From Lentisphaerota bacterium (GTDB lineage Bacteria; Verrucomicrobiota; Lentisphaeria; Victivallales; UBA1829): a stretch of DNA of 64,000 bases. This document shows, in pieces, positions 1 to 64,000 of this stretch (positions within the stretch are counted from its first letter, which is position 1; each line of letters begins with the position of its first letter). The notes under the pieces were generated by a model. It did no database searches, was not told where the DNA came from, and saw only the letters and a list, made by a program, of their open reading frames with translations. The stretch is from assembly GCA_015061915.1 (NCBI GenBank), contig SUVR01000006.1, forward strand, positions 62,001 through 126,000, written 5' to 3'. The translations under genes were made by a program, and so were the position numbers.

Positions 1-182
1 GGCCCTTCCCCAACTCTCTCATGCTGGGATTTTATGCGGAATATGAATCCGGCGAGGCGCATCCGGATGGAGACGAGTGGGAAACACTGGGCTGGTTCAC
101 GGCAGATGCCCTGCCCGAGATCCCGCCCCACGGAAGTATCGCAAGAAAATTGATCGATCATTGGCGGGGTGAAACATGCTGA
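1..182 (+). CDS. nudC: NAD(H) pyrophosphatase NudC-like, C-terminal end (partial)
   Basis: Only the last 59 codons are present (read from base 3), so the gene begins outside the window. The visible part matches the end of NudC-type Nudix hydrolases: [10 protein letters not shown], an acidic stretch, [13 protein letters not shown] and [10 protein letters not shown]. NudC enzymes hydrolyse NAD(H), or NAD caps on RNA, to NMN and AMP. The Nudix box and zinc cysteines would lie upstream and cannot be checked. The stop overlaps the start of the following transporter gene by 7 bases, so the two are probably co-translated. Confidence 0.75.
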
Positions 183-1072
183 CTTTCCACATTGCTCCAT
201 GGGTCTTGCCGATCCTCGGTTCCGCCCTCATGCTGGGGATCTACGACATCTCCAAAAAACAGGCGGTCAAGGACAACTCTGTTCTGCCGGTGCTTTTCTG
301 GGCAACCGCGATCGGCAGCATTTTCTTCCTGCTGCTCACGCTGATCCGGGGCAATTTTGTTTCCTGTTTCATGCAGTATGACACCGCATTTCTGCCCGTG
401 CTGTTGAAGTCGGTCATCGTGGGATCCAGCTGGATCTGCATTTATTACGCCATGCGGGAGCTGCCCATCAGCATCGGGGCACCGATCGGAGCAACTTCCC
501 CGCTGTGGGTGTTCATCGGTGGTTTTTTCCTCTACCACGAAGTGCCGAATCTTTGGCAGGGAATCGCTATGTTCCTGATCTTTGCAGGATATTACCTTTT
601 CTCCATCCTCGGAAAACTGGAGGGGTTCTCCCTGAAAAATCTCAAAGGAATTCCCCTGATTTTGCTGGGTACGATCATTACCGCCTGCTCCGCTCTGTAT
701 GACAAATATCTGCTCGGTGTGATCCGGATCCCCCCCGATACCGTTCAGTTCTGGTTTTCCATCGACATCATTTTCGTTCTCGGTCTGGCGGTCCTGATCC
801 GGCAGAAAAACTTCGGGGAACACCATACCTTCCGCTGGACACTTGCGATCCCCCTTACCGGCGTATTGATGGCTCTGGCAGACATCTGTTATTTTTATGC
901 TGTATCCCTGCCGGACACCCCGATCTCTATGCTCTCACTGCTGCGACGGAGCAACTGTATTGTGGCGTTCGTTGCGGGCAGTATCTGGTTCCACGAACGG
1001 AATCAATGGAAAAAAGCCGTCGCGCTCGTCCTGGTGCTGCTGGGCGTGGCAATGCTGACCCTGTTCAAATAA
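176..1072 (+). CDS. DMT superfamily (EamA-like) transporter
   Basis: This 298-residue protein is almost entirely hydrophobic and can be read as about ten membrane helices in two similar halves, the standard layout of EamA-type drug/metabolite transporters in the inner membrane. Helix-breaking turns such as [13 protein letters not shown] (first half) and [14 protein letters not shown] (second half) sit in equivalent places. The substrate cannot be told from sequence. The start overlaps the nudC stop, and the 3' end overlaps the convergent ferredoxin gene by 8 bases. Confidence 0.85.
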
Positions 1073-1820
1073 AGAGTTCATTTACCCGGTCGCCCGCACA
1101 AAGCGGTGCAAGCCGTTTTTCAACTGCCGCCAGAACTTCCGCTTTCAGATTCCGCGCCCTCGCCGGACAACGGTATATGCACCGCATACAGGTAATACAC
1201 CGCACCGGATCCGTTGTCTCCGGTTTGTCTGCGGGGATCGCCCCCACCGGACACGCCGCCGCACAGGTCCCGCACCGGGTACAGGCACCGGACGCCTCCG
1301 GTTTTGCCGGAACGCCGTTATAGATCCGGTACGGCACATTGCCGGGAACATCCACCGCTGAATCGTTGCCGGACTGATATTTTTCCATAATCTTCTTTCC
1401 GAAAGCGGAAAGTTCGGTACAGTCTGCGGCATCCGGTCTTCCGGCGGCGATAGCGGGGACGATCGTATGTTCCGCCAGAGCGGCAACGGCGGCGATCATC
1501 ACAAAACCGCACGCCGTCAGGATCTCTTTCATTTCCAACAGGGTATCATCATACGCCCGTCTTCCGTAGGAGACCAGCGCCACCGCCTTCGCCCCTGCCC
1601 CGTTCAGCTGCTTCATGCGGTCCACCGCGACCCCGGGGACCCGTCCGCCATAGGACGGGACCGCCCAGAGCAGCAGATCTTCCTTCGTAAAAGTATATTT
1701 TGAAAAATCGGTATCCCGTCTGCTGAAATCGATCGTCACCCATGTTCCGAACGGTTCTGCCACTGCTTCTGCTGCCGTTGCGCTGTGTCCTGCCGGGCTG
1801 AAAATACAAAGATAAATCAT
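1065..1820 (-). CDS. EFR1 family flavodoxin-ferredoxin protein
   Basis: The 251-residue protein joins an N-terminal flavodoxin-like domain (FSPAGHSATAAE for the FMN phosphate loop, WAVPSYGGRVPG near residue 55) to a C-terminal bacterial-type ferredoxin with two 4Fe-4S motifs, CTRCGTCAAACP and CITCMRCIYRCP. This is the EFR1 architecture, presumed to be a soluble cytoplasmic electron carrier; its partner is unknown. The start is supported by AAGGAG ahead of the ATG. It has its own promoter, divergent from the tyrosine phosphatase gene, and its 3' end overlaps the upstream transporter gene. Confidence 0.88.
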   Translation of the reverse strand: MIYLCIFSPAGHSATAAEAVAEPFGTWVTIDFSRRDTDFSKYTFTKEDLLLWAVPSYGGRVPGVAVDRMKQLNGAGAKAVALVSYGRRAYDDTLLEMKEILTACGFVMIAAVAALAEHTIVPAIAAGRPDAADCTELSAFGKKIMEKYQSGNDSAVDVPGNVPYRIYNGVPAKPEASGACTRCGTCAAACPVGAIPADKPETTDPVRCITCMRCIYRCPARARNLKAEVLAAVEKRLAPLCAGDRVNELFI

Positions 1821-1848
1821 TGCTTATTTCTCCTTATCAGTTTCTTAA

Positions 1849-1877
1849 ACGATACTGCGCCGCACGTGCTTTTTCAA
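1849..1877 (-). promoter_or_regulatory. Promoter of EFR1 gene
   Basis: On the minus strand TTGAAA (1872-1877), a 17 bp spacer and TATCGT (1849-1854) form a sigma70-type promoter about 30 bases before the ATG. Its -35 box lies 9 bases from that of the divergent promoter at 1887-1914. Confidence 0.6.
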
Positions 1878-1886
1878 GGAAAAATC

Positions 1887-1914
1887 TTGACTTTCCGAAA
1901 AAAAATGCTATACT
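1887..1914 (+). promoter_or_regulatory. Promoter of LMW tyrosine phosphatase gene
   Basis: TTGACT (1887-1892), a 16 bp spacer ending in TGC (extended -10) and TATACT (1909-1914) make a strong sigma70-type promoter 27 bases before the start codon. Confidence 0.75.
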
Positions 1915-1941
1915 AAACGGATCAAATGAAGGAGAAAAACC

Positions 1942-2400
1942 ATGCACAGGATCCTGTTCGTATGCCACGGAAATATCTGCCGCAGTACCATGGCGGAGTT
2001 CGTGATGAAACATTTTGTTGCTCAAGCAGGGGTGGAAACCCAGTTTGAGATCGAGTCTGCCGCCACCAGTACCGAGGAGATCGGGAACCCGGTCCATTAC
2101 GGGACCAGACGGAAACTGGCGGAACACGGCATTTCCTGCGCGGGCAAGACAGCACGGCAGATGAACCGGCGCGATTATGACCGCTTTGATCTGCTCATCG
2201 GCATGGACCGAGCCAACATCCGGAATATGAAAGCAATCTGCGGCGGCGACCCGGAAGGAAAGATCCATTTCCTGCTGGAATATGCCGGACGCCCCAACGA
2301 AGAAGTGGCGGATCCCTGGTACACCGGCGACTTTGAGGCAACCTGGCAGGATGTCACGGCGGGTTGCGATGGTCTGCTGGCGGAACTGCTGAAAAAATAA
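1942..2400 (+). CDS. Low molecular weight protein-tyrosine phosphatase
   Basis: The 152-residue protein has the usual LMW-PTP length. It opens with the signature loop CHGNICRSTMAE (CX5R, catalytic Cys about residue 8) and ends with the general-acid motif DPWYTGDFE. Such cytoplasmic enzymes dephosphorylate tyrosine on proteins, often bacterial tyrosine kinases of capsule export, but no kinase gene is nearby, so the substrate is unknown. GGAG precedes the ATG. It appears to be a single-gene transcript from the promoter at 1887-1914. Confidence 0.93.
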   Translation: MHRILFVCHGNICRSTMAEFVMKHFVAQAGVETQFEIESAATSTEEIGNPVHYGTRRKLAEHGISCAGKTARQMNRRDYDRFDLLIGMDRANIRNMKAICGGDPEGKIHFLLEYAGRPNEEVADPWYTGDFEATWQDVTAGCDGLLAELLKK

Positions 2401-2469
2401 AAAACAGTTGTAAGATTCAGGCACGCCTCCGTGTATCTATAATGGAACAGAAAACCAAAAGGATAAAAT

Positions 2470-4920
2470 ATGCTGAAAAAGTTAAAGTTTTTGCTGACGA
2501 TGGCGGTTCTGTTGACTGCCTGCGCCCTCCCCGGTTATGAGATCCGGAGCATGAAAGACATCAAAGTGGATGCGGACCTTTCCGATTGGAAGGGGATCTC
2601 CTTCCGACGCGTTGCGGGAGAACGGCTGTCCTCGGACCCGCTGCGGTACAAAGGAGTGCAGGACGCAGCCGTCTCTCTCGGGATCGTCTGGGATGAATCC
2701 AGACAGGCGTTTCTGCTTGCAGGAAAAGTTTGGGATGAATCCAAAAAGCCGTCCGACAAACTGGAACTTTCCATTTCCGCCCAAAAGCTGAACTTCGGAC
2801 ACTGGGGCAACCTCAAGTTTACCGTCAACTGCGCAGGGGAACTGAAAATCACCCCGTTCAACAAACGTTGCAAAGTCACCGTCCCCGCAAAACAGATTAA
2901 GTTTGCCTCCAGGGAACAGAACGGGATCTTCCAGTTTGAAATGGAGATCCCCGCCGGTACGATCCATGAACTGGATCCCGCCAACATGAAGGAACTGCAC
3001 GTCAAACTCCGGATGAACGACAGCGACGCAGGGCGCATCTATGCCCACACGATGAAGTGGGAGAAAATGGTTCCTGTGCGAAAAAATGTCTCTGCAACAG
3101 ATGCCCACAACGGCTCCCTCAACGTGATCATCCCCAAAGTCATCGTAAAAAACAAAGCCCCGCTGCGAATCGAATTTTCCGGCAATGGTGACATTGATCA
3201 GCACAAGATCGTTCTTGCGGGGAAAACCATCCTTCAGGGCGAAAAATTCAAACTGGAAGATGATCTTTATGTACTGGAGAAGGAAGTGGATCTGAGCGGC
3301 GTTCCAAATGGCGATACAACCTGCTCTGTTACGATCGGAAGCACTTGTGCAAAAACATATCCCACGGCTTGTTTTGGAAATATGGCAGAGTCTGTGCTGG
3401 CAGAGACTCTTGACCATCTGGAAAAAGTCGATCTTCCCGCCCTTTCCAGGACCGATCCTTTCAAGGCATCTGCATATTTCTCCATCGTCTCCGCACTGGA
3501 ATGGTTCAAGTGGGGGCTGGAACAGAAAAAAGCTCATGCAATCCAGCGCACGGCAGAAGAGATCAAGGCGCGTTTTGCCGCCATCGAAGGCGGAAAGCTG
3601 CCGCAGGAAGGTGCCTATTCTCTCCTCAATCTGACCCGTGATCCCAACGCCCAGCTGGTGGTGGAATATTTCCGGGAACGCGGCAAACTTGATCCCTATC
3701 CCGGCGCCATCGCCATCCATTTCGGCAGTATGAACTTGGTCAACGCCCTGTTTTACGAGTACAACACGCCGGAAGAAACGGAAAAACATTACGAGAAAAT
3801 CAAGCAGAACAAGCACCTGCGTACCTTCCAGCTGGATGGCGTGACCGTCTACGATGAACCGCAGGTCGTGGTGGAGCCGGACAAGACCGAACTGGTCTCA
3901 CCCGTGACCGGGACCCTGTACTTCACAAAAGGGCGGATCGTGTTTCAGTTGCCCTATGTGAGCAAGGATGCCGCACTCAAATTTGCAAAAATCATTCTGG
4001 CCGGAAAGCCCTGTACGCTTTCGCAGCGGGAGGCGATCCGGCAGGACATCATCAAAGTTACAAAGCGCACCCCGCGGAAACTGGCTCTTCCGAAAGGGAT
4101 CGAAGTCTTCTGCGGCGACAACCACAGCCACTGCTTCTTCTCCGACGGCCGCCCCACCGCTCTGACGGTCACGGCAGAAGCGCTTTATATCGGGTAGGAT
4201 TACCACATCCTCACGGATCACGGTGTGTATGAAACAGCGCTGGCATACAAAGCGAACACGCTGCAGAAGTTCAAACTGAACTATCCCCTCGGCGTTGGCG
4301 TGGAGATCAATTCCCGCTGGGGTCACATGAACGTCTATCCCGTTCCGCCGGAAGGTGGTTACACTTTCGGACCGACCTTTGAAAAAATGGTGGATGCCGC
4401 CCATACCATCAAGGGTGCCATCATCCAGTGGAACCACCCGGACACCTCGTACAGCAACCTGCCTTACTATCTGGAAAACGGCATTCAGGAAACAAAACTG
4501 GATGCGTGGGAACATTATCCGCCCCACTACACCAAGTGGAAAAAAGAAGGCAAACTCCCCGTCCTCACCGGCGGTACCGATACCCATAACGGCACCTTCC
4601 ATATGCCCGAACGCTCCATTATGTTCATCCCCTCCGCCGATTGCTACGACATCGCGGCAGGTGTGAAAAATGGTAAGATCGTGATGATGGACCCGTGGAA
4701 CGGCGCCTACACCATCACACGGGACATGATCAACAAGTCACGCTGGGATTCCGACCTGTTCTTTTACGGTCAGGATGATATGATCCAGCTGGCGGTGGAT
4801 GTGCTTGCCGACCTGACTTATCTGGTCGATCTCAAGAAAAAACGGATTGCCGAATACCTGAAAGAAGTGAATGTGCGCGGTCTGATCAATTCTTCCGACG
4901 CCTACGAAACCGTGAAGTAA
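2470..4920 (+). pseudogene. PHP-domain lipoprotein with CBM9-like N-terminus, interrupted by in-frame TAG
   Basis: One reading frame of 817 codons is broken only by TAG at 4195-4197. The first 575 residues begin with a lipoprotein signal (lipobox LTAC, Cys about residue 18) and a CBM9-like beta-sandwich (VDADLSDWKG). The PHP metallo-phosphoesterase domain then starts with GDNHSHCFFSDGRP; after the TAG the same frame continues with DYHILTDHGVYE, GAIIQWNHPD and LTGGTDTHNG, all expected metal-binding PHP motifs. The TAG therefore splits the active site between motif I (HxH) and motif II (TDH). Downstream coding shows no decay. Options are a recent nonsense mutation (for example TTG to TAG), a sequencing error, or amber readthrough. 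A terminator follows at 4938-4975. Confidence 0.75.
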
Positions 4921-4937
4921 AAAACTGACGGTTGATC

Positions 4938-4975
4938 TGCGGGGAAACTTTTGTACAGAGTTCCCCGCATTTTTT
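4938..4975 (+). terminator. Rho-independent terminator after the PHP-domain gene
   Basis: TGCGGGGAA (4938-4946) pairs with TTCCCCGCA (4961-4969) around a 14-base loop and is followed by a T run (4970-4975). It lies between two convergent genes. Confidence 0.85.
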
Positions 4976-4988
4976 GGGGGGAATAAAC

Positions 4989-5801
4989 TTACAGGTGGAC
5001 GGTGGCACCGCCCTTGATTTCCACAATCTGCTTATCGTGTTCGATCCAGACGGACTGTGCGGAGGGATTCTGCACAATGGAGCAGTCTGCGCTGGTAATC
5101 AGGCGACGGCAGGCGGTCACATAGTCGTAGATCTCGCCGTTGGTGGCGTACCAGATCCGGTCGTCATTGGTATATTTCGCACAGAAGTTTTCGATCAGAT
5201 CCCAGTTTTTCGCATTGGCGAACTCAAAGGCGTGTCCCCAGATATACAACAGCTGGGTGCCCCAGGGATTCGCCAGGAATTTTTCCGCACGTTCCATAAT
5301 ATTGCCGTTGTGGTGGCAGGTGGGATGCCATTCCAGAAAATCGGAAGGAATATTCTGGATCCGTTCTTCGGGATGCGTGGTACGGGCGTAAACGATCCCT
5401 GCCGAGCGCAGAACTTCCTTCACATCCGGCGCACAAGCACCGCTGCTGCTCAATGTTCCGAAGGGATATGCCATACCGCGCACGGGAACACCGGCGGCGG
5501 CTTCCAGATCTTTGCGGTTTTCCAGAATTTCCTCCAGCACGCTCATCAGCGGGATCTGTTCCAGAAAGGGATGAGTCTTGGCATGGCAGGCGATCTCCTG
5601 ACCGTTGTCCAGATAGAGGGATTTATATTCTTCCATCGGGATATGCCACTCCGTGCTCTGGGGGCGACACAGGTTGAATGTGCCTTTCATACCGTACTTG
5701 GCAAAGATCTCCACCAGACGGCGGTCATGGATATTGCCGTCGTCATAACTGAAAGTGAGGGCTTTCTTTTTTCCGTCTTTCCATACATAATTCAGCAGCA
5801 T
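4989..5801 (-). CDS. Polysaccharide deacetylase family protein
   Basis: The 270-residue protein has the NodB-homology motifs in order: TFSYDDG near residue 17 (catalytic base and metal Asp), CHAKTH near residue 73 (metal-binding His pair), AYPFGT and a late GHAFEF. The family removes N- or O-acetyl groups from glycans such as peptidoglycan, chitin or xylan, using a divalent metal. There is no signal peptide, so it looks cytoplasmic and may act on an imported oligosaccharide or an intermediate. It lies 18 bases downstream of the CorC-like gene on the same strand, suggesting co-transcription. Confidence 0.88.
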   Translation of the reverse strand: MLLNYVWKDGKKKALTFSYDDGNIHDRRLVEIFAKYGMKGTFNLCRPQSTEWHIPMEEYKSLYLDNGQEIACHAKTHPFLEQIPLMSVLEEILENRKDLEAAAGVPVRGMAYPFGTLSSSGACAPDVKEVLRSAGIVYARTTHPEERIQNIPSDFLEWHPTCHHNGNIMERAEKFLANPWGTQLLYIWGHAFEFANAKNWDLIENFCAKYTNDDRIWYATNGEIYDYVTACRRLITSADCSIVQNPSAQSVWIEHDKQIVEIKGGATVHL

Positions 5802-5819
5802 GGCACAATCTCCTTCTTG

Positions 5820-7079
5820 TTATTCTTCGTCTTCATCCGTCTTGCGTTCGGCAATTTTGCGGACTTCGAGGAGAGAAACCCGGCGCTGTTCCGTTGCCAG
5901 CACCGTGACTTTCAAGTGTTCGTATTCAAAAGAATCCCCGTTCTGCGGCAGGCTGTGGAAATGTTCCAGGATCCAGCCGTTGAGGGAGACCATTTCGGAA
6001 TCCAGTTTCAGTTCAAAGAACTCGGCAAAGTCGTCCAGAGAAACAAGCCCGTCCACCTGATAGACATCTTCCTCCACCTGCTTGAACTGTTCCACCACCT
6101 CATCGTGTTCATCCCAGATATCGCCAACCAGTTCTTCCAGCACGTCTTCCATGGTCACGATCCCGCAGGTGCCGCCGAACTCATCCAGCACCACGGCGAC
6201 CTGTGCCTGCTGTTTCTGCAGTTTGCGCATGATCTCGCTGACTTTTTCATTGGCAAAAGCAAAAACAATGGGCGTAATGATCTCTTTGATCGCCTTCCCG
6301 GTGATGCCGGTTCCGGCATAAAAATTCTTCTGGTGGATCACACCGATGATGTTGTCGATATTGTTCTCATAGACCAGCAGGCGTGAAAATTTCGTTTCCA
6401 GAAAACGGTGGGCAATCTCTTCCTTTGTACTGTTCAGAGGAACAGCTTCCAAGTTCACGCGGGGAGTCAGGATGTCTTTCGCTTCCAGTTCGGAAAACTC
6501 AATGGCATTGCGCAGAAGTTCGCCGTTGTCTTCGTTGATACTGCCCTCCTGCTCCACTTCATCTACGAACATGAGCAATTCTTCCTGGGACATTTTGTTG
6601 TCGCTTTCCAAACGGAAGAGCTTGGAAAGCAGTTTTTTCCAACAGGAAAAGAGAAAATTGAAAGGCGAGAGAATCCAGACCAGGATCCGCAGCAGCGGAC
6701 CGGAGAAGATGGCAAAACGTTCGGGACAATCTTTGGCGATGCTTTTCGGGGAAATCTCGCCGAAAATCAGAACCACGATCGTGATGACCACCGTGGAGAC
6801 AGTTGCCCCCAGTTCGGCGCCGTAGATTTCACAGAACATCAGCGTGGCAATAGATGCCATGGCAATATTGACAATGTTGTTTCCGATCAGGATCGTAGAG
6901 ATCAGTTTATCGTAGTGTTCGGAAAGTTTGCAGGCGAGTTTCGCTCCCCGTGTGCCTTTTTCGGCAAGGGTTTTCATGCGCGTCCGGTTCATGGACGAAT
7001 AAGCGGTTTCCGAAGCGGAAAAGTAGGCGGACATTGCAAGTAAAAAGACAATACTTGCGATTTCTGTAAGATACTCCAT
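5820..7079 (-). CDS. CNNM/CBS-domain (CorC/HlyC-type) membrane protein
   Basis: The 419-residue protein begins with a DUF21/CNNM transmembrane domain (SAYFSASETAYSSMNRTR, then three more helices to about residue 170), continues with a CBS pair (LTPRVNLEAVP and the later AVVLDEFGGTCGIVTMEDVLEELVGD region, about 200-320) and ends with a CorC_HlyC domain. Members are linked to Mg2+ or Co2+ efflux and old 'hemolysin' annotations. I chose ATG at 7079 because the hydrophobic domain starts there; the frame is open 32 codons further up but that part looks like leader. An extended -10 promoter and hairpins lie upstream. It probably heads an operon with the deacetylase. Confidence 0.9.
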   Translation of the reverse strand: MEYLTEIASIVFLLAMSAYFSASETAYSSMNRTRMKTLAEKGTRGAKLACKLSEHYDKLISTILIGNNIVNIAMASIATLMFCEIYGAELGATVSTVVITIVVLIFGEISPKSIAKDCPERFAIFSGPLLRILVWILSPFNFLFSCWKKLLSKLFRLESDNKMSQEELLMFVDEVEQEGSINEDNGELLRNAIEFSELEAKDILTPRVNLEAVPLNSTKEEIAHRFLETKFSRLLVYENNIDNIIGVIHQKNFYAGTGITGKAIKEIITPIVFAFANEKVSEIMRKLQKQQAQVAVVLDEFGGTCGIVTMEDVLEELVGDIWDEHDEVVEQFKQVEEDVYQVDGLVSLDDFAEFFELKLDSEMVSLNGWILEHFHSLPQNGDSFEYEHLKVTVLATEQRRVSLLEVRKIAERKTDEDEE

Positions 7080-7122
7080 TGCGGATCTATTGAATACCTC
7101 CGGGCGTAATTTTTTCTCTGGT

Positions 7123-7155
7123 GGCGTGCCCGACGCCGGATCTCCGGTTGAGATC
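7123..7155 (-). other. Two tandem hairpins in the CorC-like 5' leader
   Basis: In the roughly 110-base untranslated leader of the CorC-like gene, GGCGT/ACGCC (7123-7137) and GATCTC/GAGATC (7139-7155) can form two adjacent short stems. They match no riboswitch I recognise; a role in expression is only a guess. Confidence 0.35.
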
Positions 7156-7194
7156 ACCCCGCCAACGCAACTCACGCAGCAGGATTGTATTTAC

Positions 7195-7220
7195 ATTATA
7201 ACAGAAAACGTATTTGTCAA
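7195..7220 (-). promoter_or_regulatory. Promoter of CorC-like gene
   Basis: Minus-strand TATAAT (7195-7200) is preceded by TGT, an extended -10. A consensus TTGACA (7215-7220) sits only 14 bp away, shorter than usual, so the extended -10 probably does most of the work. Confidence 0.6.
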
Positions 7221-7284
7221 GCGATCACGGAAAGATTTTTCGTTATTTTACCGGCAACTTTCTGCATTTTAAGTGTTTTTTCCC

Positions 7285-7312
7285 TTGAATTCAGCAGAGA
7301 GGACGGTAAATT
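7285..7312 (+). promoter_or_regulatory. Promoter of GH2-GH78 genes
   Basis: TTGAAT (7285-7290), a 16 bp spacer and TAAATT (7307-7312) precede the GH2 start by about 42 bases. Confidence 0.5.
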
Positions 7313-7354
7313 AAACAAAACCACAAATAATCAACTGGAAAGGTGCGCCTTGCT

Positions 7355-10150
7355 ATGGAAAAAAATAAGATCCTACGGGAAGAATTGTGTCTCAATCGCG
7401 GATGGCTGTTTCATGATGGCGATATTGTGGAACTGGCAGCTGATGGCCACAAAAAAGCTTATCTCCAATCAAAAACCCGCTCCACCACCGGTGTGATCTC
7501 GCAGGATTTCAATGATTCGGACTGGCAGCCGGTAAACCTGCCCCACGACTTCGTGACCTCCCGCACCCCGGTCGCAGATGTCCCCGGCTGGTGCGGTTGC
7601 CGCAAACGGGGCGTGGTCTGGTACCGCCGTCATTTCAAGCTGGAAGATTCCGATCGTGGCAAAAATATTGAACTGCTCTTTGAAGGCGCATCCACCCTGG
7701 CAAAAGTTTACTTCAACGGCGCCCCCGTCGTTTCCAGCGAGTGCGGTTACACCTCTTTCCGCTGCGATGTGACCCCAATGGCAGAATACGGCGCCTGCCT
7801 CAATACCATCGCCGTCCGGGTCGATGCGGAATCCGCCCACGAAGGCTGGTGGTACGAAGGCGGCGGTCTTTACCGGGATGTATGGCTGATCAAACGCTCT
7901 GCGTGCCATTTCCTGACGGACGGGATCTATGCCAACCCGGTCAAGGGAGCGGACAGCGTCTGGCACATCCCCTTTGAGGCGGAGATCGGCAATACCGGTA
8001 TGGAAAACAATACCGTAAAAGTTCTTGCGCAACTCATTGCACCGGACGGCAATGTGATCGCCTCCATGGAAAGCTCACCCGCCGCCGCTTCTCTTTTCCA
8101 GACAACAAAGATCTCTATGGATATGACCGCTCCCGCCGACGTGGCGCTCTGGGATCTGGATACCCCCGTTCTCTACACCGTCAAAGCCACACTGCTGGAT
8201 GAAAAAGGAGTCGCTCTGGATGTGACCAATGTCCGCTGCGGATTCCGCACCATTGCGTTCGATCCGGATCACGGCTTCTTCCTGAACGGCAGACACGTCA
8301 AGTTCTACGGCACCTGCAACCATCAGGATCATGCAGGCGTGGGCGTTGCCGTGCCGAAATCCATTGAACGGTTCCGTCTGCTCAAACTCAAAGAAATGGG
8401 CTGCAATGCCTATCGCTGCGCACACAATCCGCCGTCAAAATCCCTGCTGGATCTGTGCGATGAACTGGGGATTATGGTCATGGATGAGACCCGCCATTAC
8501 AGCACGGCGGAAGTCTATCTGGATCAACTTGTCTGGCTGGTCAAGCGGGACCGCAACCACCCCTCCGTGGTCCTCTGGTCCATCCTCAACGAGGAAACAC
8601 CCCTCGCCGGACGTGATGTGGGCTATGAAATGGCACGCAAAATGTGCGGGATCATCAAAAATCTGGATAAAACCCGCTTCACCACCGGCGCTATGAACGG
8701 CGGCTACTTCTCCGACCTGAACGCCACTGTGCCCATGGATGTGACCGGAATCAATTACTGGATCCATTCGTACGATCCCTACCGGGAATTCTGCCCGAAA
8801 AAATGTATTGTCAGCTCCGAAGACGCCTCCGGACTCGCCACCCGCGGCGAAGTCATTACCAATAAAGATGCCAGGACCCTCGCCGATAACGACAGCGAAG
8901 CCGTGCCCTGGGGCGCCAACCAGCGGAAAGCATGGCGGGAGATCGATACCCGCCCGTGGATGGCAGGCTGTTTCGTCTGGACCGGTTTCGATTACCGGGG
9001 CGAACCAACGCCCTATCCGTTCCCCGCAAACAGTTCCTACTTCGGGCTGCTGGATCTGTGCGGTTTCCCGAAAAACTCCTTCTATGTCCGGCAGGCATGG
9101 TGGCGGAAAGATTTGAATGTGCTCAAGATCGCCACCCATTGGAACCGGGATGTGGAAGCAGGTACGCCGCTTCAGGTGCTGGTCATCTCATCCAATGCGG
9201 CGACCGTGGAACTCTCTCTGAACGGCAGAGTCATCGGAAAGCAGCCCACCGATTACTATGAGATGAACACCTTTGAAGTACCGTATGAACCCGGCGTGCT
9301 GAAAGCCGTATCTTATACAGAGGAAGGCTACATTCTCGCCCAGACATCCATTGAAACAACCGGACCTGCGGTGGCACTCAAACTGATCCCGGACCGTACC
9401 CAGATCGCGGACGATGCTTACGATACCATCCCCGTCACTGTCTGCGCCGTGGATGCCGCCGGAAGAACCGTCCCCAACGCCAACAACCCAGTCCGTTTCT
9501 CCATTCTCGGTGATGGCGTGATCAAAGGCGTTGGCAACGGCGACCCAACCAGTCTGGAAAGTGAACTGGCTCCGGAACGCAAGCTCTTCAACGGTCTTGC
9601 GCAGGTCCTGATCCAAGCCACCGTGGACGGCAGAGGAAAAATCACGCTCCATGCCGAAGCAGATGGTCTGGCGTCCGCCGAAACGGTCATCACGATTCTG
9701 CCTGGAACGGCAGACCGGAAATACGTGGGCAATCCTCCCCGGTTCCGGGCGTTCACCGACTGGATCCGGTCCTCCTTCTTCAAGGAAAAGCCCGATCCCA
9801 ATCTGTTTGTGGGTGAGGACGACATGAACTCGTGGGAACGGATCACCCCCGGACCCGGCATTCTCTTCACCGCAAAAGATGAGGCATATATGCTCTTCCG
9901 TGCCACGCTTCCGGATGAAGATCTGCGCGGGAAGTCCCTGATCTTCCGCAATCTCTGGGGCAAGGCGGAAGTCTATTACGGCGGAAAACTGCTCGCATCC
10001 AAACCGGACTACTACGGCGATGTCTGCCGCGTCAAATTGCCGGAGGAATATGTGGAAGACCGCCTTCTCACCCTCATTCTGGAAGCAGACCTGCGGAATT
10101 CCGGCGCTCAGCTTGGTTTCCATGATCAAGTCATTCTGGAAGAAAACTGA
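7355..10150 (+). CDS. Glycoside hydrolase family 2 (beta-galactosidase/glucuronidase-like)
   Basis: This 931-residue cytoplasmic protein has the GH2 order: jelly-roll sugar-binding domain (LPHDFVTSR, GVVWYRRHF), immunoglobulin-like domain, TIM barrel, then extra beta domains. The acid/base is the Glu of WSILNEET (E413), and the nucleophile is probably the Glu of IVSSEDASG (E489) after the conserved NYWIHSYDP stretch. The final 250 residues include a Big/DUF4982-like sandwich and a last jelly-roll. There is no signal peptide. ATG at 7355 follows GGAAAGG; a GTG 12 bases upstream is possible. Exact specificity (galactoside, glucuronide or other) is not decided. The GH78 gene follows after 17 bases. 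Confidence 0.9.
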   Translation: MEKNKILREELCLNRGWLFHDGDIVELAADGHKKAYLQSKTRSTTGVISQDFNDSDWQPVNLPHDFVTSRTPVADVPGWCGCRKRGVVWYRRHFKLEDSDRGKNIELLFEGASTLAKVYFNGAPVVSSECGYTSFRCDVTPMAEYGACLNTIAVRVDAESAHEGWWYEGGGLYRDVWLIKRSACHFLTDGIYANPVKGADSVWHIPFEAEIGNTGMENNTVKVLAQLIAPDGNVIASMESSPAAASLFQTTKISMDMTAPADVALWDLDTPVLYTVKATLLDEKGVALDVTNVRCGFRTIAFDPDHGFFLNGRHVKFYGTCNHQDHAGVGVAVPKSIERFRLLKLKEMGCNAYRCAHNPPSKSLLDLCDELGIMVMDETRHYSTAEVYLDQLVWLVKRDRNHPSVVLWSILNEETPLAGRDVGYEMARKMCGIIKNLDKTRFTTGAMNGGYFSDLNATVPMDVTGINYWIHSYDPYREFCPKKCIVSSEDASGLATRGEVITNKDARTLADNDSEAVPWGANQRKAWREIDTRPWMAGCFVWTGFDYRGEPTPYPFPANSSYFGLLDLCGFPKNSFYVRQAWWRKDLNVLKIATHWNRDVEAGTPLQVLVISSNAATVELSLNGRVIGKQPTDYYEMNTFEVPYEPGVLKAVSYTEEGYILAQTSIETTGPAVALKLIPDRTQIADDAYDTIPVTVCAVDAAGRTVPNANNPVRFSILGDGVIKGVGNGDPTSLESELAPERKLFNGLAQVLIQATVDGRGKITLHAEADGLASAETVITILPGTADRKYVGNPPRFRAFTDWIRSSFFKEKPDPNLFVGEDDMNSWERITPGPGILFTAKDEAYMLFRATLPDEDLRGKSLIFRNLWGKAEVYYGGKLLASKPDYYGDVCRVKLPEEYVEDRLLTLILEADLRNSGAQLGFHDQVILEEN

Positions 10151-10167
10151 TATTTTGAGGTAAATTT

Positions 10168-12624
10168 ATGAATAAAATCGAACGCATACGCACCGCTCCG
10201 GCGGATGCAAGAAACGGAAATATCTACCTTCAGTACGACATTGAAAAGAACAAGACCGCATGGATCTGGTATCCCCGGGAAACACCGCCGGATGTGCCTG
10301 TTTCCCACGGTCAGCAGATCCATTGCATCGAAAAGCAGAAGTGCGGCGGGTTGGTGGAATTTCAAAACACCTTCACGCTGGAAGAAGACATCGAAACGGT
10401 GCTGCATATCTCTGCGGACAACCGGTTTGAAGCATCACTGGACGGCGAATTTTTCGGCGCCGGTCCCGATCGCTGCGATCTGAACCACTGGTCCTTCGGC
10501 TCGTACAAAGTCAAGCTGGAAAAAGGCACGCACACACTCAGCGTTCTCTGCTGGCATTTCCGGGCGGATCTGGAAGTGCCTTCCGCACAATTTTCGTTCA
10601 ATCCCGAATTCATCCTCGGCTGCTCCGATCCGGAATACGCAAAGATCTTCAATACCGGCGTGGCGGAATGGCTCGTCCGGAAATATGACGGTCTTTCTTT
10701 TCAGGGGTTCCTGCTGCCCAATGACAACTTCTGGCGGGGCGCACCCATCACCCATTATTCCGTGATTTCCGCCGACCGCTTCTTTCAGCAGAACGAATAC
10801 AAAAAGGCAGAGATCGTACTCGGTCCCTTCTGGGACAACCATGGCGGTGCCACATTTGCCGGACCAAAACTGTTCCCCTCCGATCTGCCCGAACAGCTCC
10901 GGGTATTCAACGACCTGAAAGGATGCACGATCCGTGCGGTCTTCCGAAACAGCTGCGGTCTGGAAGTCCCTGTGACGAATGAACATACATCCGATCCCGC
11001 CGTTGCCGCGTGGCAGGAGGCGATCGACAACGGCACGAAAATGGTCGTTCCCGCCGATACCGAACTGGCGGTGCTGGTGGACCTGAACAATTACTACTGC
11101 GGTTTCTCCGCTGCAACGCTGGATGGCGGCGACAGCGACTCTCTCATCCGTATGGTTTGGGCAGAATCCCTTTATAACGAAAAAGATACGAAGGACGACC
11201 GCAGCAAAGTTCTCGGCAAAAAGTTCTGCCAGTATTCCAACGGTAACATCTTCAACCGGCTGGACGGATCGGAACACGATTTCCGCACCTTCTGGTGGTG
11301 TGCCGGCAGATACCTGCTGCTCCACTTCAAGAGCGGCGCCGCTCCGATCAAAGTAAAAAAGATCGGGTTCATCGAGTCCCGTTACCCTATGGAGATGGAG
11401 TCGTCCATCACGTTCCCGGACAATAACCTGAACCGGGTCATCCCCATGATGTTCCGGGGCTTGCAGATGTGTTCCCACGAGACCTACATGGACTGCCCCT
11501 ACTACGAACAGCTCATGTACGTGGGCGATACCCGGCTGGAATGTCTTGCAACTTATGTTACGGTCAAAGATCACCGTCTGCCGAAACGGGCGGTGGACCT
11601 TTTCAACTGGTCACGGTCGGATTGGGACGGCATGGTGGCGGAACGGTATCCGTGCTGTGGTCCCCAGCTCAGCTGTACGTTCAGTATGATCTGGACTTAT
11701 ATGCTCAAGGATTACCATATGTACCGGGGGCTGGAGAAAAAAGATCTGTTGGCGCTCCGGGATTCCGTCCGGAACATGATCCACATTCTGCACGATCAGT
11801 ACACCAACGAGGCAGGCTTGATCGAACATCTCCCCGGCTGGTCCTTTGTGGACTGGGTCCGTGGCTGGGGCGGCGGCAGACCGAACTCCGCACCAAACGG
11901 AGCGGTCACAGCGATCTACAATCTCTTCTACCTCGGCGCGGTCAAGACCGCCATGGAACTGGAAGAGGAAGGTTCTTTTCTGCAGCTCCACTTCAAGGAA
12001 CTTTATGAACAGGCGAAAGCCGCCATTATCAAGGCATTTTACGAACCGGAAAAACATCTGTTTGCCGACGACTTGGAACACACCAGGTACAGCCGTCACG
12101 CCCAGTGTCTGGCGCTGCTTTTTGATGCACTGGAAGGGGATGAAGCGATCGCCTGTCTGGATCAGACCATGACCCGGACCGATCTGGCGGAACCCACGAT
12201 CTATTTCTCCCACTATCTTTTTGAAACCCTGGGCAAATTCGGACGCGGCGGCGAGATCGCGGACCGCATGAATGTCTGGCTGGATCAGGTGGATCTGGGG
12301 GCAACGACACCGTGGGAATGTCCGGAACCTTCCCGGTCGGACTGCCACGCGTGGGGCGCACATCCGCTCTTCCACTATTACTCCACCATTGTAGGGATCC
12401 GTCCTGCCTCACCCGGTTTCAAAACGGTACGGATCACCCCGCAACTGGGCAGGCTGCCGCACGTGGAAGGAAAAATGGTCCATCCCGCCGGATCGATTGT
12501 GTTCGATCTGACGAATCAATCGGGCGTGATCAGAGGAAAAATCACCCTGCCGGAAGGCATCACGGGCGAGTTTGTGCAGAACGGCACGGTCAAAGCCCTG
12601 AATCCGGGCGAAAATGTGATCTGA
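10168..12624 (+). CDS. Alpha-L-rhamnosidase-like glycosidase (GH78)
   Basis: The 818-residue protein resembles family GH78: N-terminal beta-sandwich domains with a RADLEVPS stretch, then an (alpha/alpha)6 barrel with MDCPYYEQLMYVGDTRLE, the position where GH78 enzymes carry the DCPxR(D/E)E general-acid motif, and a C-terminal sandwich beginning near PASPGFKTVRITPQLG. It lacks a signal peptide. Rhamnosidases release terminal L-rhamnose from plant or bacterial glycans. The acid motif is not canonical (YYEQ rather than QRDE), so the substrate may differ. GAGG precedes the ATG. It forms an operon with the GH2 gene, suggesting both act on the same imported oligosaccharide. Confidence 0.85.
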   Translation: MNKIERIRTAPADARNGNIYLQYDIEKNKTAWIWYPRETPPDVPVSHGQQIHCIEKQKCGGLVEFQNTFTLEEDIETVLHISADNRFEASLDGEFFGAGPDRCDLNHWSFGSYKVKLEKGTHTLSVLCWHFRADLEVPSAQFSFNPEFILGCSDPEYAKIFNTGVAEWLVRKYDGLSFQGFLLPNDNFWRGAPITHYSVISADRFFQQNEYKKAEIVLGPFWDNHGGATFAGPKLFPSDLPEQLRVFNDLKGCTIRAVFRNSCGLEVPVTNEHTSDPAVAAWQEAIDNGTKMVVPADTELAVLVDLNNYYCGFSAATLDGGDSDSLIRMVWAESLYNEKDTKDDRSKVLGKKFCQYSNGNIFNRLDGSEHDFRTFWWCAGRYLLLHFKSGAAPIKVKKIGFIESRYPMEMESSITFPDNNLNRVIPMMFRGLQMCSHETYMDCPYYEQLMYVGDTRLECLATYVTVKDHRLPKRAVDLFNWSRSDWDGMVAERYPCCGPQLSCTFSMIWTYMLKDYHMYRGLEKKDLLALRDSVRNMIHILHDQYTNEAGLIEHLPGWSFVDWVRGWGGGRPNSAPNGAVTAIYNLFYLGAVKTAMELEEEGSFLQLHFKELYEQAKAAIIKAFYEPEKHLFADDLEHTRYSRHAQCLALLFDALEGDEAIACLDQTMTRTDLAEPTIYFSHYLFETLGKFGRGGEIADRMNVWLDQVDLGATTPWECPEPSRSDCHAWGAHPLFHYYSTIVGIRPASPGFKTVRITPQLGRLPHVEGKMVHPAGSIVFDLTNQSGVIRGKITLPEGITGEFVQNGTVKALNPGENVI

Positions 12625-12638
12625 AAAAACAGGATCGC

Positions 12639-13316
12639 TCAAAGTTCATCAAAGCCGATGATCTCCATACCGAGGTCATTGGCTTTTTTCAGCATCCGTT
12701 CCAGCCAGGCGGTTTTCATGTGGACGTGCTGCGCGTTTTCGCTGATCCCGTGGGAGAAGAAGACGATCAGTTTATCTTCTGCCGCCGCCCGCTCCAGAGC
12801 GGCATCCAGGTTTTCCACCGTCGTTTCATAATATTCCCCGATCCCATTGCCGCCGAGGGAGATGGGAAGATTTTTCATATCCAGATAGGCATGATCCTGG
12901 TCCGCGATCCAATATCCTTTTGCGGGACAGGGGGAAAGCCCTGCACGGAAACGGCGGAAGTACGGTGCCAACAGCTGATCCGTCTCCTCCGAATGGCGGT
13001 TGTTGGGATAGGCAAAGGATCCGATCCGGATTCCGGCGGCACGGCACGGCTCCAGCTGGGGCAGGACCTGCTCCGCCAGATAAGCATCAATACCCTGTTC
13101 CGGAATGAACGGGATCGCATCTGCGTGGCTGACCGTGTGCAGACCGAGGCTGTGTCCGGCAGACTGGATCGTTTTCATAGCATCCAGCATGGCGTCATCC
13201 ACCGTTCCGGAGAAGAAAAAAGTGGCGTGCGCCCCGTATTTCGCAAACAGCGGCAGAACAGGGATCCATTGCTTGTAAACGCCGTCATCAAAGGTCAAAC
13301 AAACTTTCCCGCTCAT
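12639..13316 (-). CDS. Polysaccharide deacetylase family protein
   Basis: The 225-residue protein carries the NodB-domain motifs TFDDG (about residue 8), HTVSHAD (about residue 60, metal His pair), FAYPNN and a C-terminal FFSHGISE. No signal peptide is present. It is only distantly similar to the deacetylase at 4989-5801. It is the last gene of a minus-strand operon with GmhB and the repeat protein (gaps 12 and 29 bases), which may point to cell-surface glycan work. Confidence 0.87.
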   Translation of the reverse strand: MSGKVCLTFDDGVYKQWIPVLPLFAKYGAHATFFFSGTVDDAMLDAMKTIQSAGHSLGLHTVSHADAIPFIPEQGIDAYLAEQVLPQLEPCRAAGIRIGSFAYPNNRHSEETDQLLAPYFRRFRAGLSPCPAKGYWIADQDHAYLDMKNLPISLGGNGIGEYYETTVENLDAALERAAAEDKLIVFFSHGISENAQHVHMKTAWLERMLKKANDLGMEIIGFDEL

Positions 13317-13328
13317 AAAATAACTCCT

Positions 13329-13748
13329 TTACTTTGTGGAAGTTCCGCGATTTCTTCCGGATGCATCACGATAGGTGGTGCGTCCGTTTCCATTATCCGT
13401 AGATGTACCGGTGATACGCCCGGATGCGTCCCGGTAGGTGGTACGATTGCCGTTGGTTGTGGCTGTACCGGTGATACGCCCGCTGGCATCCCGGTAGGTG
13501 GTGCGGTTGCCATTGGTTGCAGCACTCCCCGCCATACGCCCGGAAGCGTCCCGGTAGGTGGTGCGGTTTCCGTTTTGCGTGGCACTTCCCGCCATACGCC
13601 CGCTGGCATCACGGTAGATGGTACGGTTACCGTTTTGTGTGGCACTTCCCGCCATACGCCCGCTGCCATCCCGATAGGTGGTACGTTCAACAGCTGTAAG
13701 CGTCAGAGTCAGAGCGGCAGTAAAAACAGCGATCAGAATTGTTTTCAT
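13329..13748 (-). CDS. Secreted YRDASGR-repeat protein
   Basis: The 139-residue product has a cleavable signal peptide (MKTILIAVFTAALTLTLTA) followed almost entirely by about six tandem 20-residue units of the pattern RTTYRDASGRxxGxxxxNGN. The start was placed at the second in-frame ATG (13748) because AGGAG lies 6 bases before it. Each unit would make a short beta hairpin or turn, as in other secreted beta-repeat proteins. No catalytic domain is present, and the function is unknown; a structural or surface-adhesive role is only a guess. Confidence 0.8.
   Translation of the reverse strand: MKTILIAVFTAALTLTLTAVERTTYRDGSGRMAGSATQNGNRTIYRDASGRMAGSATQNGNRTTYRDASGRMAGSAATNGNRTTYRDASGRITGTATTNGNRTTYRDASGRITGTSTDNGNGRTTYRDASGRNRGTSTK
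13340..13690 (-). repeat. 60-bp tandem coding repeat
   Basis: About 5.8 units of 60 bp, one per 20-residue protein repeat. Units differ mostly by single substitutions, and the most alike are the middle ones, consistent with recent unequal recombination or slippage. All units stay in frame. Confidence 0.9.
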
Positions 13749-13777
13749 AATGTTCTCCTTTTTTTTGTGATTTGTGT

Positions 13778-14344
13778 TCAATCCATCCGTCTGACCAGAG
13801 CTGCGACCGCCTCTCCGATATTCTTTGCATCGATCACGGTCACGCCGGGATATTCAGGCAGTTCCTGCGTTTCTCCGTACCCGGTCCGGACCAGCGCCAC
13901 TGCAGAACAACCGGCATTGACACCCGCTTCAAGATCGGTTAAACGGTCACCGATCATAAAAGAATTTTTCACATCCAGATCGTGTTCCTCTGCGGCTTTC
14001 AGGATCATCCCCGGTCCCGGCTTGCGACAGGAACATTCCCGGGTGTATTCCGGCACGATCCCTTTTGCATGATGAGGACAATAATAATATCCATCCAGCG
14101 CAACACCCTGTTCTGCAAGGAGTTCTTCCACTTTTGCATGAACCGCTTTCAAATCTTCCATTTTAAACTTCCCTTTGGCAAGACCTGCCTGATTGGAAAT
14201 GAGGAACACCTTTCTGCCAACGCTGTGAGCAAGTTTGATCGCCTCAACAGCTCCGGAGCAGAGACGCACTCTTGCCGGATCGCAGAGGTAGTCCTCCTCC
14301 TCGATCAACACGCCGTCACGATCCAGAAAACACGCTTTATACAT
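13778..14344 (-). CDS. gmhB: D-glycero-D-manno-heptose 1,7-bisphosphate phosphatase-like HAD phosphatase
   Basis: The 188-residue protein has the HAD motifs of GmhB: DRDGVL (about residue 8, nucleophile Asp), SNQAGLAKG, a zinc loop with CPHH followed by CSCRKP, and MIGDRLTDLEAG. GmhB removes the 1-phosphate during synthesis of the heptose of LPS inner core or S-layer glycans, in the cytoplasm. A related histidinol-phosphate phosphatase has the same fold, but the spacing favours GmhB. It is the first gene of a three-gene operon. Confidence 0.88.
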   Translation of the reverse strand: MYKACFLDRDGVLIEEEDYLCDPARVRLCSGAVEAIKLAHSVGRKVFLISNQAGLAKGKFKMEDLKAVHAKVEELLAEQGVALDGYYYCPHHAKGIVPEYTRECSCRKPGPGMILKAAEEHDLDVKNSFMIGDRLTDLEAGVNAGCSAVALVRTGYGETQELPEYPGVTVIDAKNIGEAVAALVRRMD

Positions 14345-14417
14345 GGCAATATCCTTTCATTATTTCAAAATCCGCCATAAGATATACCCAAAAATGCGAA
14401 ATGTAAAGCATCCGGGG

Positions 14418-14446
14418 TTGAAAAAAACAAAAAATCATGTTATGTT
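14418..14446 (+). promoter_or_regulatory. Promoter of class II aldolase gene
   Basis: TTGAAA (14418-14423), a 17 bp spacer and TATGTT (14441-14446), about 43 bases before the ATG. Confidence 0.6.
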
Positions 14447-14488
14447 ATAGGAGCAAGTTTTTTCAACAATTATAACACGGAGTTTGAC

Positions 14489-15781
14489 ATGAGCAGAATC
14501 AACTACGAACATCCGGCGGACCAGATCGTCCGCTACATGAAACGGATCTATGACTACGGTATGACCACCACCAGCGGCGGCAACCTCTCGATCCTGGACG
14601 AAAACGGCGATATGTGGATCAGCCCCAGCGGCGTTGACAAAGGGACCCTGACTCCGGCAGACATCATGTGCGTCAAGGCAGACGGCACCATTATCGGCAA
14701 ACACAAACCCTCCTGCGAATATCCGTTCCATCAGGGGATCTATAAAGCCCGTCCCGAAGCCCGCGCTGTCGTTCACGCACATCCTCCCATGCTGGTTGCC
14801 TGGTCTCTCGCAAAGATCGTTCCCGGCATGAGCATCATCCCCGGCGCAAAAGATATTGTGGAAGCTCCCGGTATGGCAGGCTACGGCTGCCCCGGTTCCC
14901 AGATCCTCGGCGATAAGATCCAGGCGGAATTCGCCAAAGGTTACAAGGCGCTCCTGCTCGAAAACCACGGTGCAGTGGTCTGCGGCACCTCCCTTGCCGA
15001 TGCCTTCCGCCGTTTTGAGACCTACGATTACACCGCACGGATCGCCAGCAACGCCAACCTCCTCGGCGGAATCAACAATCTTTCCGATGATGAGATCGCA
15101 GAAGCCCTGACAGACCGTAACGGCGCCTTCACACAAGTCGCTCCCACCCAGCCCGGCGTAGAAGAACTTGCCATCCGCAAGACGATCTGTGATATGACCC
15201 GCCGCGCCTACCGTCAGAAACTCTTTACCTGCGCCGACGGCACCTGCGCCATCCGTACCAAAGACGGCTTCATCATGACCTCGAAAAATGCCGACCGCGG
15301 CGACATCCAGCCGGATGAACTCATTGCTGTCAAGGGAACGGAATACAGCGGCGATATGGGGCTGGAAAACAACACTTGGCTGGTCAAGAAAATCTTTGAC
15401 GAACAGCCGGAACTCAACGCCCTGATCTTTGCCCACCCCGCCGCCATGACCGCATACGGCGCCGCACGGGTCACCTTCGATACCCGTCTGATTCCGGAAA
15501 GCTATCTGCTCCTCCGCGAAATGCCTGCGTTCGACTTTGGCACGGACTTCCGCACCCCGGAAAAAATCACGCAGACCATCTCCCCCCGTATGCCCGTTGT
15601 GCTGGTCAAGAATGACTTTATCCTGACTGCCGGTGCAAACCTGCTTCAGGCTCTGGACCGTCTGGAAGTGGCGGAATACAGTGCACAGGGCGCCATCACC
15701 GCCTCCAAACTGGGCGACCTCAAGCTTATGGGCGATGACGCGATTCAGGACATCATTACGGCATTCAACCTGATCCCGTAA
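14489..15781 (+). CDS. Tandem class II aldolase/adducin domain protein
   Basis: The 430-residue protein contains two class II aldolase folds. The first (about 5-215) keeps the full metal site: SCEYPFHQGIY, VVHAHPP and LLENHGAV. The second (about 235-430) is degenerate, keeping only LIFAHPAA. Single-domain relatives cleave fuculose-, rhamnulose- or ribulose-phosphates with Zn2+. Because GH78 rhamnosidase lies 2 kb upstream, rhamnulose- or fuculose-phosphate is a plausible but unproven substrate. GGAG precedes the ATG; a terminator follows. Confidence 0.85.
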   Translation: MSRINYEHPADQIVRYMKRIYDYGMTTTSGGNLSILDENGDMWISPSGVDKGTLTPADIMCVKADGTIIGKHKPSCEYPFHQGIYKARPEARAVVHAHPPMLVAWSLAKIVPGMSIIPGAKDIVEAPGMAGYGCPGSQILGDKIQAEFAKGYKALLLENHGAVVCGTSLADAFRRFETYDYTARIASNANLLGGINNLSDDEIAEALTDRNGAFTQVAPTQPGVEELAIRKTICDMTRRAYRQKLFTCADGTCAIRTKDGFIMTSKNADRGDIQPDELIAVKGTEYSGDMGLENNTWLVKKIFDEQPELNALIFAHPAAMTAYGAARVTFDTRLIPESYLLLREMPAFDFGTDFRTPEKITQTISPRMPVVLVKNDFILTAGANLLQALDRLEVAEYSAQGAITASKLGDLKLMGDDAIQDIITAFNLIP

Positions 15782-15803
15782 ACTGTCCCCCCGGTCATTA
15801 CAA

Positions 15804-15838
15804 GGCGCTGCAGCTTTCTGTTGCGGCGTCTTTTTTTT
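15804..15838 (+). terminator. Terminator after class II aldolase
   Basis: GGCGCTGCAG (15804-15813) pairs, with three G-U pairs, to TTGCGGCGTC (15821-15830), followed by eight T residues. Confidence 0.8.
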
Positions 15839-15848
15839 GTGCAAACGC

Positions 15849-15878
15849 TTGATTTTTCTCTTTTATGATGTATATTAT
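15849..15878 (+). promoter_or_regulatory. Promoter of typA-abcF
   Basis: TTGATT (15849-15854), an 18 bp spacer and TATTAT (15873-15878), 39 bases before the ATG of typA. Confidence 0.55.
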
Positions 15879-15916
15879 ACGCCTGAAAAAATTTACCCGC
15901 ACCGGAGAAAATATTT

Positions 15917-17740
15917 ATGCAGATTCGTAACATTGCCATCATTGCACACGTTGACCACGGCAAGACCACGCTCGTGGACCAGATCATCAAACAGTCCAAA
16001 CTTTTCCGCGAAAATCAGGAAATGCACGAGCGTTTCCTCGATAACAACGACCTGGAACGGGAACGCGGGATCACCATTCTTGCGAAAAATATCAGCGTCA
16101 ATTACCGCGATACAAAAGTGAACGTCATCGACACTCCGGGTCACAGCGACTTCGGCGGACAGGTGGAGCGGGTCCTCAATCTGGCGGACGGCGCCCTGCT
16201 CCTTGTGGATGCGGCGGAAGGTCCCCTGCCCCAGACCCGTTTTGTGCTTCAGAAAGCGCTGGCGCTCAATCTGAAACCCATCGTTTTCATCAACAAGGTG
16301 GACCGCCCCGACGCCCGCCCGCAGGAAGTTCTGAACGAAGTCTTTGACTTGTTCATCGACCTGAACGCAACCGACGAACAGCTGGATTTCCCCGTGCTTT
16401 ACGGCAGCGGCAGAAACGGCTGGGCGACCGACGATCTGGAAAACGGCAGCCGGGATTCCATTCTGCCCCTCATGGATGCGATCATTGACAAAGTGCCCGC
16501 GCCGCAGAAGATCGAAGGTCCCGTGCAGGCACAGATCACCACGCTGGATTACAGCGATTATGTGGGGCGTATCGGCATCGGTCGTGTCCACCGCGGCGAA
16601 CTCTCCCTGGATAAGCCCCTTGTGGTCATCAAGCGGGACGGCACCCAGGTCAAGGCAGATGTGAAGCAGCTTTTCACCTTTGAAGGCATCAGCCGGAGTG
16701 AAGTCCGCTCCGTGGAATGCGGCGACCTCTGCGCCGTCGTGGGTATCGAAAAGATCGATATCGGTGACACCATCACCGACTTCAACGAACCGGAAGCGAT
16801 GCCACCCATTCCCATTGACGAACCCACAGTCTCTATGACGTTCCGCGTGAACGACTCCCCGCTGTTCGGCAAGGAAGGCAAGTTCATCAGCAGCCGCCAC
16901 ATCCGGGAACGCCTGTTGAAAGAGGCGGAGCGTGACGTGGCTCTGCGGGTGGAGGAAAACAGCGATGCCTTCAAAGTCAGCGGCCGTGGTGTGCTGCATA
17001 TTGCCGTACTTATCGAAACCATGCGCCGGGAAGGTTACGAACTGACCATCACCCAGCCGCAGGTCATTGTGAAAGAAATTGACGGTGTCAAGCACGAACC
17101 CATCGAAGTTCTGACCATCGACGTTCCGGGCGGAGCCGCCGGGAAAGCCATCGAACTGGTGGGGCAGCGTCGCGGCGAAATGACAAAAATGGAACAGCAC
17201 GGCGAACGCCAGCTGGTGGAATTCAACATTCCCACCCGCGGGATCATCGGTCTGCGCAGCCGGATCATGACTGCCACTGCCGGGGAAGCGATCATCTCCC
17301 ACCGTTTCGACCATTACGAGCCGTACAAAGGCGATATTCCCCAGCGTCAGAACGGGGTCATGGTCAGTATGGGTGCGGGTCGTGCCGAAGCCTATGCTAT
17401 CGACGGTCTGCAGCTGCGCGGTTTCTTCTTCATCGATCCCACCACGGAAACGTACGAAGGTATGATCGTTGGTCAGCACTGCACCAGCGATGACCTGGAA
17501 GTGAATCTGCAGAAAGCCAAGAAACTGACCAATATGCGTGCAGCCGGTTCGGACCGCAACCTGAAGATTGCTCCTGCCCAGAAAATGAGTCTGGAAGAAG
17601 CGCTGGAATATATTGCGTACGACGAATATGTGGAAGTCACTCCGCTGAGCATCCGTCTCCGCAAAAAATATCTCACGGCTCTCGAACGCCGCCGGATCCA
17701 TGTAAGCAAACTCAAAGAAAGCGGATTGCTTCCTGACTGA
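15917..17740 (+). CDS. typA: Translational GTPase TypA/BipA
   Basis: The 607-residue protein is a full-length BipA. G-domain motifs are AHVDHGKTT (G1), RGITILAKN (switch I region), DTPGHSDFGG (G3) and NKVDRP (G4). EF-G-like domains II, III and V follow, then the BipA-specific C-terminal domain ending near residue 600. BipA binds the ribosome and helps late subunit assembly, particularly in cold or stress. GGAG precedes the ATG. Its stop overlaps the ABC-F start (TGATG), so translation is coupled. Confidence 0.96.
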   Translation: MQIRNIAIIAHVDHGKTTLVDQIIKQSKLFRENQEMHERFLDNNDLERERGITILAKNISVNYRDTKVNVIDTPGHSDFGGQVERVLNLADGALLLVDAAEGPLPQTRFVLQKALALNLKPIVFINKVDRPDARPQEVLNEVFDLFIDLNATDEQLDFPVLYGSGRNGWATDDLENGSRDSILPLMDAIIDKVPAPQKIEGPVQAQITTLDYSDYVGRIGIGRVHRGELSLDKPLVVIKRDGTQVKADVKQLFTFEGISRSEVRSVECGDLCAVVGIEKIDIGDTITDFNEPEAMPPIPIDEPTVSMTFRVNDSPLFGKEGKFISSRHIRERLLKEAERDVALRVEENSDAFKVSGRGVLHIAVLIETMRREGYELTITQPQVIVKEIDGVKHEPIEVLTIDVPGGAAGKAIELVGQRRGEMTKMEQHGERQLVEFNIPTRGIIGLRSRIMTATAGEAIISHRFDHYEPYKGDIPQRQNGVMVSMGAGRAEAYAIDGLQLRGFFFIDPTTETYEGMIVGQHCTSDDLEVNLQKAKKLTNMRAAGSDRNLKIAPAQKMSLEEALEYIAYDEYVEVTPLSIRLRKKYLTALERRRIHVSKLKESGLLPD

Positions 17741-19695
17741 TGATCGACTTCAAAAACGTCAATAAGCTCCTCGGCGGGCGCGATATTCTCAAAGATGCGG
17801 ACTTCCGGATCAACAAAGGCGAACGGATTGGCTTTGTGGGTCCGAACGGTGCAGGGAAGACCACCGTTTTTTCAATGATCTGCGGGGATATGAGCCCGGA
17901 CAAAGGGGAGATCATCAAGCCGGAAAAGGCGCGGATCGGCATCTTGCGTCAGCAGTTGGGATTTTTCAAAGAAGAACAACCGCTCATCGAATATGTGATG
18001 ACTGCATCCGGTGAACTTCCGGCGATCCAGAAGCAGCTGGAAGAAATCGAAGCACGCCTCAACAGCAGCGAAGCGGCAGACGAACAGACCCTGAACGAAC
18101 TGGGCAGGCTCCAGAGTGCCTTTGAGCATCTGGGCGGATACGATATGGAACACCGGGCGGCGGCGGCGCTTGCCGGTCTCGGTTTCCCCGAAGAAAATTT
18201 CCGCAAGCCTATGGGGGAATTTTCCGGCGGGTGGCAGATGCGTGCCTGCATGGCAAAAGTCCTGTTGGGCGAACCGGATATTCTGCTGCTGGACGAACCC
18301 TCCAACTATCTTGACATCCCGGCAGTGGAATGGCTGCAGCGCAAACTTAAGACTTTTGAAGGAACTCTGTTGCTGATCTCCCACGACCGCTATCTGCTGA
18401 ATTCTCTGACCAATATCACCCTTGAAATCAATGGCGGACGGGTCACACGGTATCCCGGCAACTACTCCTACTACGTGAAAGAACGGGAAGGACGGCGTCT
18501 GCAGGCAGAAGCGCTGAAGAAAAATACAGAGAAACGGAAGAAAGAACTTCAGGACAACATCAACCGTTTCCGGGCGAAAGCAACCAAGGCGGCACAGGTA
18601 CAGTCCTGGATCAAGATGTTGGAAAAGATCGAGGATGTCACGATTCCGGAAGAGCTGCATTTTCAGGGCAGGATCCGGATCCCGGAACCGCCGGATTGCG
18701 GCAGCGAGATCATGCGGTTGGAAAAGATCACGCACAGTTACGATGGCACGAAGGTCATTCTGAAAGACGTAAACCTTTCCCTGCAGAAGGGCGACAAACT
18801 GGGGATCATCGGTTACAACGGTATGGGCAAGAGTACGCTGCTCAAGATCATTGCCGGACGATTTGAAGCATCGGAAGGGATGCGTCGACCGGGTCATAAA
18901 GTGATCATCGGTTATCAGGCGCAGGAATTTGCCGAACTGCTGCCTGCCGAACAGACTGCATTTGATGTGGTCAAGACCGCAGCCATCGGCGGCGATGTGC
19001 CATCCCAGCGGATCCGGGAGATCCTCGGAGCTTTCGGGTTCAGCGGAGAAGCGGCGGAGAAACAATGCAAAGTGTTGAGCGGCGGCGAAAAGATCCGACT
19101 CTGTTTTGCCCGGATCTTTGTGAATCCGCCGAACCTGCTGATCCTGGACGAACCGACCACCCACCTGGACGTCTCTGCCCGGGAAATGCTGCAGGAGGCG
19201 ATCCGGACCTATAAAGGCACCATCTGTCTGGTCAGTCACGATATGGAATTTTTGCGTGGAACGGCAGAAACGATCCTTGAAATGTCCAGCCAGAAGACGC
19301 GGCTCTTTTTGGGGAATTATGACTACTATAAGGAAAAGACTGCGCTGGAACAGCAGGAGGAACAGCCGAAGAAAAAGGAAACGCCCCCCGGAGAACCGGC
19401 GAAGTTGAACCAGAAGGAACAGCGGCGGGAAAAAGCCCGGCGCAGAGAAGAGATGGCACCGGAAAAGCGCCGTCTGGAACGGGAAGTGGCAAAACTGGAA
19501 AAAGAGATCGAAAAAGGCGAAGCGGAGAAAGCGATCCTGATCGAGCAGCTTTCCAACCCGACTCCGGATACCGATTTTTCCACCTTGCAAAAACAATTGA
19601 AAGCTTTGGACTATGACATCTCCAAGGCGACCCTTGCATGGGAGGAAACAGCAACAGAACTGGAACTTTTCATGAATGAGTACGAAAAAATCTGA
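17740..19695 (+). CDS. ABC-F family ATPase
   Basis: The 651-residue protein has two ABC cassettes and no membrane domain. The first has GPNGAGKT (34-41) and FSGGWQMR; the second has GYNGMGKST and LSGGEKIRL, each followed by a LLLDEPSNYLD- or LILDEPTTHLD-type Walker B. An alpha-helical linker lies between the cassettes and a Lys/Glu-rich coiled coil ends the protein (about 545-650), as in Uup/YheS relatives. ABC-F proteins act on the ribosomal E-site or help assembly. The overlap with typA suggests a shared ribosome role. Confidence 0.93.
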   Translation: MIDFKNVNKLLGGRDILKDADFRINKGERIGFVGPNGAGKTTVFSMICGDMSPDKGEIIKPEKARIGILRQQLGFFKEEQPLIEYVMTASGELPAIQKQLEEIEARLNSSEAADEQTLNELGRLQSAFEHLGGYDMEHRAAAALAGLGFPEENFRKPMGEFSGGWQMRACMAKVLLGEPDILLLDEPSNYLDIPAVEWLQRKLKTFEGTLLLISHDRYLLNSLTNITLEINGGRVTRYPGNYSYYVKEREGRRLQAEALKKNTEKRKKELQDNINRFRAKATKAAQVQSWIKMLEKIEDVTIPEELHFQGRIRIPEPPDCGSEIMRLEKITHSYDGTKVILKDVNLSLQKGDKLGIIGYNGMGKSTLLKIIAGRFEASEGMRRPGHKVIIGYQAQEFAELLPAEQTAFDVVKTAAIGGDVPSQRIREILGAFGFSGEAAEKQCKVLSGGEKIRLCFARIFVNPPNLLILDEPTTHLDVSAREMLQEAIRTYKGTICLVSHDMEFLRGTAETILEMSSQKTRLFLGNYDYYKEKTALEQQEEQPKKKETPPGEPAKLNQKEQRREKARRREEMAPEKRRLEREVAKLEKEIEKGEAEKAILIEQLSNPTPDTDFSTLQKQLKALDYDISKATLAWEETATELELFMNEYEKI

Positions 19696-19714
19696 TTCTT
19701 TTTCTGTTTCAGGT

Positions 19715-19743
19715 TTGAAAAAACAGGAATGTTGCACTATATT
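19715..19743 (+). promoter_or_regulatory. Promoter of the five-gene TPR-tsaE operon
   Basis: TTGAAA (19715-19720), a 17 bp spacer and TATATT (19738-19743), about 58 bases before the ATG at 19801. Confidence 0.65.
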
Positions 19744-19800
19744 TCCAAAATTTGAGATGTAATTAAATAAAAATAAAATAGAACAGCGGAGACCCTGAAA

Positions 19801-20499
19801 ATGTCCCAGAAAAAACAGAAGTACGAATTCAACAAGCAGATCCCGATCGTCCAGCCTGCAGTCAAGAAGGTGGAAACGGATGAAATCCTGAGCGGCACTG
19901 ATAAAGTCCAGTACATTTTGAGCGAACATTGGAAAAAGATCGCCATTGGTATCGGTGCGCTCGTGGTGGTGGTCATTGCCCTGATCGTCATCAAATTTGT
20001 GCGTGAACACAATGATCTCCAGCTGCGTCATCAGCTTGCAGCTGCCAAGACCGTTGCAGAGCTTCAGGAGCTTACGGATGCAAACGCAGATCATCCCTCT
20101 GCCATTCCTGCGCTGTTCCGCCTCGGAGCGCTCTATGCTGCGGATAACGAAAATGCAAAAGCTGCTGAAGCATTCAAGAAGATCTATGATGCACAGGATA
20201 ATGTGAATGATTTTGACCGTCTGCGTGCCGGGATCGCTTCTGCATACCAGTTGGAAGCAGCAGGCAAGGAAAAAGAAGCGATCGCCCTTTTCGTGGCAAT
20301 CTCTCAGGATCAGACCATTCAGGCATACCCTGCCCTTCTGCAGGAAGCGATCTGCAACGCAGCCCGCCTCAATGTGAAGAACAACGATAAAGCTGCAGCT
20401 GCTGCTCTGCTCGAAAAGATCGTTTCTACAGAACAAAATGCCGGTTTCTGGCAGCAGCAGTGTGCTGCGCTGAAGGCACAGCTTGCTGAAGTAAAATAA
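19801..20499 (+). CDS. YfgM-like single-pass membrane TPR protein
   Basis: The 232-residue protein has a charged N-terminal tail, one membrane helix (about 46-67, IAIGIGALVVVVIALIVI) and a C-terminal helical region with TPR-like repeats (IPALFRLGALYAADNENAKAA and similar). YfgM-type proteins sit in the inner membrane and work with periplasmic chaperones or secretion. Identification rests on layout rather than strong motifs. It heads an operon with the SpoU gene and three others. Confidence 0.7.
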   Translation: MSQKKQKYEFNKQIPIVQPAVKKVETDEILSGTDKVQYILSEHWKKIAIGIGALVVVVIALIVIKFVREHNDLQLRHQLAAAKTVAELQELTDANADHPSAIPALFRLGALYAADNENAKAAEAFKKIYDAQDNVNDFDRLRAGIASAYQLEAAGKEKEAIALFVAISQDQTIQAYPALLQEAICNAARLNVKNNDKAAAAALLEKIVSTEQNAGFWQQQCAALKAQLAEVK

Positions 20500-20520
20500 G
20501 TTCTGACGGGGTGGTGCGGC

Positions 20521-21276
20521 ATGACTTTGACCAAACGTCAGGCAAGTCTGATTGCAGCCCTGCGGTCCCGGCACGGCAGAAAAGATTCCGGGCTTTGCCT
20601 GTGTGATGGTCTGCGTGCCTGCTCTGAAGTCATTGCACTCCGCCCGGACCTGCTGGATCTGATCGTGATCCGGGAGGATTTTCAGGCGGAGATCCAATAC
20701 CCCGTTGATCCGGTCATCCTTCCGGCACAGGATTTTGATAAACTGACCCAGACGGTCAATTCCCAGGGGATCATTACCGTTTCCCGACGACCGGATCCCA
20801 TCGCCCCCGATGCTCCGCTTTCCGATCCTTTTGTTCTCGTTCTGGATCAGGTGCGGGATCCGGGTAATTTCGGAACGATCATCCGTACAGCACGTGCGGC
20901 AGGACTTCATGAGATCGTACTGACCAAGGGATCGGCAGACCCGTTTCATGATAAAGTGATCCGGTCTGCATCCGGCGCACAGTTTGCCCTCGGTATGCGT
21001 TATTTTGAAAATCTGGAATCCATGGCGGAAACCTTGCGGAAGCAAGGCATTAAAACCTTTTACCGTACGCTGCCTGCCGGAGGCGACAATCTCTTCCGGG
21101 CAACAGATGTTTTCAAAAACTCTGCAATCATCCTCGGTTGCGAATCCACCGGTGTTTCGGAACTGGAGGGAGCTGCCGGGCTGAACATTCCGATGCCGGG
21201 CACCGCAGAATCTCTGAATGTGGCACAGGCGGCAACCATCATCTTATTTGACTATGTCAGGCGGATCACAACATAA
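20521..21276 (+). CDS. SpoU/TrmH family RNA 2'-O-methyltransferase
   Basis: The 251-residue protein carries the three SPOUT-knot motifs: LDQVRDPGNFGTIIRTA (motif 1), AIILGCESTGVSE (motif 2) and PMPGTAESLNVAQAATI (motif 3). The N-terminal part is a substrate-binding domain. Such enzymes methylate a ribose of rRNA or tRNA using S-adenosylmethionine; the target nucleotide cannot be told. It lies 21 bases after the TPR gene and 11 bases before the PTS IIA gene. Confidence 0.93.
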   Translation: MTLTKRQASLIAALRSRHGRKDSGLCLCDGLRACSEVIALRPDLLDLIVIREDFQAEIQYPVDPVILPAQDFDKLTQTVNSQGIITVSRRPDPIAPDAPLSDPFVLVLDQVRDPGNFGTIIRTARAAGLHEIVLTKGSADPFHDKVIRSASGAQFALGMRYFENLESMAETLRKQGIKTFYRTLPAGGDNLFRATDVFKNSAIILGCESTGVSELEGAAGLNIPMPGTAESLNVAQAATIILFDYVRRITT

Positions 21277-21287
21277 GGAACAGCAAT

Positions 21288-21773
21288 ATGACTGAAAAAA
21301 AACAAAATCCATTGACTCTTTCCGATTTTCTTTCCGCAGACCGGATCCTGCTCCTTACCGGGAAACAGGAGAAGGATGATGTTCTCAACGCCCTGATCGA
21401 AAAGTTGGCGGAAGTACCGGAAATCGATGGCAGAGACGATGTTGCCCGCGGAATTTTTCACCGGGAAAGTCTGCTCAGCACCGGGATCGGAAACGGGATC
21501 GGTGTTCCTCATGTACGCCTGAACGATCTGGATTCCAGTTATATGGCAATGGCTGTGGTTCCGAACGGTGTCGATGGTTATGATGCACTTGATGGACTTC
21601 CGGTAAAGCTGGTCTTTATGGTCGTTGCCGGAAAAGATCAACGGACACTGCACATCAAATTACTGCAGTCGCTTTCCGCCACATTCATTGACGGCAGTCT
21701 TGCCGCTGATCTTCTGGGCGCCGCAAACCCGCAAACTTGTATGGATATTATCATCCAGAATGAACAGAAATGA
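21288..21773 (+). CDS. PTS EIIA (fructose/nitrogen type) domain protein
   Basis: The 161-residue protein is a stand-alone EIIA-2 domain. The phosphorylated His is H75 in GIGVPHVRL, and the later VFMVVAGKDQRTLHIKLL stretch fits the family. No EI, HPr, EIIB or EIIC gene is in the window, so it is probably a regulatory EIIANtr-like protein rather than a sugar transport component. Its last four bases overlap the thiL start. Confidence 0.88.
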   Translation: MTEKKQNPLTLSDFLSADRILLLTGKQEKDDVLNALIEKLAEVPEIDGRDDVARGIFHRESLLSTGIGNGIGVPHVRLNDLDSSYMAMAVVPNGVDGYDALDGLPVKLVFMVVAGKDQRTLHIKLLQSLSATFIDGSLAADLLGAANPQTCMDIIIQNEQK

Positions 21774-22663
21774 ACGAAGACCGTTTCACAGCAGCTCTGG
21801 CGGACATATTTTCACACTGCCGGAGTGATGTTTTTACAGGGATCGGAGATGATGCTGCCGTTCTGGATCCCGGACTTCCGGATGGCAAACTCCTGCTTGC
21901 AGCTGCAGATCAAGTCATCCGTGACATTCATTTTACGCAGGATACGCCACCGGATGCCGTCGCAAAAAAACTGCTGAACCGGAATGTCAGCGATATTGCC
22001 GCAATGGGAGGACAGCCGACACACGCACTTTTGACAGTGGCACTTCCCTCACTGCAGGAAGATTATCTGAAAATATTTCATCAGGGCTTGGCAAAAGAAG
22101 CCGCCAAATATGGAATTGCAGTCATCGGCGGCGATCTTGCTCATACACCGCAGGATTTTGTGGCGACTCTGACGATCTTTGGTATCGTTGAAAAACAAAA
22201 ACTCTGCCTGCGTTCCGATGCAAAATCCGGAGATATTCTCTACCTCTCCGGTTCCTTCGGACGCTCATTTCAAACGGGACATCATCTGACTTTTACGCCC
22301 CGCCTCGATGTGGCAGAAGCTCTCGCCGGAACATATACAAATGCCATGATGGATGTTTCAGACGGTCTGGCGAAAGATCTCTCCCGATTTGCTGCAGCAT
22401 CCGGAATCGGTGTTCAGATCATCACGGACCTGCCGAAACGGGACGGGGCGACCGATGAAGAAGCCCTGAATGATGGAGAAGATTACGAACTGATCATCGC
22501 CGTTCCTCCCGAAAAAAGTCAGGCTCTGGAACGATCCGGTCTGCCTGAAAAACTGGGGCTGACACGGGCGGGGTTCTTTACCGGCGAACAGCCTGCCGGA
22601 ACAATCATTTATCACGAACAGAAAATCCAGGAGAAGGGATACGATCACTTTTATGAAAACTGA
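21770..22663 (+). CDS. thiL: Thiamine-monophosphate kinase
   Basis: The 297-residue protein fits ThiL (usually about 310-330), an ATP-dependent kinase making thiamine diphosphate. Visible family motifs are GIGDDAAVLD (N-terminus, Mg/ATP loop), NVSDIAAMGG, VIGGDLAHTP and MDVSDGLAKDLSRFA, then LNDGEDYELI. Its start overlaps the PTS IIA stop (ATGA) and its end overlaps tsaE by 11 bases. Confidence 0.93.
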   Translation: MNEDRFTAALADIFSHCRSDVFTGIGDDAAVLDPGLPDGKLLLAAADQVIRDIHFTQDTPPDAVAKKLLNRNVSDIAAMGGQPTHALLTVALPSLQEDYLKIFHQGLAKEAAKYGIAVIGGDLAHTPQDFVATLTIFGIVEKQKLCLRSDAKSGDILYLSGSFGRSFQTGHHLTFTPRLDVAEALAGTYTNAMMDVSDGLAKDLSRFAAASGIGVQIITDLPKRDGATDEEALNDGEDYELIIAVPPEKSQALERSGLPEKLGLTRAGFFTGEQPAGTIIYHEQKIQEKGYDHFYEN

Positions 22664-23090
22664 AACGCTTATCACACACACGCCCGGCGAAACCGAAGCC
22701 TTCGCCGCCAGACTTGCCGCAGAACTGCCGGAAGGTTCCGTGCTTGCCCTTTACGGCAATCTCGGAGCAGGAAAAACCGTATTCGCCCGTGGATTCGCCA
22801 GAGGTCTCGGCATCACAGAACCGATCAGCAGCCCCACCTTCACCATTCTGCAGGAATATCCGTACAACGGAAAAATGTTCTACCACATGGACCTGTACCG
22901 GATCGACAACTCCGATGCTGCATTGGCTTTCGGGATCGATGAGTTTCTCTACGATCAGACAGCTATGACCCTGCTGGAATGGCCCGAACGGATCGAAGAT
23001 ATCCTGCCGCCGCGAACCATCATTCTCAAGATCGAACACTCCGAAAACGGTGATGACACCCGTACGATCACCGTCTCGTATCCCGATTGA
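22653..23090 (+). CDS. tsaE: tRNA threonylcarbamoyladenosine ATPase TsaE
   Basis: The 145-residue protein is a P-loop ATPase of TsaE length. It has GNLGAGKT (Walker A) near residue 35, ISSPTFTILQEY (the conserved SPTF stretch) and HMDLYRID. It works with TsaB and TsaD to make the t6A base next to tRNA anticodons. The partner genes are not in this window. It is the last gene of the operon; short hairpins follow. Confidence 0.95.
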   Translation: MKTETLITHTPGETEAFAARLAAELPEGSVLALYGNLGAGKTVFARGFARGLGITEPISSPTFTILQEYPYNGKMFYHMDLYRIDNSDAALAFGIDEFLYDQTAMTLLEWPERIEDILPPRTIILKIEHSENGDDTRTITVSYPD

Positions 23091-23099
23091 GCAGAAAAC

Positions 23100-23159
23100 A
23101 CTCCGGTTTGCACATAAATACGGAGTACAACGGACTTTTACGGAGAAAATTCGCTCCGT
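23100..23159. terminator. Paired hairpins between convergent tsaE and rfbB
   Basis: ACTCCG/CGGAGT (23100-23126) and ACGGAG/CTCCGT (23140-23159) form two short stems. A weak T run (TGTTTT) follows on the minus strand, so termination of rfbB is more likely than of tsaE. Confidence 0.4.
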
Positions 23160-23177
23160 GTGCTGCCCCTTATTCCG

Positions 23178-24188
23178 TCACTGAGGATTTTCCAGATACC
23201 ATTTTACGGTTGCAAGCAGATTTTCTTCAAAGGATGCGGCGGGCTGCCATCCCAGTTCCCGCCGGATCTTTCCGGCATCAATGGCATACCGCACATCGTG
23301 CCCCGGTCGATCTGCTGTGAACCGGATCTGTTCTTCATACGCAGTTCCATTTTTCTGCGGCTTTAATCTGTCCAGAATCCGGCAGATCGTGCGAACGAGG
23401 TCGATATTCCGGATCTCGCAGTTACCACCGATGTTGTATGTTTCACCGATCCTTCCGCGTGTTGCGACCAGCCAGAGGGCAGCGGCATGATCATCCACAT
23501 ACAACCAATCCCGGATCTGTTCTCCGTTCCCGTACACCGGAAGCTCTTTTCCGGCGAGGGCATATTGAATCATCAACGGGATCAGTTTTTCAGGATGCTG
23601 ACACGGTCCGAAATTATTGGAACAGTTTGTTACGATCGTGGGCAAACCATAGGTCCTTTTCCAGGCACGGACCAGGTGATCCGCCCCTGCCTTGCTGGCA
23701 GAATAGGGAGAGCTGGGGGCATAAGGACTTGTCTCCGTGAACAAGCCGCCGGATCGCCCCAGATCGCCATACACTTCATCCGTTGATACATGGAGAAAAC
23801 GGAATGATGCACGCCTTTCTTCATCCAGGTTGCCCCAATAATTTCTTGCGCTTTCCAGCAGGGTATATGTTCCCACGATATTGGTTTGAATAAAATCGGC
23901 AGGACCCTCGATGGAGCGATCCACATGACTTTCTGCGGCAAGATGCAGCACACAGGTCGGTTTCACATCAGCAAAGATCCGGTCCATTGCCGTCCGGTCG
24001 CAAATATCTGCTTTTTCAAACCGGAAACGGGGATCGTCTCTGACAGCAGCCAGGTTATCCGGATTACCGGCATAGGTCAGCTTATCGATCACGCAAACAC
24101 CGGCATTTGTATGACCGATGAGATAACGCACCAAAGCAGAGCCGATAAAACCGGCACCGCCAGTTACAATGATCCGCTCTTCCGCCAT
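23178..24188 (-). CDS. rfbB: dTDP-glucose 4,6-dehydratase
   Basis: The 336-residue short-chain dehydrogenase-like enzyme has the NAD-binding [23 protein letters not shown], the dehydratase signature [10 protein letters not shown] (with the DE pair), and the catalytic [10 protein letters not shown] (YxxxK). It makes dTDP-4-keto-6-deoxyglucose, first step to dTDP-rhamnose and other deoxysugars for surface polysaccharide. The other rfb genes are absent here. It begins 3 bases after the nitroreductase stop. Confidence 0.93.
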
Positions 24189-24191
24189 ATC

Positions 24192-25052
24192 TCAATATCC
24201 CTTCAAATCATCTGCCGTCACAGAGCGCACGGGGACAGGATCAGGGCATCCGGCACGGACAAATTTCTGCTTTGGAGAAGCATATCCGAAAAGGATGGCG
24301 TAGCCGGGACGATATCCTTCGGGAATTCCCATAACATCTTTCATTTCCGGCAGCAGGGAGCGCCACATACTCATCCATCTTCCGAACCAGACCGTACCAA
24401 GTCCGCGGGCGTGAGCAAGCAGCTCAAAATAAGAAACAGCGATCAGCGGGTCAGCTTCCGCACAAAAAGAATCCTCCGCCACGGAAACAACCAGCAGATG
24501 AGGAGCTGTCCGGAACACCGGATCACTGCCCTCCATAAACTGTTCATAAAGGCGGATCTGATTCTCCGGCAGCGTTCCAGACTCTTTCATCGAACAGATT
24601 TTTTCATATGTGCGCTTCCGGTATTGTTCCATCACTTCAAGATCATCGATCAAAGCGAAATGCAGACCGCGGCGGTTGACGCCGGTCGGCACATAGCGCA
24701 TCGCATCCATCAACTCAGCGATCACCTCTTTTTCCACATTTTTCTGCAGATAATCCCGGCAGGAACGGCGGGAACGGACCAGATCCAGCAGAGAAGAATA
24801 GGACGGCAGATTCTGCCCGGCAGCGGGACACGCCGCCACATCCACGCCATCCACGGAAAGAGCGCCGGCCGGACAAAGCATCATACAGTGCTGACAGTGC
24901 ATACAGCGTTCCGCCCCCCCATCCGGCGCAACAACAGGGTATCCGCTTGCAGGATCGGCAACGATCGCTTTATTCCGGCAATCTGCCACACAAAGCCCGC
25001 AACGGGTGCAACGGGAACGATCCACTTCCAATCCGATTTCGTCTTTATACAT
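24192..25052 (-). CDS. Ferredoxin-nitroreductase fusion protein
   Basis: The 286-residue product starts with a two-cluster ferredoxin (CTRCGLCVADC and CMHCQHCMMLCP) joined to a nitroreductase domain (VRSRRSCRDYL, AMRYVPTGVNRRGLHFALI) that binds FMN. Such fusions take electrons from their own Fe-S clusters. ATG at 25052 is favoured over one 24 bases upstream because AGGAG lies 8 bases before it. The physiological substrate is unknown. It probably shares a transcript with rfbB. Confidence 0.9.
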   Translation of the reverse strand: MYKDEIGLEVDRSRCTRCGLCVADCRNKAIVADPASGYPVVAPDGGAERCMHCQHCMMLCPAGALSVDGVDVAACPAAGQNLPSYSSLLDLVRSRRSCRDYLQKNVEKEVIAELMDAMRYVPTGVNRRGLHFALIDDLEVMEQYRKRTYEKICSMKESGTLPENQIRLYEQFMEGSDPVFRTAPHLLVVSVAEDSFCAEADPLIAVSYFELLAHARGLGTVWFGRWMSMWRSLLPEMKDVMGIPEGYRPGYAILFGYASPKQKFVRAGCPDPVPVRSVTADDLKGY

Positions 25053-25095
25053 TATATTTTCTCCTTCCGGTTCCATGTTATTCGCTCTACTACTA

Positions 25096-25123
25096 ATGAT
25101 ACACGCCCTTGCGTAAAAATCAA
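25096..25123 (-). promoter_or_regulatory. Promoter of nitroreductase-rfbB
   Basis: Minus-strand TTGATT (25118-25123), a 16 bp spacer and TATCAT (25096-25101), about 44 bases before the ATG. Confidence 0.6.
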
Positions 25124-25132
25124 GAAAAAAAT

Positions 25133-25160
25133 TTGATTTTTTTATTTGAAAGGGTATATT
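25133..25160 (+). promoter_or_regulatory. Promoter of DUF4105 operon
   Basis: TTGATT (25133-25138), a 16 bp spacer and TATATT (25155-25160). It implies translation starts at the ATG at 25212, because the further open frame upstream lies inside the promoter. Confidence 0.65.
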
Positions 25161-25211
25161 GTCTCCATCGGAATCAAAACAAACTACCTGAAAGACAGAA
25201 TAAAACGGCTT

Positions 25212-26285
25212 ATGGACAACACTTCTTCCGTCAGAGGCAATGCGTTTTCATTTGTAAAACGCCTGTTTGTGATATGCGGACTTGTCTTTTTTGCCATCTT
25301 TTACATTCTCTTTGCCCTGTGGTGTCTGGGAGCCTTTTATTATGCACCGGAGACATCTGTTTTTCTGCGGGTCTTGAATATGATCCTCTTTTCCGCACTC
25401 GTTGTGTCTGCACCTTTTTTTCAACCGCACCGGTATTTTCTTTCCGGAGCAGTTGCCCTGATGATCACCATCTCCCTTTTGTGGGGAACGATCAAACCGT
25501 CACACGAAGCGGACTGGTCAGCAGAATACGAGCGTCTTCCTCTGATTCAATGGCAGGCAGACCGGAATACCTTTACGATCCGTGATCTGCGGGATTTTCA
25601 CTTCCGGACGACCTCCGATTTTGATGTCCGCTACATTTCGGAAAACTTCCGGCTAAATGATCTGAAAGCCATTGATTTTCTCGCAGTTTACTGGCCGCAG
25701 CCTTGTGAAGAGGAAATTGCCCATATTATGCTGCGATTCCGTTTTAATGATGGCAAAAACTTTCTCGTCTCCAGCGAAACCCGGCGTCCAAATGGAAGCA
25801 AATACGGAGCAATCAACAATTTATACAAGCAATCCGGGAAAATTTATATTCTTGCCACGGAACAGGATATTCTCTCCCTGCGTACCCATATCCGTGATCC
25901 GCAGGAAAGAGTATATATTTACGAGCTGAATCTGACGGCAGCACAACGGGAAACGATCCTGCGGGACTTGATTGACAGGATCAACGATCTGCACCAGCAT
26001 CCGCAATTTTACAATACGTTGACCGGTAATTGTTTTACAGAACTGCTCCCCAGTATGAAAGCAGGATTGGATATGCCATTTTTTCATTACGCTTACCTTG
26101 TTTCCGGACGGGCACCGGAGACCTTTTTCAAGGCAGGATATTTGAAGAAAAAAGGAGATGAAACATTTGAAGAACTCAAAGCCCGGTCATACCTGAATCC
26201 CGCTGTAAAAAACTGGGATCATCAGCCGGAAACATACAGTCAACTTATCCATAAGTGGGAGAAGGAGAATAAGAATGATTTTTAA
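25212..26285 (+). CDS. DUF4105 family membrane protein
   Basis: The 357-residue protein has three membrane helices in the first 100 residues (about 12-40, 55-70 and 78-95), then a periplasmic or cytoplasmic DUF4105-like domain. The diagnostic stretch is YNTLTGNCFTELL in the C-terminal half; DUF4105 proteins carry a conserved Asn-Cys of a possible cysteine-peptidase-like fold (Lnb_N relatives). The function is not known. Translation start chosen from promoter position; the Shine-Dalgarno is weak. Its 3' end overlaps the next gene by 11 bases. Confidence 0.78.
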   Translation: MDNTSSVRGNAFSFVKRLFVICGLVFFAIFYILFALWCLGAFYYAPETSVFLRVLNMILFSALVVSAPFFQPHRYFLSGAVALMITISLLWGTIKPSHEADWSAEYERLPLIQWQADRNTFTIRDLRDFHFRTTSDFDVRYISENFRLNDLKAIDFLAVYWPQPCEEEIAHIMLRFRFNDGKNFLVSSETRRPNGSKYGAINNLYKQSGKIYILATEQDILSLRTHIRDPQERVYIYELNLTAAQRETILRDLIDRINDLHQHPQFYNTLTGNCFTELLPSMKAGLDMPFFHYAYLVSGRAPETFFKAGYLKKKGDETFEELKARSYLNPAVKNWDHQPETYSQLIHKWEKENKNDF

Positions 26286-26616
26286 CGGATTACTCATCTG
26301 CGTGGTCTTTCTGATCCTGTTCGGTCTGGCTCTCTGGCCGGTACTGTTCAAAAATTCCAGATATTTCAAGGCAGCGTTGATCGCTGCCAATCTGGTCTTT
26401 CTGATCATGCTGGTATTGTTTGCAGCCACAATCAACAACACTGAAAAACACTGGCAGGAAGAACGGGAACAGTTCCGGAAAGAAATATTGCCGGAAGTAG
26501 CCAAAAAATTGACAGGATCTGAAAAGAAAGAATACACAAAAATTTCTGAATCGGAACAGGATATTGAAAAGATCCAAAATGCAGTCCGGCAGTTCTCCCG
26601 GGAGGTGTCAGAATGA
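26275..26616 (+). CDS. Small two-helix membrane protein, unknown
   Basis: The 113-residue protein has two hydrophobic segments (about 3-22 and 34-53) and then a charged, probably coiled-coil tail (EKHWQEEREQFRKE and a second Glu/Lys-rich stretch). No family is recognised. It overlaps both neighbours (11 and 4 bases), so it is probably translated together with the DUF4105 gene and the next small gene. It may be a subunit of one membrane complex, but no evidence beyond layout supports that. Confidence 0.65.
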   Translation: MIFNGLLICVVFLILFGLALWPVLFKNSRYFKAALIAANLVFLIMLVLFAATINNTEKHWQEEREQFRKEILPEVAKKLTGSEKKEYTKISESEQDIEKIQNAVRQFSREVSE

Positions 26617-26972
26617 ATCCCCTGATGCTTTTTCTTTTCTGTTTTCTGGCAATTTCTTTTGCACTGATCTTGGTCCAGAAAGATCTCACAAAATGGCAGA
26701 AATTTTCTCTTGTGGCAAATCCTGCGCTGCTGGCGCTCTGCGTTGTGCTGCTGCTGGAAAAGAGCAGAAATGACCGGGAATATGCTGCAGACATTGCTCC
26801 GGTAGTCAACATTTCAGCAGATCTGCTGGCTAATCCCGGCTCTGCGGAAGCATTGAAAGCAGCGGACCGGATCCGCATCTTTATGAATGATCCGACCGAT
26901 CAAAACTGGAAAAAACTGGGCGATGATCTGAAAAAACTCATTTCTGCCCCAAAAAACTCCGAAAAAAACTGA
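26613..26972 (+). CDS. Small two-helix membrane protein, unknown
   Basis: The 119-residue protein has two hydrophobic stretches (about 3-20 and 32-48) and then a soluble, mostly helical tail rich in Ala, Asp and Lys. Its layout resembles the preceding small protein, but no clear sequence similarity is visible. It is the third and last gene of the DUF4105 operon. No function can be assigned. Confidence 0.65.
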   Translation: MNPLMLFLFCFLAISFALILVQKDLTKWQKFSLVANPALLALCVVLLLEKSRNDREYAADIAPVVNISADLLANPGSAEALKAADRIRIFMNDPTDQNWKKLGDDLKKLISAPKNSEKN

Positions 26973-26991
26973 AAAATCAGCATAATTCTGC

Positions 26992-27020
26992 TTGATTATT
27001 TTCTTCCTTTGCGCTATTGT
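26992..27020 (+). promoter_or_regulatory. Promoter of LamG operon
   Basis: TTGATT (26992-26997), a 17 bp spacer and TATTGT (27015-27020), 62 bases before the ATG. The leader continues with an AT-rich TATAATATAA stretch. Confidence 0.5.
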
Positions 27021-27081
27021 ACACAAGTCCCCAATCGCAGTATAATATAATATAAATATAATGTGAAGGAGTTTTTGCAGG

Positions 27082-29523
27082 ATGAAACGCAGAACCCAAC
27101 TACTCGCAGTAGCATCAATGCTGCTGATCGCCGGTGCCGCCCTGTTTGCACAGGATCCGGCACAAAAAGCGCCTGTTGCCAATTTTGGCATCACACCTCC
27201 GGAAGGCGGCGTGATCAAAGGCTGGTCTTCCGCCGTGATCCGCACCGGAGCCGCCACAAAACTTGACAATGGTCCTTTTGGAGCCAAAGCACTGAAATTC
27301 GACGGCTCTGACGCCGCTGTTTGCGTAATGGATTATGCAGCAGCAGATGCCCGGATCAAGAATGCAAAAACGGTTACGCTTTCTCTGGCGATCCGTTTGG
27401 ACTCCTCTGCTGCCGGCGTGATCAAACCCGGTTTCGGGCTGCAGATCGAAAATGGGATGCTTTCCTTCACAAACGGCAGCTCTTTCAAAGTCACTGCAAC
27501 GGAAAAACTGGTTCCGAACCGCTGGTATCAGGTCGCTGTCACCTGCTCCCGCTCTGAAGTAAAACTTTATCTGGATGGTGTGATCAATGCGTTCTCCTCC
27601 ATCAAGAGTTCTGATGATGTTCTTTCCTGGTTCAATCCGGCGGGTAAATTCGGTAAATTCAACGGGGCGTTGGCCTCAATTCAGATTTGGGACAGAGCGG
27701 TGTCCGATGATGAAATCCGCCGGATCAACACCGATACAAAGGGGCTGGATGTACTGGTCAACGATATCGAAACTGCCAAGAAAGATGTCCGTTCCGCAGA
27801 GGTGATTGCATATCTGGATGCCACGATCGAACAGATCAGCAAAATCAAAAATACCAGAAAGACCTCTGTATACGACCAGCACTATGCTGCAAGTATTGGT
27901 ATGACCGCCCTGAAACTTGCCCGCGCCGATGCGCTTTTCCGCACAACCACTCTGGCAAAGACACCCTTCACGATCCTGCAGGTGCAGACAACTTCCCGTC
28001 AGATGCGCAGTCCGGAAAAATTCCCCGAGGATCCTCAATACAGCGGCAGTCTCCGGATTGCGGCAGCAATCGGCGAGTACGAGCCGGCTGCTTTCCTGGT
28101 CTACGGCTATAAAACACTGCCCGGTTTTTCCATTTCCGTTTCCGACTTTGAAAATGAAAATGGCGATATTCTCCCCCGGACGATTGTTGATCAGAAGGTC
28201 GTAGCATATCTGCCCCGCAACGGTTGGAATGCAATTTACTACAGCAATGTTCAACAGAACGTGCCGGATCTGCTGGTCAACAGCGAAACGACCTGCAATC
28301 TGGCTCCCGGTGCCGCAATGCCGGAAGCCGATGCAAAAACGATCCAGCCCGTCAACATTACCCCCAATATCGCCAAGCATTTCTGGTTTACAGTCAAAGT
28401 TCCTCAGGATGCAAAGCCCGGTTTGTATCAGGCGATGGCAAGCGCAAAATCTGCCGGTGTTGAAATCGGAAAATTCCCGATTCAGCTCCGTGTCTACCCC
28501 TTCACGCTGCCTGCTCCGAAAACAAACTATGACCGGAAGCGCGACTTCATGGCGATCGTGGTTGGCGAAACGACCAATCTGAAAACGGTTGGTGAAGCCA
28601 GACATAAAGCGAACCTGCAAAACGCGATTGCACACAATATCAACCATCCCGTCATTCAGGCTGCCAATGCCAATGACCTGAAAAAGGATCTGGCGATCCG
28701 TAAAGGCCTGGGAATGGATCTGAAGGGATCCGTCATTGCCCTTTATCCGGATAACGGCACACTGATGACTGCTCCGGATAAAGTCAGTGCCCTGCCCGTT
28801 GGACAGGATCCGTACAGTGCGGTGAATTATGTGCTCGCCACATTCAAATCCGCTGCCGGTCACACAGATCTCTATTTCTATGGTGCCACCGCCAGCCTGC
28901 TCGGCAACGATGCAGCGGCAGCAAAAGTTTGGCTCGATATCGTCAGAAAAGGTGCAAAAGTCATTACCACCGGCAACTCGGAAGATGCGTACACGCTGCC
29001 GATCCTGGACCTGCTCCACGCTCGTGCATACTATCCCAGCTACCTTGAAGCAGAAAAGTGGCACGCTATGCAGGGACGCCTCATCTCCTGCGGAAAACAG
29101 CTGGTCGTATTCAATCCGGACATCATGCGCCGCTTCTTCGGGGTCACGCTCTACCGGGAAAATCATGACGGCTTCTTCCTGGCAAGTTTCTCCGGCAATC
29201 CCAATGTCTGGACGCAGGACAGAACTGGTATCTACCACCGTCAGAACCTCAGCTATCCCACGGCTTCCGGAACCCCCATCAATACCATTGCCTATGAAGC
29301 ACTCCGGGAAGGTCTGGATGACATCCGCTATATCACGCTCCTGCGTATGCTGGTGGATGAAGCTTTTGAGTCCGGCAATCAGGATGCCATCTATGCTGCC
29401 AAAAAGGCAGTCAGTATTTTTGAACAGCTCAACACCAGTCGCGGTAATCTGGACCTCATGAGAATGGAAGTGGCAGATCGAATCATACATATTATGACCT
29501 ACCTCGGAAAGGATGTGAAGTAA
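27082..29523 (+). CDS. Secreted LamG-domain / DUF4091-like protein
   Basis: The 813-residue protein has a signal peptide (RRTQLLAVASMLLIAGAALFAQ, cleavage after Ala-Gln region) and then a laminin-G/concanavalin-like domain (about 35-205, with TVTLSLAIRLD and a WYQVAVTCSRSEVKLYLDG stretch). A middle beta-rich region (about 300-480) resembles the sandwich of GH123-like proteins. The C-terminal part has EALREGLDDIRYITLL, the DUF4091 signature. The catalytic Asp-Glu pair seen in GH123 is not apparent. It is likely secreted glycan binding or processing. AAGGAG precedes the ATG; the next gene starts 2 bases after. Confidence 0.75.
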   Translation: MKRRTQLLAVASMLLIAGAALFAQDPAQKAPVANFGITPPEGGVIKGWSSAVIRTGAATKLDNGPFGAKALKFDGSDAAVCVMDYAAADARIKNAKTVTLSLAIRLDSSAAGVIKPGFGLQIENGMLSFTNGSSFKVTATEKLVPNRWYQVAVTCSRSEVKLYLDGVINAFSSIKSSDDVLSWFNPAGKFGKFNGALASIQIWDRAVSDDEIRRINTDTKGLDVLVNDIETAKKDVRSAEVIAYLDATIEQISKIKNTRKTSVYDQHYAASIGMTALKLARADALFRTTTLAKTPFTILQVQTTSRQMRSPEKFPEDPQYSGSLRIAAAIGEYEPAAFLVYGYKTLPGFSISVSDFENENGDILPRTIVDQKVVAYLPRNGWNAIYYSNVQQNVPDLLVNSETTCNLAPGAAMPEADAKTIQPVNITPNIAKHFWFTVKVPQDAKPGLYQAMASAKSAGVEIGKFPIQLRVYPFTLPAPKTNYDRKRDFMAIVVGETTNLKTVGEARHKANLQNAIAHNINHPVIQAANANDLKKDLAIRKGLGMDLKGSVIALYPDNGTLMTAPDKVSALPVGQDPYSAVNYVLATFKSAAGHTDLYFYGATASLLGNDAAAAKVWLDIVRKGAKVITTGNSEDAYTLPILDLLHARAYYPSYLEAEKWHAMQGRLISCGKQLVVFNPDIMRRFFGVTLYRENHDGFFLASFSGNPNVWTQDRTGIYHRQNLSYPTASGTPINTIAYEALREGLDDIRYITLLRMLVDEAFESGNQDAIYAAKKAVSIFEQLNTSRGNLDLMRMEVADRIIHIMTYLGKDVK

Positions 29524-29524
29524 A

Positions 29525-30853
29525 ATGAAGAAATATATGCTCAAATCCCTGATCCTCGCCGGGGTCTTCTCCCTGGGAGCAACCGTTTTCGCCGATAACA
29601 ACGCCCCGCTCATTGTCCGGACAACGGTCAACAAGTCCTTGTATGATCTTTCGGCTGCAGAAAAACGTTTCAAGGAAGGCGATCCCTCCATTGTCAAACT
29701 TGTCCCCATGACGGAAGCAGAACTACAGATCACATCTACCGTGGCAGATGCCAACAGACTTACCTGGAAAGCTGCGAAAGCCAGAAAGGATGACTACCAG
29801 TACACGCTGGATTCTGCTGCTGATCAGGCAGAAAAAGAAGAAGAGAAAGAGAAGCAAGGCGGCGATGCCGCAGAAGTACAGGAAGAAACGCCGGATACCG
29901 CCGGTGATTCCGGCAAAGCCGGCGATGTTTCTTTCTATGTTCTCTCCAGTGCCAACGGTTTAAATTTTGTATTCCGTTCCACCTCTCTGGAAAATGGTAA
30001 GTATGAGATCATTCTGAAGCCCACGACTCCCGGCAGATTTTCCGGTGGGGAAGTCCACTTTATGTTTGAACAGAGCAGCCATATCTGGAGCACCTCAATC
30101 CTCGGTTCTTCCTGTATACCACTCAACAGCAATCCGGTGGCGTGCGGTTTCCGTCCTGAACACAGAAGAACGGCAGACGGTGCAATGCTGACCCGTATCT
30201 CCCTCTCCTGGGAAACGGTTTATAAAATTCTGGGTGAACTGCCTATGGTCGGCGGGCATCCTTCCGTCTGGGAATTCTCCGTTTTCCGCTGGGCAAAGAG
30301 CGGATGTTCCACTCTCCGCAGCACCCCCAGAGATCCGGACGCTCAGACCTATCTCTTCGTCCCTGCGCTTTCCGATGGTGCGATTGACGGTCTGAAAGCG
30401 GAATATGCCAGAGATAGCGTAGACCGCTTCTTCCACGATGACCCCAAAAAAGGCAATCCCACCAAAAATTATTTCAATGGTGTCAAAGGATATACCGGTG
30501 ATCTTAACCTTTGGAAAGAACGGCTCGGAATCGAACCGAAACTGGCGTATCCCCTCTCCTCTGCAGAATACTATCTGGGCATTATGCCGCGACGGGTCCC
30601 GAAGCCGGATCTTGCCGATCCGGAAAAAACAAAGGAAATGAACTTCCGTATCACGGAATACATGGAAGATATGACCTATTTCGGAAAAGACATCAAGGAC
30701 CGTGCCGGGTATACCTCTCTGATTGATGAAATGACCAGACTGGATGTGGAACGCTATGCCAATCCTTCCATCGGGTACTGGGAACTTCAGTGGGAAGCGA
30801 TCCAGAAACGCACCTTCTCCAAACTTTTCCTGGAAGACTTCCTCACGAAATAA
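29525..30853 (+). CDS. Secreted protein with possible CBM9-like domain
   Basis: The 442-residue product has a signal peptide (MKKYMLKSLILAGVFSLGATVFA) and an acidic low-complexity spacer (about 100-130, Glu/Lys/Asp-rich). The following region, with SLSWETVYKILG and VWEFSVFRW, resembles carbohydrate-binding family 9 folds. No enzyme motif is seen. It is translated 2 bases after the LamG gene and is probably its partner. Identification as CBM9 is tentative. Confidence 0.6.
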   Translation: MKKYMLKSLILAGVFSLGATVFADNNAPLIVRTTVNKSLYDLSAAEKRFKEGDPSIVKLVPMTEAELQITSTVADANRLTWKAAKARKDDYQYTLDSAADQAEKEEEKEKQGGDAAEVQEETPDTAGDSGKAGDVSFYVLSSANGLNFVFRSTSLENGKYEIILKPTTPGRFSGGEVHFMFEQSSHIWSTSILGSSCIPLNSNPVACGFRPEHRRTADGAMLTRISLSWETVYKILGELPMVGGHPSVWEFSVFRWAKSGCSTLRSTPRDPDAQTYLFVPALSDGAIDGLKAEYARDSVDRFFHDDPKKGNPTKNYFNGVKGYTGDLNLWKERLGIEPKLAYPLSSAEYYLGIMPRRVPKPDLADPEKTKEMNFRITEYMEDMTYFGKDIKDRAGYTSLIDEMTRLDVERYANPSIGYWELQWEAIQKRTFSKLFLEDFLTK

Positions 30854-30870
30854 AAAACGGGAGGGGAGTT

Positions 30871-31737
30871 ATGCAAAAACGGCAGAGCAGAGAACTTTGG
30901 TCTCTTCTGACTGCGGCAATCGTTGCCACGGCGGTTCTCTGCACTGTCTTTGAGGCGCTTTATTGGGCACCGGACCAGTTTGTCATATCAAGACACTCCA
31001 TCCAGCTCAAAAACTGGCACTCGGAGCATAACGGCTTGAAACTGGCTGTCATCAGTGATATTCACCTGAAAAATAATGCCGCTGACATTGCCCGTCTCAA
31101 AACAATTGTGCAGGCGATCAATGCAGAAAATCCGGATCTTATCCTTCTTTTGGGTGATTTCCTGGGCGACGTGGACGATTGGCAAATGCGTAATGCTTCC
31201 GCACCTCAAATTTCAGCAATCCTGAAATCACTGAAAGCAAAACATGGTGTTTTTGCCGTTCTCGGGAATCACGACTGGTGGCTTGACGGCGAGGGAATCC
31301 GGGATGCGCTCAAGTCGGTCGGGATTCAAGTTATGGAAAATGAACTGATTACCGTACTCATTGAGAAAAAACCGCTCAATATCATTGGTCTCCCCGATGC
31401 CGGAACACGAAAAGATAAAATGGATTTTTCCAAGCTGCCCGCAACAGAGATCCCGTCGATTGTAATGGCGCATGATCCGGATTCCTTCAATGATCCGGCT
31501 CTCCCTTACAAACATGAACTGACGCTATGCGGTCATACCCATGGCGGACAGGTCAAGCTGCCACTCTTTGGTGCAGTAACCGCAGCATCTGACCTGCTCA
31601 GTCCTTACACGGAAGGATGGTATTTTCAGGGTGAAAGAAAGCTTTTTGTCACACGGGGGATCGGCACAAGTCTGGTCAAGATCCGTTACAAGTGTTCCCC
31701 TGAAGTTGTGATTCTGACTGTCAGTAAAAAAGAATAA
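30871..31737 (+). CDS. Membrane-anchored calcineurin-like metallophosphoesterase (YkuE/YaeI type)
   Basis: The 288-residue protein has an N-terminal signal-anchor helix (about 10-33) and then all metallophosphoesterase motifs: VISDIHL, LLLGDFLGD, VLGNHDWW, IVMAHDPD and LCGHTHGGQ. The family hydrolyses phosphoesters with two metal ions; YkuE is membrane-linked near the cell wall and YaeI acts on lipid-linked substrates, but neither role is proven here. A GGGAGGGGAG run before the ATG at 30871 fixes the start. It is the last gene of the LamG operon. Confidence 0.9.
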   Translation: MQKRQSRELWSLLTAAIVATAVLCTVFEALYWAPDQFVISRHSIQLKNWHSEHNGLKLAVISDIHLKNNAADIARLKTIVQAINAENPDLILLLGDFLGDVDDWQMRNASAPQISAILKSLKAKHGVFAVLGNHDWWLDGEGIRDALKSVGIQVMENELITVLIEKKPLNIIGLPDAGTRKDKMDFSKLPATEIPSIVMAHDPDSFNDPALPYKHELTLCGHTHGGQVKLPLFGAVTAASDLLSPYTEGWYFQGERKLFVTRGIGTSLVKIRYKCSPEVVILTVSKKE

Positions 31738-31741
31738 GAAA

Positions 31742-33079
31742 TCAGGACATCCGTTTTTTCAGAGGCTCGATCACATCTTTCAAATCCCCGGCTCCGATCA
31801 CCGCAATAAGGTCGCCTTCCTGCAATTCTCCGGTGATTTCTTGTGCAATTTCTTCCCAGCTTCCGGTAACTGCCATTGCTTTTACCCCGATCGCAGCGGC
31901 AAGATCGGCAGAGCTGTATTTTCCGGATGCGGTCCATGCGGCAAAAACCGGCGTCACAAACACCCGGTCCGCCAGCGCCAGGACCTCCGCAAACGCTGCA
32001 AAGTACCGCTCCAGTCGTGCGTACCGGTGAGGCTGAAACAATACCACCAGACGACGCGCTGGAAAGATCTCCCGGAATGCCGTCAAACTTGCCCGCAGTT
32101 CAGTGGGATGGTGGGCATAGTCTTCCATAATCGTAAAATTTTCATTTTTGAAACGCAGACTCATACGCCGTTCCACACCGGGAAATCGGGAGAGAATGGA
32201 TGCTGCGAAAGCCGGATCAAGTCCCACAGTCTTTGCAGCGGCAAGTGCGGTGATGGCGTTCAATTTCTGCCAGGAGCCCCAACAGGCGAGTGTTTCCGGA
32301 TCAAAAAGGGCAAGTTCCTCCTGATGAGAGGAAAGATCCGGATCAAGACGCACAACATTCGGATGGTCCGCAAACAACATATCTGTCCGCTCTGATCCCA
32401 CATAGATCAATGTCTGTGCCTGTTTTGCATACTGCTGAAAATTGGCATAAAGCTGTTCTGCACCGCCCACGCTCCAGGCGTGGTCATCCTCCACATTGGT
32501 CACGATCCCGATATGGGAAAACATCGCCGTATGAGTGCCATCGCTTTCATCCACTTCCGTTACAAACAGATCGTTCCCCTGCCCCGCTTCGCCGTTTCTA
32601 CCATCTTCACCGGTGAGGAAACCGCCAACCAGATAGCCGGGATGCAGTCCCGCCTCCCGGAACAGGTACGCCAACAGTCCGGAAACACTTGTCTTCCCGT
32701 GGGAACCGCTTACGGAAACAACCCGGCGATACAATGTGGCAAGCACAGCCAGCGCATTTCCCCGTCGCAGCAACACCGCATTGGACCGGGCAGATGCAGC
32801 AGCCAGTTCCGGATTCTCCGGAGTCGCCGCACTGGTGTGGATCAGAAGAAGGTCTTTCTCCGGTGACGGAAGATTAGCGGCATTATGCCCTTTGTAAACC
32901 GTAGCGCCGGCAGCCTGCAACGCCTCCGTTCCGGGCGTGGAGAGGAGATCAGAACCGGAAACACGGAAGCCGTTTTCCAGAAAGATCTGCGCCAGCGGGA
33001 GTGTACCGACTCCCGCCACGCCAACACAATGGATCTGCCCCCGCTCACCGCGGAAACGTTCAAGATCAAGCCGCTCCAT
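31742..33079 (-). CDS. murC: UDP-N-acetylmuramate-L-alanine ligase MurC
   Basis: The 445-residue protein has Mur ligase domains: N-terminal Rossmann fold (CVGVAGVGT), central ATP domain with GSHGKTSVSGLLAY (P-loop), a TNVEDDH stretch, and a C-terminal domain with MEDYAHHPTELRASL. It adds L-Ala to UDP-MurNAc in cytoplasmic peptidoglycan synthesis. Unlike chlamydiae, MurC here is not fused to Ddl; Ddl is fused to MurB at 39818-41755. The gene begins 5 bases after the GH63-like gene, so it probably shares that promoter. Confidence 0.94.
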   Translation of the reverse strand: MERLDLERFRGERGQIHCVGVAGVGTLPLAQIFLENGFRVSGSDLLSTPGTEALQAAGATVYKGHNAANLPSPEKDLLLIHTSAATPENPELAAASARSNAVLLRRGNALAVLATLYRRVVSVSGSHGKTSVSGLLAYLFREAGLHPGYLVGGFLTGEDGRNGEAGQGNDLFVTEVDESDGTHTAMFSHIGIVTNVEDDHAWSVGGAEQLYANFQQYAKQAQTLIYVGSERTDMLFADHPNVVRLDPDLSSHQEELALFDPETLACWGSWQKLNAITALAAAKTVGLDPAFAASILSRFPGVERRMSLRFKNENFTIMEDYAHHPTELRASLTAFREIFPARRLVVLFQPHRYARLERYFAAFAEVLALADRVFVTPVFAAWTASGKYSSADLAAAIGVKAMAVTGSWEEIAQEITGELQEGDLIAVIGAGDLKDVIEPLKKRMS

Positions 33080-33084
33080 ACGAT

Positions 33085-34623
33085 TTATACCGGGGTGATC
33101 GTGCTTTCACCGGCGGGGACTGCGTAGGGCTTGTCATTGAAGAGCAGCGTATACGGTGCATTGGAAACCGTGTTGATCACGCCATCCTTATACACCACAT
33201 CCGTCACCACATCCCCGAAGGAGTAGTTGCGGATCCCGATGGCACCTTTGACCACCGGCGGCAGATGCCAGGTAAGCGTATTTTCAAAGGCGTTTGCGCC
33301 CGTGATACCGATCACGTTCTCAATGAAAAGGCTGATGGGACCGAGGGCAGACCAGCCGCAGAAATCGGGGCGGACCCGGGTTCCGTTGTGGGCGGCAGGC
33401 GTAGGCAGTGTGGGGCTGTAACATTCCCAGATCGTATGGGGTTCGTACTGCTTGTAGGTGTTGTACATATGATCAACAACTTTTCGGGCGCAGTCGTTGG
33501 CAAGATCAAACATACCATAGTTTTCCAGCGATTTCGTACCCATATAAGCAGTCGGCAGCCAGACTGCACCACGCCAATAGCAGCCGGTAACCGGCTCAAA
33601 GTCTGCGTCATCACGGGCGACCGTTGTCCAGGGGACCATACCGCCGAGTTTTTCGGGATCACGGAGAAGAGATGCCATACGCTCCGCCTGTTCTTTGGAG
33701 GGCATCATAGAAAGCATGGGCCAGAAGGAGGCGGGAGTCAGACACTTCATCTTTTCCAGTGTCTTTTCGTGGATGTCGTAATAGATGCCGTCTTCTTCGT
33801 CCCAGTAAAGTTCATTGACTTTTTTCTTGAATGCTTCGTACATCATCTGCCAGCGGGCAGCAATGGCATTTTCACCCAGCAGTGCAGCGATTTTGGAAAT
33901 AAAGAGCGCAGAAAAGCCCTGCTGTGCAATGGCATCCACCCACAACATTTCCGGATGGTTCGGGCGTTCTTTTTCCGCTTTTGCGCCCACTCTGCCGCGG
34001 GGGGTGTTGTCCATACCGCTTCTGCCGCCTTCCCAGAGATAGCCGTTCTCTTTCTTGACAAGGCACGTCGGTGCGCGGGTGTAATCTTTCACCCAGCCGG
34101 GTTCAGTCATATTTTCCAGAAATGCAAAATGTCGCTGGAGATATTTGTGTTCCAATAGCAGTTCTTTCAGGTGTTCCCTGTCGCCGGTCATCATGGCGTA
34201 GGAATATTCCGCCCAGCTGAACAGCGGGGGATTGTCCGGAATATGAATGCGGACCTGTACCGTATCGCCATCCTTGTAATCCGTCCAGTCCGGTGGATTA
34301 TGGACCGTGACTTTCGGCAGCTGGTAATGGTCGTGCAAGGGCTTGTAAAAGTTGTTCAGCGTTTCGATGCCGGGGAAGACATTGGGGGCATACTTGCAGA
34401 AGAACATCATGAAACAGGTATCCCAGATCCACATATCGGTGATAAGGAATGCTTCGTCCATATACGGGTTCTGGGGCATACCGGGGATGTCGTAAATATG
34501 ATCATGTGCCAGTTTCCACGCAAGATCGTAAAGTTCCAGATATTCCGGTTTTTCATCAAACACGGGGATCGGGATCTCTTTCTTCCAATCGGGATTGTTC
34601 AGATCAAAATTTTTCGGCTTCAT
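33085..34623 (-). CDS. GH63/GH37-like (alpha/alpha)6 glycosidase
   Basis: The 512-residue cytoplasmic protein has stretches typical of the GH63/MGH1-like branch: DMWIWDTCFMMFF (WD acid region), GCYWRGAVWLPTAYMGTKSL, and a late PDFCGWSALGPISLF with WECYSPTLP. Enzymes of this clan release glucose or mannosyl groups from alpha-linked glycans; trehalase is another possibility. No signal peptide. It lies directly upstream of murC and has its own promoter at 34662-34690. Confidence 0.8.
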   Translation of the reverse strand: MKPKNFDLNNPDWKKEIPIPVFDEKPEYLELYDLAWKLAHDHIYDIPGMPQNPYMDEAFLITDMWIWDTCFMMFFCKYAPNVFPGIETLNNFYKPLHDHYQLPKVTVHNPPDWTDYKDGDTVQVRIHIPDNPPLFSWAEYSYAMMTGDREHLKELLLEHKYLQRHFAFLENMTEPGWVKDYTRAPTCLVKKENGYLWEGGRSGMDNTPRGRVGAKAEKERPNHPEMLWVDAIAQQGFSALFISKIAALLGENAIAARWQMMYEAFKKKVNELYWDEEDGIYYDIHEKTLEKMKCLTPASFWPMLSMMPSKEQAERMASLLRDPEKLGGMVPWTTVARDDADFEPVTGCYWRGAVWLPTAYMGTKSLENYGMFDLANDCARKVVDHMYNTYKQYEPHTIWECYSPTLPTPAAHNGTRVRPDFCGWSALGPISLFIENVIGITGANAFENTLTWHLPPVVKGAIGIRNYSFGDVVTDVVYKDGVINTVSNAPYTLLFNDKPYAVPAGESTITPV

Positions 34624-34661
34624 ATACGCATTTCCTTTCGTTGATTTTCAGTCAATATATC

Positions 34662-34690
34662 AATATAGCGCACCTTTGCAGAAAATCCAA
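34662..34690 (-). promoter_or_regulatory. Promoter of GH63-like gene and murC
   Basis: Minus-strand TTGGAT (34685-34690), a 17 bp spacer and TATATT (34662-34667), 39 bases before the ATG. Confidence 0.65.
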
Positions 34691-34765
34691 CGGCAAAAAG
34701 CAGAGATCATGAAATTTATTCTATAAAATACTGTTGTCAGAAAATCAGGACTGTTTTTTTCCGGC

Positions 34766-34793
34766 TTGCAATCCATTCCAACCGTGCTATATT
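34766..34793 (+). promoter_or_regulatory. Promoter of HExxH membrane protein gene
   Basis: TTGCAA (34766-34771), a 16 bp spacer and TATATT (34788-34793). It places the start at 34832 rather than at an upstream in-frame ATG (34766) that coincides with the -35 box. Confidence 0.65.
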
Positions 34794-34831
34794 ATTTCAG
34801 TTTCAAGCCGTATAACAGAATAGAACAGCCT

Positions 34832-35695
34832 ATGTTTCCCAGTAAAGAGACTTTGCAAAAAAAGATTTCAGCCGATCCGGATAGCGCCTGCGATCTGCTG
34901 GATGCCAATGGTTTTCTTCCGTATCCGGGCGAAAGCCGGCAGGATTTTCTGGTGCGCGCCCTGAAAGATCCATACGAATCACCGGATCTGGATGAATCCT
35001 TTGCGGATGCGGTTCCTTTATCTGCAAATGTCCTTTCCGAGGGGGCAGAACGGACAAAAAAGCTGTACGGTTTTGAAGCGTTGTATGTACCGGGCTATGC
35101 ACTGAAGCACGGTTTCGGCTTTCTGTGGGCAGGCTGTACGCTGACTGATGATCAGGACCGGTCTGTTTTTGCGCTGCGTTTCCCATTCGCCAAACAAACA
35201 CGCTGGTTCATCTATGACCGTCCGGAGCTGCTTGCCCACGAACAGTCTCACGCAGCACGAACACCCATCAATGACACTGTCCATGAGGAATATTTTGCCT
35301 ATCAGACCTCTGCATCTCCCCTGCGCCGTTATCTTGGAAACTGTTTCCGGACTGCGGCAGACTCTGTTATCTTTCTGCTCGGTCTGGTCCCGCTTTTTGT
35401 GATCGAAGCGTTTTATATGATTGGCAATCCCATTCTGCCGATGTGGCCATTTGCCCTGCTTGCATCCATTTATCCCGCCTTTCTGCTGGTCCGCAATCAA
35501 CTGGCACGCAATGTAATGAACCGGGCGAAAAAGAATCTTGCAGCCGCAGGAAAGAAACAGATCATGCCTCTGCTGTTCCGGGCGACTGCACAGGAAATCA
35601 CGGAAATCGCAAATAGCAAGGATATTCCCGCCCTGCTTGCAAATTGGCAGGAAACAGAGTTGCGCTGGACGATCGCACTGCGCCGGTTCAAATGA
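34832..35695 (+). CDS. Putative zinc metallopeptidase with HExxH and two membrane helices
   Basis: The 287-residue protein is not in a family I recognise. Residues 136-140 read HEQSH, the classical zinc HExxH motif, followed at 151-157 by HEEYFAY, which could supply a third ligand (E152 or E153) on a nearby helix. Two hydrophobic segments follow (about 178-200 and 208-225). This layout, with the active site before a membrane hairpin, suggests a membrane-linked protease. Substrate unknown. There is no signal peptide, so the HExxH side is probably cytoplasmic. Its 3' end overlaps the convergent MATE gene by 8 bases. Confidence 0.6.
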   Translation: MFPSKETLQKKISADPDSACDLLDANGFLPYPGESRQDFLVRALKDPYESPDLDESFADAVPLSANVLSEGAERTKKLYGFEALYVPGYALKHGFGFLWAGCTLTDDQDRSVFALRFPFAKQTRWFIYDRPELLAHEQSHAARTPINDTVHEEYFAYQTSASPLRRYLGNCFRTAADSVIFLLGLVPLFVIEAFYMIGNPILPMWPFALLASIYPAFLLVRNQLARNVMNRAKKNLAAAGKKQIMPLLFRATAQEITEIANSKDIPALLANWQETELRWTIALRRFK

Positions 35696-37024
35696 CCGTT
35701 TTCCGTTTGTACCACGGAATAAAAAGGAAGTAAAACAGGCTCGGCAGCGCCGTGCTGTATGTGGCAAGCGCATAACCGAGGATCATTCCGAAAAGCCCCA
35801 TTCCGCACCAGATCCCGAAGAACCAGCTGAAAAAGATCCGGAACACAAATCCATCCAGCAATGCGATCACAAGCCCGAATATGGCATTTCCGATCCCCTG
35901 CACAAAACCGTTTGTCCCTTTCATGATCAGGAGCGCGGGATAATGCAGGATCATCGCCGAAACAATCACCGGTGCCAGCTCCAGAACGGCGGGATCGTCC
36001 GTAAAAATCCCGAACAGTTGACGGGGGAACAGGAGTTGTGCCGCCCCCAGGATCAGGAAAAAGCCGCCGCTGATCATCCAGGCATAATACACACTCCTGC
36101 GGATCCGGTCGATCCTGCCGGCACCGATATTCTGCCCGACGATCGTAGAGACTGCCATCATTACTCCCTGCGAAATCTTGTTTGCCAGTTCATCCAGCCG
36201 CAACCCGATTCCAAATGCAGCAGAGGTCGCAACACCGAGGGTATTGATCAGCCCCGTTACAAACAGCATGGAAACATTGATCGCGGCAAAACGGATCGCA
36301 AAAGGAATCCCCAGTTTCACCAATACTTTTGCTACGACAGGATCGATCCTCAAAGAACACAGCTTGAAGTCAAAACCGAACACGGACCGATTGGTATAAA
36401 GCACATACGCCGCCAGCAGAAATGCAATCGTCTGACTCAACACCGTTGCAACTGCTGCCCCGGTAACACCCCACCGGAAAACCGCCACAAACAGCAGGTC
36501 CAGCAGAATATTTGTGATCGCGGAAACAGCAATAAACAGGAAGGGGCGGATCGAATCCCCCACACCGCGCAGCACAGCAGAGATCATGTTGTAGCCGTAA
36601 ATAAAGATCAGCCCGCCGCCGCAGATCCGCAAATAGGAGGTGGCGCCCGCAGCAAATGCAAAAAAGGTCCGGCAAAAAGAAGCGAAAGAATGGAAACAAC
36701 GAGCCCAAGCAATGAAACGAGCGTAAACATCGTCCCGGTGGCGGTATTCAGGCGTGCTCTCTCCCCTCTGCCCAGCAGTTGAGAAATCAACACCTGCCCG
36801 CCGGTGGCAAATCCCATCCCAAGCATCGTCAGAGAAAAGACCGCCTGACTGGAATTCTGAACGGCGGAGATCCCTCCGGCGCCCACATATTTGCCGACGA
36901 TCAGCATATCCGCCATGGAATACAGGACCTGCAAACCGTTGGAAAGCATAAACGGAAGCGAAAAAAGCAGCATCCGCTTGAACAACGGTCCCTGCGTAAA
37001 ATCCTGTATTACTTTCGCCGGCAT
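35688..37024 (-). pseudogene. MATE family efflux transporter, frameshifted
   Basis: Two frames together cover a MATE transporter. The upstream frame (37024-36608) gives the start, PAKVIQDFTQGPLFKR, SLPFMLSNGLQVLYSMADM, and reaches HLLRAPP before running into a stop. The downstream frame (open from near 36675, with TSYLRICGGGLIFIYGYN) covers the rest of the protein to 35688. Family proteins have 8-9 more residues between these two parts, so a deletion of about 25 bases between similar GCGCCACCT-like sequences would explain both shift and gap. It is last in an operon with the SMR-like and ADP-ribosylglycohydrolase genes. An assembly error cannot be excluded. Confidence 0.8.
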
Positions 37025-37034
37025 CTCTATCCCT

Positions 37035-37373
37035 TCAGGAAACTTTCATCCCTCCGCCGAACGCCACCAGCAGGATCCCGCCAAGAATAACGGCAAATCC
37101 GCACCATTGCCACGGAGCAAGCGCCTGTTTATAAAAGACAAACAGGGCAGCCTGACAGATCACAAAAGCGCCGCCGGTGCAAACCGCAAGTGCAATGTTC
37201 GGGTGCAGCCCCTTATGCACATACATAAAAGAAAAGATACTGGCAAGGCTGAAAATATTTCCAACCACAAAACCCCACCAGTAATATTTCGGGTCTGTGC
37301 TGCCCCATTTGTAGAGCAGAACAGCGATCATCTGAAAAAGGAGATAGACGGTCAAATGGACTCCGAGTAACAT
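37035..37373 (-). CDS. Small four-helix SMR/EamA-like membrane protein
   Basis: The 112-residue protein has four membrane helices, the size of small multidrug resistance (SMR) proteins. The membrane-embedded Glu of EmrE-type pumps in helix 1 is absent (the segment reads YLLFQMIAVLLYKWG), so it is not a canonical proton-driven SMR; half of an EamA carrier is another reading. The start overlaps the upstream ADP-ribosylglycohydrolase stop by 22 bases, and GAGG precedes the ATG. The MATE gene follows 10 bases later. Confidence 0.65.
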   Translation of the reverse strand: MLLGVHLTVYLLFQMIAVLLYKWGSTDPKYYWWGFVVGNIFSLASIFSFMYVHKGLHPNIALAVCTGGAFVICQAALFVFYKQALAPWQWCGFAVILGGILLVAFGGGMKVS

Positions 37374-39361
37374 ATTTTTACCTCAAATTCTGTTTCCCGT
37401 GTCCCGCAGAGAGCGAGCGTGGCATGATAACCGCAGCCACCGTCCCGGATCGTTTTATCTTCTGCGGTCAGTTCGAGTCCGTCCACAGTGGCGGTCAGCC
37501 GGCTACCAACGGCAGAGAAAGAGACCGGATACAACTGATCCGGCACGAAAGTAAACGGTGCTTCTGCCAGTACCGTCACATCATCATAATAATGCCTGAC
37601 GATTTTTGCGATCCCGTGTTCAAACTCCAGTGCATAAAAGCGTTTCTGCCCCTGATAACGCACAATCAGCCCGCAGTTATCTCCGCCGTGAATGTTGAAC
37701 TTACAGCGCATGGTGCTGTCTTTCCAGTACCGGTTTCCGATCACGAACACGCCCATACCTTCATTGCGGACCATGTGGTTCAGCCCGATCCCGTCATTGC
37801 TGAAAGAACCGATCTGGTTATCCATGCTGTTGATCCAGCCGTTTCCGAAATTCCAATCGTCACATTCCGGACAATCCTTTCCGGCGGCGAACCGGACATT
37901 ACCGGCAAAATCTATCGACCGGATCTTAACCGTGGCATCTTTACGGAAACGGAACCCGATCGCACGGATCACATCTTTTTCGTCCGGTTCTGCAGTGATG
38001 AGTTCTTCCCTGTTATCCGCATGGACCACCTGACGGACAAGCTCCACCGCATCCAGACCATCGCCATCCACCAGAACTTTCACGCCCGGGTAGATCAGCG
38101 GTGTGGAGGGAAAACCGTAGTTGGAAGTTGTCTGTTTGATCACCGGGATCAGCACGGGACGCATAAATGTATCGCCTGCTTTCCCCTCCAACATCAGAGT
38201 ACCGTTTTCATTCCAGACTCTCCCGCCCTGCTCCGCCATAAAGCCGTGGACCGAACCGGGAAGTGTGAAGTGCCAGAAACCGGGCTGTTTTTCTGCGGGA
38301 CCAACTCCGGCGATTTTGCGTCCAATGGCAGCGATCCGGTACGCTTCACAGGCAACGTCGGATGTAGAAAATGTACCTTCGGCAGTCGGCACATAGACCC
38401 GGTCGGCGAAGGGGGTCAGATAATCGTAAGGTGCTTTCATACCGTCAAGACCGGCAACGAGTGCAGAGACAGAACCCACATTTGCCGCATTACAGTCCGT
38501 ATCCCAACCGGCGGTGTTTACGATCTGCATAGCTTTGTGGAAGTCATTTCCGGCATACGCCCACGCCATGACCATTACCGCATGGTTCGGCACCACATGA
38601 CAACCACCACCGTATTTGTGATAGCCATATTTTTCATTGATCCGGTCAAAAGTCCGGTTCCAGTCGCCGTCCTCTTTTGCCCAGGCACGGACATCCCGGT
38701 GGATCTGCGCAACGAGGCAGTCTTCCGGGATCACGCTGACGCCCTGATCCAATACCTGTTCCATATTCAATGTATCATCAAAGGCGGCGGAAACCATAGC
38801 GGCAACGACCTGTGCGGCGTAAACTGCTTCGCCATCGTGGGAAACACGGGCGGCTTTGGCAGCCAATTCTGCGGCAAGTTTCACATTACAGGGAGCGACC
38901 ATACCAAAGGCATCAATAAAGATCTGGGCGCCGATCTGTTCGGCAACGGTCTGCCCATTCATGGTAATACTGCCGGAAGCGGGAGAGTGGATGCCGTTTT
39001 TCAGGCGCAGGTAAGCCGTATGTTCCGTGGAGAAACACATCCCGCCCCACCAGAGGATGGTCTGTTTTTCCAGCAGATAGTTCAACCAGGTATCGCCGAA
39101 AAACCGGTCGGGAGTCTGTGCGTAAAGTCCGCTGTCCGCCAATGCACGAACGAAAGTGAATGTACCGGAAATGTCATCATCCGTCACGATGAGCGGTACG
39201 CCCATTTCATCGGCACAGTAATGATCCAGGATCGGACCGAACTTTTCCTGGATCCACGCTTTGGATCTGCCCTCAATGGGTCTGCCGAAGTACACACCGG
39301 CAACTTTGCCCAACAGCGCAGTATAGACTTTTTCTTCGTACCGTTTCCAATCTGTAAACAT
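37352..39361 (-). CDS. ADP-ribosylglycohydrolase family protein
   Basis: The 669-residue protein has an N-terminal ADP-ribosylglycohydrolase domain (about 1-350): LLGKVAGVYFGRPIEG, VTDDDISGTF (metal Asp run) and TAGWDTDCNAANVG (the late metal loop). The remaining 300 residues are beta-rich and look like a carbohydrate-binding or LamG-type sandwich, which is unusual for DraG-type enzymes that act on modified proteins. A glycosidase role on ribosyl or other sugar conjugates is likely but unproven. AAGGA precedes the ATG. It heads an operon with the SMR-like and MATE genes. Confidence 0.85.
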   Translation of the reverse strand: MFTDWKRYEEKVYTALLGKVAGVYFGRPIEGRSKAWIQEKFGPILDHYCADEMGVPLIVTDDDISGTFTFVRALADSGLYAQTPDRFFGDTWLNYLLEKQTILWWGGMCFSTEHTAYLRLKNGIHSPASGSITMNGQTVAEQIGAQIFIDAFGMVAPCNVKLAAELAAKAARVSHDGEAVYAAQVVAAMVSAAFDDTLNMEQVLDQGVSVIPEDCLVAQIHRDVRAWAKEDGDWNRTFDRINEKYGYHKYGGGCHVVPNHAVMVMAWAYAGNDFHKAMQIVNTAGWDTDCNAANVGSVSALVAGLDGMKAPYDYLTPFADRVYVPTAEGTFSTSDVACEAYRIAAIGRKIAGVGPAEKQPGFWHFTLPGSVHGFMAEQGGRVWNENGTLMLEGKAGDTFMRPVLIPVIKQTTSNYGFPSTPLIYPGVKVLVDGDGLDAVELVRQVVHADNREELITAEPDEKDVIRAIGFRFRKDATVKIRSIDFAGNVRFAAGKDCPECDDWNFGNGWINSMDNQIGSFSNDGIGLNHMVRNEGMGVFVIGNRYWKDSTMRCKFNIHGGDNCGLIVRYQGQKRFYALEFEHGIAKIVRHYYDDVTVLAEAPFTFVPDQLYPVSFSAVGSRLTATVDGLELTAEDKTIRDGGCGYHATLALCGTRETEFEVKICYSESI

Positions 39362-39382
39362 GGTAAGATTCCTTCTATTCTT

Positions 39383-39410
39383 AAAAGAAACCGCAGCCGG
39401 TTGGCTGCGG
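39383..39410 (-). terminator. Terminator after the acidic zinc-ribbon gene
   Basis: Minus-strand CCGCAGCC/GGCTGCGG (39391-39410, 4-base loop) followed by TTTCTTTT (39383-39390). It stands between two same-strand genes. Read on the plus strand the same hairpin has a T run too. Confidence 0.8.
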
Positions 39411-39446
39411 AGTGTTTTTTGTTCAGTGGGATGGGATCAAGCCTGA

Positions 39447-39719
39447 TCAGCGACGACGGCGGCTCTTGGGTTCGTCATCGAAATCATCTTCAAAACCATC
39501 GCCGAAGTCTTCATCAAAATCATCCAGATCGCCGAATTCATCTTCATCACCGAATTCATCGTCGCCGAATTCGTCATCATCATCATAGAATTCGTCTTCA
39601 TCATCGTTGAGAACATTACCGGCAGTGATGAGAGCGCCGCACTCCGGACAGCATCCGTCTTCGGCTTCCATCTGCTTTTCGTTGATCTCGCTGTCGCAAT
39701 AGGGGCAAATCATAACCAT
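39447..39719 (-). CDS. Acidic zinc-ribbon protein
   Basis: The 90-residue protein has a zinc-ribbon fold of two CxxC knuckles (CPYC near residue 5 and CPEC near residue 24) and then an almost pure Asp/Glu/Phe/Gly tail (DDDDEFGDDEFGDEDEFG), ending in basic SRRRR. The tail is encoded by a repeating GATGAATTCGGC-like sequence. Such proteins are abundant but poorly understood; no function can be given. It has a strong promoter of its own and its own terminator. ATG at 39719 follows AGGAG. Confidence 0.75.
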   Translation of the reverse strand: MVMICPYCDSEINEKQMEAEDGCCPECGALITAGNVLNDDEDEFYDDDDEFGDDEFGDEDEFGDLDDFDEDFGDGFEDDFDDEPKSRRRR

Positions 39720-39758
39720 TTTTCTGAGTCTCCTTGCGTTAAGTTCGTCTTTTCTGTG

Positions 39759-39786
39759 ACTATACTGAAAAATGAAGAAAAGTCAA
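39759..39786 (-). promoter_or_regulatory. Promoter of acidic zinc-ribbon gene
   Basis: Minus-strand TTGACT (39781-39786), a 16 bp spacer and TATAGT (39759-39764), 40 bases before the ATG. Confidence 0.75.
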
Positions 39787-39817
39787 ATCAAAAATGCACT
39801 TTTCTCCGCTTTTTTTC

Positions 39818-41755
39818 TTATTTTTTCAAAGCATCCATCACCAGCCCGGAGTAAAGCTCCATAAGCGTGATCCCGGCAGCCATAGCGGCTTTCGGCAACA
39901 GACTGCTTTCCGTACATCCCGGCATACTGTTTCCTTCCAGCACATAGACTTTGTTATCTTTGTTCCGGACAATGACATCGACACGGACCAGGGTTTCTGC
40001 GTGAAGCGCCTTCGCAAAACGCAGGCAGAGCTCTCTCATCTCTGCGACAGCGTCAGGATCGATTCCCTGAGGCGGACAGAGATAAAGGGTTTCCCCTTGC
40101 GCGTGGGTGTACTTTGCGTCATAATCATACAATTTTCCGGGATAACGGATCTCAACCGGCGGCAGCGCCTTGCCGAGCAGGATCCCGACGGTTGCTTCAA
40201 TTCCTTCGATGTATTCTTCCACCAATGCAATTTTATCGTGCTTCAGAGCCAGTGCCAACGCCTCCTGCCACTGATCCGGTTTTTCCACCAATGTCAGACC
40301 GAATGTAGAACCTTCGCTGTTCGGTTTGACGATCAGGGGCAGTTCCATGCCTTCCGGGATCGGAGCGGCAGGATCGGTCACAACAGCATAGCGGGCATTG
40401 GTGATCCCGTTTTCGTCCATAACTTTTTTGGATGCAACTTTATCCATCACGATCTTCATGGATTCCGAGGGAGAGCCAACTGTCTTGATCCCGGCATCTT
40501 CCAGCATTTTCTGGAGCGTTCCGTCTTCCCCGAAACCACCATGGAGGACAGGGTAGACCACATCCGCCCAGCGCATATCTTCGGTGATTTCCAGCTGCTG
40601 AATGTCATATTCCCGCACATCGAATCCGGCATCCCGGAGCGATTTTGCCACTCCGGCAGCGGAAAGCAGAGAAACTTCCCGCTCGCTGCTGACACCACCC
40701 TTGAGGACCAGCACTTTGATGCGGGGGCGGTCCGTTCCCCATTTTTCTGCTGTTTCCATATCAATAAACCTCACTTCAGGTTTCAGTATGATCCCGGTGG
40801 AATCGTAGACTTTTTTTGCCATCGCCTCTGTGGTCTCCACAAAGGCTTTTTCTGTCGGGGCAAGCTCCGCCCGGTCAACCCGGTTGATGATCCAGTTTGC
40901 ATGGTCCGGCGACACTTGAAAACGACCTTCCGACAGGCTTTTGGCACCGCATTTTTCAAGGATACGCCCCGCAGGGAGTGTCGTTGCCGGATTACGGAAA
41001 ACGCTACCGGCACTGCGTCCGGCAGGCGCACGCATCCGGCGGAGCAGTTCCCGTTTCAGCAACACATTTTCCTCTTCCGGATCAATCGCTTTGAAACGGA
41101 AGATCACCCGCAGGATCATCTGATCCTCCGGGATCGAGGTGTGGCGGTACGCCCAGTCAAAAGAAACTTTCCGGTGCCGTTTCACCTTGCCGGTGTTCAG
41201 GTCCAGAAACTCAATCGACTCAATAAACTCGCTGATGCACTGTCCGTTCGCTCCGGCGTTCATAACCGTTGCTCCGCCGATCGTTCCGGGGATGCCGTAA
41301 AGACCGGCAGCTCCGCCGAAAGAGTTGGCGCAGGCAAAATCCAGCACATTCTTCAGGGAGAGCGCCGCACCGGCAAAGAAAATGCCATCTTTGGCATGAT
41401 AGATCTGGGAAAGATCCCCGCCGGGTGCAGCATAGATTTTGAGAAAAACCGTATCCGGCAACGTACGGTCAGCGCCAACAAGGTTGGTACCACCGCCGAT
41501 GGGACGGATCTTCAGATCGGGATATTCTTTTTTCAACGCCGCGACCAGATCCGATGCCTGCGCCGTGTTTCCGACCCGGAACAGGGGAAACGGTGCGACA
41601 CCCGCACCGAGGGAAGTGTAACGGTTCCAGGAGGCTTCCTGATCAAACTTCACCCCGGGGATCGCCGCAGCGATGTCAGCAAACGACTTGCGCTTACTTT
41701 TTATAAACCACAGACGGATCAAAGACACGTTCTCCAACGATTTCCACTTCACCAT
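39818..41755 (-). CDS. Fused MurB (UDP-MurNAc reductase) and Ddl (D-Ala-D-Ala ligase)
   Basis: About 645 residues. The first half is Mur[13 protein letters not shown] (FAD loop), [27 protein letters not shown] and [11 protein letters not shown] (catalytic Ser). The second half, from about residue 350, is an ATP-grasp Ddl: [48 protein letters not shown] and NSMPG. Both catalyse cytoplasmic steps of peptidoglycan precursor synthesis. The exact start is unsure: ATG at 41755 lies within hisI, giving a 62-base overlap; TTG at 41725 with GGAG ahead is an alternative. It is last in an operon with a lipoprotein and hisI. Confidence 0.9.
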
Positions 41756-42074
41756 CTTCTTTCAGTCTGCGGAAGAAGCAGCTGCGATAACCTTCGTGAC
41801 AGGCAGCGCCGCCGATCTGATCGACCTTGAACACGACCGTATCTTCATCGCAGTCGATCAGGATTTCCTTGACGACCTGACGGTTGCCGGATTCTTCGCC
41901 CTTCTTCCAGAGCTTGCTGCGGCTGCGGGACCAGTAGGTGGCATAGCCGCTCTTGAGGGTTTCGTTCCAGGATTCTTCGTTGATGTACGCCAGCATCAGC
42001 ACATCGCCGGTCTGGTAATCCTGCGCGATCGCAGGGATCAGACCGTCGCCTTTTTTGAAATCGAGTTCGATCAT
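41694..42074 (-). CDS. hisI: Phosphoribosyl-AMP cyclohydrolase
   Basis: The 126-residue protein is a HisI domain: [39 protein letters not shown] and [18 protein letters not shown] (Zn-binding Cys/His). It opens the ring of phosphoribosyl-AMP in histidine synthesis, in the cytoplasm. It is not fused to HisE, unlike E. coli HisIE. The 3' end overlaps the MurB-Ddl reading frame, making histidine and cell-wall enzymes share a transcript. Confidence 0.94.
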
Positions 42075-42121
42075 TTTTCTTGACTTTCTTTTGTTGTATG
42101 GTTAGCTTTTGTTTTTTCTGT

Positions 42122-42670
42122 TCAATCCGCCTTATCCAGCAGAAGGATCGCATCGGTACAGTCCGCAGAGACCTTGACCGAGAAACGGACCGCATCGCCG
42201 GGGGTGATCATACGTGTTTCTACAGGGCTGAAGGTCTTGACTCCATTCTTTCCGGTCAGGAGAAAACGGTACCGGTAGGGACGGGGTCCTTCATCGGTCA
42301 CGAGCCATTCAAAGAAGGGCAGTTCGTTCATTTTGCCATAAACTCTGGCATAACGGGTGCCATCGGGAGACACCTCAAAAACATTTTTCCCGGGGATAGT
42401 GAAATATTTTTGAAAATCTTTTTTACAGATCATCTCCGCCTGAACGGGGTTGATCGCCGGATCCGCCTGATCGCCCATCAATGCTTCAAATGTTTTATCA
42501 TCGACCAATTCCACAAGGACAACCGTTTCCGGGTCCACGGTAACTGCCGGTGTTTCCGTGACGGCAGGTGTAACTCCACCGGTGCCGGCGACATCTTCCG
42601 TGGTGCAGCAAGCAGCCAGGGAGAACACACAGAAAACTGCGGTCAAGGCAAACAAAAATCTTTTCATCAT
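42122..42670 (-). CDS. Lipoprotein of unknown function
   Basis: The 182-residue product has a lipoprotein signal (MMKRFLFALTAVFCVFSLAAC; lipobox LAAC). The mature part starts with a Thr/Pro/Val-rich stretch and then a beta-rich domain (DGTRYARVYGKMN, FFEWLVTDEGPRPYRYRF). No family recognised. ATG at 42670 is chosen because GGAG lies 8 bases upstream; an earlier open start exists without such a site. It is first in the hisI/murB-ddl operon, but whether it joins the cell wall is unknown. Confidence 0.75.
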   Translation of the reverse strand: MMKRFLFALTAVFCVFSLAACCTTEDVAGTGGVTPAVTETPAVTVDPETVVLVELVDDKTFEALMGDQADPAINPVQAEMICKKDFQKYFTIPGKNVFEVSPDGTRYARVYGKMNELPFFEWLVTDEGPRPYRYRFLLTGKNGVKTFSPVETRMITPGDAVRFSVKVSADCTDAILLLDKAD

Positions 42671-42706
42671 GAGTATTTCTCCTGAAAAAGTAAGCAAATC
42701 TCCGGT

Positions 42707-42734
42707 AACTTACACCGGAAAACCGCCGTGTCAA
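42707..42734 (-). promoter_or_regulatory. Promoter of lipoprotein-hisI-murB/ddl operon
   Basis: Minus-strand TTGACA (42729-42734), a 16 bp spacer and TAAGTT (42707-42712), 37 bases before the ATG. Confidence 0.7.
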
Positions 42735-42751
42735 GGGTGATTTTCAAAAAA

Positions 42752-44023
42752 TCACAGTTCTTTCAGGGATTTGCCCACATAGATCTGACGCGGACGCACG
42801 ATCTTGGTCTTGCTGCCGATCATTTCCTGCCAGTGAGCGATCCAGCCCGGCAGACGCGCCAGCGCGAACATGACCGTGAACATACTTTCCGGAATACCCA
42901 GCGCCCGGTAAACGATCCCGGAGTAGAAGTCCACATTGGGATAAAGGTTCCGTTCGATGAAGTAATCATCCTTGAGGGCTGCTTCTTCCACTTCGCGGGC
43001 AATATCCAGCAGGGGATCGTGAATATTCATCTTTTCCAGGAACTCGTGGCACTTCTTCTTGATGATCTTCGCACGGGGGTCAAAAGTCTTGTAAACACGG
43101 TGTCCGAAGCCCATGAGCTTGGTGGCACAATTTTTGTCCTTGACCTGATTGAAGAACTTTTCAATGCTGCCGATTTCCTGAATGTGGCGGAACATGGCAA
43201 CGACTTCCTGATTGGCGCCGCCGTGAAGCGGACCGGAAAGAGCGGAGATACCCGCAGAAATAGTGGCGTACAGGTTCACCTGCGCACTGCCGATGGTCCG
43301 GACCGTTGTGGTGGAGCAGTTCTGTTCGTGGTCGGCATGGAGGATCAGCAGGCTGTTGAGGATCCGCACGGCATCGTCATTGATCTCATAAGGCGCAACC
43401 GGAGAATCGAACATCATATTCAGGAAGTTGGCGCAGTAAGAGAGGTCGTGCCGCGGATAAACCACGGGTTCGCCGATGCTCTTTTTATAGGCGAACGCCG
43501 CCATCGTACGGACCACTGAAATCAACCGTGCGGTGGAAAGTTCAATATCTTCCTTCAGGGAGAGCTGGTCCACATTGGGATAAAATACCGCCAGAGCGTT
43601 GATCATGGTGGAGAGGATGTGCATCGGGTGTGCGCCGCAGGGAGAGTGGTCGAAGAAGTGGCGCATATCTTCGTGCATAAGACTGTTTACGTTCAGCAGA
43701 TGGGAGAACGTGCTTTTCTGTTCTTTGGTGGGCAGAGCGCCGTGAACCAGCAGGTATGCCACCTCCACAAAGGAGCATTTTTCCACCAGCATTTCCACGG
43801 GGATCCCGCGGTAGTGGAGAATTCCTTTTTCACCATTCACATAAGTAATGCTGCTGAGGCAGACTGCCGTATTCATCAGGCTTTTATCCAGCATAACGCA
43901 GCCGGTGGTCTTCCGCAGGTCGGAAGCATCAAATGCGGTCTCGCCTTCCGAACCGGTGATGACCGGCAGTTGGATCTCTTTGCCTTTATAACTCAGCGTT
44001 GCAAATTCGTTCAAGTCTTTCAT
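42752..44023 (-). CDS. gltA: Citrate synthase
   Basis: The 423-residue protein is a hexameric-type citrate synthase. Visible active-site stretches are HADHEQNCSTTTVRTIGS (His), GPLHGGANQEV and GFGHRVYKTFDPRAK (second His and Arg). It condenses oxaloacetate and acetyl-CoA. No other TCA gene is near. GGAG lies before the ATG and a strong promoter is 42 bases upstream. Confidence 0.96.
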   Translation of the reverse strand: MKDLNEFATLSYKGKEIQLPVITGSEGETAFDASDLRKTTGCVMLDKSLMNTAVCLSSITYVNGEKGILHYRGIPVEMLVEKCSFVEVAYLLVHGALPTKEQKSTFSHLLNVNSLMHEDMRHFFDHSPCGAHPMHILSTMINALAVFYPNVDQLSLKEDIELSTARLISVVRTMAAFAYKKSIGEPVVYPRHDLSYCANFLNMMFDSPVAPYEINDDAVRILNSLLILHADHEQNCSTTTVRTIGSAQVNLYATISAGISALSGPLHGGANQEVVAMFRHIQEIGSIEKFFNQVKDKNCATKLMGFGHRVYKTFDPRAKIIKKKCHEFLEKMNIHDPLLDIAREVEEAALKDDYFIERNLYPNVDFYSGIVYRALGIPESMFTVMFALARLPGWIAHWQEMIGSKTKIVRPRQIYVGKSLKEL

Positions 44024-44064
44024 CTGTTCAGCTCCATTTCAGGGGTTGTTTGTGCCGAACCCTT

Positions 44065-44092
44065 AATATACAACAATAAGAAAGAAAGTCAA
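44065..44092 (-). promoter_or_regulatory. Promoter of citrate synthase gene
   Basis: Minus-strand TTGACT (44087-44092), a 16 bp spacer and TATATT (44065-44070). Confidence 0.75.
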
Positions 44093-44140
44093 GTCCCATC
44101 CGTAAAAAACATGAAAAATGAGGAAACTGCACATTTGATA

Positions 44141-44168
44141 TTGAAAAACCGGGAACACATGCTATATT
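44141..44168 (+). promoter_or_regulatory. Promoter of purU and following transporter genes
   Basis: TTGAAA (44141-44146), a 16 bp spacer and TATATT (44163-44168), 45 bases before the purU ATG. Confidence 0.7.
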
Positions 44169-44212
44169 ATAAGCCGTGTTATTTTAACGTCAACGATCTG
44201 GAGTCCGGCAAT

Positions 44213-45067
44213 ATGAAAAAAGCGATCTTTCTGGTGCAGTGTCCCGACCAAAAGGGAATCCTCGCCGCGATCACCTCGTTCTTTGCATCCCGGAAATTCA
44301 ACATTCTGCACTGCCAACAGTATACAGATGTCCGGGAAAACCAATATTTCACCCGCATTGTCCTTGATATTACCAGTATGCCCTTCACCAAACAACAGCT
44401 GGAGGAGGAGTTCAAATCCTTTGCCGATACACTGGATGCCCGGTGGAGCGTCCGGTACAGCGATACAAAGCAGCGAATGGCGATCCTTGTCTCCAAGACA
44501 TCCCACTGTCTGTATGATCTTCTGGTACATCTTCAGGATGGCGACATCAACTGCGAAGTACCGCTGATCATCAGCAACCATCCGGATCTGGAGGAAGTTG
44601 CCGCCAAGTTCCGCGTTCCGTTTTTCTGCTGTCCCATTCTGAACGGGGATAAAAAGGCGCAGGAAAAAGAGATCCTCGCCCTGCTCAAGAAGCACGATAT
44701 CGATCTGGTGGTCCTTGCCCGTTATATGCAGGTTCTTTCGGATAACTTCATTCAGCAGTTCCCGGAAAAGATCATCAATATCCACCACGCGTTTCTCCCG
44801 GCGTTTCAGGGCGGCAATCCCTATGTCCGGGCGTGGGAACGGGGGGTAAAGATGATCGGCGCCACGGCACATTACGCCACGGCGGATCTGGACGAAGGGC
44901 CCATTATCGAACAGGATGTGGAACGGATCACCCACGAAGCGGATCCGGACGATCTCAAGCGGATCGGAAAAGATATTGAACGCCGCGTTCTCACCAGAGC
45001 GGTCCGGGCATGGATGGATTTCCGGATCATCACCAGCGGACGCCGCACCATCGTTTTTTCAGCATAA
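44213..45067 (+). CDS. purU: Formyltetrahydrofolate deformylase PurU
   Basis: The 284-residue protein has an N-terminal ACT domain (LVQCPDQKGILAAIT) and a C-terminal formyl-transferase-like hydrolase (HHAFLPAFQGGNPY, then TAHYATADLDEGPII with the catalytic Asp). It splits 10-formyl-THF to formate and THF, supplying formate to PurT and balancing one-carbon units. ATG at 44213 is chosen because GGAG lies 9 bases ahead; frames open upstream lie in the promoter. A NSS transporter gene follows after 27 bases. Confidence 0.94.
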   Translation: MKKAIFLVQCPDQKGILAAITSFFASRKFNILHCQQYTDVRENQYFTRIVLDITSMPFTKQQLEEEFKSFADTLDARWSVRYSDTKQRMAILVSKTSHCLYDLLVHLQDGDINCEVPLIISNHPDLEEVAAKFRVPFFCCPILNGDKKAQEKEILALLKKHDIDLVVLARYMQVLSDNFIQQFPEKIINIHHAFLPAFQGGNPYVRAWERGVKMIGATAHYATADLDEGPIIEQDVERITHEADPDDLKRIGKDIERRVLTRAVRAWMDFRIITSGRRTIVFSA

Positions 45068-45094
45068 CAACCCTTAACGGAAAGACATATTATC

Positions 45095-46522
45095 ATGCAA
45101 AAATCTGAAGGCTTTTCCAGCAGAATCGGTTTTGTTCTGGCTGCTGCCGGTTCGGCAGTGGGGCTGGGCAACATCTGGCGTTTCCCCTATCTTGCAGCCC
45201 AGCACGGCGGCGGGATCTTCCTCCTGACTTATCTCATCCTTATGCTCACGTTCGGTTATGCGCTGCTGCTTTCCGAAAACGCTATCGGCAGAATGACCGG
45301 CAAGGGCCCCATCGGCTCCTTCCGCGGTCTGACCGCCGACAAAAGCAAAGGTCTGCGCTGGATCGGGATCGGCGGCTATCTGAATGCGCTGGCGCCTCTG
45401 ATCATTGTTCCTTATTACTGCGTAATCGGCGGCTGGGTGGTCAAGTATGCAGCAGCATTTTTCACCACGCCGGTCTCCGAATTCAGCAAGGACAACACCG
45501 TGATCACAGCTGCGGGCAAAACTTCCACTTTTGCGGCAGAATATTTCGGCGGCTTTATCACTTCCACCTGGGAACCGCTGATCTACTTTCTGGTGTTTGC
45601 AGCGATCACACTGATCGTGGTGGCATTCGGGGTGGAAAAAGGCGTGGAACGGTCCAGCAAACTGCTGATGCCGGTTTTGATCGTACTGATCATCGCGATC
45701 TGTATCTACTGTGCATTCCTGCCCAACGCAAAGGAAGGTTTTGTCTATTACCTGAAACCGGATTTCAGCAAATTCAGTTTTATGACGGTGGTTGCCGCCA
45801 TGGGACAGCTTTTCTACTCTCTCTCCCTCGCTATGGGGATCATGATCACGTTCGGCTCCTATATGCGCAAGGAAGATGACCTGCTTTCCAGCGTGACTCA
45901 CGTGGAACTTTTCGATACCTGTGTGGCATTTCTTGCCGGTCTCATGATCATCCCCGCGGTGGTGGCATTCGGCGGTCCGGAAGCAGCAGAAGCAGCCGGT
46001 CCGGGTCTGGTCTTTGTGACCATGCCTCAAGTCTTTGCATCTTTCCCCGGCGGTCAGTTTGTGGGGATCGCGTTCTTTGTGCTGGTGCTGTTTGCTGCGG
46101 TGACATCTGCCATCTCGCTGGCGGAGACCAATGTGAACACCATGTGTCAGGAGCTGAAGCTCAGCCGCAAAATGGCTGTGATCTGGAACGCAGTGGAAAT
46201 TGTCGGTATCGGCTCCATTACGGTCCTCGGGTACAGCGTTCTCTCCAATGTCCGGCTGCTCTTCTTCCTGCCCGGCAAACCGGCGGGCATGGATATTCTG
46301 GACTCCCTGGACTATGTCAGCAACAGCATTCTCCTGCCCATCGCGGCGATCTTCACCACGCTGCTGGTGGTGGCGGTGATCGGGATCAATACCATTGTGA
46401 AGGAACTCAAGGGCGGCGAACGGAAATGGCCTCGTGAGATCGTTTACCGCTTCTGTATGCGCTTTGTCGTGATCCCTGCTCTGATCCTGATTCTGCTGGC
46501 GGCAGTGGGCATCTTTGACTGA
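45095..46522 (+). CDS. Sodium-dependent NSS family transporter
   Basis: The 475-residue protein has about eleven membrane helices and the NSS signature GSAVGLGNIWRFPYLAAQHGGG (first 20 residues shown in part; TM1 unwinding region with Na+ sites). Bacterial relatives are amino-acid/Na+ symporters such as LeuT or MhsT. The substrate is unknown. It follows purU closely and is followed by a DMT gene 25 bases later, so three genes probably form one transcript. Confidence 0.92.
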   Translation: MQKSEGFSSRIGFVLAAAGSAVGLGNIWRFPYLAAQHGGGIFLLTYLILMLTFGYALLLSENAIGRMTGKGPIGSFRGLTADKSKGLRWIGIGGYLNALAPLIIVPYYCVIGGWVVKYAAAFFTTPVSEFSKDNTVITAAGKTSTFAAEYFGGFITSTWEPLIYFLVFAAITLIVVAFGVEKGVERSSKLLMPVLIVLIIAICIYCAFLPNAKEGFVYYLKPDFSKFSFMTVVAAMGQLFYSLSLAMGIMITFGSYMRKEDDLLSSVTHVELFDTCVAFLAGLMIIPAVVAFGGPEAAEAAGPGLVFVTMPQVFASFPGGQFVGIAFFVLVLFAAVTSAISLAETNVNTMCQELKLSRKMAVIWNAVEIVGIGSITVLGYSVLSNVRLLFFLPGKPAGMDILDSLDYVSNSILLPIAAIFTTLLVVAVIGINTIVKELKGGERKWPREIVYRFCMRFVVIPALILILLAAVGIFD

Positions 46523-46547
46523 TTGTGAAGAATAACGGCAAGCAGCC

Positions 46548-47453
46548 ATGAGCATTATTGCGTTTGTCCTGATCGTTGTTTCTGCGGTGCTTCACGCCTC
46601 GTGGAATCTGATGGCAAAAAAATCGACGATGACCGTACCGTTTTATGCGATCATCTGCACCACCTCCGCCCTGCTCTGGCTTCATGTTCAATTCTGGACA
46701 CCCATCCCGGTCCTGGACCTGCCGGGACCGTTCTGGCTGTATCTGGCGGGCTCCATCGCCAGCGATGTGACGTACTGTTTCGGGCTGCTTCTGGTGTACC
46801 GGACCATGGAGATGTCAACCGTCTATCCCGTCATGCGTTCCCTGCCGCTGCTGATGACAGCGCTTCTGACGGCAGTGCTTGGCTGGGGTGCGCCTCTTAC
46901 GCCCGTTGCGCTGGCGGGGATGGGCGTGGTCTTCTGCGGGTGCATGATTATGCCGTTAAAAAAATTCGGTGATTTCTCGCTGAAAAACTATCTCAACTGG
47001 AACTTCCTTTTCACCATGATCGTAGCTCTGGGGACCACCGGCTATACGATCTTTGACAGTCAGTCACAGAGCGTCATCCGTGCGGCGTTTCCGGACATTT
47101 CCAAGCCGGTCGTCTCGCTGACTTACTACTCCACCCGCGGGATCGCTCTTTCCTCCACGCTCTGGCTGCTGATCCTGTTCCGCTCTGCCGATCGTGCGGC
47201 GGTTGCAGAATACTGGAAGAAACGGAGCATCATGCCCGTGCTTGCCGGACTCGCCGCCAGTTTGTGCTATGTCCTGGTACTGATCGCCATGAACTATGTA
47301 ACGAATGTCTCCTTTGTTCAGGCGTTCCGGCAGATCGGTCTGGTCCTCGGTATGGCTGGCGGCTTCATCTTTTTGAAGGAAAAATGTACGCTCACAAAGA
47401 TCGTGGGGATCATCCTCATTCTTTCCGGGCTTGCCATCACAATTATCCGGTAA
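46548..47453 (+). CDS. DMT superfamily (EamA-like) transporter
   Basis: The 301-residue protein has about ten membrane helices in two EamA-type halves: HASWNLMAKKSTM near the start and FVQAFRQIGLVLGMAGGFIFLKEK in the second half. The substrate is unknown. It is unrelated in detail to the DMT protein at 176-1072. It ends the purU transcript; the ABC genes that follow have their own promoter. Confidence 0.88.
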   Translation: MSIIAFVLIVVSAVLHASWNLMAKKSTMTVPFYAIICTTSALLWLHVQFWTPIPVLDLPGPFWLYLAGSIASDVTYCFGLLLVYRTMEMSTVYPVMRSLPLLMTALLTAVLGWGAPLTPVALAGMGVVFCGCMIMPLKKFGDFSLKNYLNWNFLFTMIVALGTTGYTIFDSQSQSVIRAAFPDISKPVVSLTYYSTRGIALSSTLWLLILFRSADRAAVAEYWKKRSIMPVLAGLAASLCYVLVLIAMNYVTNVSFVQAFRQIGLVLGMAGGFIFLKEKCTLTKIVGIILILSGLAITIIR

Positions 47454-47458
47454 AACAC

Positions 47459-47486
47459 TTGCAAAAACAGGATCCGGCATTATATT
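47459..47486 (+). promoter_or_regulatory. Promoter of amino-acid ABC transporter operon
   Basis: TTGCAA (47459-47464), a 16 bp spacer and TATATT (47481-47486). Confidence 0.65.
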
Positions 47487-47527
47487 AGAGAAAACGAAAA
47501 AACAAAATTATATAAGGAAACATGATC

Positions 47528-48298
47528 ATGCTGAAAAAACTGCTGCCTCTGTTCGCTGCTGCGCTCTGCCTCCTCACCGCATGCGGAGGTGAAAAAGAAA
47601 AGACCTTTACTGTCGGGTTCGATGCAAACTTCCCTCCCTACGGTTTTAAGGATAACAATGGTGAATACACCGGCTTTGACCTGGAACTGGCAGAAGAGGT
47701 CGCCCGCCGCAACGGCTGGAAACTGGTCAAGAAGCCCATTAACTGGGATGCCAAGGATATGGAACTTTCCTCCGGGAATATCGACTGTATCTGGAACGGT
47801 TTTACCATCAACGGCAGAGAAGACAAATACGAATGGACCAAGCCCTATGTGGACAACTCCCAGGTTGTGGTCGTGCTGAAAGATTCTTCCATCAACAAGC
47901 ACAGCGATCTTGCCGGAAAAGTGGTCACAGTTCAGACCGATACCCCCATTCAGAAAGCCCTGAAGCCCGATGGCGACCTGAAAGCGATCGGTAACACATT
48001 CAAGGAACTGCGTACCGTCGCAAACTACAATCAGGCTGTTATGGAACTGGAAGCCGGCAGCTGCGATGCCGTTGCCATCGACATCGGCGTGGCAAACTCC
48101 AAGATGAACAGCGGTAAATTCCGGATGCTGGAAGAACCACTGATGAAAGAACAATACGGGATCGGCTTCCTGAAAGGCAATACCGAACTGCGCGATCTGG
48201 TGGAAAAGACCCTGATCGAAATGGTCAAAGACGGCACTGCCGCCAAGATCTCCGCAAAATATTTCAAGGGCGAAGATGTCCTGATCATCGGGAAGTAA
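47528..48298 (+). CDS. Polar amino-acid ABC transporter substrate-binding lipoprotein
   Basis: The 256-residue product has a lipoprotein signal (lipobox LLTAC) and a family-3 solute-binding fold: FTVGFDANFPPYGF, YTGFDLELAEEVARR and a late VEKTLIEMVKDGTAAKISAKYF. It would deliver a polar amino acid to the permease. ATG at 47528 fits AAGGA spacing better than ATG at 47522. The operon continues with permease (1-base gap) and ATPase. Confidence 0.92.
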   Translation: MLKKLLPLFAAALCLLTACGGEKEKTFTVGFDANFPPYGFKDNNGEYTGFDLELAEEVARRNGWKLVKKPINWDAKDMELSSGNIDCIWNGFTINGREDKYEWTKPYVDNSQVVVVLKDSSINKHSDLAGKVVTVQTDTPIQKALKPDGDLKAIGNTFKELRTVANYNQAVMELEAGSCDAVAIDIGVANSKMNSGKFRMLEEPLMKEQYGIGFLKGNTELRDLVEKTLIEMVKDGTAAKISAKYFKGEDVLIIGK

Positions 48299-48299
48299 A

Positions 48300-48983
48300 A
48301 TGTTTCTGGCAGACATCACACTTTTTCAGATTGTCAAGCAGCTGTCCGAGGGTCTTCTGGTCTCTACGGAGATCTTTTTCCTGACCCTGATCTTTGCCCT
48401 GCCCCTGGGGTTGCTGATCGCCTTCGGAAGAATGTCAAAGTTTGCACCTCTGCGCTGGCTCTGCATCTTTTACATCTCCGTTCTGCGCGGAACGCCGCTG
48501 ATGCTTCAACTGCTGGTGTGGTATTTTGCTCCTTTTTATCTCTTCGGTATCAAACTCAGCAGTCTTGCCATCGGGAATATTGATTACCGGTTCACCGCTG
48601 TGATCATCGGGTTCGCTCTGAACTATGCGGCATATTTTGCCGAAATCTACCGGTCCGGTATTGAATCTATGCCGAAAGGTCAGTACGAAGCGGCAACAGT
48701 CCTCGGCTACACAAAGACGCAAACTTTCTTCCGGATCATTATGCCTCAGGTGGTCAAGCGGATCCTGCCGCCGATCACCAACGAGACGATAACTCTGGTC
48801 AAAGATACATCCCTCGCTTTCTCTCTGGCGGTGCTGGAAATGTTCACCATTGCCAAAGAGATCGCCAGCGCTCAGACAACGATGATGCCCTTTGTCATCG
48901 CCGGGCTGTTCTACTATATCTTCAACTTCATCGTCGCTGCGTTCATGGGCTGGGTCGAAAAGAAACTGAACTATTACAGGTGA
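48300..48983 (+). CDS. Amino-acid ABC transporter permease
   Basis: The 227-residue inner-membrane protein has about five helices and a HisM/GlnP-type EAA loop (EIYRSGIESMPKGQYEAATVLGY). The ETIxLVKDTSLAFSLAVLE stretch is also typical. It is a single-gene permease and so probably works as a homodimer with the ATPase. It starts one base after the substrate-binding gene and ends 4 bases before the ATPase gene. Confidence 0.93.
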   Translation: MFLADITLFQIVKQLSEGLLVSTEIFFLTLIFALPLGLLIAFGRMSKFAPLRWLCIFYISVLRGTPLMLQLLVWYFAPFYLFGIKLSSLAIGNIDYRFTAVIIGFALNYAAYFAEIYRSGIESMPKGQYEAATVLGYTKTQTFFRIIMPQVVKRILPPITNETITLVKDTSLAFSLAVLEMFTIAKEIASAQTTMMPFVIAGLFYYIFNFIVAAFMGWVEKKLNYYR

Positions 48984-48987
48984 CCTC

Positions 48988-49731
48988 ATGGCAAACGTTT
49001 TTCAAGTAAGAAATCTGAAAAAATCTTTCGGCGATAAAACCGTTCTGAAAGATATTTCTCTCGCCGTCGGTAAAGGCGAAGTCGTTGCCGTGATCGGGCC
49101 CTCCGGGTCCGGCAAGACCACTTTTCTCCGTTGTGCCACCATGCTGGAAGATATGGACAGCGGAGACTTGTGCTTCGGCGATCTGTGCGTAGTAAACAGT
49201 TGGACAAAAGCGATGGCACGGATCAAGTGCGGTCTCGTGTTCCAGAACTTCAACCTCTTCCCCCATTTCTCCGTGCTTCAGAACATAACCGATGCCCCCA
49301 TCCATGTGCAGAAACGGGACAAAAATGAAGTCGTTGAAACGGCAATGAAACTGCTGAAAAAGATGGGACTGGAGGACCGGGCAGACGCATACCCCTGCGA
49401 ACTTTCCGGCGGTCAGCAGCAGCGCGTCTCCATCGCACGGGCTCTGGCAATGAATCCGGAGATCCTGTTCTTCGATGAACCGACATCCGCTCTGGACCCG
49501 GAACTGACCAACGAGATCCTCAAAGTCATCCGCAGCCTCGCCGATGAAAAAATGACCATGGTCATCGTGACCCATGAGATCGATTTCGCCGCCGCTGTGG
49601 CAGACCGGATCATTTTTATGGCGGACGGCTATATCGTGGAAGAAGGCCCCGCCAGAGAACTGGTCGCCAATCCCAAAAACGAACGGACAAGAGCCTTCCT
49701 CGCCGGACTTGATAAGTCCAGCATCTTCTGA
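48988..49731 (+). CDS. Amino-acid ABC transporter ATP-binding protein
   Basis: The 247-residue protein is GlnQ-like: GPSGSGKTTFLRC (Walker A), LSGGQQQRVSIARAL (signature) and FFDEPTSALDPE (Walker B), then an H-loop TMVIVTHEIDFA. It powers uptake with the two preceding genes. It is last in its operon; a GC-rich multi-hairpin element follows between it and the convergent alcohol dehydrogenase gene. Confidence 0.95.
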   Translation: MANVFQVRNLKKSFGDKTVLKDISLAVGKGEVVAVIGPSGSGKTTFLRCATMLEDMDSGDLCFGDLCVVNSWTKAMARIKCGLVFQNFNLFPHFSVLQNITDAPIHVQKRDKNEVVETAMKLLKKMGLEDRADAYPCELSGGQQQRVSIARALAMNPEILFFDEPTSALDPELTNEILKVIRSLADEKMTMVIVTHEIDFAAAVADRIIFMADGYIVEEGPARELVANPKNERTRAFLAGLDKSSIF

Positions 49732-49771
49732 TTCTCCCAACAATACTTGACACAGACTGCACCGGCTCGCA

Positions 49772-49891
49772 GCACGCACGCGGGGACGCGGCGGCGCACA
49801 GGCGGCGCTTGCGCCTGCCTGTGCTATGCGCTGCCCGGCAGCGCAGCACCCCGCTCTGCGGGGGTTGCCGCCGCGTCCCCGCCGTGCGTGC
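49772..49891. repeat. GC-rich cloverleaf palindrome A between convergent genes
   Basis: An outer stem of 23 pairs (GCACGCACG at 49772-49780 with 49883-49891; GGGGACGCGGCGGC at 49782-49795 with 49867-49880; one bulge) encloses three hairpins: GCACAGGC/GCCTGTGC (49796-49824), TGCGCTG/CAGCGCA (49827-49845) and CCCCGC/GCGGGG (49849-49863). Nothing codes here. A related element lies at 53069-53276. It may be a dispersed repeat or a folded RNA. Confidence 0.8.
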
Positions 49892-49912
49892 GTCATCCGC
49901 CCGTTTCCATAC

Positions 49913-49949
49913 AAAAAAGCACCCCGGACCGCATGGATCCGGAGTGCTT
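49913..49949 (-). terminator. Terminator of the alcohol dehydrogenase gene
   Basis: Minus strand: AAGCAC/GTGCTT and CCGGA/TCCGG (49917-49949, one mismatch) followed by a T run (49913-49918). Confidence 0.8.
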
Positions 49950-49974
49950 CGGACTTATCGTTACCGGTTCCGTC

Positions 49975-51177
49975 TTACTTGACGGTCACAGCGACCTTGA
50001 TGCCCTTCATCTGGACGTTGGTTTCCAGAGCTTCCTGGATGTCAGCCAGATCGAAGTGATGGGTCACCAGTTCTTCCACGGGCAGACCGATGCCCTTGGC
50101 GCGCTTGAGGAATGCGAACGTGGTGGGATAATCCTGCGGCGTGTAGACCCAGGAGCCGACCAGTGCGATTTCCTTGTTGCAGATGTCGAAGTGGTGATTG
50201 ATGGAACATTCGCCGCCGTCCATGAAGAACCCGACTTCGCACATACCACCGCCGCGACGGACCATCTTCCATGCGTTCTTTGCAGCTGCAGCCACGCCGG
50301 TACACTGGATGAGGAATTCGGCGCCGAGGCCATCGGTCGCAGCCTTCACGTCGGCGAGCTGATCTTCAAACTTCTTGTAGTTCATGAAGTTGATCGTTGT
50401 CGTTGCGCCCATACGCTTGGCGAATTCCAGACGGTTGTCGTTGCCATCGACGGCGATGATATTTTCGATACCCAGCGTACGGAGGACCGCCATAACCATC
50501 AGACCGATGGGACCGCAGCCCTGAACGAGGACTTTCGTATCGAAGCGGAGCAGACCGGTCAGTTTGGCGCGTTCCACAGCGTGGATGGCAACGGCTGCCG
50601 GTTCCACCAGCATCCGCTGATCCAGCGTCATGCCATTCACTTTGAAGACGGTGGAGTTTTTACGGATCACGAGATATTCCGCAAAGTAGCCGTTAAAGTG
50701 GATATCATCATCCGGGTTCAGACCGTAGATACCGCTCTTTTCGCACATATTGGTGCGGGCGGGGGTATTGCGGCAGGCGTTACATTCGCCGCAGGGAATG
50801 ATGCAGGTAACGATCTGGTCGCCGACGCCCAGCGGTGCGCCGGTGAAGTCGGTCGTGATGTTCTTGCCGATCTTGACGATCGTACCGGAGCCTTCATGAC
50901 CGAGAACAGTGGGGCAGAGACCGAAGGGGTCGCGCTTGTATTCGTGTCCGTCCGTGCCGCAGACGCCACAGCCTTCCACCTTGACCAGCATTTCATCATC
51001 GCTGATTTCGGGGATCGCGTATTCGCGCAGTTCAAACTTGCCCGGTTCCACCAGAACGGCGGCCTTGGCTTTTTTCGGAATCGTGAACTTTTTGGGTGCG
51101 GCTTTCGCGGCGCACTTCTTGCAGGCTGCCTTTTTCGGGGCTGCCGCTGCTTTTTTCGGGGCTGCTTTCTTTGCCAT
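49975..51177 (-). CDS. Zinc-dependent alcohol/polyol dehydrogenase with Lys/Ala-rich N-terminal tail
   Basis: The 400-residue protein is a medium-chain dehydrogenase (about 40-400): GCGVCGTDGHEY (catalytic Zn), LGHEGSG, structural-Zn cysteines in CGECNACRNTPARTNMC, and QGCGPIGLMVMAVLRTLG (NAD-binding Rossmann). Sorbitol or threonine dehydrogenase-like reactions are possible. Unusually, about 35 residues of the type KKAAPKKAAAAPKKAACKKC precede the domain, rich in Lys, Ala and Pro with a CxxC. The tail resembles histone H1-like bacterial proteins. ATG at 51177 follows GAGGAG. Confidence 0.88.
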   Translation of the reverse strand: MAKKAAPKKAAAAPKKAACKKCAAKAAPKKFTIPKKAKAAVLVEPGKFELREYAIPEISDDEMLVKVEGCGVCGTDGHEYKRDPFGLCPTVLGHEGSGTIVKIGKNITTDFTGAPLGVGDQIVTCIIPCGECNACRNTPARTNMCEKSGIYGLNPDDDIHFNGYFAEYLVIRKNSTVFKVNGMTLDQRMLVEPAAVAIHAVERAKLTGLLRFDTKVLVQGCGPIGLMVMAVLRTLGIENIIAVDGNDNRLEFAKRMGATTTINFMNYKKFEDQLADVKAATDGLGAEFLIQCTGVAAAAKNAWKMVRRGGGMCEVGFFMDGGECSINHHFDICNKEIALVGSWVYTPQDYPTTFAFLKRAKGIGLPVEELVTHHFDLADIQEALETNVQMKGIKVAVTVK

Positions 51178-51231
51178 GTTTGTTCTCCTCATAAAGTTGA
51201 GTTTTTAGTAGAAAAGTTGCGTTTGCAGGAT

Positions 51232-51260
51232 ATTTTAATCCCTTTTGCCCGCCTTTTCAA
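51232..51260 (-). promoter_or_regulatory. Promoter of alcohol dehydrogenase gene
   Basis: Minus-strand TTGAAA (51255-51260), a 17 bp spacer and TAAAAT (51232-51237), about 55 bases before the ATG. Confidence 0.65.
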
Positions 51261-51291
51261 GTCTTTTTCGCGGTTTTTGCAATTTTTTTCA

Positions 51292-51321
51292 TTGAAAAAC
51301 GCGTTCACTGTGCCATATTAT
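51292..51321 (+). promoter_or_regulatory. Promoter of DUF4091 gene
   Basis: TTGAAA (51292-51297), an 18 bp spacer and TATTAT (51316-51321), 51 bases before the ATG. Confidence 0.55.
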
Positions 51322-51371
51322 CCACAAATCTCAATACGATCAACAAAAATCACCATCAGGAGAAAAACATT

Positions 51372-53048
51372 ATGTCGAAACTTGAGATCAAATCGATCAG
51401 TTCTCTGGCAAAGATCTTCCCCTCGGAAGACATGAGCAAGATCAAAGGCTGCAAGACGGGAACGGTCCTCAAAGGCGAGCGCTACTCATTCCAGGTTGCA
51501 TACCGGATCACGGAAAGCTGGGGCGGCTATATGCACGTGGAAACGGAATCCCCCCTCAAGAATGTGCTTGCCCGCCGCACCGAACTGGTTCCGGTCCGCC
51601 ACACGGCATACGATTTTGATGATGATATTATCTCCAAAGAACCCGGACTCTATCCCGATATCCTCTACCCGCTGGAAAACGGCACGTTCCGCTATACGGT
51701 CAACCAGTGGAAAACGGTCTGGATCACGGTGGATGTGCCGAAGACCTGCAAGGCGGGAACCTATCCGGTCAAAGTGACTCTCCACGCCGGACCGAAACCG
51801 GGCGGGACGGATCCTGTAGTCAGCAAGAGCGTCACGGTCAATCTGGAAGTGCTGGACGCTGTTCTGCCGCCGCAGGACCTGATCGTGACGCACTGGTTCC
51901 ACTCGGACTGCCTTTCTGTCTACTACAATGCGCCGGTCTTCAGCGAAGAATACTGGACGCTGGTGGAAAACTATTTCAAGAGCTACGCCGAACACGGCAG
52001 CAACATGGTCCTGACGCCGGTCTTCACGCCGCCGCTGGATACGGAAGTCGGCAGAGAACGCCCCACCGTCCAGCTGATCAAAGTCAAGGTGGATAAGAAG
52101 GGCAAGTACAGCTTCGACTTCTCGCTGCTGGACCGCTGGATCACGCTGGCGAAAAAGTACGGGATCAAGTATTTCGAGATCTCTCACCTGTTCTCCCAGT
52201 GGGGCGCAGAGTATGCTCCGAAGATCGTCGCCACGGTCAACGGCAAAGAAGAAAAGATCTTCGGCTGGCATACGGCATCCGACTCCAAAGAATATCACGA
52301 CTTCCTGGCAGCGTTGATGCCGGAACTGACCGGGTATTTCAAGCAGAAAAAGATGCAGAAGAATGTATTTTTCCACTGCTCCGATGAACCGAGCGCAAAC
52401 TATATGGAAAAGTTCAAAATTGCCGCCGAAACCCTGCGGAAATATACCAAAGGCTTCCGGGTCTGCGATGCCCTCTCCAGCGTGGAATTCTACAAGACCG
52501 GTCTGGTGCCCCTGCCCATCCCCAGCGAAAACCATATTGAACCCTTTGTGGAAGCCAATGTGAAGCCGCTGTGGACCTACTACTGCTGCGGACAAACCCA
52601 CAAGGTCAGCAACCGGTTCCTTCACTTCCCCTCCTCCCGGAACCGTATCCTCGGTGCGCTGCTCTTCCGGTACGACATCGAAGGCTTCCTGCAGTGGGGC
52701 TTCAACTTCTGGTTCAGCACCCTCTCCCAGTTCCCCCTGAACCCGTATGAAGATACCAACAGCAACTTTGCCTTCCCGCCGGGCGACGCCTTCATGGTCT
52801 ATCCGGGCAAAGACGGCACGCCGGTGGAATCCATCCACCACGAAGTCTTTGCAGAAGGTCTGCAGGACCTGCGGGCACTGCGTCTGCTGGAAAAACTCAT
52901 CGGCACGGAAAAAGTCAACGAGCTGCTGGACAAGGCAACACCCGGCAGAGTCAAGAAGATGACCATGACCGATTATCCGCGGGGCGAACAGAATGTGCTC
53001 AAACTCCGCAAACAGATCAATGAACTGATCCGGGAAAATCTGAAGTAA
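51372..53048 (+). CDS. DUF4091/GH123-like glycosidase
   Basis: The 558-residue cytoplasmic protein starts with a beta-sandwich (YSFQVAYRITESW) and continues as a TIM-barrel with FFHCSDEPSANYMEKF; the Asp-Glu pair is where GH123 enzymes bear the substrate-assisted catalytic residues. The C-terminus has EVFAEGLQDLRALRLLE, the DUF4091 signature. GH123 members act on beta-N-acetylgalactosaminides. The absence of signal peptide implies action on imported sugar. Operon of one; a structured GC-rich element follows. Confidence 0.82.
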   Translation: MSKLEIKSISSLAKIFPSEDMSKIKGCKTGTVLKGERYSFQVAYRITESWGGYMHVETESPLKNVLARRTELVPVRHTAYDFDDDIISKEPGLYPDILYPLENGTFRYTVNQWKTVWITVDVPKTCKAGTYPVKVTLHAGPKPGGTDPVVSKSVTVNLEVLDAVLPPQDLIVTHWFHSDCLSVYYNAPVFSEEYWTLVENYFKSYAEHGSNMVLTPVFTPPLDTEVGRERPTVQLIKVKVDKKGKYSFDFSLLDRWITLAKKYGIKYFEISHLFSQWGAEYAPKIVATVNGKEEKIFGWHTASDSKEYHDFLAALMPELTGYFKQKKMQKNVFFHCSDEPSANYMEKFKIAAETLRKYTKGFRVCDALSSVEFYKTGLVPLPIPSENHIEPFVEANVKPLWTYYCCGQTHKVSNRFLHFPSSRNRILGALLFRYDIEGFLQWGFNFWFSTLSQFPLNPYEDTNSNFAFPPGDAFMVYPGKDGTPVESIHHEVFAEGLQDLRALRLLEKLIGTEKVNELLDKATPGRVKKMTMTDYPRGEQNVLKLRKQINELIRENLK

Positions 53049-53068
53049 GCCGGAAGAAGACTCCCGAT

Positions 53069-53276
53069 AGCAACCCGCCTCCGGCAGAGACGCGAGGCGC
53101 GGAGCTGCGCCGCCACGGTAAAAAAACCGGGCGGCGCGCTTTTTTTGCGCGGCGGTTAAACCCACACGGTCAGCGCAGTACTCCGCCGCCGCGCAAAAAA
53201 AGCAGCCCTGACCGCCGTTACCGGCGGTCAGGGCATGGCTCCGCGCCCCGCGCTCTGCCGGGGTGGCATCCTTGCT
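53069..53276. repeat. GC-rich palindrome B with three inner hairpins between convergent genes
   Basis: An outer stem (CCGGCAGAG at 53081-53089 with 53253-53261; CGCG at 53091-53094 with 53249-53252; GGCGCGGAGC at 53096-53105 with 53238-53247) has 23 pairs, as in element A. Inside are GCGCCGC/GCGGCGC near 53107-53137, an 18 bp perfect inverted repeat (53138-53155 with 53186-53203, including seven T) and a perfect 12 bp hairpin CCCTGACCGCCG/CGGCGGTCAGGG (53206-53233). A 5 bp AGCAA/TTGCT pair flanks it. It does not code. Confidence 0.8.
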
Positions 53277-53288
53277 CACGACACAAAA

Positions 53289-53320
53289 AAAACGGACATC
53301 GTTTTACCGGTGTCCGTTTT
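53289..53320. terminator. Bidirectional terminator between DUF4091 and RRM genes
   Basis: AAAACGGACA (53289-53298) pairs with TGTCCGTTTT (53311-53320). A T run follows in both directions (the A run at 53285-53292 on the minus strand). Confidence 0.8.
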
Positions 53321-53342
53321 GAGAAATCAAAGGGGGGTGAAC

Positions 53343-53651
53343 TTACTGTTCAAAGCGGCGTTTGCCGCCGAAACCGCCGCGGCGGTTGAAGTTGTTCCGG
53401 GGACGATCTTCCCGGGGGCGTGCTTCGTTGACAACGAGCGCTCTGCCGCCGACTTCGGAGCCATTGATCGCTTCGATTGCGGCTTTTGCTTCACCGGCGT
53501 TGCTCATTTCCACAAAGGCGAATCCTTTGGGTCTTCCGGAATCCCGGTCCATAACGATACGGACGGCATCCACAGTTCCATACGCACCAAACAACTCTTT
53601 GACTTCGGCATCCGTCATCGAGTACGGCATGTTTCCAACATAAATATTCAT
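53343..53651 (-). CDS. Small RRM RNA-binding protein
   Basis: The 102-residue protein is one RNA-recognition motif with RNP2 IYVGNMPY (residues 3-10) and RNP1 KGFAFVEM, followed by a Arg/Gly/Asn-rich tail (NNFNRRGGFGGKRRF). Bacterial RRM proteins of this size bind RNA and are often induced by cold. ATG at 53651 is where the RRM begins; an upstream in-frame start (53678) would add nine residues lacking RRM similarity. A 345-base leader without a clear gene lies upstream. Confidence 0.92.
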   Translation of the reverse strand: MNIYVGNMPYSMTDAEVKELFGAYGTVDAVRIVMDRDSGRPKGFAFVEMSNAGEAKAAIEAINGSEVGGRALVVNEARPREDRPRNNFNRRGGFGGKRRFEQ

Positions 53652-53996
53652 GCTGGGTGTTCCTTTCGCAGCTTCCACTGCATGTTGCTGTAAAAATCTG
53701 CGTACAATACAACTATGGACATTCCAAAAGAGAGTGGTCAGGATTCAAAAAGGAGGTGCGGCGTTGTTGTTTCCGTTCCGTCACCGGATGGATCTGAACA
53801 GTTCAAATCTTTCTGCCCCGTTGCAGGGCTGCCATGCAGTATCACCGTAAATTTTTACGTTTTACAATCAGGTGCAATTTCACCGTTTCCACCCTCGTGG
53901 TGAACAACGTCGCCCGCCTGACTGATGACTACTGTAACGCCCTTTCAGAAAAATGCAAGGTGTTGAAATGAAAATTTTTGAGAAAAATTGATCTTT
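53652..53996. other. Intergenic stretch upstream of RRM gene, no gene recognised
   Basis: This 345-base region between the RRM gene and the BamE-like gene holds no supported coding sequence. Short hairpins (CGTAAA/TTTACG and TTCACC/GGTGAA) can form, and part is likely the leader of the RRM mRNA, as is common for cold-regulated RNA-binding genes. I saw no clear promoter or riboswitch. Confidence 0.4.
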
Positions 53997-54350
53997 TTAC
54001 AGCAATTCGTTCACATAATGACGCTGTGCATGGTCCTGATCCAGAATTTTCTGGTAGTAAGGATAGCCGATCCCCTTCAGGACACCTTCCTCATTAAACA
54101 CCAGCGGGGTACATTCATCCCGGGTCACCTGACCATCCATCCAGCACACGCGGGTAAAGTAAAACCACACGTTATCCAGGCTGTATTTTTCCTGCACCGG
54201 TTCCCCCATGATCTCCCGGACCTGATCTTTGGTCATACCCACGCTGACCTGCTTCAGATTTTCCGAGTTCCGGTGCGCTTCTGAATAAGAACAGCCGCCG
54301 AGCAGAGAAAGTCCCAGCAGCAGAACGATCATTTTAACAATATTCTTCAT
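53997..54350 (-). CDS. BamE/SmpA-like outer-membrane lipoprotein
   Basis: The 117-residue product has a lipoprotein signal (lipobox LLGGC) and the BamE-like core VSVGMTKDQVREIMGEPVQE followed by NVWFYFTRVC and FNEEGVLKGIGY. BamE is a small subunit of the outer-membrane protein assembly machine, while similar folds serve other envelope roles. The mature length suits either. It has its own promoter and no close neighbour. Confidence 0.8.
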   Translation of the reverse strand: MKNIVKMIVLLLGLSLLGGCSYSEAHRNSENLKQVSVGMTKDQVREIMGEPVQEKYSLDNVWFYFTRVCWMDGQVTRDECTPLVFNEEGVLKGIGYPYYQKILDQDHAQRHYVNELL

Positions 54351-54391
54351 TTTTTCAAATTTCCTTGCAATACTTTTGTTTTTCCTGCGTT

Positions 54392-54420
54392 ACTATAACA
54401 CATAACCGGAGATCTTGCAA
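54392..54420 (-). promoter_or_regulatory. Promoter of BamE-like gene
   Basis: Minus-strand TTGCAA (54415-54420), a 17 bp spacer and TATAGT (54392-54397), 42 bases before the ATG. Confidence 0.65.
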
Positions 54421-54471
54421 CAAAGTCGCGGGAAAAAATGAAAAAATTTTTCACCGCTGTAATTTTGGCGC

Positions 54472-54499
54472 TTGACTTTCAGTTAAGCAAGACTATATT
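54472..54499 (+). promoter_or_regulatory. Promoter of Asp-tailed protein, copA and rbsK genes
   Basis: TTGACT (54472-54477), a 16 bp spacer and TATATT (54494-54499), 57 bases before the ATG. Confidence 0.7.
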
Positions 54500-54556
54500 A
54501 TCAGCAAAGCCCGCCTTTTCAACCTCAAAGGCAAAAAACAGGAAAGGAGTTCCACC

Positions 54557-55363
54557 ATGAAAGCAAGGTTTTTCATCACCGCCGTATGTGCCATGTTCGC
54601 CATGACCATCAACGCCCAGACACTCCATGAGATGGCATTCGCCGCCCCTTCCAATGCAACCGAGATCATGGGGATGGATACAACCCGGGCTGTTCCCGGT
54701 TTCTTCCCGCGCCAAGTCCCCTTCAAAATTGGCATCAAAGCTGAAGCGGACAGCCGTCAGAGTGAGTTCGAATACGAAGATTATCTCTTTACCTCTCCGG
54801 AAATGGCAAAAGGTTACCTGGCGAATCAAGCCATGCGGCACGGTCAGAAGGTCGGCACGGTCAACGGCAAAGAGGGTTTCACCTACAAGAGAAGAGGTGA
54901 AGATGTCCACACGGCTATCCTCACAGCGCCGGACCGTGTTCTGGAAACGGAAGTGGACCGTGGTTCCATCCAGTACAGCAACAGCAATCTTTACACGCCT
55001 TACGCCGACCTCATGAGAAATGCGTTCTTCATTGCGATCGGACAGGAAAAGAAGGGGCTTAAAACGGTAACCCATGTTTTCTGGATCGAACCGTCGGGCA
55101 AAGAAGCGTGGGCAACAGTCTCCATCGAATACACCTCCAAGGCAGTTGCAGAACGGTGTTTCAATGCGGGTCTCAAGCCGGAACGGGGTGATGCTGCAGA
55201 AAATGCGATCCGTGCAAAGATCATACGGGTCACGATCCCCAGTCTGGACGCTGCAAACCGGATCACGTTCCGGGTGCCGCTTACCAGTGCAAGAGAAATC
55301 GAAGCATTGATGGATGTTGCCGAAGATATGGCTGACGAAGACGATGATGATGATGACGATTGA
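54557..55363 (+). CDS. Secreted protein with poly-Asp tail, unknown
   Basis: The 268-residue protein has a signal peptide (KARFFITAVCAMFAMTINA) and a mature part that I do not recognise, probably alpha/beta. It ends in an acidic run, MADEDDDDDDD. copA begins 28 bases after it. An acidic tail could bind metal ions, and the nearness to a copper ATPase makes that thinkable, but the sequence itself does not prove it. A strong promoter precedes it. Confidence 0.7.
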   Translation: MKARFFITAVCAMFAMTINAQTLHEMAFAAPSNATEIMGMDTTRAVPGFFPRQVPFKIGIKAEADSRQSEFEYEDYLFTSPEMAKGYLANQAMRHGQKVGTVNGKEGFTYKRRGEDVHTAILTAPDRVLETEVDRGSIQYSNSNLYTPYADLMRNAFFIAIGQEKKGLKTVTHVFWIEPSGKEAWATVSIEYTSKAVAERCFNAGLKPERGDAAENAIRAKIIRVTIPSLDAANRITFRVPLTSAREIEALMDVAEDMADEDDDDDDD

Positions 55364-55391
55364 TCGCTTCATCTGATGAAAGTGTGAAAGT

Positions 55392-57719
55392 ATGATCAAG
55401 ACACAGAAATTCCTCGTAAACGGTATGGCTTGCTCTGCCTGTCAGAGCCATGTGGAAGCGGCAGTCCTGAAGCTGGATGGCGTCAAGACCGCACAAGTCA
55501 GCTTGTTGGAAAAAACGCTTCTTGCCGCCTATGATCCGCTTCTGGTAACGCCGGAGCAGATCATGCAGGCGGTCACGAAGATCGGTTTTACCATTCAGCC
55601 GTTTCAGGAGGAAACTGTGGCTGATCCGGCAGAACAGAACAGGGCAGAACGGAAGACGCTCGGCAGACAGTTCTTCATCTCTCTGATCTTCCTGCTGTGT
55701 CTTTCTTATCTTTCGCTTGCGGGATTTCTGGGCTTGCCGCTCCCGGCGGCGCTTGCGGAAAGTTTCTTTGCTTCCGCTATGATCCAGCTGCTGTTGCTGC
55801 TGCCGATCCTCTACCTGAACCGCCACTATTACATCCGGGGTTTCCAGCACCTGTTCAAGCGGATCCCGGATATGGAAACGCTGGTTGCGGTCGGCACGGC
55901 AACCGGGATCCTTTACAGTGTTGGAGTCATTGTGTATCTGATGTTTTCGCCTCATCCGGAAATGTTGCGGGAACTGTACTTTGAAACGGCGGGGATGATC
56001 CTGGTGATCGTAACACTGGGAAAATATCTGGAAACGATCAGCCGGGGTCATACCGGCGATGCCATCACAAAACTGATGAAGCTGCGTCCGGAAACGGCAA
56101 TCATTGAGGCGAAGGACGGAAACGAGCAGGAGATTCCCTTCTCCATGATCAAGGCCGGTGATGTGGTGATCGTCCGGGGTGGCGATGCCATTCCGGTGGA
56201 CGGCACGGTGATTGCCGGCTCCGCCACGCTGGATCAGTCCGCCCTGACCGGCGAAAGCGTCCCGGTACGGAAGACTGCGGGGATGAAGATCCTTGCCGGT
56301 TCGGTCTGCACGGTGGGCTTTCTGAAGTTCAAGGCGGAACAGGTCGGCTCGGAAACAACCCTTGCCAAGATCATTGAACTGGTGAAAGAAGCGGCGAACA
56401 GCAAGGCGCCCATCTCCCGACTGGCGGACCGGATCTGCGGGATTTTTGTGCCGGCAGTGATCGGGATCGCCATTCTTTCTTTTCTGTTGTGGCTGTTGAT
56501 CGCCGGTGATCCGGCTCATGCAGTCAAGGCAATGATCGCCGTACTGGTGGTCAGCTGTCCCTGCGCGCTGGGGCTGGCAACACCGGTCGCCGTCATGGTC
56601 GGTACCGGACGGGCGGCAGAGCTTGGGATCCTGTTCAAAAACGCCCGGGCATTGGAAAATCTGCACCATACACACGTGGTCGTTTTCGATAAGACCGGAA
56701 CCCTGACGACCGGAAAACCCATCGTCCGGGACATCGTTTCCCTGAACGGTTTTGGCACGGAGGAGGAACTGCTTGCGCTGGCTGCGGGACTGGAAGGGTT
56801 CTCGGAACATCCCTACGGCAAAGCGATCTGCGATCAGGCATTCCGGCGGGAGATCGTTGCTTGTACGGCGACCGACTTCAAAGCGTTCCCCGGTCTTGGG
56901 GTCACAGCAGTAACCGGGAAAGGAAAAACCGGTGCGGGGAACACCGCATTTATGAAACAGTTGGGAGTTGATGTGCCGGAAGAACTTGCCGCTGAATATG
57001 CAAGCAATGAAAAAACGCCCATTTTCTTTGCGGTACAGGGAAAGCTGGCGGGGATCATCACCTTGAGCGATACCATCCGGGAAGGCTCGGCGGATGCCGT
57101 TGCAGAGCTGAAGGAAATGAGTATCCGCACCGTGATGCTGACTGGAGATAACGCCCGGACTGCATACGCCGTGGCGGAACAAGTGGGGATCCGGGATGTG
57201 GTGGCAGAAGTTCTGCCGGAGAAGAAAGAGGAAGTCATACGGAAACTGGCACAGCACCACGATAAACGGAAATTGACCGTGATGGTGGGCGACGGCATCA
57301 ATGACGCCCCCGCCCTCGCCCGGGCAGATATCGGAATCGCTATCGGTGCGGGGACTGATATTGCCCTTCAGACGGCAGATGTGGTTCTGGCGCAAAGCGA
57401 TCCCCGGAGCGTGCCGGAGGCGATCCGCCTCAGCCGTGAAGTCATCCGGAACATCCGCTGGAATCTGTTTTGGGCGTTGATCTACAATGTACTTGCGATT
57501 CCTTTTGCCGCAGGACTTTTCAGTCATCTTCTGAACGGCTGGCAGCTGCCGCCTGCGTTCGGGGCGGTTGCGATGAGCCTGAGTTCGGTCTGTGTTGTGA
57601 CCAACGCTTTGCGCTTGAGAAAATTCCATAAAGCGGCAAAAGAACCGGAAAATCCGGAAAACAGCAATCCCGCTCCCGATTCTGCGTGTCAAATTCCGGA
57701 AGAACAGGGAAAGGAGTAG
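55392..57719 (+). CDS. copA: Copper-type heavy-metal P-type ATPase
   Basis: The 775-residue protein has one N-terminal HMA domain (GMACSACQSH, CxxC), then the P-type ATPase core: VPVDGTV region and TGES loop, the metal-binding SCPCALG (CPC) in membrane, DKTGTLTTG (phosphorylated Asp), SEHPYG and GDGINDAPALA. It pumps Cu+ out of the cytoplasm. It is the only gene in the window ending in TAG. rbsK begins 6 bases later. Confidence 0.95.
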   Translation: MIKTQKFLVNGMACSACQSHVEAAVLKLDGVKTAQVSLLEKTLLAAYDPLLVTPEQIMQAVTKIGFTIQPFQEETVADPAEQNRAERKTLGRQFFISLIFLLCLSYLSLAGFLGLPLPAALAESFFASAMIQLLLLLPILYLNRHYYIRGFQHLFKRIPDMETLVAVGTATGILYSVGVIVYLMFSPHPEMLRELYFETAGMILVIVTLGKYLETISRGHTGDAITKLMKLRPETAIIEAKDGNEQEIPFSMIKAGDVVIVRGGDAIPVDGTVIAGSATLDQSALTGESVPVRKTAGMKILAGSVCTVGFLKFKAEQVGSETTLAKIIELVKEAANSKAPISRLADRICGIFVPAVIGIAILSFLLWLLIAGDPAHAVKAMIAVLVVSCPCALGLATPVAVMVGTGRAAELGILFKNARALENLHHTHVVVFDKTGTLTTGKPIVRDIVSLNGFGTEEELLALAAGLEGFSEHPYGKAICDQAFRREIVACTATDFKAFPGLGVTAVTGKGKTGAGNTAFMKQLGVDVPEELAAEYASNEKTPIFFAVQGKLAGIITLSDTIREGSADAVAELKEMSIRTVMLTGDNARTAYAVAEQVGIRDVVAEVLPEKKEEVIRKLAQHHDKRKLTVMVGDGINDAPALARADIGIAIGAGTDIALQTADVVLAQSDPRSVPEAIRLSREVIRNIRWNLFWALIYNVLAIPFAAGLFSHLLNGWQLPPAFGAVAMSLSSVCVVTNALRLRKFHKAAKEPENPENSNPAPDSACQIPEEQGKE

Positions 57720-57725
57720 AGAATT

Positions 57726-58631
57726 ATGAAAAAAGTGATGGTTATCGGCAGTTCCAATACGGATATGGTGGTCCGTTCGGCACGGATCCCGGTTCCGGGT
57801 GAAACGATTTTAGGCGGCAGATTTCTGATGAATCCCGGCGGAAAAGGGGCAAATCAGGCAGTCGCCGCCGCCCGGATGGGTGGTGATGTGACATTCATCG
57901 CAAAAATTGGAAACGACCTTTTCGGCAGGGAAACGCTCGCTGCGTGGAAGACGGAAAATATCAACACAAAATTTGTACTGACCGATCCGGAAGAACAGTC
58001 CGGTGTGGCACTGATCATGGTGGACGCCAAGGGGGAAAACTGTATTTCTGTGGCATCCGGAGCGAACGCAACGCTTTTTCCGGAGAATCTGGAGGATGCC
58101 CGCAGTGAGATCGAAAATGCGGATGTACTGCTCATGCAGCTGGAAACGCCGGTGGAAACGATCCTCTGTGCGGCAAAATGGGCAGCGGCAAAAGGTGTGA
58201 CCGTGATCCTGAACCCGGCTCCGGCACAGCGTCTTCCGGAAGAATTGTACCGTCAGCTGGCAGTGATCACCCCCAATGAGACGGAAGCCGAGATCCTGAC
58301 CGGGATCAAGGTCACGGATGAAGCCACGGCGGAAGCGGCGGCAAAGATCCTTTGCGAACGGGGCGTTCAGGCAGTGATCATCACCATGGGATCCCAGGGG
58401 TCTTATGTCTATACGGAAGGCAAAGGCGAACAGGTCCCGGTCCGTCCGGTGAAACGGGTGGATACAACAGCTGCCGGCGATGTGTTCAATGGAGCGTTGG
58501 CAGTGGGGCTTTCCGAGGGCATGACGCTCCGGGATGCTGTCAATCTTGCCTCGGAGGCAGCGACGGTCTCGGTCACACGGGTGGGCGCGCAGAGTTCCGC
58601 ACCCTACCGGAACGAATGTATGATCCTGTAA
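57726..58631 (+). CDS. rbsK: Ribokinase
   Basis: The 301-residue PfkB-family protein has the ribokinase N-terminus (GSSNTDMVVRSARIPVPGET), the GGKGANQAVAAARMGG loop and the C-terminal DTTAAGDVFNGAL (anion hole and catalytic Asp). It phosphorylates D-ribose at O5 with ATP. It lies 6 bases after copA and 63 bases before a sugar porter gene, suggesting that ribose is imported and used, while the link to copper seems accidental. Confidence 0.93.
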   Translation: MKKVMVIGSSNTDMVVRSARIPVPGETILGGRFLMNPGGKGANQAVAAARMGGDVTFIAKIGNDLFGRETLAAWKTENINTKFVLTDPEEQSGVALIMVDAKGENCISVASGANATLFPENLEDARSEIENADVLLMQLETPVETILCAAKWAAAKGVTVILNPAPAQRLPEELYRQLAVITPNETEAEILTGIKVTDEATAEAAAKILCERGVQAVIITMGSQGSYVYTEGKGEQVPVRPVKRVDTTAAGDVFNGALAVGLSEGMTLRDAVNLASEAATVSVTRVGAQSSAPYRNECMIL

Positions 58632-58641
58632 AAAATCAAGC

Positions 58642-58662
58642 CGGACAAAGGGGGTCCGGCAT
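58642..58662 (+). terminator. Hairpin between rbsK and sugar porter genes
   Basis: GCCGGAC/GTCCGGC with a 7-base loop. No T run follows, so it is more likely a spacer or mRNA-stability element than a strong terminator. Confidence 0.35.
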
Positions 58663-58694
58663 TCCGTAAAGAATCAAAAAAAGGAGGGAAGCCT

Positions 58695-59693
58695 ATGTTT
58701 TTTGTGGAACAGTACGGCTGGGCAGTATTTTTCTGCGTTATCACCATGCTCTGCTGGGGGTCATGGGGCAACACACAGAAGCTGGCGGGAAAAAGCTGGC
58801 GTTACGAACTTTATTACTGGGACTATGTGATCGGTGTACTGGTATTCAGCCTGCTGGTCGGTCTGACCTTCGGATCGTTCGGCAGTCAGGGAAGAGCCTT
58901 TCTTCCGGATTTGATACAGGCAGACTGGAGCAATCTTCAGAGCGCCCTGATCGGCGGTGTGATCTTCAATGCGGCGAACCTGCTGCTGGCGGCATCCATC
59001 TCCATTGCGGGGATGTCCGTGGCATTTCCGGTGGGGATCGGGCTGGCATTGATTCTGGGCGTGATCGTCAACTACATCGGCGAACCGCAGGGCGATCCGC
59101 TGCTGCTGTTCACCGGCGTGGTGCTGATCGCAGTTGCGATTCTGTTGAATGCAGGCGCCTACCGGATCAAAGAACAGAGCCGGAAACGGGTCCCCACCAA
59201 AGGGATCGTGCTGGCAGTGATCTGCGGTATTCTGATGGCGTTCTTCTACCGGTTCATCGCCGCCAGTATGTCGATGGACTTCACCGATCCGGCAGCAGGC
59301 AAGCTGACGCCGTACAGCGCCTTCTTCGTCTTTGCGCTGGGGATGTATTTCAGCAACTTCATTTTCAACACCATCGCCATGCGTTTCCCGGTCAGCGGCA
59401 GCCCGGTACAGTATAAGGACTACTTTGCAGGCACGAAAAAGCTCCACAGCGTGGGGATACTGGGCGGTGTCATCTGGGGGACCGGCAACATTCTGAGTCT
59501 GGTGGCGGCTGGCAGTGCCGGACCGGCGATCTCCTACGGGCTCGGTCAGGGAGCGACCCTCGTTGCCGCTCTGTGGGGGATCATCGTATGGCGGGAATTC
59601 CGCGGTGCCCCCAAGATGGCGCATCTCATGAACCTTGCCATGTTCGTGATCTTCATCGGCGGATTGATCCTGCTGGTCCGTGCGGGGATGTAA
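58695..59693 (+). CDS. GRP family sugar transporter
   Basis: The 332-residue protein has ten membrane helices and the GRP/ureide-permease-like pattern (MLCWGSWGNTQKL near residue 25 and AASISIAGMSVAFPVGIG). Such porters carry glucose or ribose with H+. Its place after ribokinase argues for ribose. AAGGAGGG precedes the ATG. A strong terminator follows at 59707-59748. Confidence 0.85.
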   Translation: MFFVEQYGWAVFFCVITMLCWGSWGNTQKLAGKSWRYELYYWDYVIGVLVFSLLVGLTFGSFGSQGRAFLPDLIQADWSNLQSALIGGVIFNAANLLLAASISIAGMSVAFPVGIGLALILGVIVNYIGEPQGDPLLLFTGVVLIAVAILLNAGAYRIKEQSRKRVPTKGIVLAVICGILMAFFYRFIAASMSMDFTDPAAGKLTPYSAFFVFALGMYFSNFIFNTIAMRFPVSGSPVQYKDYFAGTKKLHSVGILGGVIWGTGNILSLVAAGSAGPAISYGLGQGATLVAALWGIIVWREFRGAPKMAHLMNLAMFVIFIGGLILLVRAGM

Positions 59694-59706
59694 GAGAGCG
59701 TTTTTC

Positions 59707-59748
59707 ATGCGAAGCACAACCATTTCCGGCTGCGCTTCGCATTTTTTT
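59707..59748 (+). terminator. Terminator after GRP sugar porter
   Basis: ATGCGAAGC (59707-59715) pairs with GCTTCGCAT (59734-59742), followed by seven T (59742-59748). Confidence 0.85.
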
Positions 59749-59758
59749 GCAATACATC

Positions 59759-62398
59759 TCAGTGGATAATATCCAGCACAAGCTCGCCGAAACTGGAGGC
59801 TTCATGGACGGTGCCGCCACCCCAGCTCGACATCTCCCGAACCCGGGCGGGGACCATCTTTTTTGTCTTCTTATCCAGCCGTTCGGTATCGTAATATTTT
59901 CCCCGGACAGGCAGGAAAAGCAGCTTGTGATTTTTCATGGGATCCACCCCGATCTCGGAGAACGGGATCTTCACCACGGCGATCCAGCGATCCTTCTGCC
60001 GCAGGATGTTGCGCTCCCATTTTCCGTTCCAGGAGCTGTCGAATACTTTTCCATCGTACACCGCAATATTGCCCACATCGAAGGCGAACTGATGATACAC
60101 GCCGGTCCGGGAATCGCCCACAAAAAATTCCATGATATCGCCCCGGGGGAATGTTTCGCCACCATCGGCTTTCAACTTTGAGGGGATGAGTTTTTCGGCA
60201 TCATCGGCAAAGTTATCGAAGCGGATGTAAAGATTTTTCATATCGTGCAGCACTCGGACATCGGTACGGAATTTTGCTGTTTCGCCTTTCTTTCCATGGA
60301 CTTGGAACGGGGGCAGTTTCACGGCGGACTGCCAGCATGGGGCGTCCGGCTTGATCTCAGCCCCGGCAAAAAACGGCACCCGCTGGCTGACCCGGTTGTT
60401 GTTCCGGGCAACGCTCATCCAGCTTTCAAACTGTTCCCGATGTCTGCGGATCAATTCCCGGCTGACCGGATGCTGCGCCAACTTTCCGGCTTCCTCCAGC
60501 GCGGCACGGCAGGCTTCTTCATCGCCCGCCTCGAAAAGATACATCTGCGCCATAGTCTGCCCCTGATCCATGTAGATGGAGGGATAATCGCTGGCGTACC
60601 AGTTTTTCCGGATCGTGTCGTAATACCGTTTCATGGCGGGGGCGGCTTCCCGATACACACGGGTGATGAACTGATCGCGCAGGGCGGAAATATCGGCATC
60701 GCAGTCCCACCACAGACGCGCTATGCACCAGGCGGTGATGGCGGAATTATCCCATACCCCGATACTGGAGGAATGGTCCACGGGCCACTCGGTGTTCAGA
60801 TCGATCACGCCCAGTTCCCGACAGAACCGGAAGTCATCCTGCAGCACCTCTTCCAACGGTCTGGGGAAACCGGCGGCGCAGCCGTAATATTCCCGCAGCC
60901 AGACCATGGGGCTTGCCTTCGCCCATTCGGTCAACCGCTTGGTAACGCCGCCGTTGCGGTCAAGGTCACGCAAGGGCTTTTTGTTGTCCTTGTCATACGG
61001 ACAGAACTGGATCCGGATATTGTCCTCAATGGGGAACGGGGGCGCAACTGCGGTGCAGTAATAGGCGTAGGTCAGGATCGTTACATCCGGATGAGTCCGT
61101 TTCAAAAGGATGGCGACCTCGTTGAGAAAACGGAAGTACTGGGCAGACCGGAACCGGGGATCGTTGTTGCGGATCACAGTGCCATCCTTCAGCTTGATAG
61201 GCTTGAGACAGGGCGGACAGTCACAGACGGTCCAGCTGTCTTCGCAGGAAAGGTTCACGCCCTTTGCCAGCGGATTCCGGTTCAGGTGTTCCCGCAGATT
61301 TTTCATGTACGGTGTAAAAATCCTGCGGTTGGTGAAACAGAGCTGTCCGGTGGTGATCCGCTTGCCGTCCTTCATCACAAAAAAGTCCGGATTGGTCGCA
61401 AAATATTCTTTCGGGTGCAGGAACATCCGCAGACCGTGTCCGCCGCCGGCTGTGGGGTAATCGTTTGCCAGCGGAGAAGGCTTGTTGCTGCCGATCCGGC
61501 TGTGGGCGTTCATCCGGTTCCGGGCAGCCCATTCCGGTTCGGTACGCATACTGTGCACGGTAAAGCCGATCCCCCGGAGACGGGAAGTCGGCACGGAGCG
61601 GAACGAGGCATTTTTCACGGCAAGCGTGGGGATATTGCTGTAAACCGTCCCAACCGTCGGATCGGGCCGCAGCCAGATGATATCGGTATTTTCCTCCAGA
61701 AACGCATAGATTCCGTGGAGCGTGCCCTTGCTCCGGTTGCCGGAAATGCGGATCACATTCTTCTCCTGCCGGACCGCAAAACCATCGGTCTCCCCGATGG
61801 CGATCACATCTTCCGGCGAGTGGATCCAGCCGCCGCCGACAACCAGATTCAAGCGGTCAGCCGCCACGGTATGAGCAATGGGCAGTTCTGCGCCGGTGAT
61901 CTTTTTCAGCCAGAACTGAAGTTCTTTTGCGGCATACTGTTCCGTAAGATCGCCGCCTTTTTCCAGCACGATCTGCGCCACAGGGATGCCATCACGGGTC
62001 AGGATGCGGTCCTGATCCGTTCTGCCGTCCTTTTCATCCTCCGGGGAGTCGCTTGCCACATGGATCCCGAACATCCGTACTTCCTCCGGCAAACTTGCTT
62101 CCGCACGCTTGATCACATTCATAACATCCACTTTTGCCAGTGCCATATCGGTTCCGTGCCTGAATTGGAGCGTCAAACGATATTTTCCCCCGTCATTGGA
62201 TTCCGAAGACAAGTAGAGCAGATTGTCCAATCCGTTCATTTCCGCTTCGATAGGCGCCGCCACGGTGGCAATCACTTTTTCCGCTCCGGCACCCGGATAA
62301 GTTGCTGTAACAAAAACGGATGGCTGTTTTCCGCACATACACCCGCTCAAAACGATAATCCCGAAGACAGCCGCCGCAAGCAAAAGCACCCGTTTCAT
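59759..62398 (-). CDS. Lipoprotein fusing an RND efflux-porter segment to a DUF4838 glycosidase
   Basis: The 879-residue product has a lipoprotein signal (lipobox LSGC, C20). Residues 26-113 match the porter (PN1/PC1) domain of RND pumps such as AcrB: VTATYPGAGAEKV, MNGLDNLLYLSSES, LTLQFRHGTDMALAKVDV and LPEEVRMFGIHV. From about 138 a GH67-N-like domain (QIVLEKGGDLTEQYAAKELQ) leads into the DUF4838 barrel (NLSCEDSWTVCDCPPC, then YAYYCTAVAPPFP). The last 200 residues are a CBM9-like sandwich (NLYIRFDNFAD, DIMEFFVGDSRTG). It is probably anchored in the outer membrane and acts on glycans. No RND helices or other pump genes are near. Confidence 0.85.
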   Translation of the reverse strand: MKRVLLLAAAVFGIIVLSGCMCGKQPSVFVTATYPGAGAEKVIATVAAPIEAEMNGLDNLLYLSSESNDGGKYRLTLQFRHGTDMALAKVDVMNVIKRAEASLPEEVRMFGIHVASDSPEDEKDGRTDQDRILTRDGIPVAQIVLEKGGDLTEQYAAKELQFWLKKITGAELPIAHTVAADRLNLVVGGGWIHSPEDVIAIGETDGFAVRQEKNVIRISGNRSKGTLHGIYAFLEENTDIIWLRPDPTVGTVYSNIPTLAVKNASFRSVPTSRLRGIGFTVHSMRTEPEWAARNRMNAHSRIGSNKPSPLANDYPTAGGGHGLRMFLHPKEYFATNPDFFVMKDGKRITTGQLCFTNRRIFTPYMKNLREHLNRNPLAKGVNLSCEDSWTVCDCPPCLKPIKLKDGTVIRNNDPRFRSAQYFRFLNEVAILLKRTHPDVTILTYAYYCTAVAPPFPIEDNIRIQFCPYDKDNKKPLRDLDRNGGVTKRLTEWAKASPMVWLREYYGCAAGFPRPLEEVLQDDFRFCRELGVIDLNTEWPVDHSSSIGVWDNSAITAWCIARLWWDCDADISALRDQFITRVYREAAPAMKRYYDTIRKNWYASDYPSIYMDQGQTMAQMYLFEAGDEEACRAALEEAGKLAQHPVSRELIRRHREQFESWMSVARNNNRVSQRVPFFAGAEIKPDAPCWQSAVKLPPFQVHGKKGETAKFRTDVRVLHDMKNLYIRFDNFADDAEKLIPSKLKADGGETFPRGDIMEFFVGDSRTGVYHQFAFDVGNIAVYDGKVFDSSWNGKWERNILRQKDRWIAVVKIPFSEIGVDPMKNHKLLFLPVRGKYYDTERLDKKTKKMVPARVREMSSWGGGTVHEASSFGELVLDIIH
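62060..62323 (-). other. RND (AcrB-like) porter segment within the DUF4838 lipoprotein
   Basis: Encodes residues 26-113 of the fusion. The closest recognisable form is the AcrB/MexB stretch following TM1, with the same order of ATYPGA, MNGLDNLLY, SSxS, LTLxFxxGTD and LPEEV elements. It ends where the second helix or the PN2 region would normally continue. No frame break is visible at either junction. Confidence 0.8.
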
Positions 62399-62446
62399 AT
62401 TGTTTCCTTCCGTTGGATTGTTGATCGTTCAAAAATATTCTTTTAC

Positions 62447-62475
62447 ACCATAATCCGACATGACGAAAAAATCAA
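62447..62475 (-). promoter_or_regulatory. Promoter of the RND-DUF4838 gene
   Basis: Minus-strand TTGATT (62470-62475), a 17 bp spacer and TATGGT (62447-62452), 49 bases before the ATG. Confidence 0.55.
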
Positions 62476-62567
62476 GTAAAATTTTGCTTGCAGACTTTTT
62501 TTTTGGCATTTCTGTGGTATTGTATGCGGTGGATATACTAAAGATATAAGAAAGAAAGCGTGAAAAT

Positions 62568-63380
62568 ATGAAACTTGCAGAAGACCGCCCGATCGTCTTT
62601 TTCGACCTGGAAACGACAGGGACCAATATCAGTCTGGACCGGATCGTGGAACTTTCCGTTGTGAAGATCCATCCGGATGGCGAACGGGAGACCCGTACCC
62701 GCAGACTGAATCCGGAAATGCCGATCCCGCCGGAAGCGACGGCGGTACATCACATTTCCGATGAAGATGTTGCCAACGAACCGACGTTCCGGCAGATCGC
62801 CAAAAATTTTTACATCTTTCTGGAAGGATGCGATCTGGGCGGATACAATATTGTAAAATTTGACATCCCCGTGCTGATCAGGGAATTTCAGCGGGCGGGT
62901 CTTCAGTTCTCCATGGAAGGCAGACGCATTGTGGATGCGTACACGATCTTCTGCCGTATGGAACCGCGGAATCTGACCGCTGCATACAAATTCTTCTGCG
63001 GCAAAAAATTGGAAGGCGCTCACGGCGCCGCCGCCGATACCATAGCAACTGTGGAGATCTGTGAAGCACAGCTTGCCAAATACGGCGATCCTGCATACAC
63101 CGATCTGCCGGAGGGAATCGAAAAATTCCCGTCGACCCCGGACGAGATGAACGCATTTTGCGCCTCCCAGAACCCGGATTGGATCGATGCCAACGGCAGG
63201 TTCAAGTGGCGCGGCGGCGAAGCGGTAGTCTCTTTCGGCAAGTACAACGGCACCCCCCTGCGGAAGATCGCTGAAGATTTCCCCGATTTTCTCCGCTGGA
63301 TCCTGAAAGCCGACTTCCCGGAGGATGTCCGCAAGATCGCCTCCGATGCGCTGATCGGTAAATTTCCGGAGAAATCCTGA
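62568..63380 (+). CDS. DnaQ-like 3'-5' exonuclease
   Basis: The 270-residue protein has the DEDDh exonuclease motifs: FFDLETTGTN (Exo I), GGYNIVKFDIPVL (Exo II) and HGAAADTIAT (Exo III). The last 50 residues (VSFGKYNGTPLRKIAEDFP) match the small C-terminal domain of exonuclease X-type enzymes. It probably trims DNA or RNA 3' ends in repair, rather than proof-reading in a polymerase. The next gene starts inside its stop codon (TGATG). Confidence 0.9.
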   Translation: MKLAEDRPIVFFDLETTGTNISLDRIVELSVVKIHPDGERETRTRRLNPEMPIPPEATAVHHISDEDVANEPTFRQIAKNFYIFLEGCDLGGYNIVKFDIPVLIREFQRAGLQFSMEGRRIVDAYTIFCRMEPRNLTAAYKFFCGKKLEGAHGAAADTIATVEICEAQLAKYGDPAYTDLPEGIEKFPSTPDEMNAFCASQNPDWIDANGRFKWRGGEAVVSFGKYNGTPLRKIAEDFPDFLRWILKADFPEDVRKIASDALIGKFPEKS

Positions 63381-64000
63381 TGGACGGCGATCAGATCCAA
63401 TATCTCATAGAGCTGCTGGACGATGACAACGAACAGAGCGTCCAGCTCGCTATGGCTGCCCTGTTGAAGAGCGATGATGCCAGTCTGGACAGTTGTCTCA
63501 GCAAGCTTCAGCAGAGCCGCAACACCCGTTTGCAGAAACGGGTCCGGCAGCTGGAAACAGCGTTGCAGGCACGGCGGAACCGGAAAAACCTGGAAAAACG
63601 GCTCAAGCGCAGTTCCCTGCTGGAAGGCTGTGTTCAGCTGCATCTGTGCTGGTTCGACAACGATCAGGCAGAACTGGTCTACAAGCAGTGGAATGATCTG
63701 CTTGCCGATTATCGGATCGGCTGCGGCGGAAGACCCTCTCTGGCATCGGCGGCAGATTTCATGGCAAAAAAAGAGTTCCACGCACCCATGAACGATGATC
63801 TGGCGGCAGATTTCTATTGTCTCGGAATCGTGCTGGAAGATAAGTACGGCTCCGATCTGCTCCTTTCCATCATCACGGCGGAACTGCTGCGGGCGGGGGG
63901 AGTCTCCTGCACCGTGGCAAGGTATGCAGACGATTTCTGCGTGATGGACCGCGCCGGGAATCTGGTGCTGCCCGCCTACGACTGGCGTTACTGCGGACAC
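63380..64000 (+). CDS. SirB1/transglutaminase-like protein, N-terminal part (runs off window)
   Basis: The frame is open from ATG at 63380 to the end of the window (207 residues). The first 120 residues are helical and Leu/Arg/Lys-rich. From about 140 the stretch MNDDLAADFYCLGIVLEDKYGSDLLLSIITAELL and the following SCTVARYADDFCVMD resemble the SirB1 N-terminal (transglutaminase-like) domain. Only half is seen, so the call is tentative. Translation is coupled to the exonuclease by the overlap. Confidence 0.55.
   Translation, partial: MDGDQIQYLIELLDDDNEQSVQLAMAALLKSDDASLDSCLSKLQQSRNTRLQKRVRQLETALQARRNRKNLEKRLKRSSLLEGCVQLHLCWFDNDQAELVYKQWNDLLADYRIGCGGRPSLASAADFMAKKEFHAPMNDDLAADFYCLGIVLEDKYGSDLLLSIITAELLRAGGVSCTVARYADDFCVMDRAGNLVLPAYDWRYCGH

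Follow-up and report, generated by a model that had tools for sequence, protein, structure and literature searches.

Three-armed palindromes near gene 3′ ends of a Lentisphaerota gut bacterium: a family alike in fold, with its own sequence at each locus

Results

The locus of element A

The window, as the term is used here, is the whole stretch of 64,000 nucleotides that was analysed, positions 62,001-126,000 of contig SUVR01000006.1 (assembly GCA_015061915.1) from a Lentisphaerota gut bacterium (Bacteria; Verrucomicrobiota; Lentisphaeria; Victivallales; UBA1829). Two convergent genes of this window, separated by a strongly folding palindrome that will be called element A, make up the locus under study. 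Both gene names are putative, that of the ATPase coming from sequence motifs in its translation and that of the alcohol dehydrogenase (ADH) being carried over from an earlier sequence reading.

48988-49731, plus strand: putative ABC transporter ATPase gene, stop codon 40 bp ahead of element A (ORF and gene call)
49772-49795, no strand: element A, outer stem, 5′ strand (fold)
49796-49824, no strand: element A, arm 1, 12 pairs (fold)
49827-49845, no strand: element A, arm 2, 8 pairs, free of T/A tracts (fold)
49846-49865, no strand: element A, arm 3, 8 pairs (fold)
49867-49891, no strand: element A, outer stem, 3′ strand, with one bulge (fold)
49916-49950, minus strand: intrinsic terminator of the ADH gene, apart from element A (terminator scan)
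49975-51177, minus strand: putative zinc-type ADH gene, stop codon 83 bp from element A (gene call)

An earlier note on this DNA had described a cloverleaf at 49772-49891, with a 23-pair outer stem enclosing three hairpins, between convergent genes and next to a separate ADH terminator at 49913-49949. Folding recovers the cloverleaf with its three arms of 12, 8 and 8 pairs, whereas the outer stem counts 24 pairs and one bulge; the genes do converge, ending at 49731 (plus) and 49975 (minus), and a distinct minus-strand terminator lies at 49916-49950. The fold is present on both strands, with −106 kcal/mol for the plus strand (z −9.55) and −104.8 kcal/mol for the minus strand (z −9.16), in each case with 0/200 shuffles as good and with shuffled versions averaging about −70 kcal/mol. 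Folded as single-stranded DNA, the element gives −68.9 (z −10.6).

A search of Rfam gave no match above the gathering score anywhere in the 64-kb window. BLASTN of positions 49760-49900 against the 2.49-Mb genome, the check for a second copy that the earlier note had called for, hit nothing but the queried locus, the inverted arms of the element and some short fragments, so that no second copy exists by sequence. Short fragments of that search, however, landed on other palindromes of the same architecture, and the element, though unique in sequence, is therefore not unique in structure.

A second palindrome of the window, element B (53075-53266; −153 kcal/mol, z −12.75), shares the design of element A with another sequence, and a third one is found 5 kb past the end of the window.

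53075-53106, no strand: element B, outer stem, 5′ strand, including GGCGCGG (fold)
53107-53137, no strand: element B, arm 1 (fold)
53138-53203, no strand: element B, arm 2, with a large loop and the base GCTTTTTTT...AAAAAAAGC (fold)
53205-53234, no strand: element B, arm 3 (fold), followed by a minus-strand T7 and scanning as an intrinsic terminator
53237-53266, no strand: element B, outer stem, 3′ strand (fold)

The minus-strand neighbour of element B appears to have its own terminator just before the element (53283-53322, read by eye). Elsewhere in the window, a tandem repeat of four copies with a 60-base period, 73-75% alike, occupies positions 13377-13685.

A family recognised by its shape

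The survey was performed by folding sliding windows of 200 bases over 868,665 bases of the same genome (the window, L020 and L060-L099) and keeping the energy outliers given their GC content (z ≤ −4.8), a selection based on folding energy and not on the number of arms. The 34 elements of this 869-kb scan, together with one located by BLAST (L005), make up a set of 35, and all 35 show exactly three arms and one outer stem, each with its own sequence. The parsing was automatic for 33 of them; for L020 and L089 the automatic boundaries had failed, and the windows were set anew by hand. The elements make up a family by shape, with a different sequence at each locus.

Their length ranges from 120 to 194 bases (mean 151), with on average 23 pairs in the outer stem (range 14-42) and 12, 18.5 and 11 pairs in the successive arms, the middle arm being the longest in 27/35 elements. 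A paired A5/T5 tract is found in 26/35, mostly at the base of the middle arm, and the GC content of the elements is 0.67 versus 0.53 for the sample. The density of the scan would correspond to about 97 elements per genome, and scaling by the genome-wide tally of the outer-stem motif described below (30 versus 16 in the sample) gives about 65. Eight candidates of the same genome whose z fell in the range from −4.8 to −3.8 were left out of the count (L063, L068:3625, L066, L075, L091, L081 and two in L095); that of L091 has three arms in a diffuse parse of 346 bases, and the others have 0, 2 or 5 arms. Six stretches outside the survey of this genome look structured (L104, L115, L118, L023, L030 and L196), but their parse is not that of a compact three-arm element.

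Placement at gene 3′ ends

With the elements masked, 34 of them could be assigned to 22 convergent, nine tandem and three divergent gaps, although the label of any single element can be wrong because our home-made gene caller misplaces some starts. Convergent placement is thus found in 22/34 elements as compared to 92/655 gene pairs (14%), an odds ratio of 14 (Fisher P 2e-12), and 22/93 convergent gaps carry an element. Most convergent members take up the gap, the neighbouring stop codons being no more than about 30 bp away. Two elements, L069:10599 and L068:482, are located within the N-terminal part of open reading frames. In the case of L068:482, the homology of the host frame with its relatives starts right behind the element, at about residue 56, which makes it a leader or an N-terminal extension and not a domain insertion; this frame (L068:434-2020) passes through the three-armed palindrome ahead of a conserved domain, and its product is one that we take, from its motifs, to be a MEMO/AMMECR1-like protein.

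Such a distribution is that of REP sequences, for which section 15 of PMC3733652 describes the same placement, within about 20 bp of both 3′ ends in convergent gaps or, in tandem pairs, behind the upstream gene, with a few N-terminal cases in ORFs. As with REPs and BIMEs, the present elements are dispersed and extragenic and neighbour the 3′ ends of genes, for the most part in convergent or tandem gaps, with some N-terminal cases. However, REPs are single hairpins of 20-40 bp in many near-identical copies, whereas the elements described here are four-way junctions of 120-194 bp in which each copy has its own sequence.

Strand symmetry and terminator signals

A hairpin followed by T5 or longer within 4 nt occurs on both strands in 23/35 elements, on one strand in 2/35 and on neither in 10/35, with element A among the last. 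These tracts are present in 19/22 convergent elements versus 5/12 of the others (P 0.01), a pattern that would fit two-way terminators. With bidirectional intrinsic terminators the elements share their placement, stems under a two-strand constraint and, in 23/35 members only, a hairpin and T-run on both strands; PMC5381666 reports stronger conservation for terminators common to convergent genes. In contrast to such terminators, the elements add an outer stem of 14-42 pairs, exactly three arms and a shared outer-stem motif, and some lack any T-run. The earlier note was right in taking element A for more than a bare terminator.

G-T wobbles account for 57/2252 pairs (2.5%) across the elements, whereas the stems of 70 stand-alone terminators of the same genome hold 9.8% G-T and 5.4% A-C, as obtained by a different counting procedure. 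In the nine tandem elements, there are 8 G-T wobbles on the sense strand versus 15 on the antisense strand, and the comparison of G-T with A-C in these nine contexts showed no sense-strand RNA signature; in convergent elements, both strands are about equal (36 and 38). Rare wobbles without strand preference suggest that pairing is held on both strands, or in DNA.

The outer-stem motif and the question of mobility

The motif GGCGC[AG]G is found in the outer 5′ strand of 15/35 elements versus 1.3 expected from shuffling (maximum 5 in 500), in 0/105 arm halves and never in the reversed form. Its paired pattern, GGCGCRG-N{90,120}-CYGCGCC, is informative only as an excess over control, and it occurs 30 times in the same genome versus once for the backward control and 10 times versus 2 in the sole genome of the same genus; across 137 genomes, it stays mostly near the control level elsewhere, with an excess in some distant genomes too (G073, 78 versus 28; G090, 10 versus 1). 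With the T/A tracts masked, local similarity among the elements reaches a mean of 22.1 versus 18.6 in pair-preserving shuffles, and a maximum of 49 versus 40. The similarity between elements thus appears only somewhat above that of shuffles, and the outer-stem signature looks weak.

These data bear on the main rival of a transcript boundary, a DNA-structure element that is perhaps a mobile relic and that we regard as unlikely overall, though well ahead of the remaining alternatives. A single strand or an extruded cruciform would be bound or cut by a structure-specific protein (a nucleoid protein, a recombinase or an enzyme from a mobile element that has since died out), with the outer-stem motif as its binding site, gene 3′ ends as tolerated places of insertion, and T-runs recruited later. 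The confinement of the motif to outer stems, its genome-wide excess and the slight similarity among members all speak for such an element, as do the near-perfect Watson-Crick pairing without strand preference, the stability of the fold as DNA and the two in-frame members, which have no T-runs.

The tests of mobility point the other way. The longest flank repeat averages 3.71 versus 3.72 in shuffled pairings, so no target-site duplication was detected, and near-identical copies were not found. A search with the RAYT/Y1 transposase profile PF01797 gave one truncated match in G000, the genome under study (positions 2-60 of a 121-position profile), and none in the sister species G001. According to PMC3733652, REPs carry GTAG or CGTC at one end, CGTC REPs being likewise devoid of a dedicated transposase. 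Near the ends of the present elements, GTAG was found in 1/35 (shuffled mean 3.8, sd 1.7) and CGTC in 10/35 (shuffled 6.6, sd 2.2), which is no clear excess, and, together with the lack of an intact RAYT-type gene in the PF01797 search, sets the elements further apart from REPs. They share with MITEs, and with the GC clusters, double-hairpin and repetitive hairpin elements of mitochondria (PMC2800124, PMC4478555), a compact, non-coding, multi-hairpin and GC-rich nature, and differ from them in having neither sequence copies nor duplicated targets. The outer stems are themselves inverted repeats that have a weak motif in common, and the search for a parent transposon covered Y1 only.

Conservation in the sister species

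Thirteen elements were sought in G001, where the flanks are about 85-95% identical. Four are present in full, two are cut to half by a contig that stops within the middle arm, one site (that of element B) is occupied by a different dispersed repeat, three have a contig end at the element or within about 170 bp (A, L073:13056 and L083:14737; in the case of element A, at its left edge) and three gave no aligned sequence. Among the seven judgeable sites (six with a full or half element, one replaced), there is no clean empty site, a further point against a mobile DNA element. The earlier note had proposed either a multibranched RNA or a BIME- or MITE-like mobile palindrome. A dispersed palindrome class with BIME/REP-like placement does exist, but MITE-like mobility lacks sequence copies, target duplications and a clean empty site, and the only Y1 transposase is truncated. 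A multibranched RNA may still be formed, although wobble usage does not favour the sense strand.

The occupant of the B site belongs to a second dispersed repeat (L131:3085-3460, minus strand, G001), hairpin-rich and conserved in sequence, mostly at 73-93% identity, with about a dozen long matches in G000, about 10 in G001 and none in six other genomes; a short stretch adjoining it resembles the outer-stem end of element B.

The three-armed fold is kept in 4/4 full orthologues, with changes at 27/448 paired versus 16/50 unpaired positions. A pairwise comparison that favours structure leaves 210 pairs unchanged, with three one-sided and four two-sided changes, 28 pair gains or losses and 9/12 loops different, while a plain sequence alignment scores 9/19 changed pairs as broken, some of them through misregister. 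As judged from these alignments, stems appear to change far less than loops, partly through matched changes, in agreement with PMC13155455, which reports less variation in the inverted-repeat arms near terminators than in their spacers.

Matched changes would also be expected if ordinary two-way terminators had been extended and perfected through template switching from one arm of a quasi-palindrome to the other, with copying and not selection keeping the pairing. In line with this mutational by-product, arm pairs change together, as in arm 2 of L083:11944, where the two sides differ by two bases in a matched way, and in the several pair changes of L085:12341, and perfection extends to both strands. 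However, copying predicts neither three arms in 35/35 elements nor a motif restricted to the outer stem, and stems change less than their surroundings (L067:7541, one change in 114 paired bases within a region 86% identical). Moreover, template switching is to our knowledge universal, whereas the elements are absent from the other genera sampled. We consider the by-product improbable; in the reading that we prefer (see Discussion), the pairing would be maintained by selection and not by repair that copies the palindrome.

The same comparison weighs on a family of structured RNAs, regulatory or trans-acting, that the element loci would express. The four-way junction is very stable on RNA parameters and its stems are conserved in the sister species, but Rfam gave no match in the window, no loop or internal sequence was seen to be conserved among the members, loops differ even between orthologues and a sense-strand wobble preference is absent, which leaves this explanation very improbable.

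Palindromes can arise from chimeric reads, and the contigs of the sister species do break at the elements. Chance or an assembly artefact is nevertheless refuted for practical purposes by the z values of −9.6 (A) and −12.8 (B) and by the four complete orthologues in a separate assembly.

Distribution in other bacteria

The same scan over 1,103,909 bases of other genera and more distant bacteria (36 loci, 13 stretches and 20 stretches) gave one doubtful exception in another genus, L048:11312-11437, beside a tRNA and with three arms over an outer stem of just 7 pairs, and a weak three-armed structure, L034:10455-10562 (z −3.9), that was left uncounted. The contigs C192, C38 and C228 of G001 end inside or at the edge of palindromes, which indicates that the elements fragment assemblies; the absence elsewhere is accordingly weakened by assembly bias, many of the sampled genomes being fragmented, while several do have long contigs (G003, G020, G027, G028, G036 and G045). 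A family limited to one genus is the best reading of these data.

Two observations were made along the way. In other Lentisphaeria, L023:9549-9631 and L030:2725-2899 have in common a long hairpin with a GGGAAAACTTCTTTTCTC-type stem, a different palindrome family. At L048:11260-11540, a stretch with strong structure comes after a tRNA-like gene, and the tRNA 3′ end is then repeated (read by eye), an arrangement such as an integrated element leaves behind.

Discussion

Two-way termination leaves both the outer stem and the members without T-runs unexplained. An intrinsic terminator firing at the T-run of arm 2 would leave the other strand of the outer stem untranscribed, so that termination alone does not suffice for that stem. 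These gaps lead to the reading that we prefer, and to which we give a little less than an even chance: element A would be a member of a genus-limited family of three-armed palindromes at gene 3′ ends, acting as symmetric transcript boundaries, that is, as two-way terminators or barriers. Since the shape of an element is unchanged by reverse complementation, transcription would meet an identical cloverleaf whichever side it came from. The left-hand transcript would, in most members, be stopped by arm 1 or arm 2 with its T-run, and the right-hand one by the mirror-image parts. The closed cloverleaf, either in read-through RNA or in extruded DNA, would hold back antisense read-through as well as 3′ exonucleases. 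Given that element A has no T-run, only this barrier part can apply to it. It is similarly somewhat short of even that termination is one common component of the family and the two-strand cloverleaf its constant one. Termination, exonuclease blocking and cruciform extrusion at the elements may each take place.

Several data count against a symmetric boundary, namely the 10 members without a T-run, the separate terminator of the neighbour of element B, the three divergent and two in-frame members, and the pairs that a plain alignment scores as broken. Moreover, a role played in RNA only predicts an excess of wobbles tolerated on the sense strand, contrary to what the nine tandem elements show.

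Among known systems, integron attC sites are more conserved in structure than in sequence and work as folded single strands. The elements resemble them in keeping structure over sequence, and differ in that no cassette array was seen. Literature searches covering mostly freely accessible papers listed no palindrome family combining a fixed three-armed topology with a variable sequence.

Repeat families are usually recognised by their sequence, and one held together by its fold alone evades BLAST and repeat finders; such families may be common in unstudied phyla. The elements may also be an overlooked reason why assemblies are fragmented. The fuller proposition is that of a family whose identity is its topology, a near-perfect three-armed cloverleaf of DNA or RNA that keeps its palindromic pairing on both strands, differs in sequence from locus to locus except for a short outer-stem motif, and acts as a symmetric boundary of convergent units in one genus; we put it forward tentatively, as somewhat less probable than the boundary role taken by itself. 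These elements offer a natural test of what keeps perfect palindromes at convergent ends, be it selection on transcript ends, DNA structure or arm-to-arm copying.

Follow-up and report, generated by a model that had tools for sequence, protein, structure and literature searches.

A porter subdomain of an RND efflux pump in a secreted DUF4838 lipoprotein: an apparently unique domain capture in a gut-type Lentisphaeria genome

A gene in a gut-type Lentisphaeria genome raises the question of how a piece of an RND efflux pump came to stand between the membrane anchor and the catalytic module of a secreted enzyme, a predicted surface glycosidase, and whether it could serve any purpose there. The gene lies near the end of the window, that is, the whole stretch of 64,000 nucleotides that was analysed (contig SUVR01000006.1, positions 62,001 to 126,000), and encodes a protein of 879 residues whose N-terminus reads MKRVLLLAAAVFGIIVLSGCMCGKQPSVFVTATYPGAGAEKV. 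Its parts follow each other in the order signal peptide, PN1 porter subdomain, linker, GH67N-like domain, DUF4838 domain and CBM9-like domain, and they were located in the window as follows.

59759..62398, minus strand: whole open reading frame of the 879-residue predicted lipoprotein, ATG start.
62339..62398, minus strand: signal peptide and lipobox LSGC, residues 1-20, with the predicted lipidated Cys20; from sequence, alignment with the sister-species orthologue (L006) and hydropathy.
62012..62329, minus strand: inserted stretch, residues 24-129, 318 bp, in frame, its edges accurate to a few codons; from comparison with the sister species.
62045..62326, minus strand: PN1 porter subdomain, residues 25-118; from Pfam, phmmer and structure models.
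62006..62050, minus strand: charged linker DSPEDEKDGRTDQDR, residues 117-131; from the full-length model (119-127 of low confidence) and hydropathy.
61703..61969, minus strand: GH67 N-terminus-like domain, residues 144-232, under the Pfam cut-off.
60617..61648, minus strand: DUF4838 domain, residues 251-594; from Pfam, conservation among homologues and Foldseek.
59774..60340, minus strand: CBM9-like domain, residues 687-875, under the Pfam cut-off.

The lipobox occupies residues 17-20, follows a hydrophobic stretch and is the same in the sister species, so that, as judged by its sequence, the protein is a predicted bacterial lipoprotein with signal peptide, lipobox and cysteine all present. 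Genes for a ribokinase-like and a sugar-transporter-like membrane protein, named by sequence impression, run towards it on the plus strand (window 57726-59693), while past the end of the window, about 4 kb beyond the glycosidase gene, an adaptor gene is accompanied by a second HAE-type RND pump (G000:C21, L035, 7037-11319, plus strand).

The identity of the N-terminal segment appeared well established. With the whole protein as query, the Pfam model ACR_tran (PF00873) matched residues 25-118 with an E-value of 3.5e-21, which became 1.3e-22 when the N-terminus alone was used. The matched model positions were 40-132 of 1021, corresponding to the first porter subdomain only; no ACR_tran match was detected outside them, and the PN2, PC1, PC2, DN and DC subdomains are thus absent. 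A phmmer search against solved structures likewise retrieved chains of RND pumps, AcrB and MexB among them, with E-values from 3e-19 upwards, in alignments covering chain residues ~40-133. At the level of sequence, the RND match of residues 25-118 is far above chance. The original prediction had read the segment as PN1/PC1 at residues 26-113, directly after the lipobox cysteine: its PN1 assignment was borne out and its PC1 assignment was not, the domain was correctly recognized within limits that have to be widened, and the match begins five residues past C20. The core of that prediction, namely that a secreted DUF4838 lipoprotein contains a porter segment of the RND type, nevertheless holds (DUF4838 E-value, 8.8e-50).

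Structure models agreed with this assignment. The first 124 residues of the mature protein were modelled with AlphaFold2 on an alignment of 30 pump PN1 sequences, which biases the result towards the pump fold; the model displayed the order strand-helix-strand-strand-helix-(helix)-strand, with domain pLDDT mostly of 86-90. No different fold emerged: in Foldseek, this model, whose alignment contains pump sequences, superposed on AcrB PN1 and AcrB-type pumps at ~1.0 Å over 94 residues. The sequence match holds independently of the biased model. In the full-length model PN1 formed a well-folded unit, most of which had a pLDDT of at least ~90; linker residues 119-127 fell below 50 and the catalytic module was well folded. 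It is thus confirmed that residues 25-118 form a PN1 porter subdomain, genuine and complete, of the kind found in HAE-1/AcrB-type RND pumps. Compared with HAE-1 pumps such as AcrB and MexB, the insert has the sequence and fold of PN1, but it follows a lipoprotein signal peptide, evolves faster and lacks the transmembrane helices as well as the PN2, PC1, PC2 and docking subdomains. A hydropathy scan of the whole protein revealed none of the twelve transmembrane helices of an HAE-1 transporter past the signal peptide, which is the sole strongly hydrophobic stretch (maximum 19-residue hydropathy thereafter, 1.1). As had been anticipated, no helix follows the porter segment, and since no other pump part is present either, the lipoprotein cannot pump.

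DUF4838 (PF16126) matched residues 251-594 with 170 bits against a gathering score of 26.6, while the GH67 N-terminal model matched residues 144-232 with 21.3 bits, below its cut-off of 24.3, with no catalytic GH67 match, and CBM9 matched residues 687-875 under the curated cut-off. Residues C392, C394, C397 and E537, conserved across homologues, are all intact, so that the gene does not look dead. Foldseek placed the catalytic part nearest to GH115, GH84, GH67 and GH20 hydrolase folds; its predicted overall fold is like that of the solved structures of these families, but identity is only ~10-15% and TM-scores over the whole chain are low; the glycosidase function is a predicted one. The DUF4838 lipoproteins of other Lentisphaeria share the catalytic module, the GH67N-like and CBM9-like parts, the cysteine cluster and the glutamate, but they lack PN1, the present protein carrying 106 additional residues after the lipidated cysteine. 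A partial literature search yielded no description of a PN1-glycosidase fusion and found DUF4838 itself named in a single incidental paper.

The decisive evidence for domain capture comes from the sister species (G001), the sole other genome of the genus in the comparison, whose orthologue is cleanly devoid of the PN1 insert. This orthologue lies on a short contig, which also turned up independently among the records of a metagenome of water deer caecum; it shows 93.5% nucleotide identity and, as in the present genome, has an exonuclease gene for a neighbour. Signal peptide and enzyme are common to both genes, with 97% protein identity over 538 shared residues, and the single differing block consists of 106 codons, in frame. 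Where G001 reads CMCG-SDLLTKDG, the present gene reads CMCG-KQPS...TDQ-DRILTRDG.

Searches in more distant relatives indicated how rare the arrangement is. Across 41 genomes, DUF4838 homologues matched the protein from about residue 123 on, with a single exception at 95-596, and none over the PN1 part, whereas the separate matches at residues 25-116 were pump genes. In a comparison with 388 genomes of the phylum, only the present gene among the best ~150 matches listed spanned both the PN1 and the glycosidase parts, the other matches listed covering query residues 6-101 (pump-type) or 105-265 (glycosidases); a true fusion relative would rank at the top. The suggestion that other Lentisphaerota DUF4838 proteins be inspected for the same N-terminus thus yielded none with a PN1 part among the matches listed from the 388 genomes, and the combination is as unusual as had been supposed. 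Twenty short-frame PN1 matches were fetched order-wide, 19 of which start as pumps and are ended by contig ends or stops. Among the sampled relatives PN1 was otherwise found only in pump genes, and the fusion is carried by one genome of one species. It is a real and, so far, apparently one-of-a-kind domain capture. The twentieth short-frame match, an open frame on contig 93 of a further genome (G123, L097, 119-1375, plus strand), has the N-terminus of an RND pump, with membrane helix, PN1 and a little more, joined to a histidine kinase tail with receiver domain, probably as a misjoin or a rearrangement.

Where the insert came from can be narrowed down. The closest PN1 sequences were those of a pump encoded on contig C10 in this genome, with 65% identity, and of its G001 orthologue, the PN1 of other pumps being ~50% identical. 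The tree grouped the insert with these two pumps (support 86/85), its branch measuring 0.9 changes per site and that of the pump 0.16; likewise, with other pumps as reference, 19 positions had changed in the insert only and five in the pump only. The insert cannot simply have been copied from the resident pump in recent times, since dS between insert and C10 pump is ~1.5 (near saturation) against 0.16-0.26 between the two species, and DNA identity is 64.5%. Two histories fit: either another, more distantly related pump within the lineage served as donor, or the insert was captured before the two species separated and later lost in G001. Foreign composition was also considered and is not supported; GC3 of the insert is low within the gene yet ordinary genome-wide, 23% of coding windows being as low or lower. 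Inspection of the junctions for direct repeats or a mobile-element signature returned 5-bp matches only, and the search for a phage or plasmid source found ordinary pump genes or unannotated places of <60% identity, with no relative on a viral contig.

The changes accumulated by the insert are unevenly distributed. Pumps have a hydrophobic residue nearly always at 30 alignment columns; in the insert six of these have changed, none of them to a polar residue, whereas 5.2 polar replacements would be expected under neutral change of the same extent (1000 simulations, P = 0.001). On the other hand, four of 30 positions that are at least 90% conserved in pumps have changed. The dN/dS of the insert against pumps is uninformative on relaxed selection, since distant pump pairs look similar at saturated dS. 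The insert is apparently held to its fold and no longer to all the needs of a pump, with its surface and some pump-conserved positions altered, while part of the core conservation could go back to a period when the domain still belonged to a pump.

Taken together, the data are probably best accounted for if a pump subdomain was captured in frame, in this lineage specifically, and serves, or is just tolerated, as a folded spacer linking anchor to catalytic module. A complete PN1 of ~94 residues together with the charged linker would stem from an HAE-1 RND pump belonging to the same lineage and would have entered a DUF4838 glycosidase lipoprotein a few residues past its lipidated cysteine. PN1 has a self-contained ferredoxin-like fold, from which we infer that it may fold on its own and act as a spacer or stalk, setting the catalytic module at a greater distance from the membrane anchor; PN1 would transport nothing and play no part in efflux. 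The captured folding domain envisaged by the original prediction is supported. The possibility that the insert is instead a neutral passenger, tolerated between anchor and enzyme and slowly decaying with no role, appears unlikely. In favour of it, the branch of the insert is faster than that of the pump, those four pump-conserved positions have been altered, and it is confined to a single species whose sister has none. The frame, however, is intact and all 30 core hydrophobic positions have been kept, even if some of this retention perhaps dates from before the capture. An assembly or binning chimera seems highly improbable. The source assembly consists of 31 contigs, and a relative has what is likely a chimera, though of a different sort (G123 contig 93), but two in-frame joins inside one gene, on a 140-kb contig, would be needed; moreover, both flanks are orthologous to the sister species, the composition of the insert is ordinary for the genome, and the assembly contains no identical source sequence (best, 65%).

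Two further readings give the insert a binding partner. In the sections of PMC8277102 that deal with AcrB, the porter module is described as ferredoxin-like, with PN1 gaining a fifth strand by beta-augmentation in trans from another subdomain and lining the centre of the trimer. A free PN1 sheet edge could accordingly offer a pairing site to a further copy of the protein or to some other protein of the envelope, a doubtful proposal given that, according to the same sections, the AcrB trimer is held mainly by funnel-domain loops, which are missing here. It is similarly improbable that PN1 was exapted as a partner-binding or oligomerising module which positions the glycosidase lipoprotein in the envelope, with strand pairing via its pump-type sheet edge. 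The other proposal, that PN1 docks the lipoprotein onto a TolC/RND-like efflux complex, was the assembly role put forward by the original prediction; it is not supported, and we regard it as the least probable of all. The genome does have RND pumps, one of them with the adaptor gene found beyond the window, but this nearby pump is 37% identical to the insert and separated from the glycosidase gene by other genes. In addition, PN1 is distinguished from the docking subdomain of the pump in the cited sections of PMC8277102, the protein has no PN2, PC1, PC2 or docking subdomain, the fusion is unconserved, and pump-conserved positions have been changing.

With the spacer reading retained as the preferred one, this locus offers a clearly delimited natural case in which a single subdomain of a large membrane pump has been kept folded in an unrelated secreted enzyme, with an empty site available in a sister species, and the fusion thereby tests whether an RND porter subdomain can by itself be an autonomous module of folding. 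A partner-binding role, if true, would be a novel, non-transport use of the RND porter module; otherwise, the fusion documents the gain of spacers by glycosidase lipoproteins.

Some of the pump genes retrieved for comparison showed peculiarities of their own. In a MAG of the same family (G005), the gene on contig C97 (L099, from about 2149) is an otherwise intact RND pump gene of ~1030 codons with six in-frame stops, all TAG; a second pump on C28 (L081) contains one TAG, as does a DUF4838 match in the same MAG. This suggests that TAG is read as an amino acid in the G005 genome. Other pumps have mixed residues at the corresponding sites, and none of the tRNAs found in this MAG, which is 78% complete, has a CTA anticodon. 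In another genome, a pump gene (G064:C37, L100, about 2515) carries an in-frame TAG within its PN1, loses its frame further on and is apparently a pseudogene.
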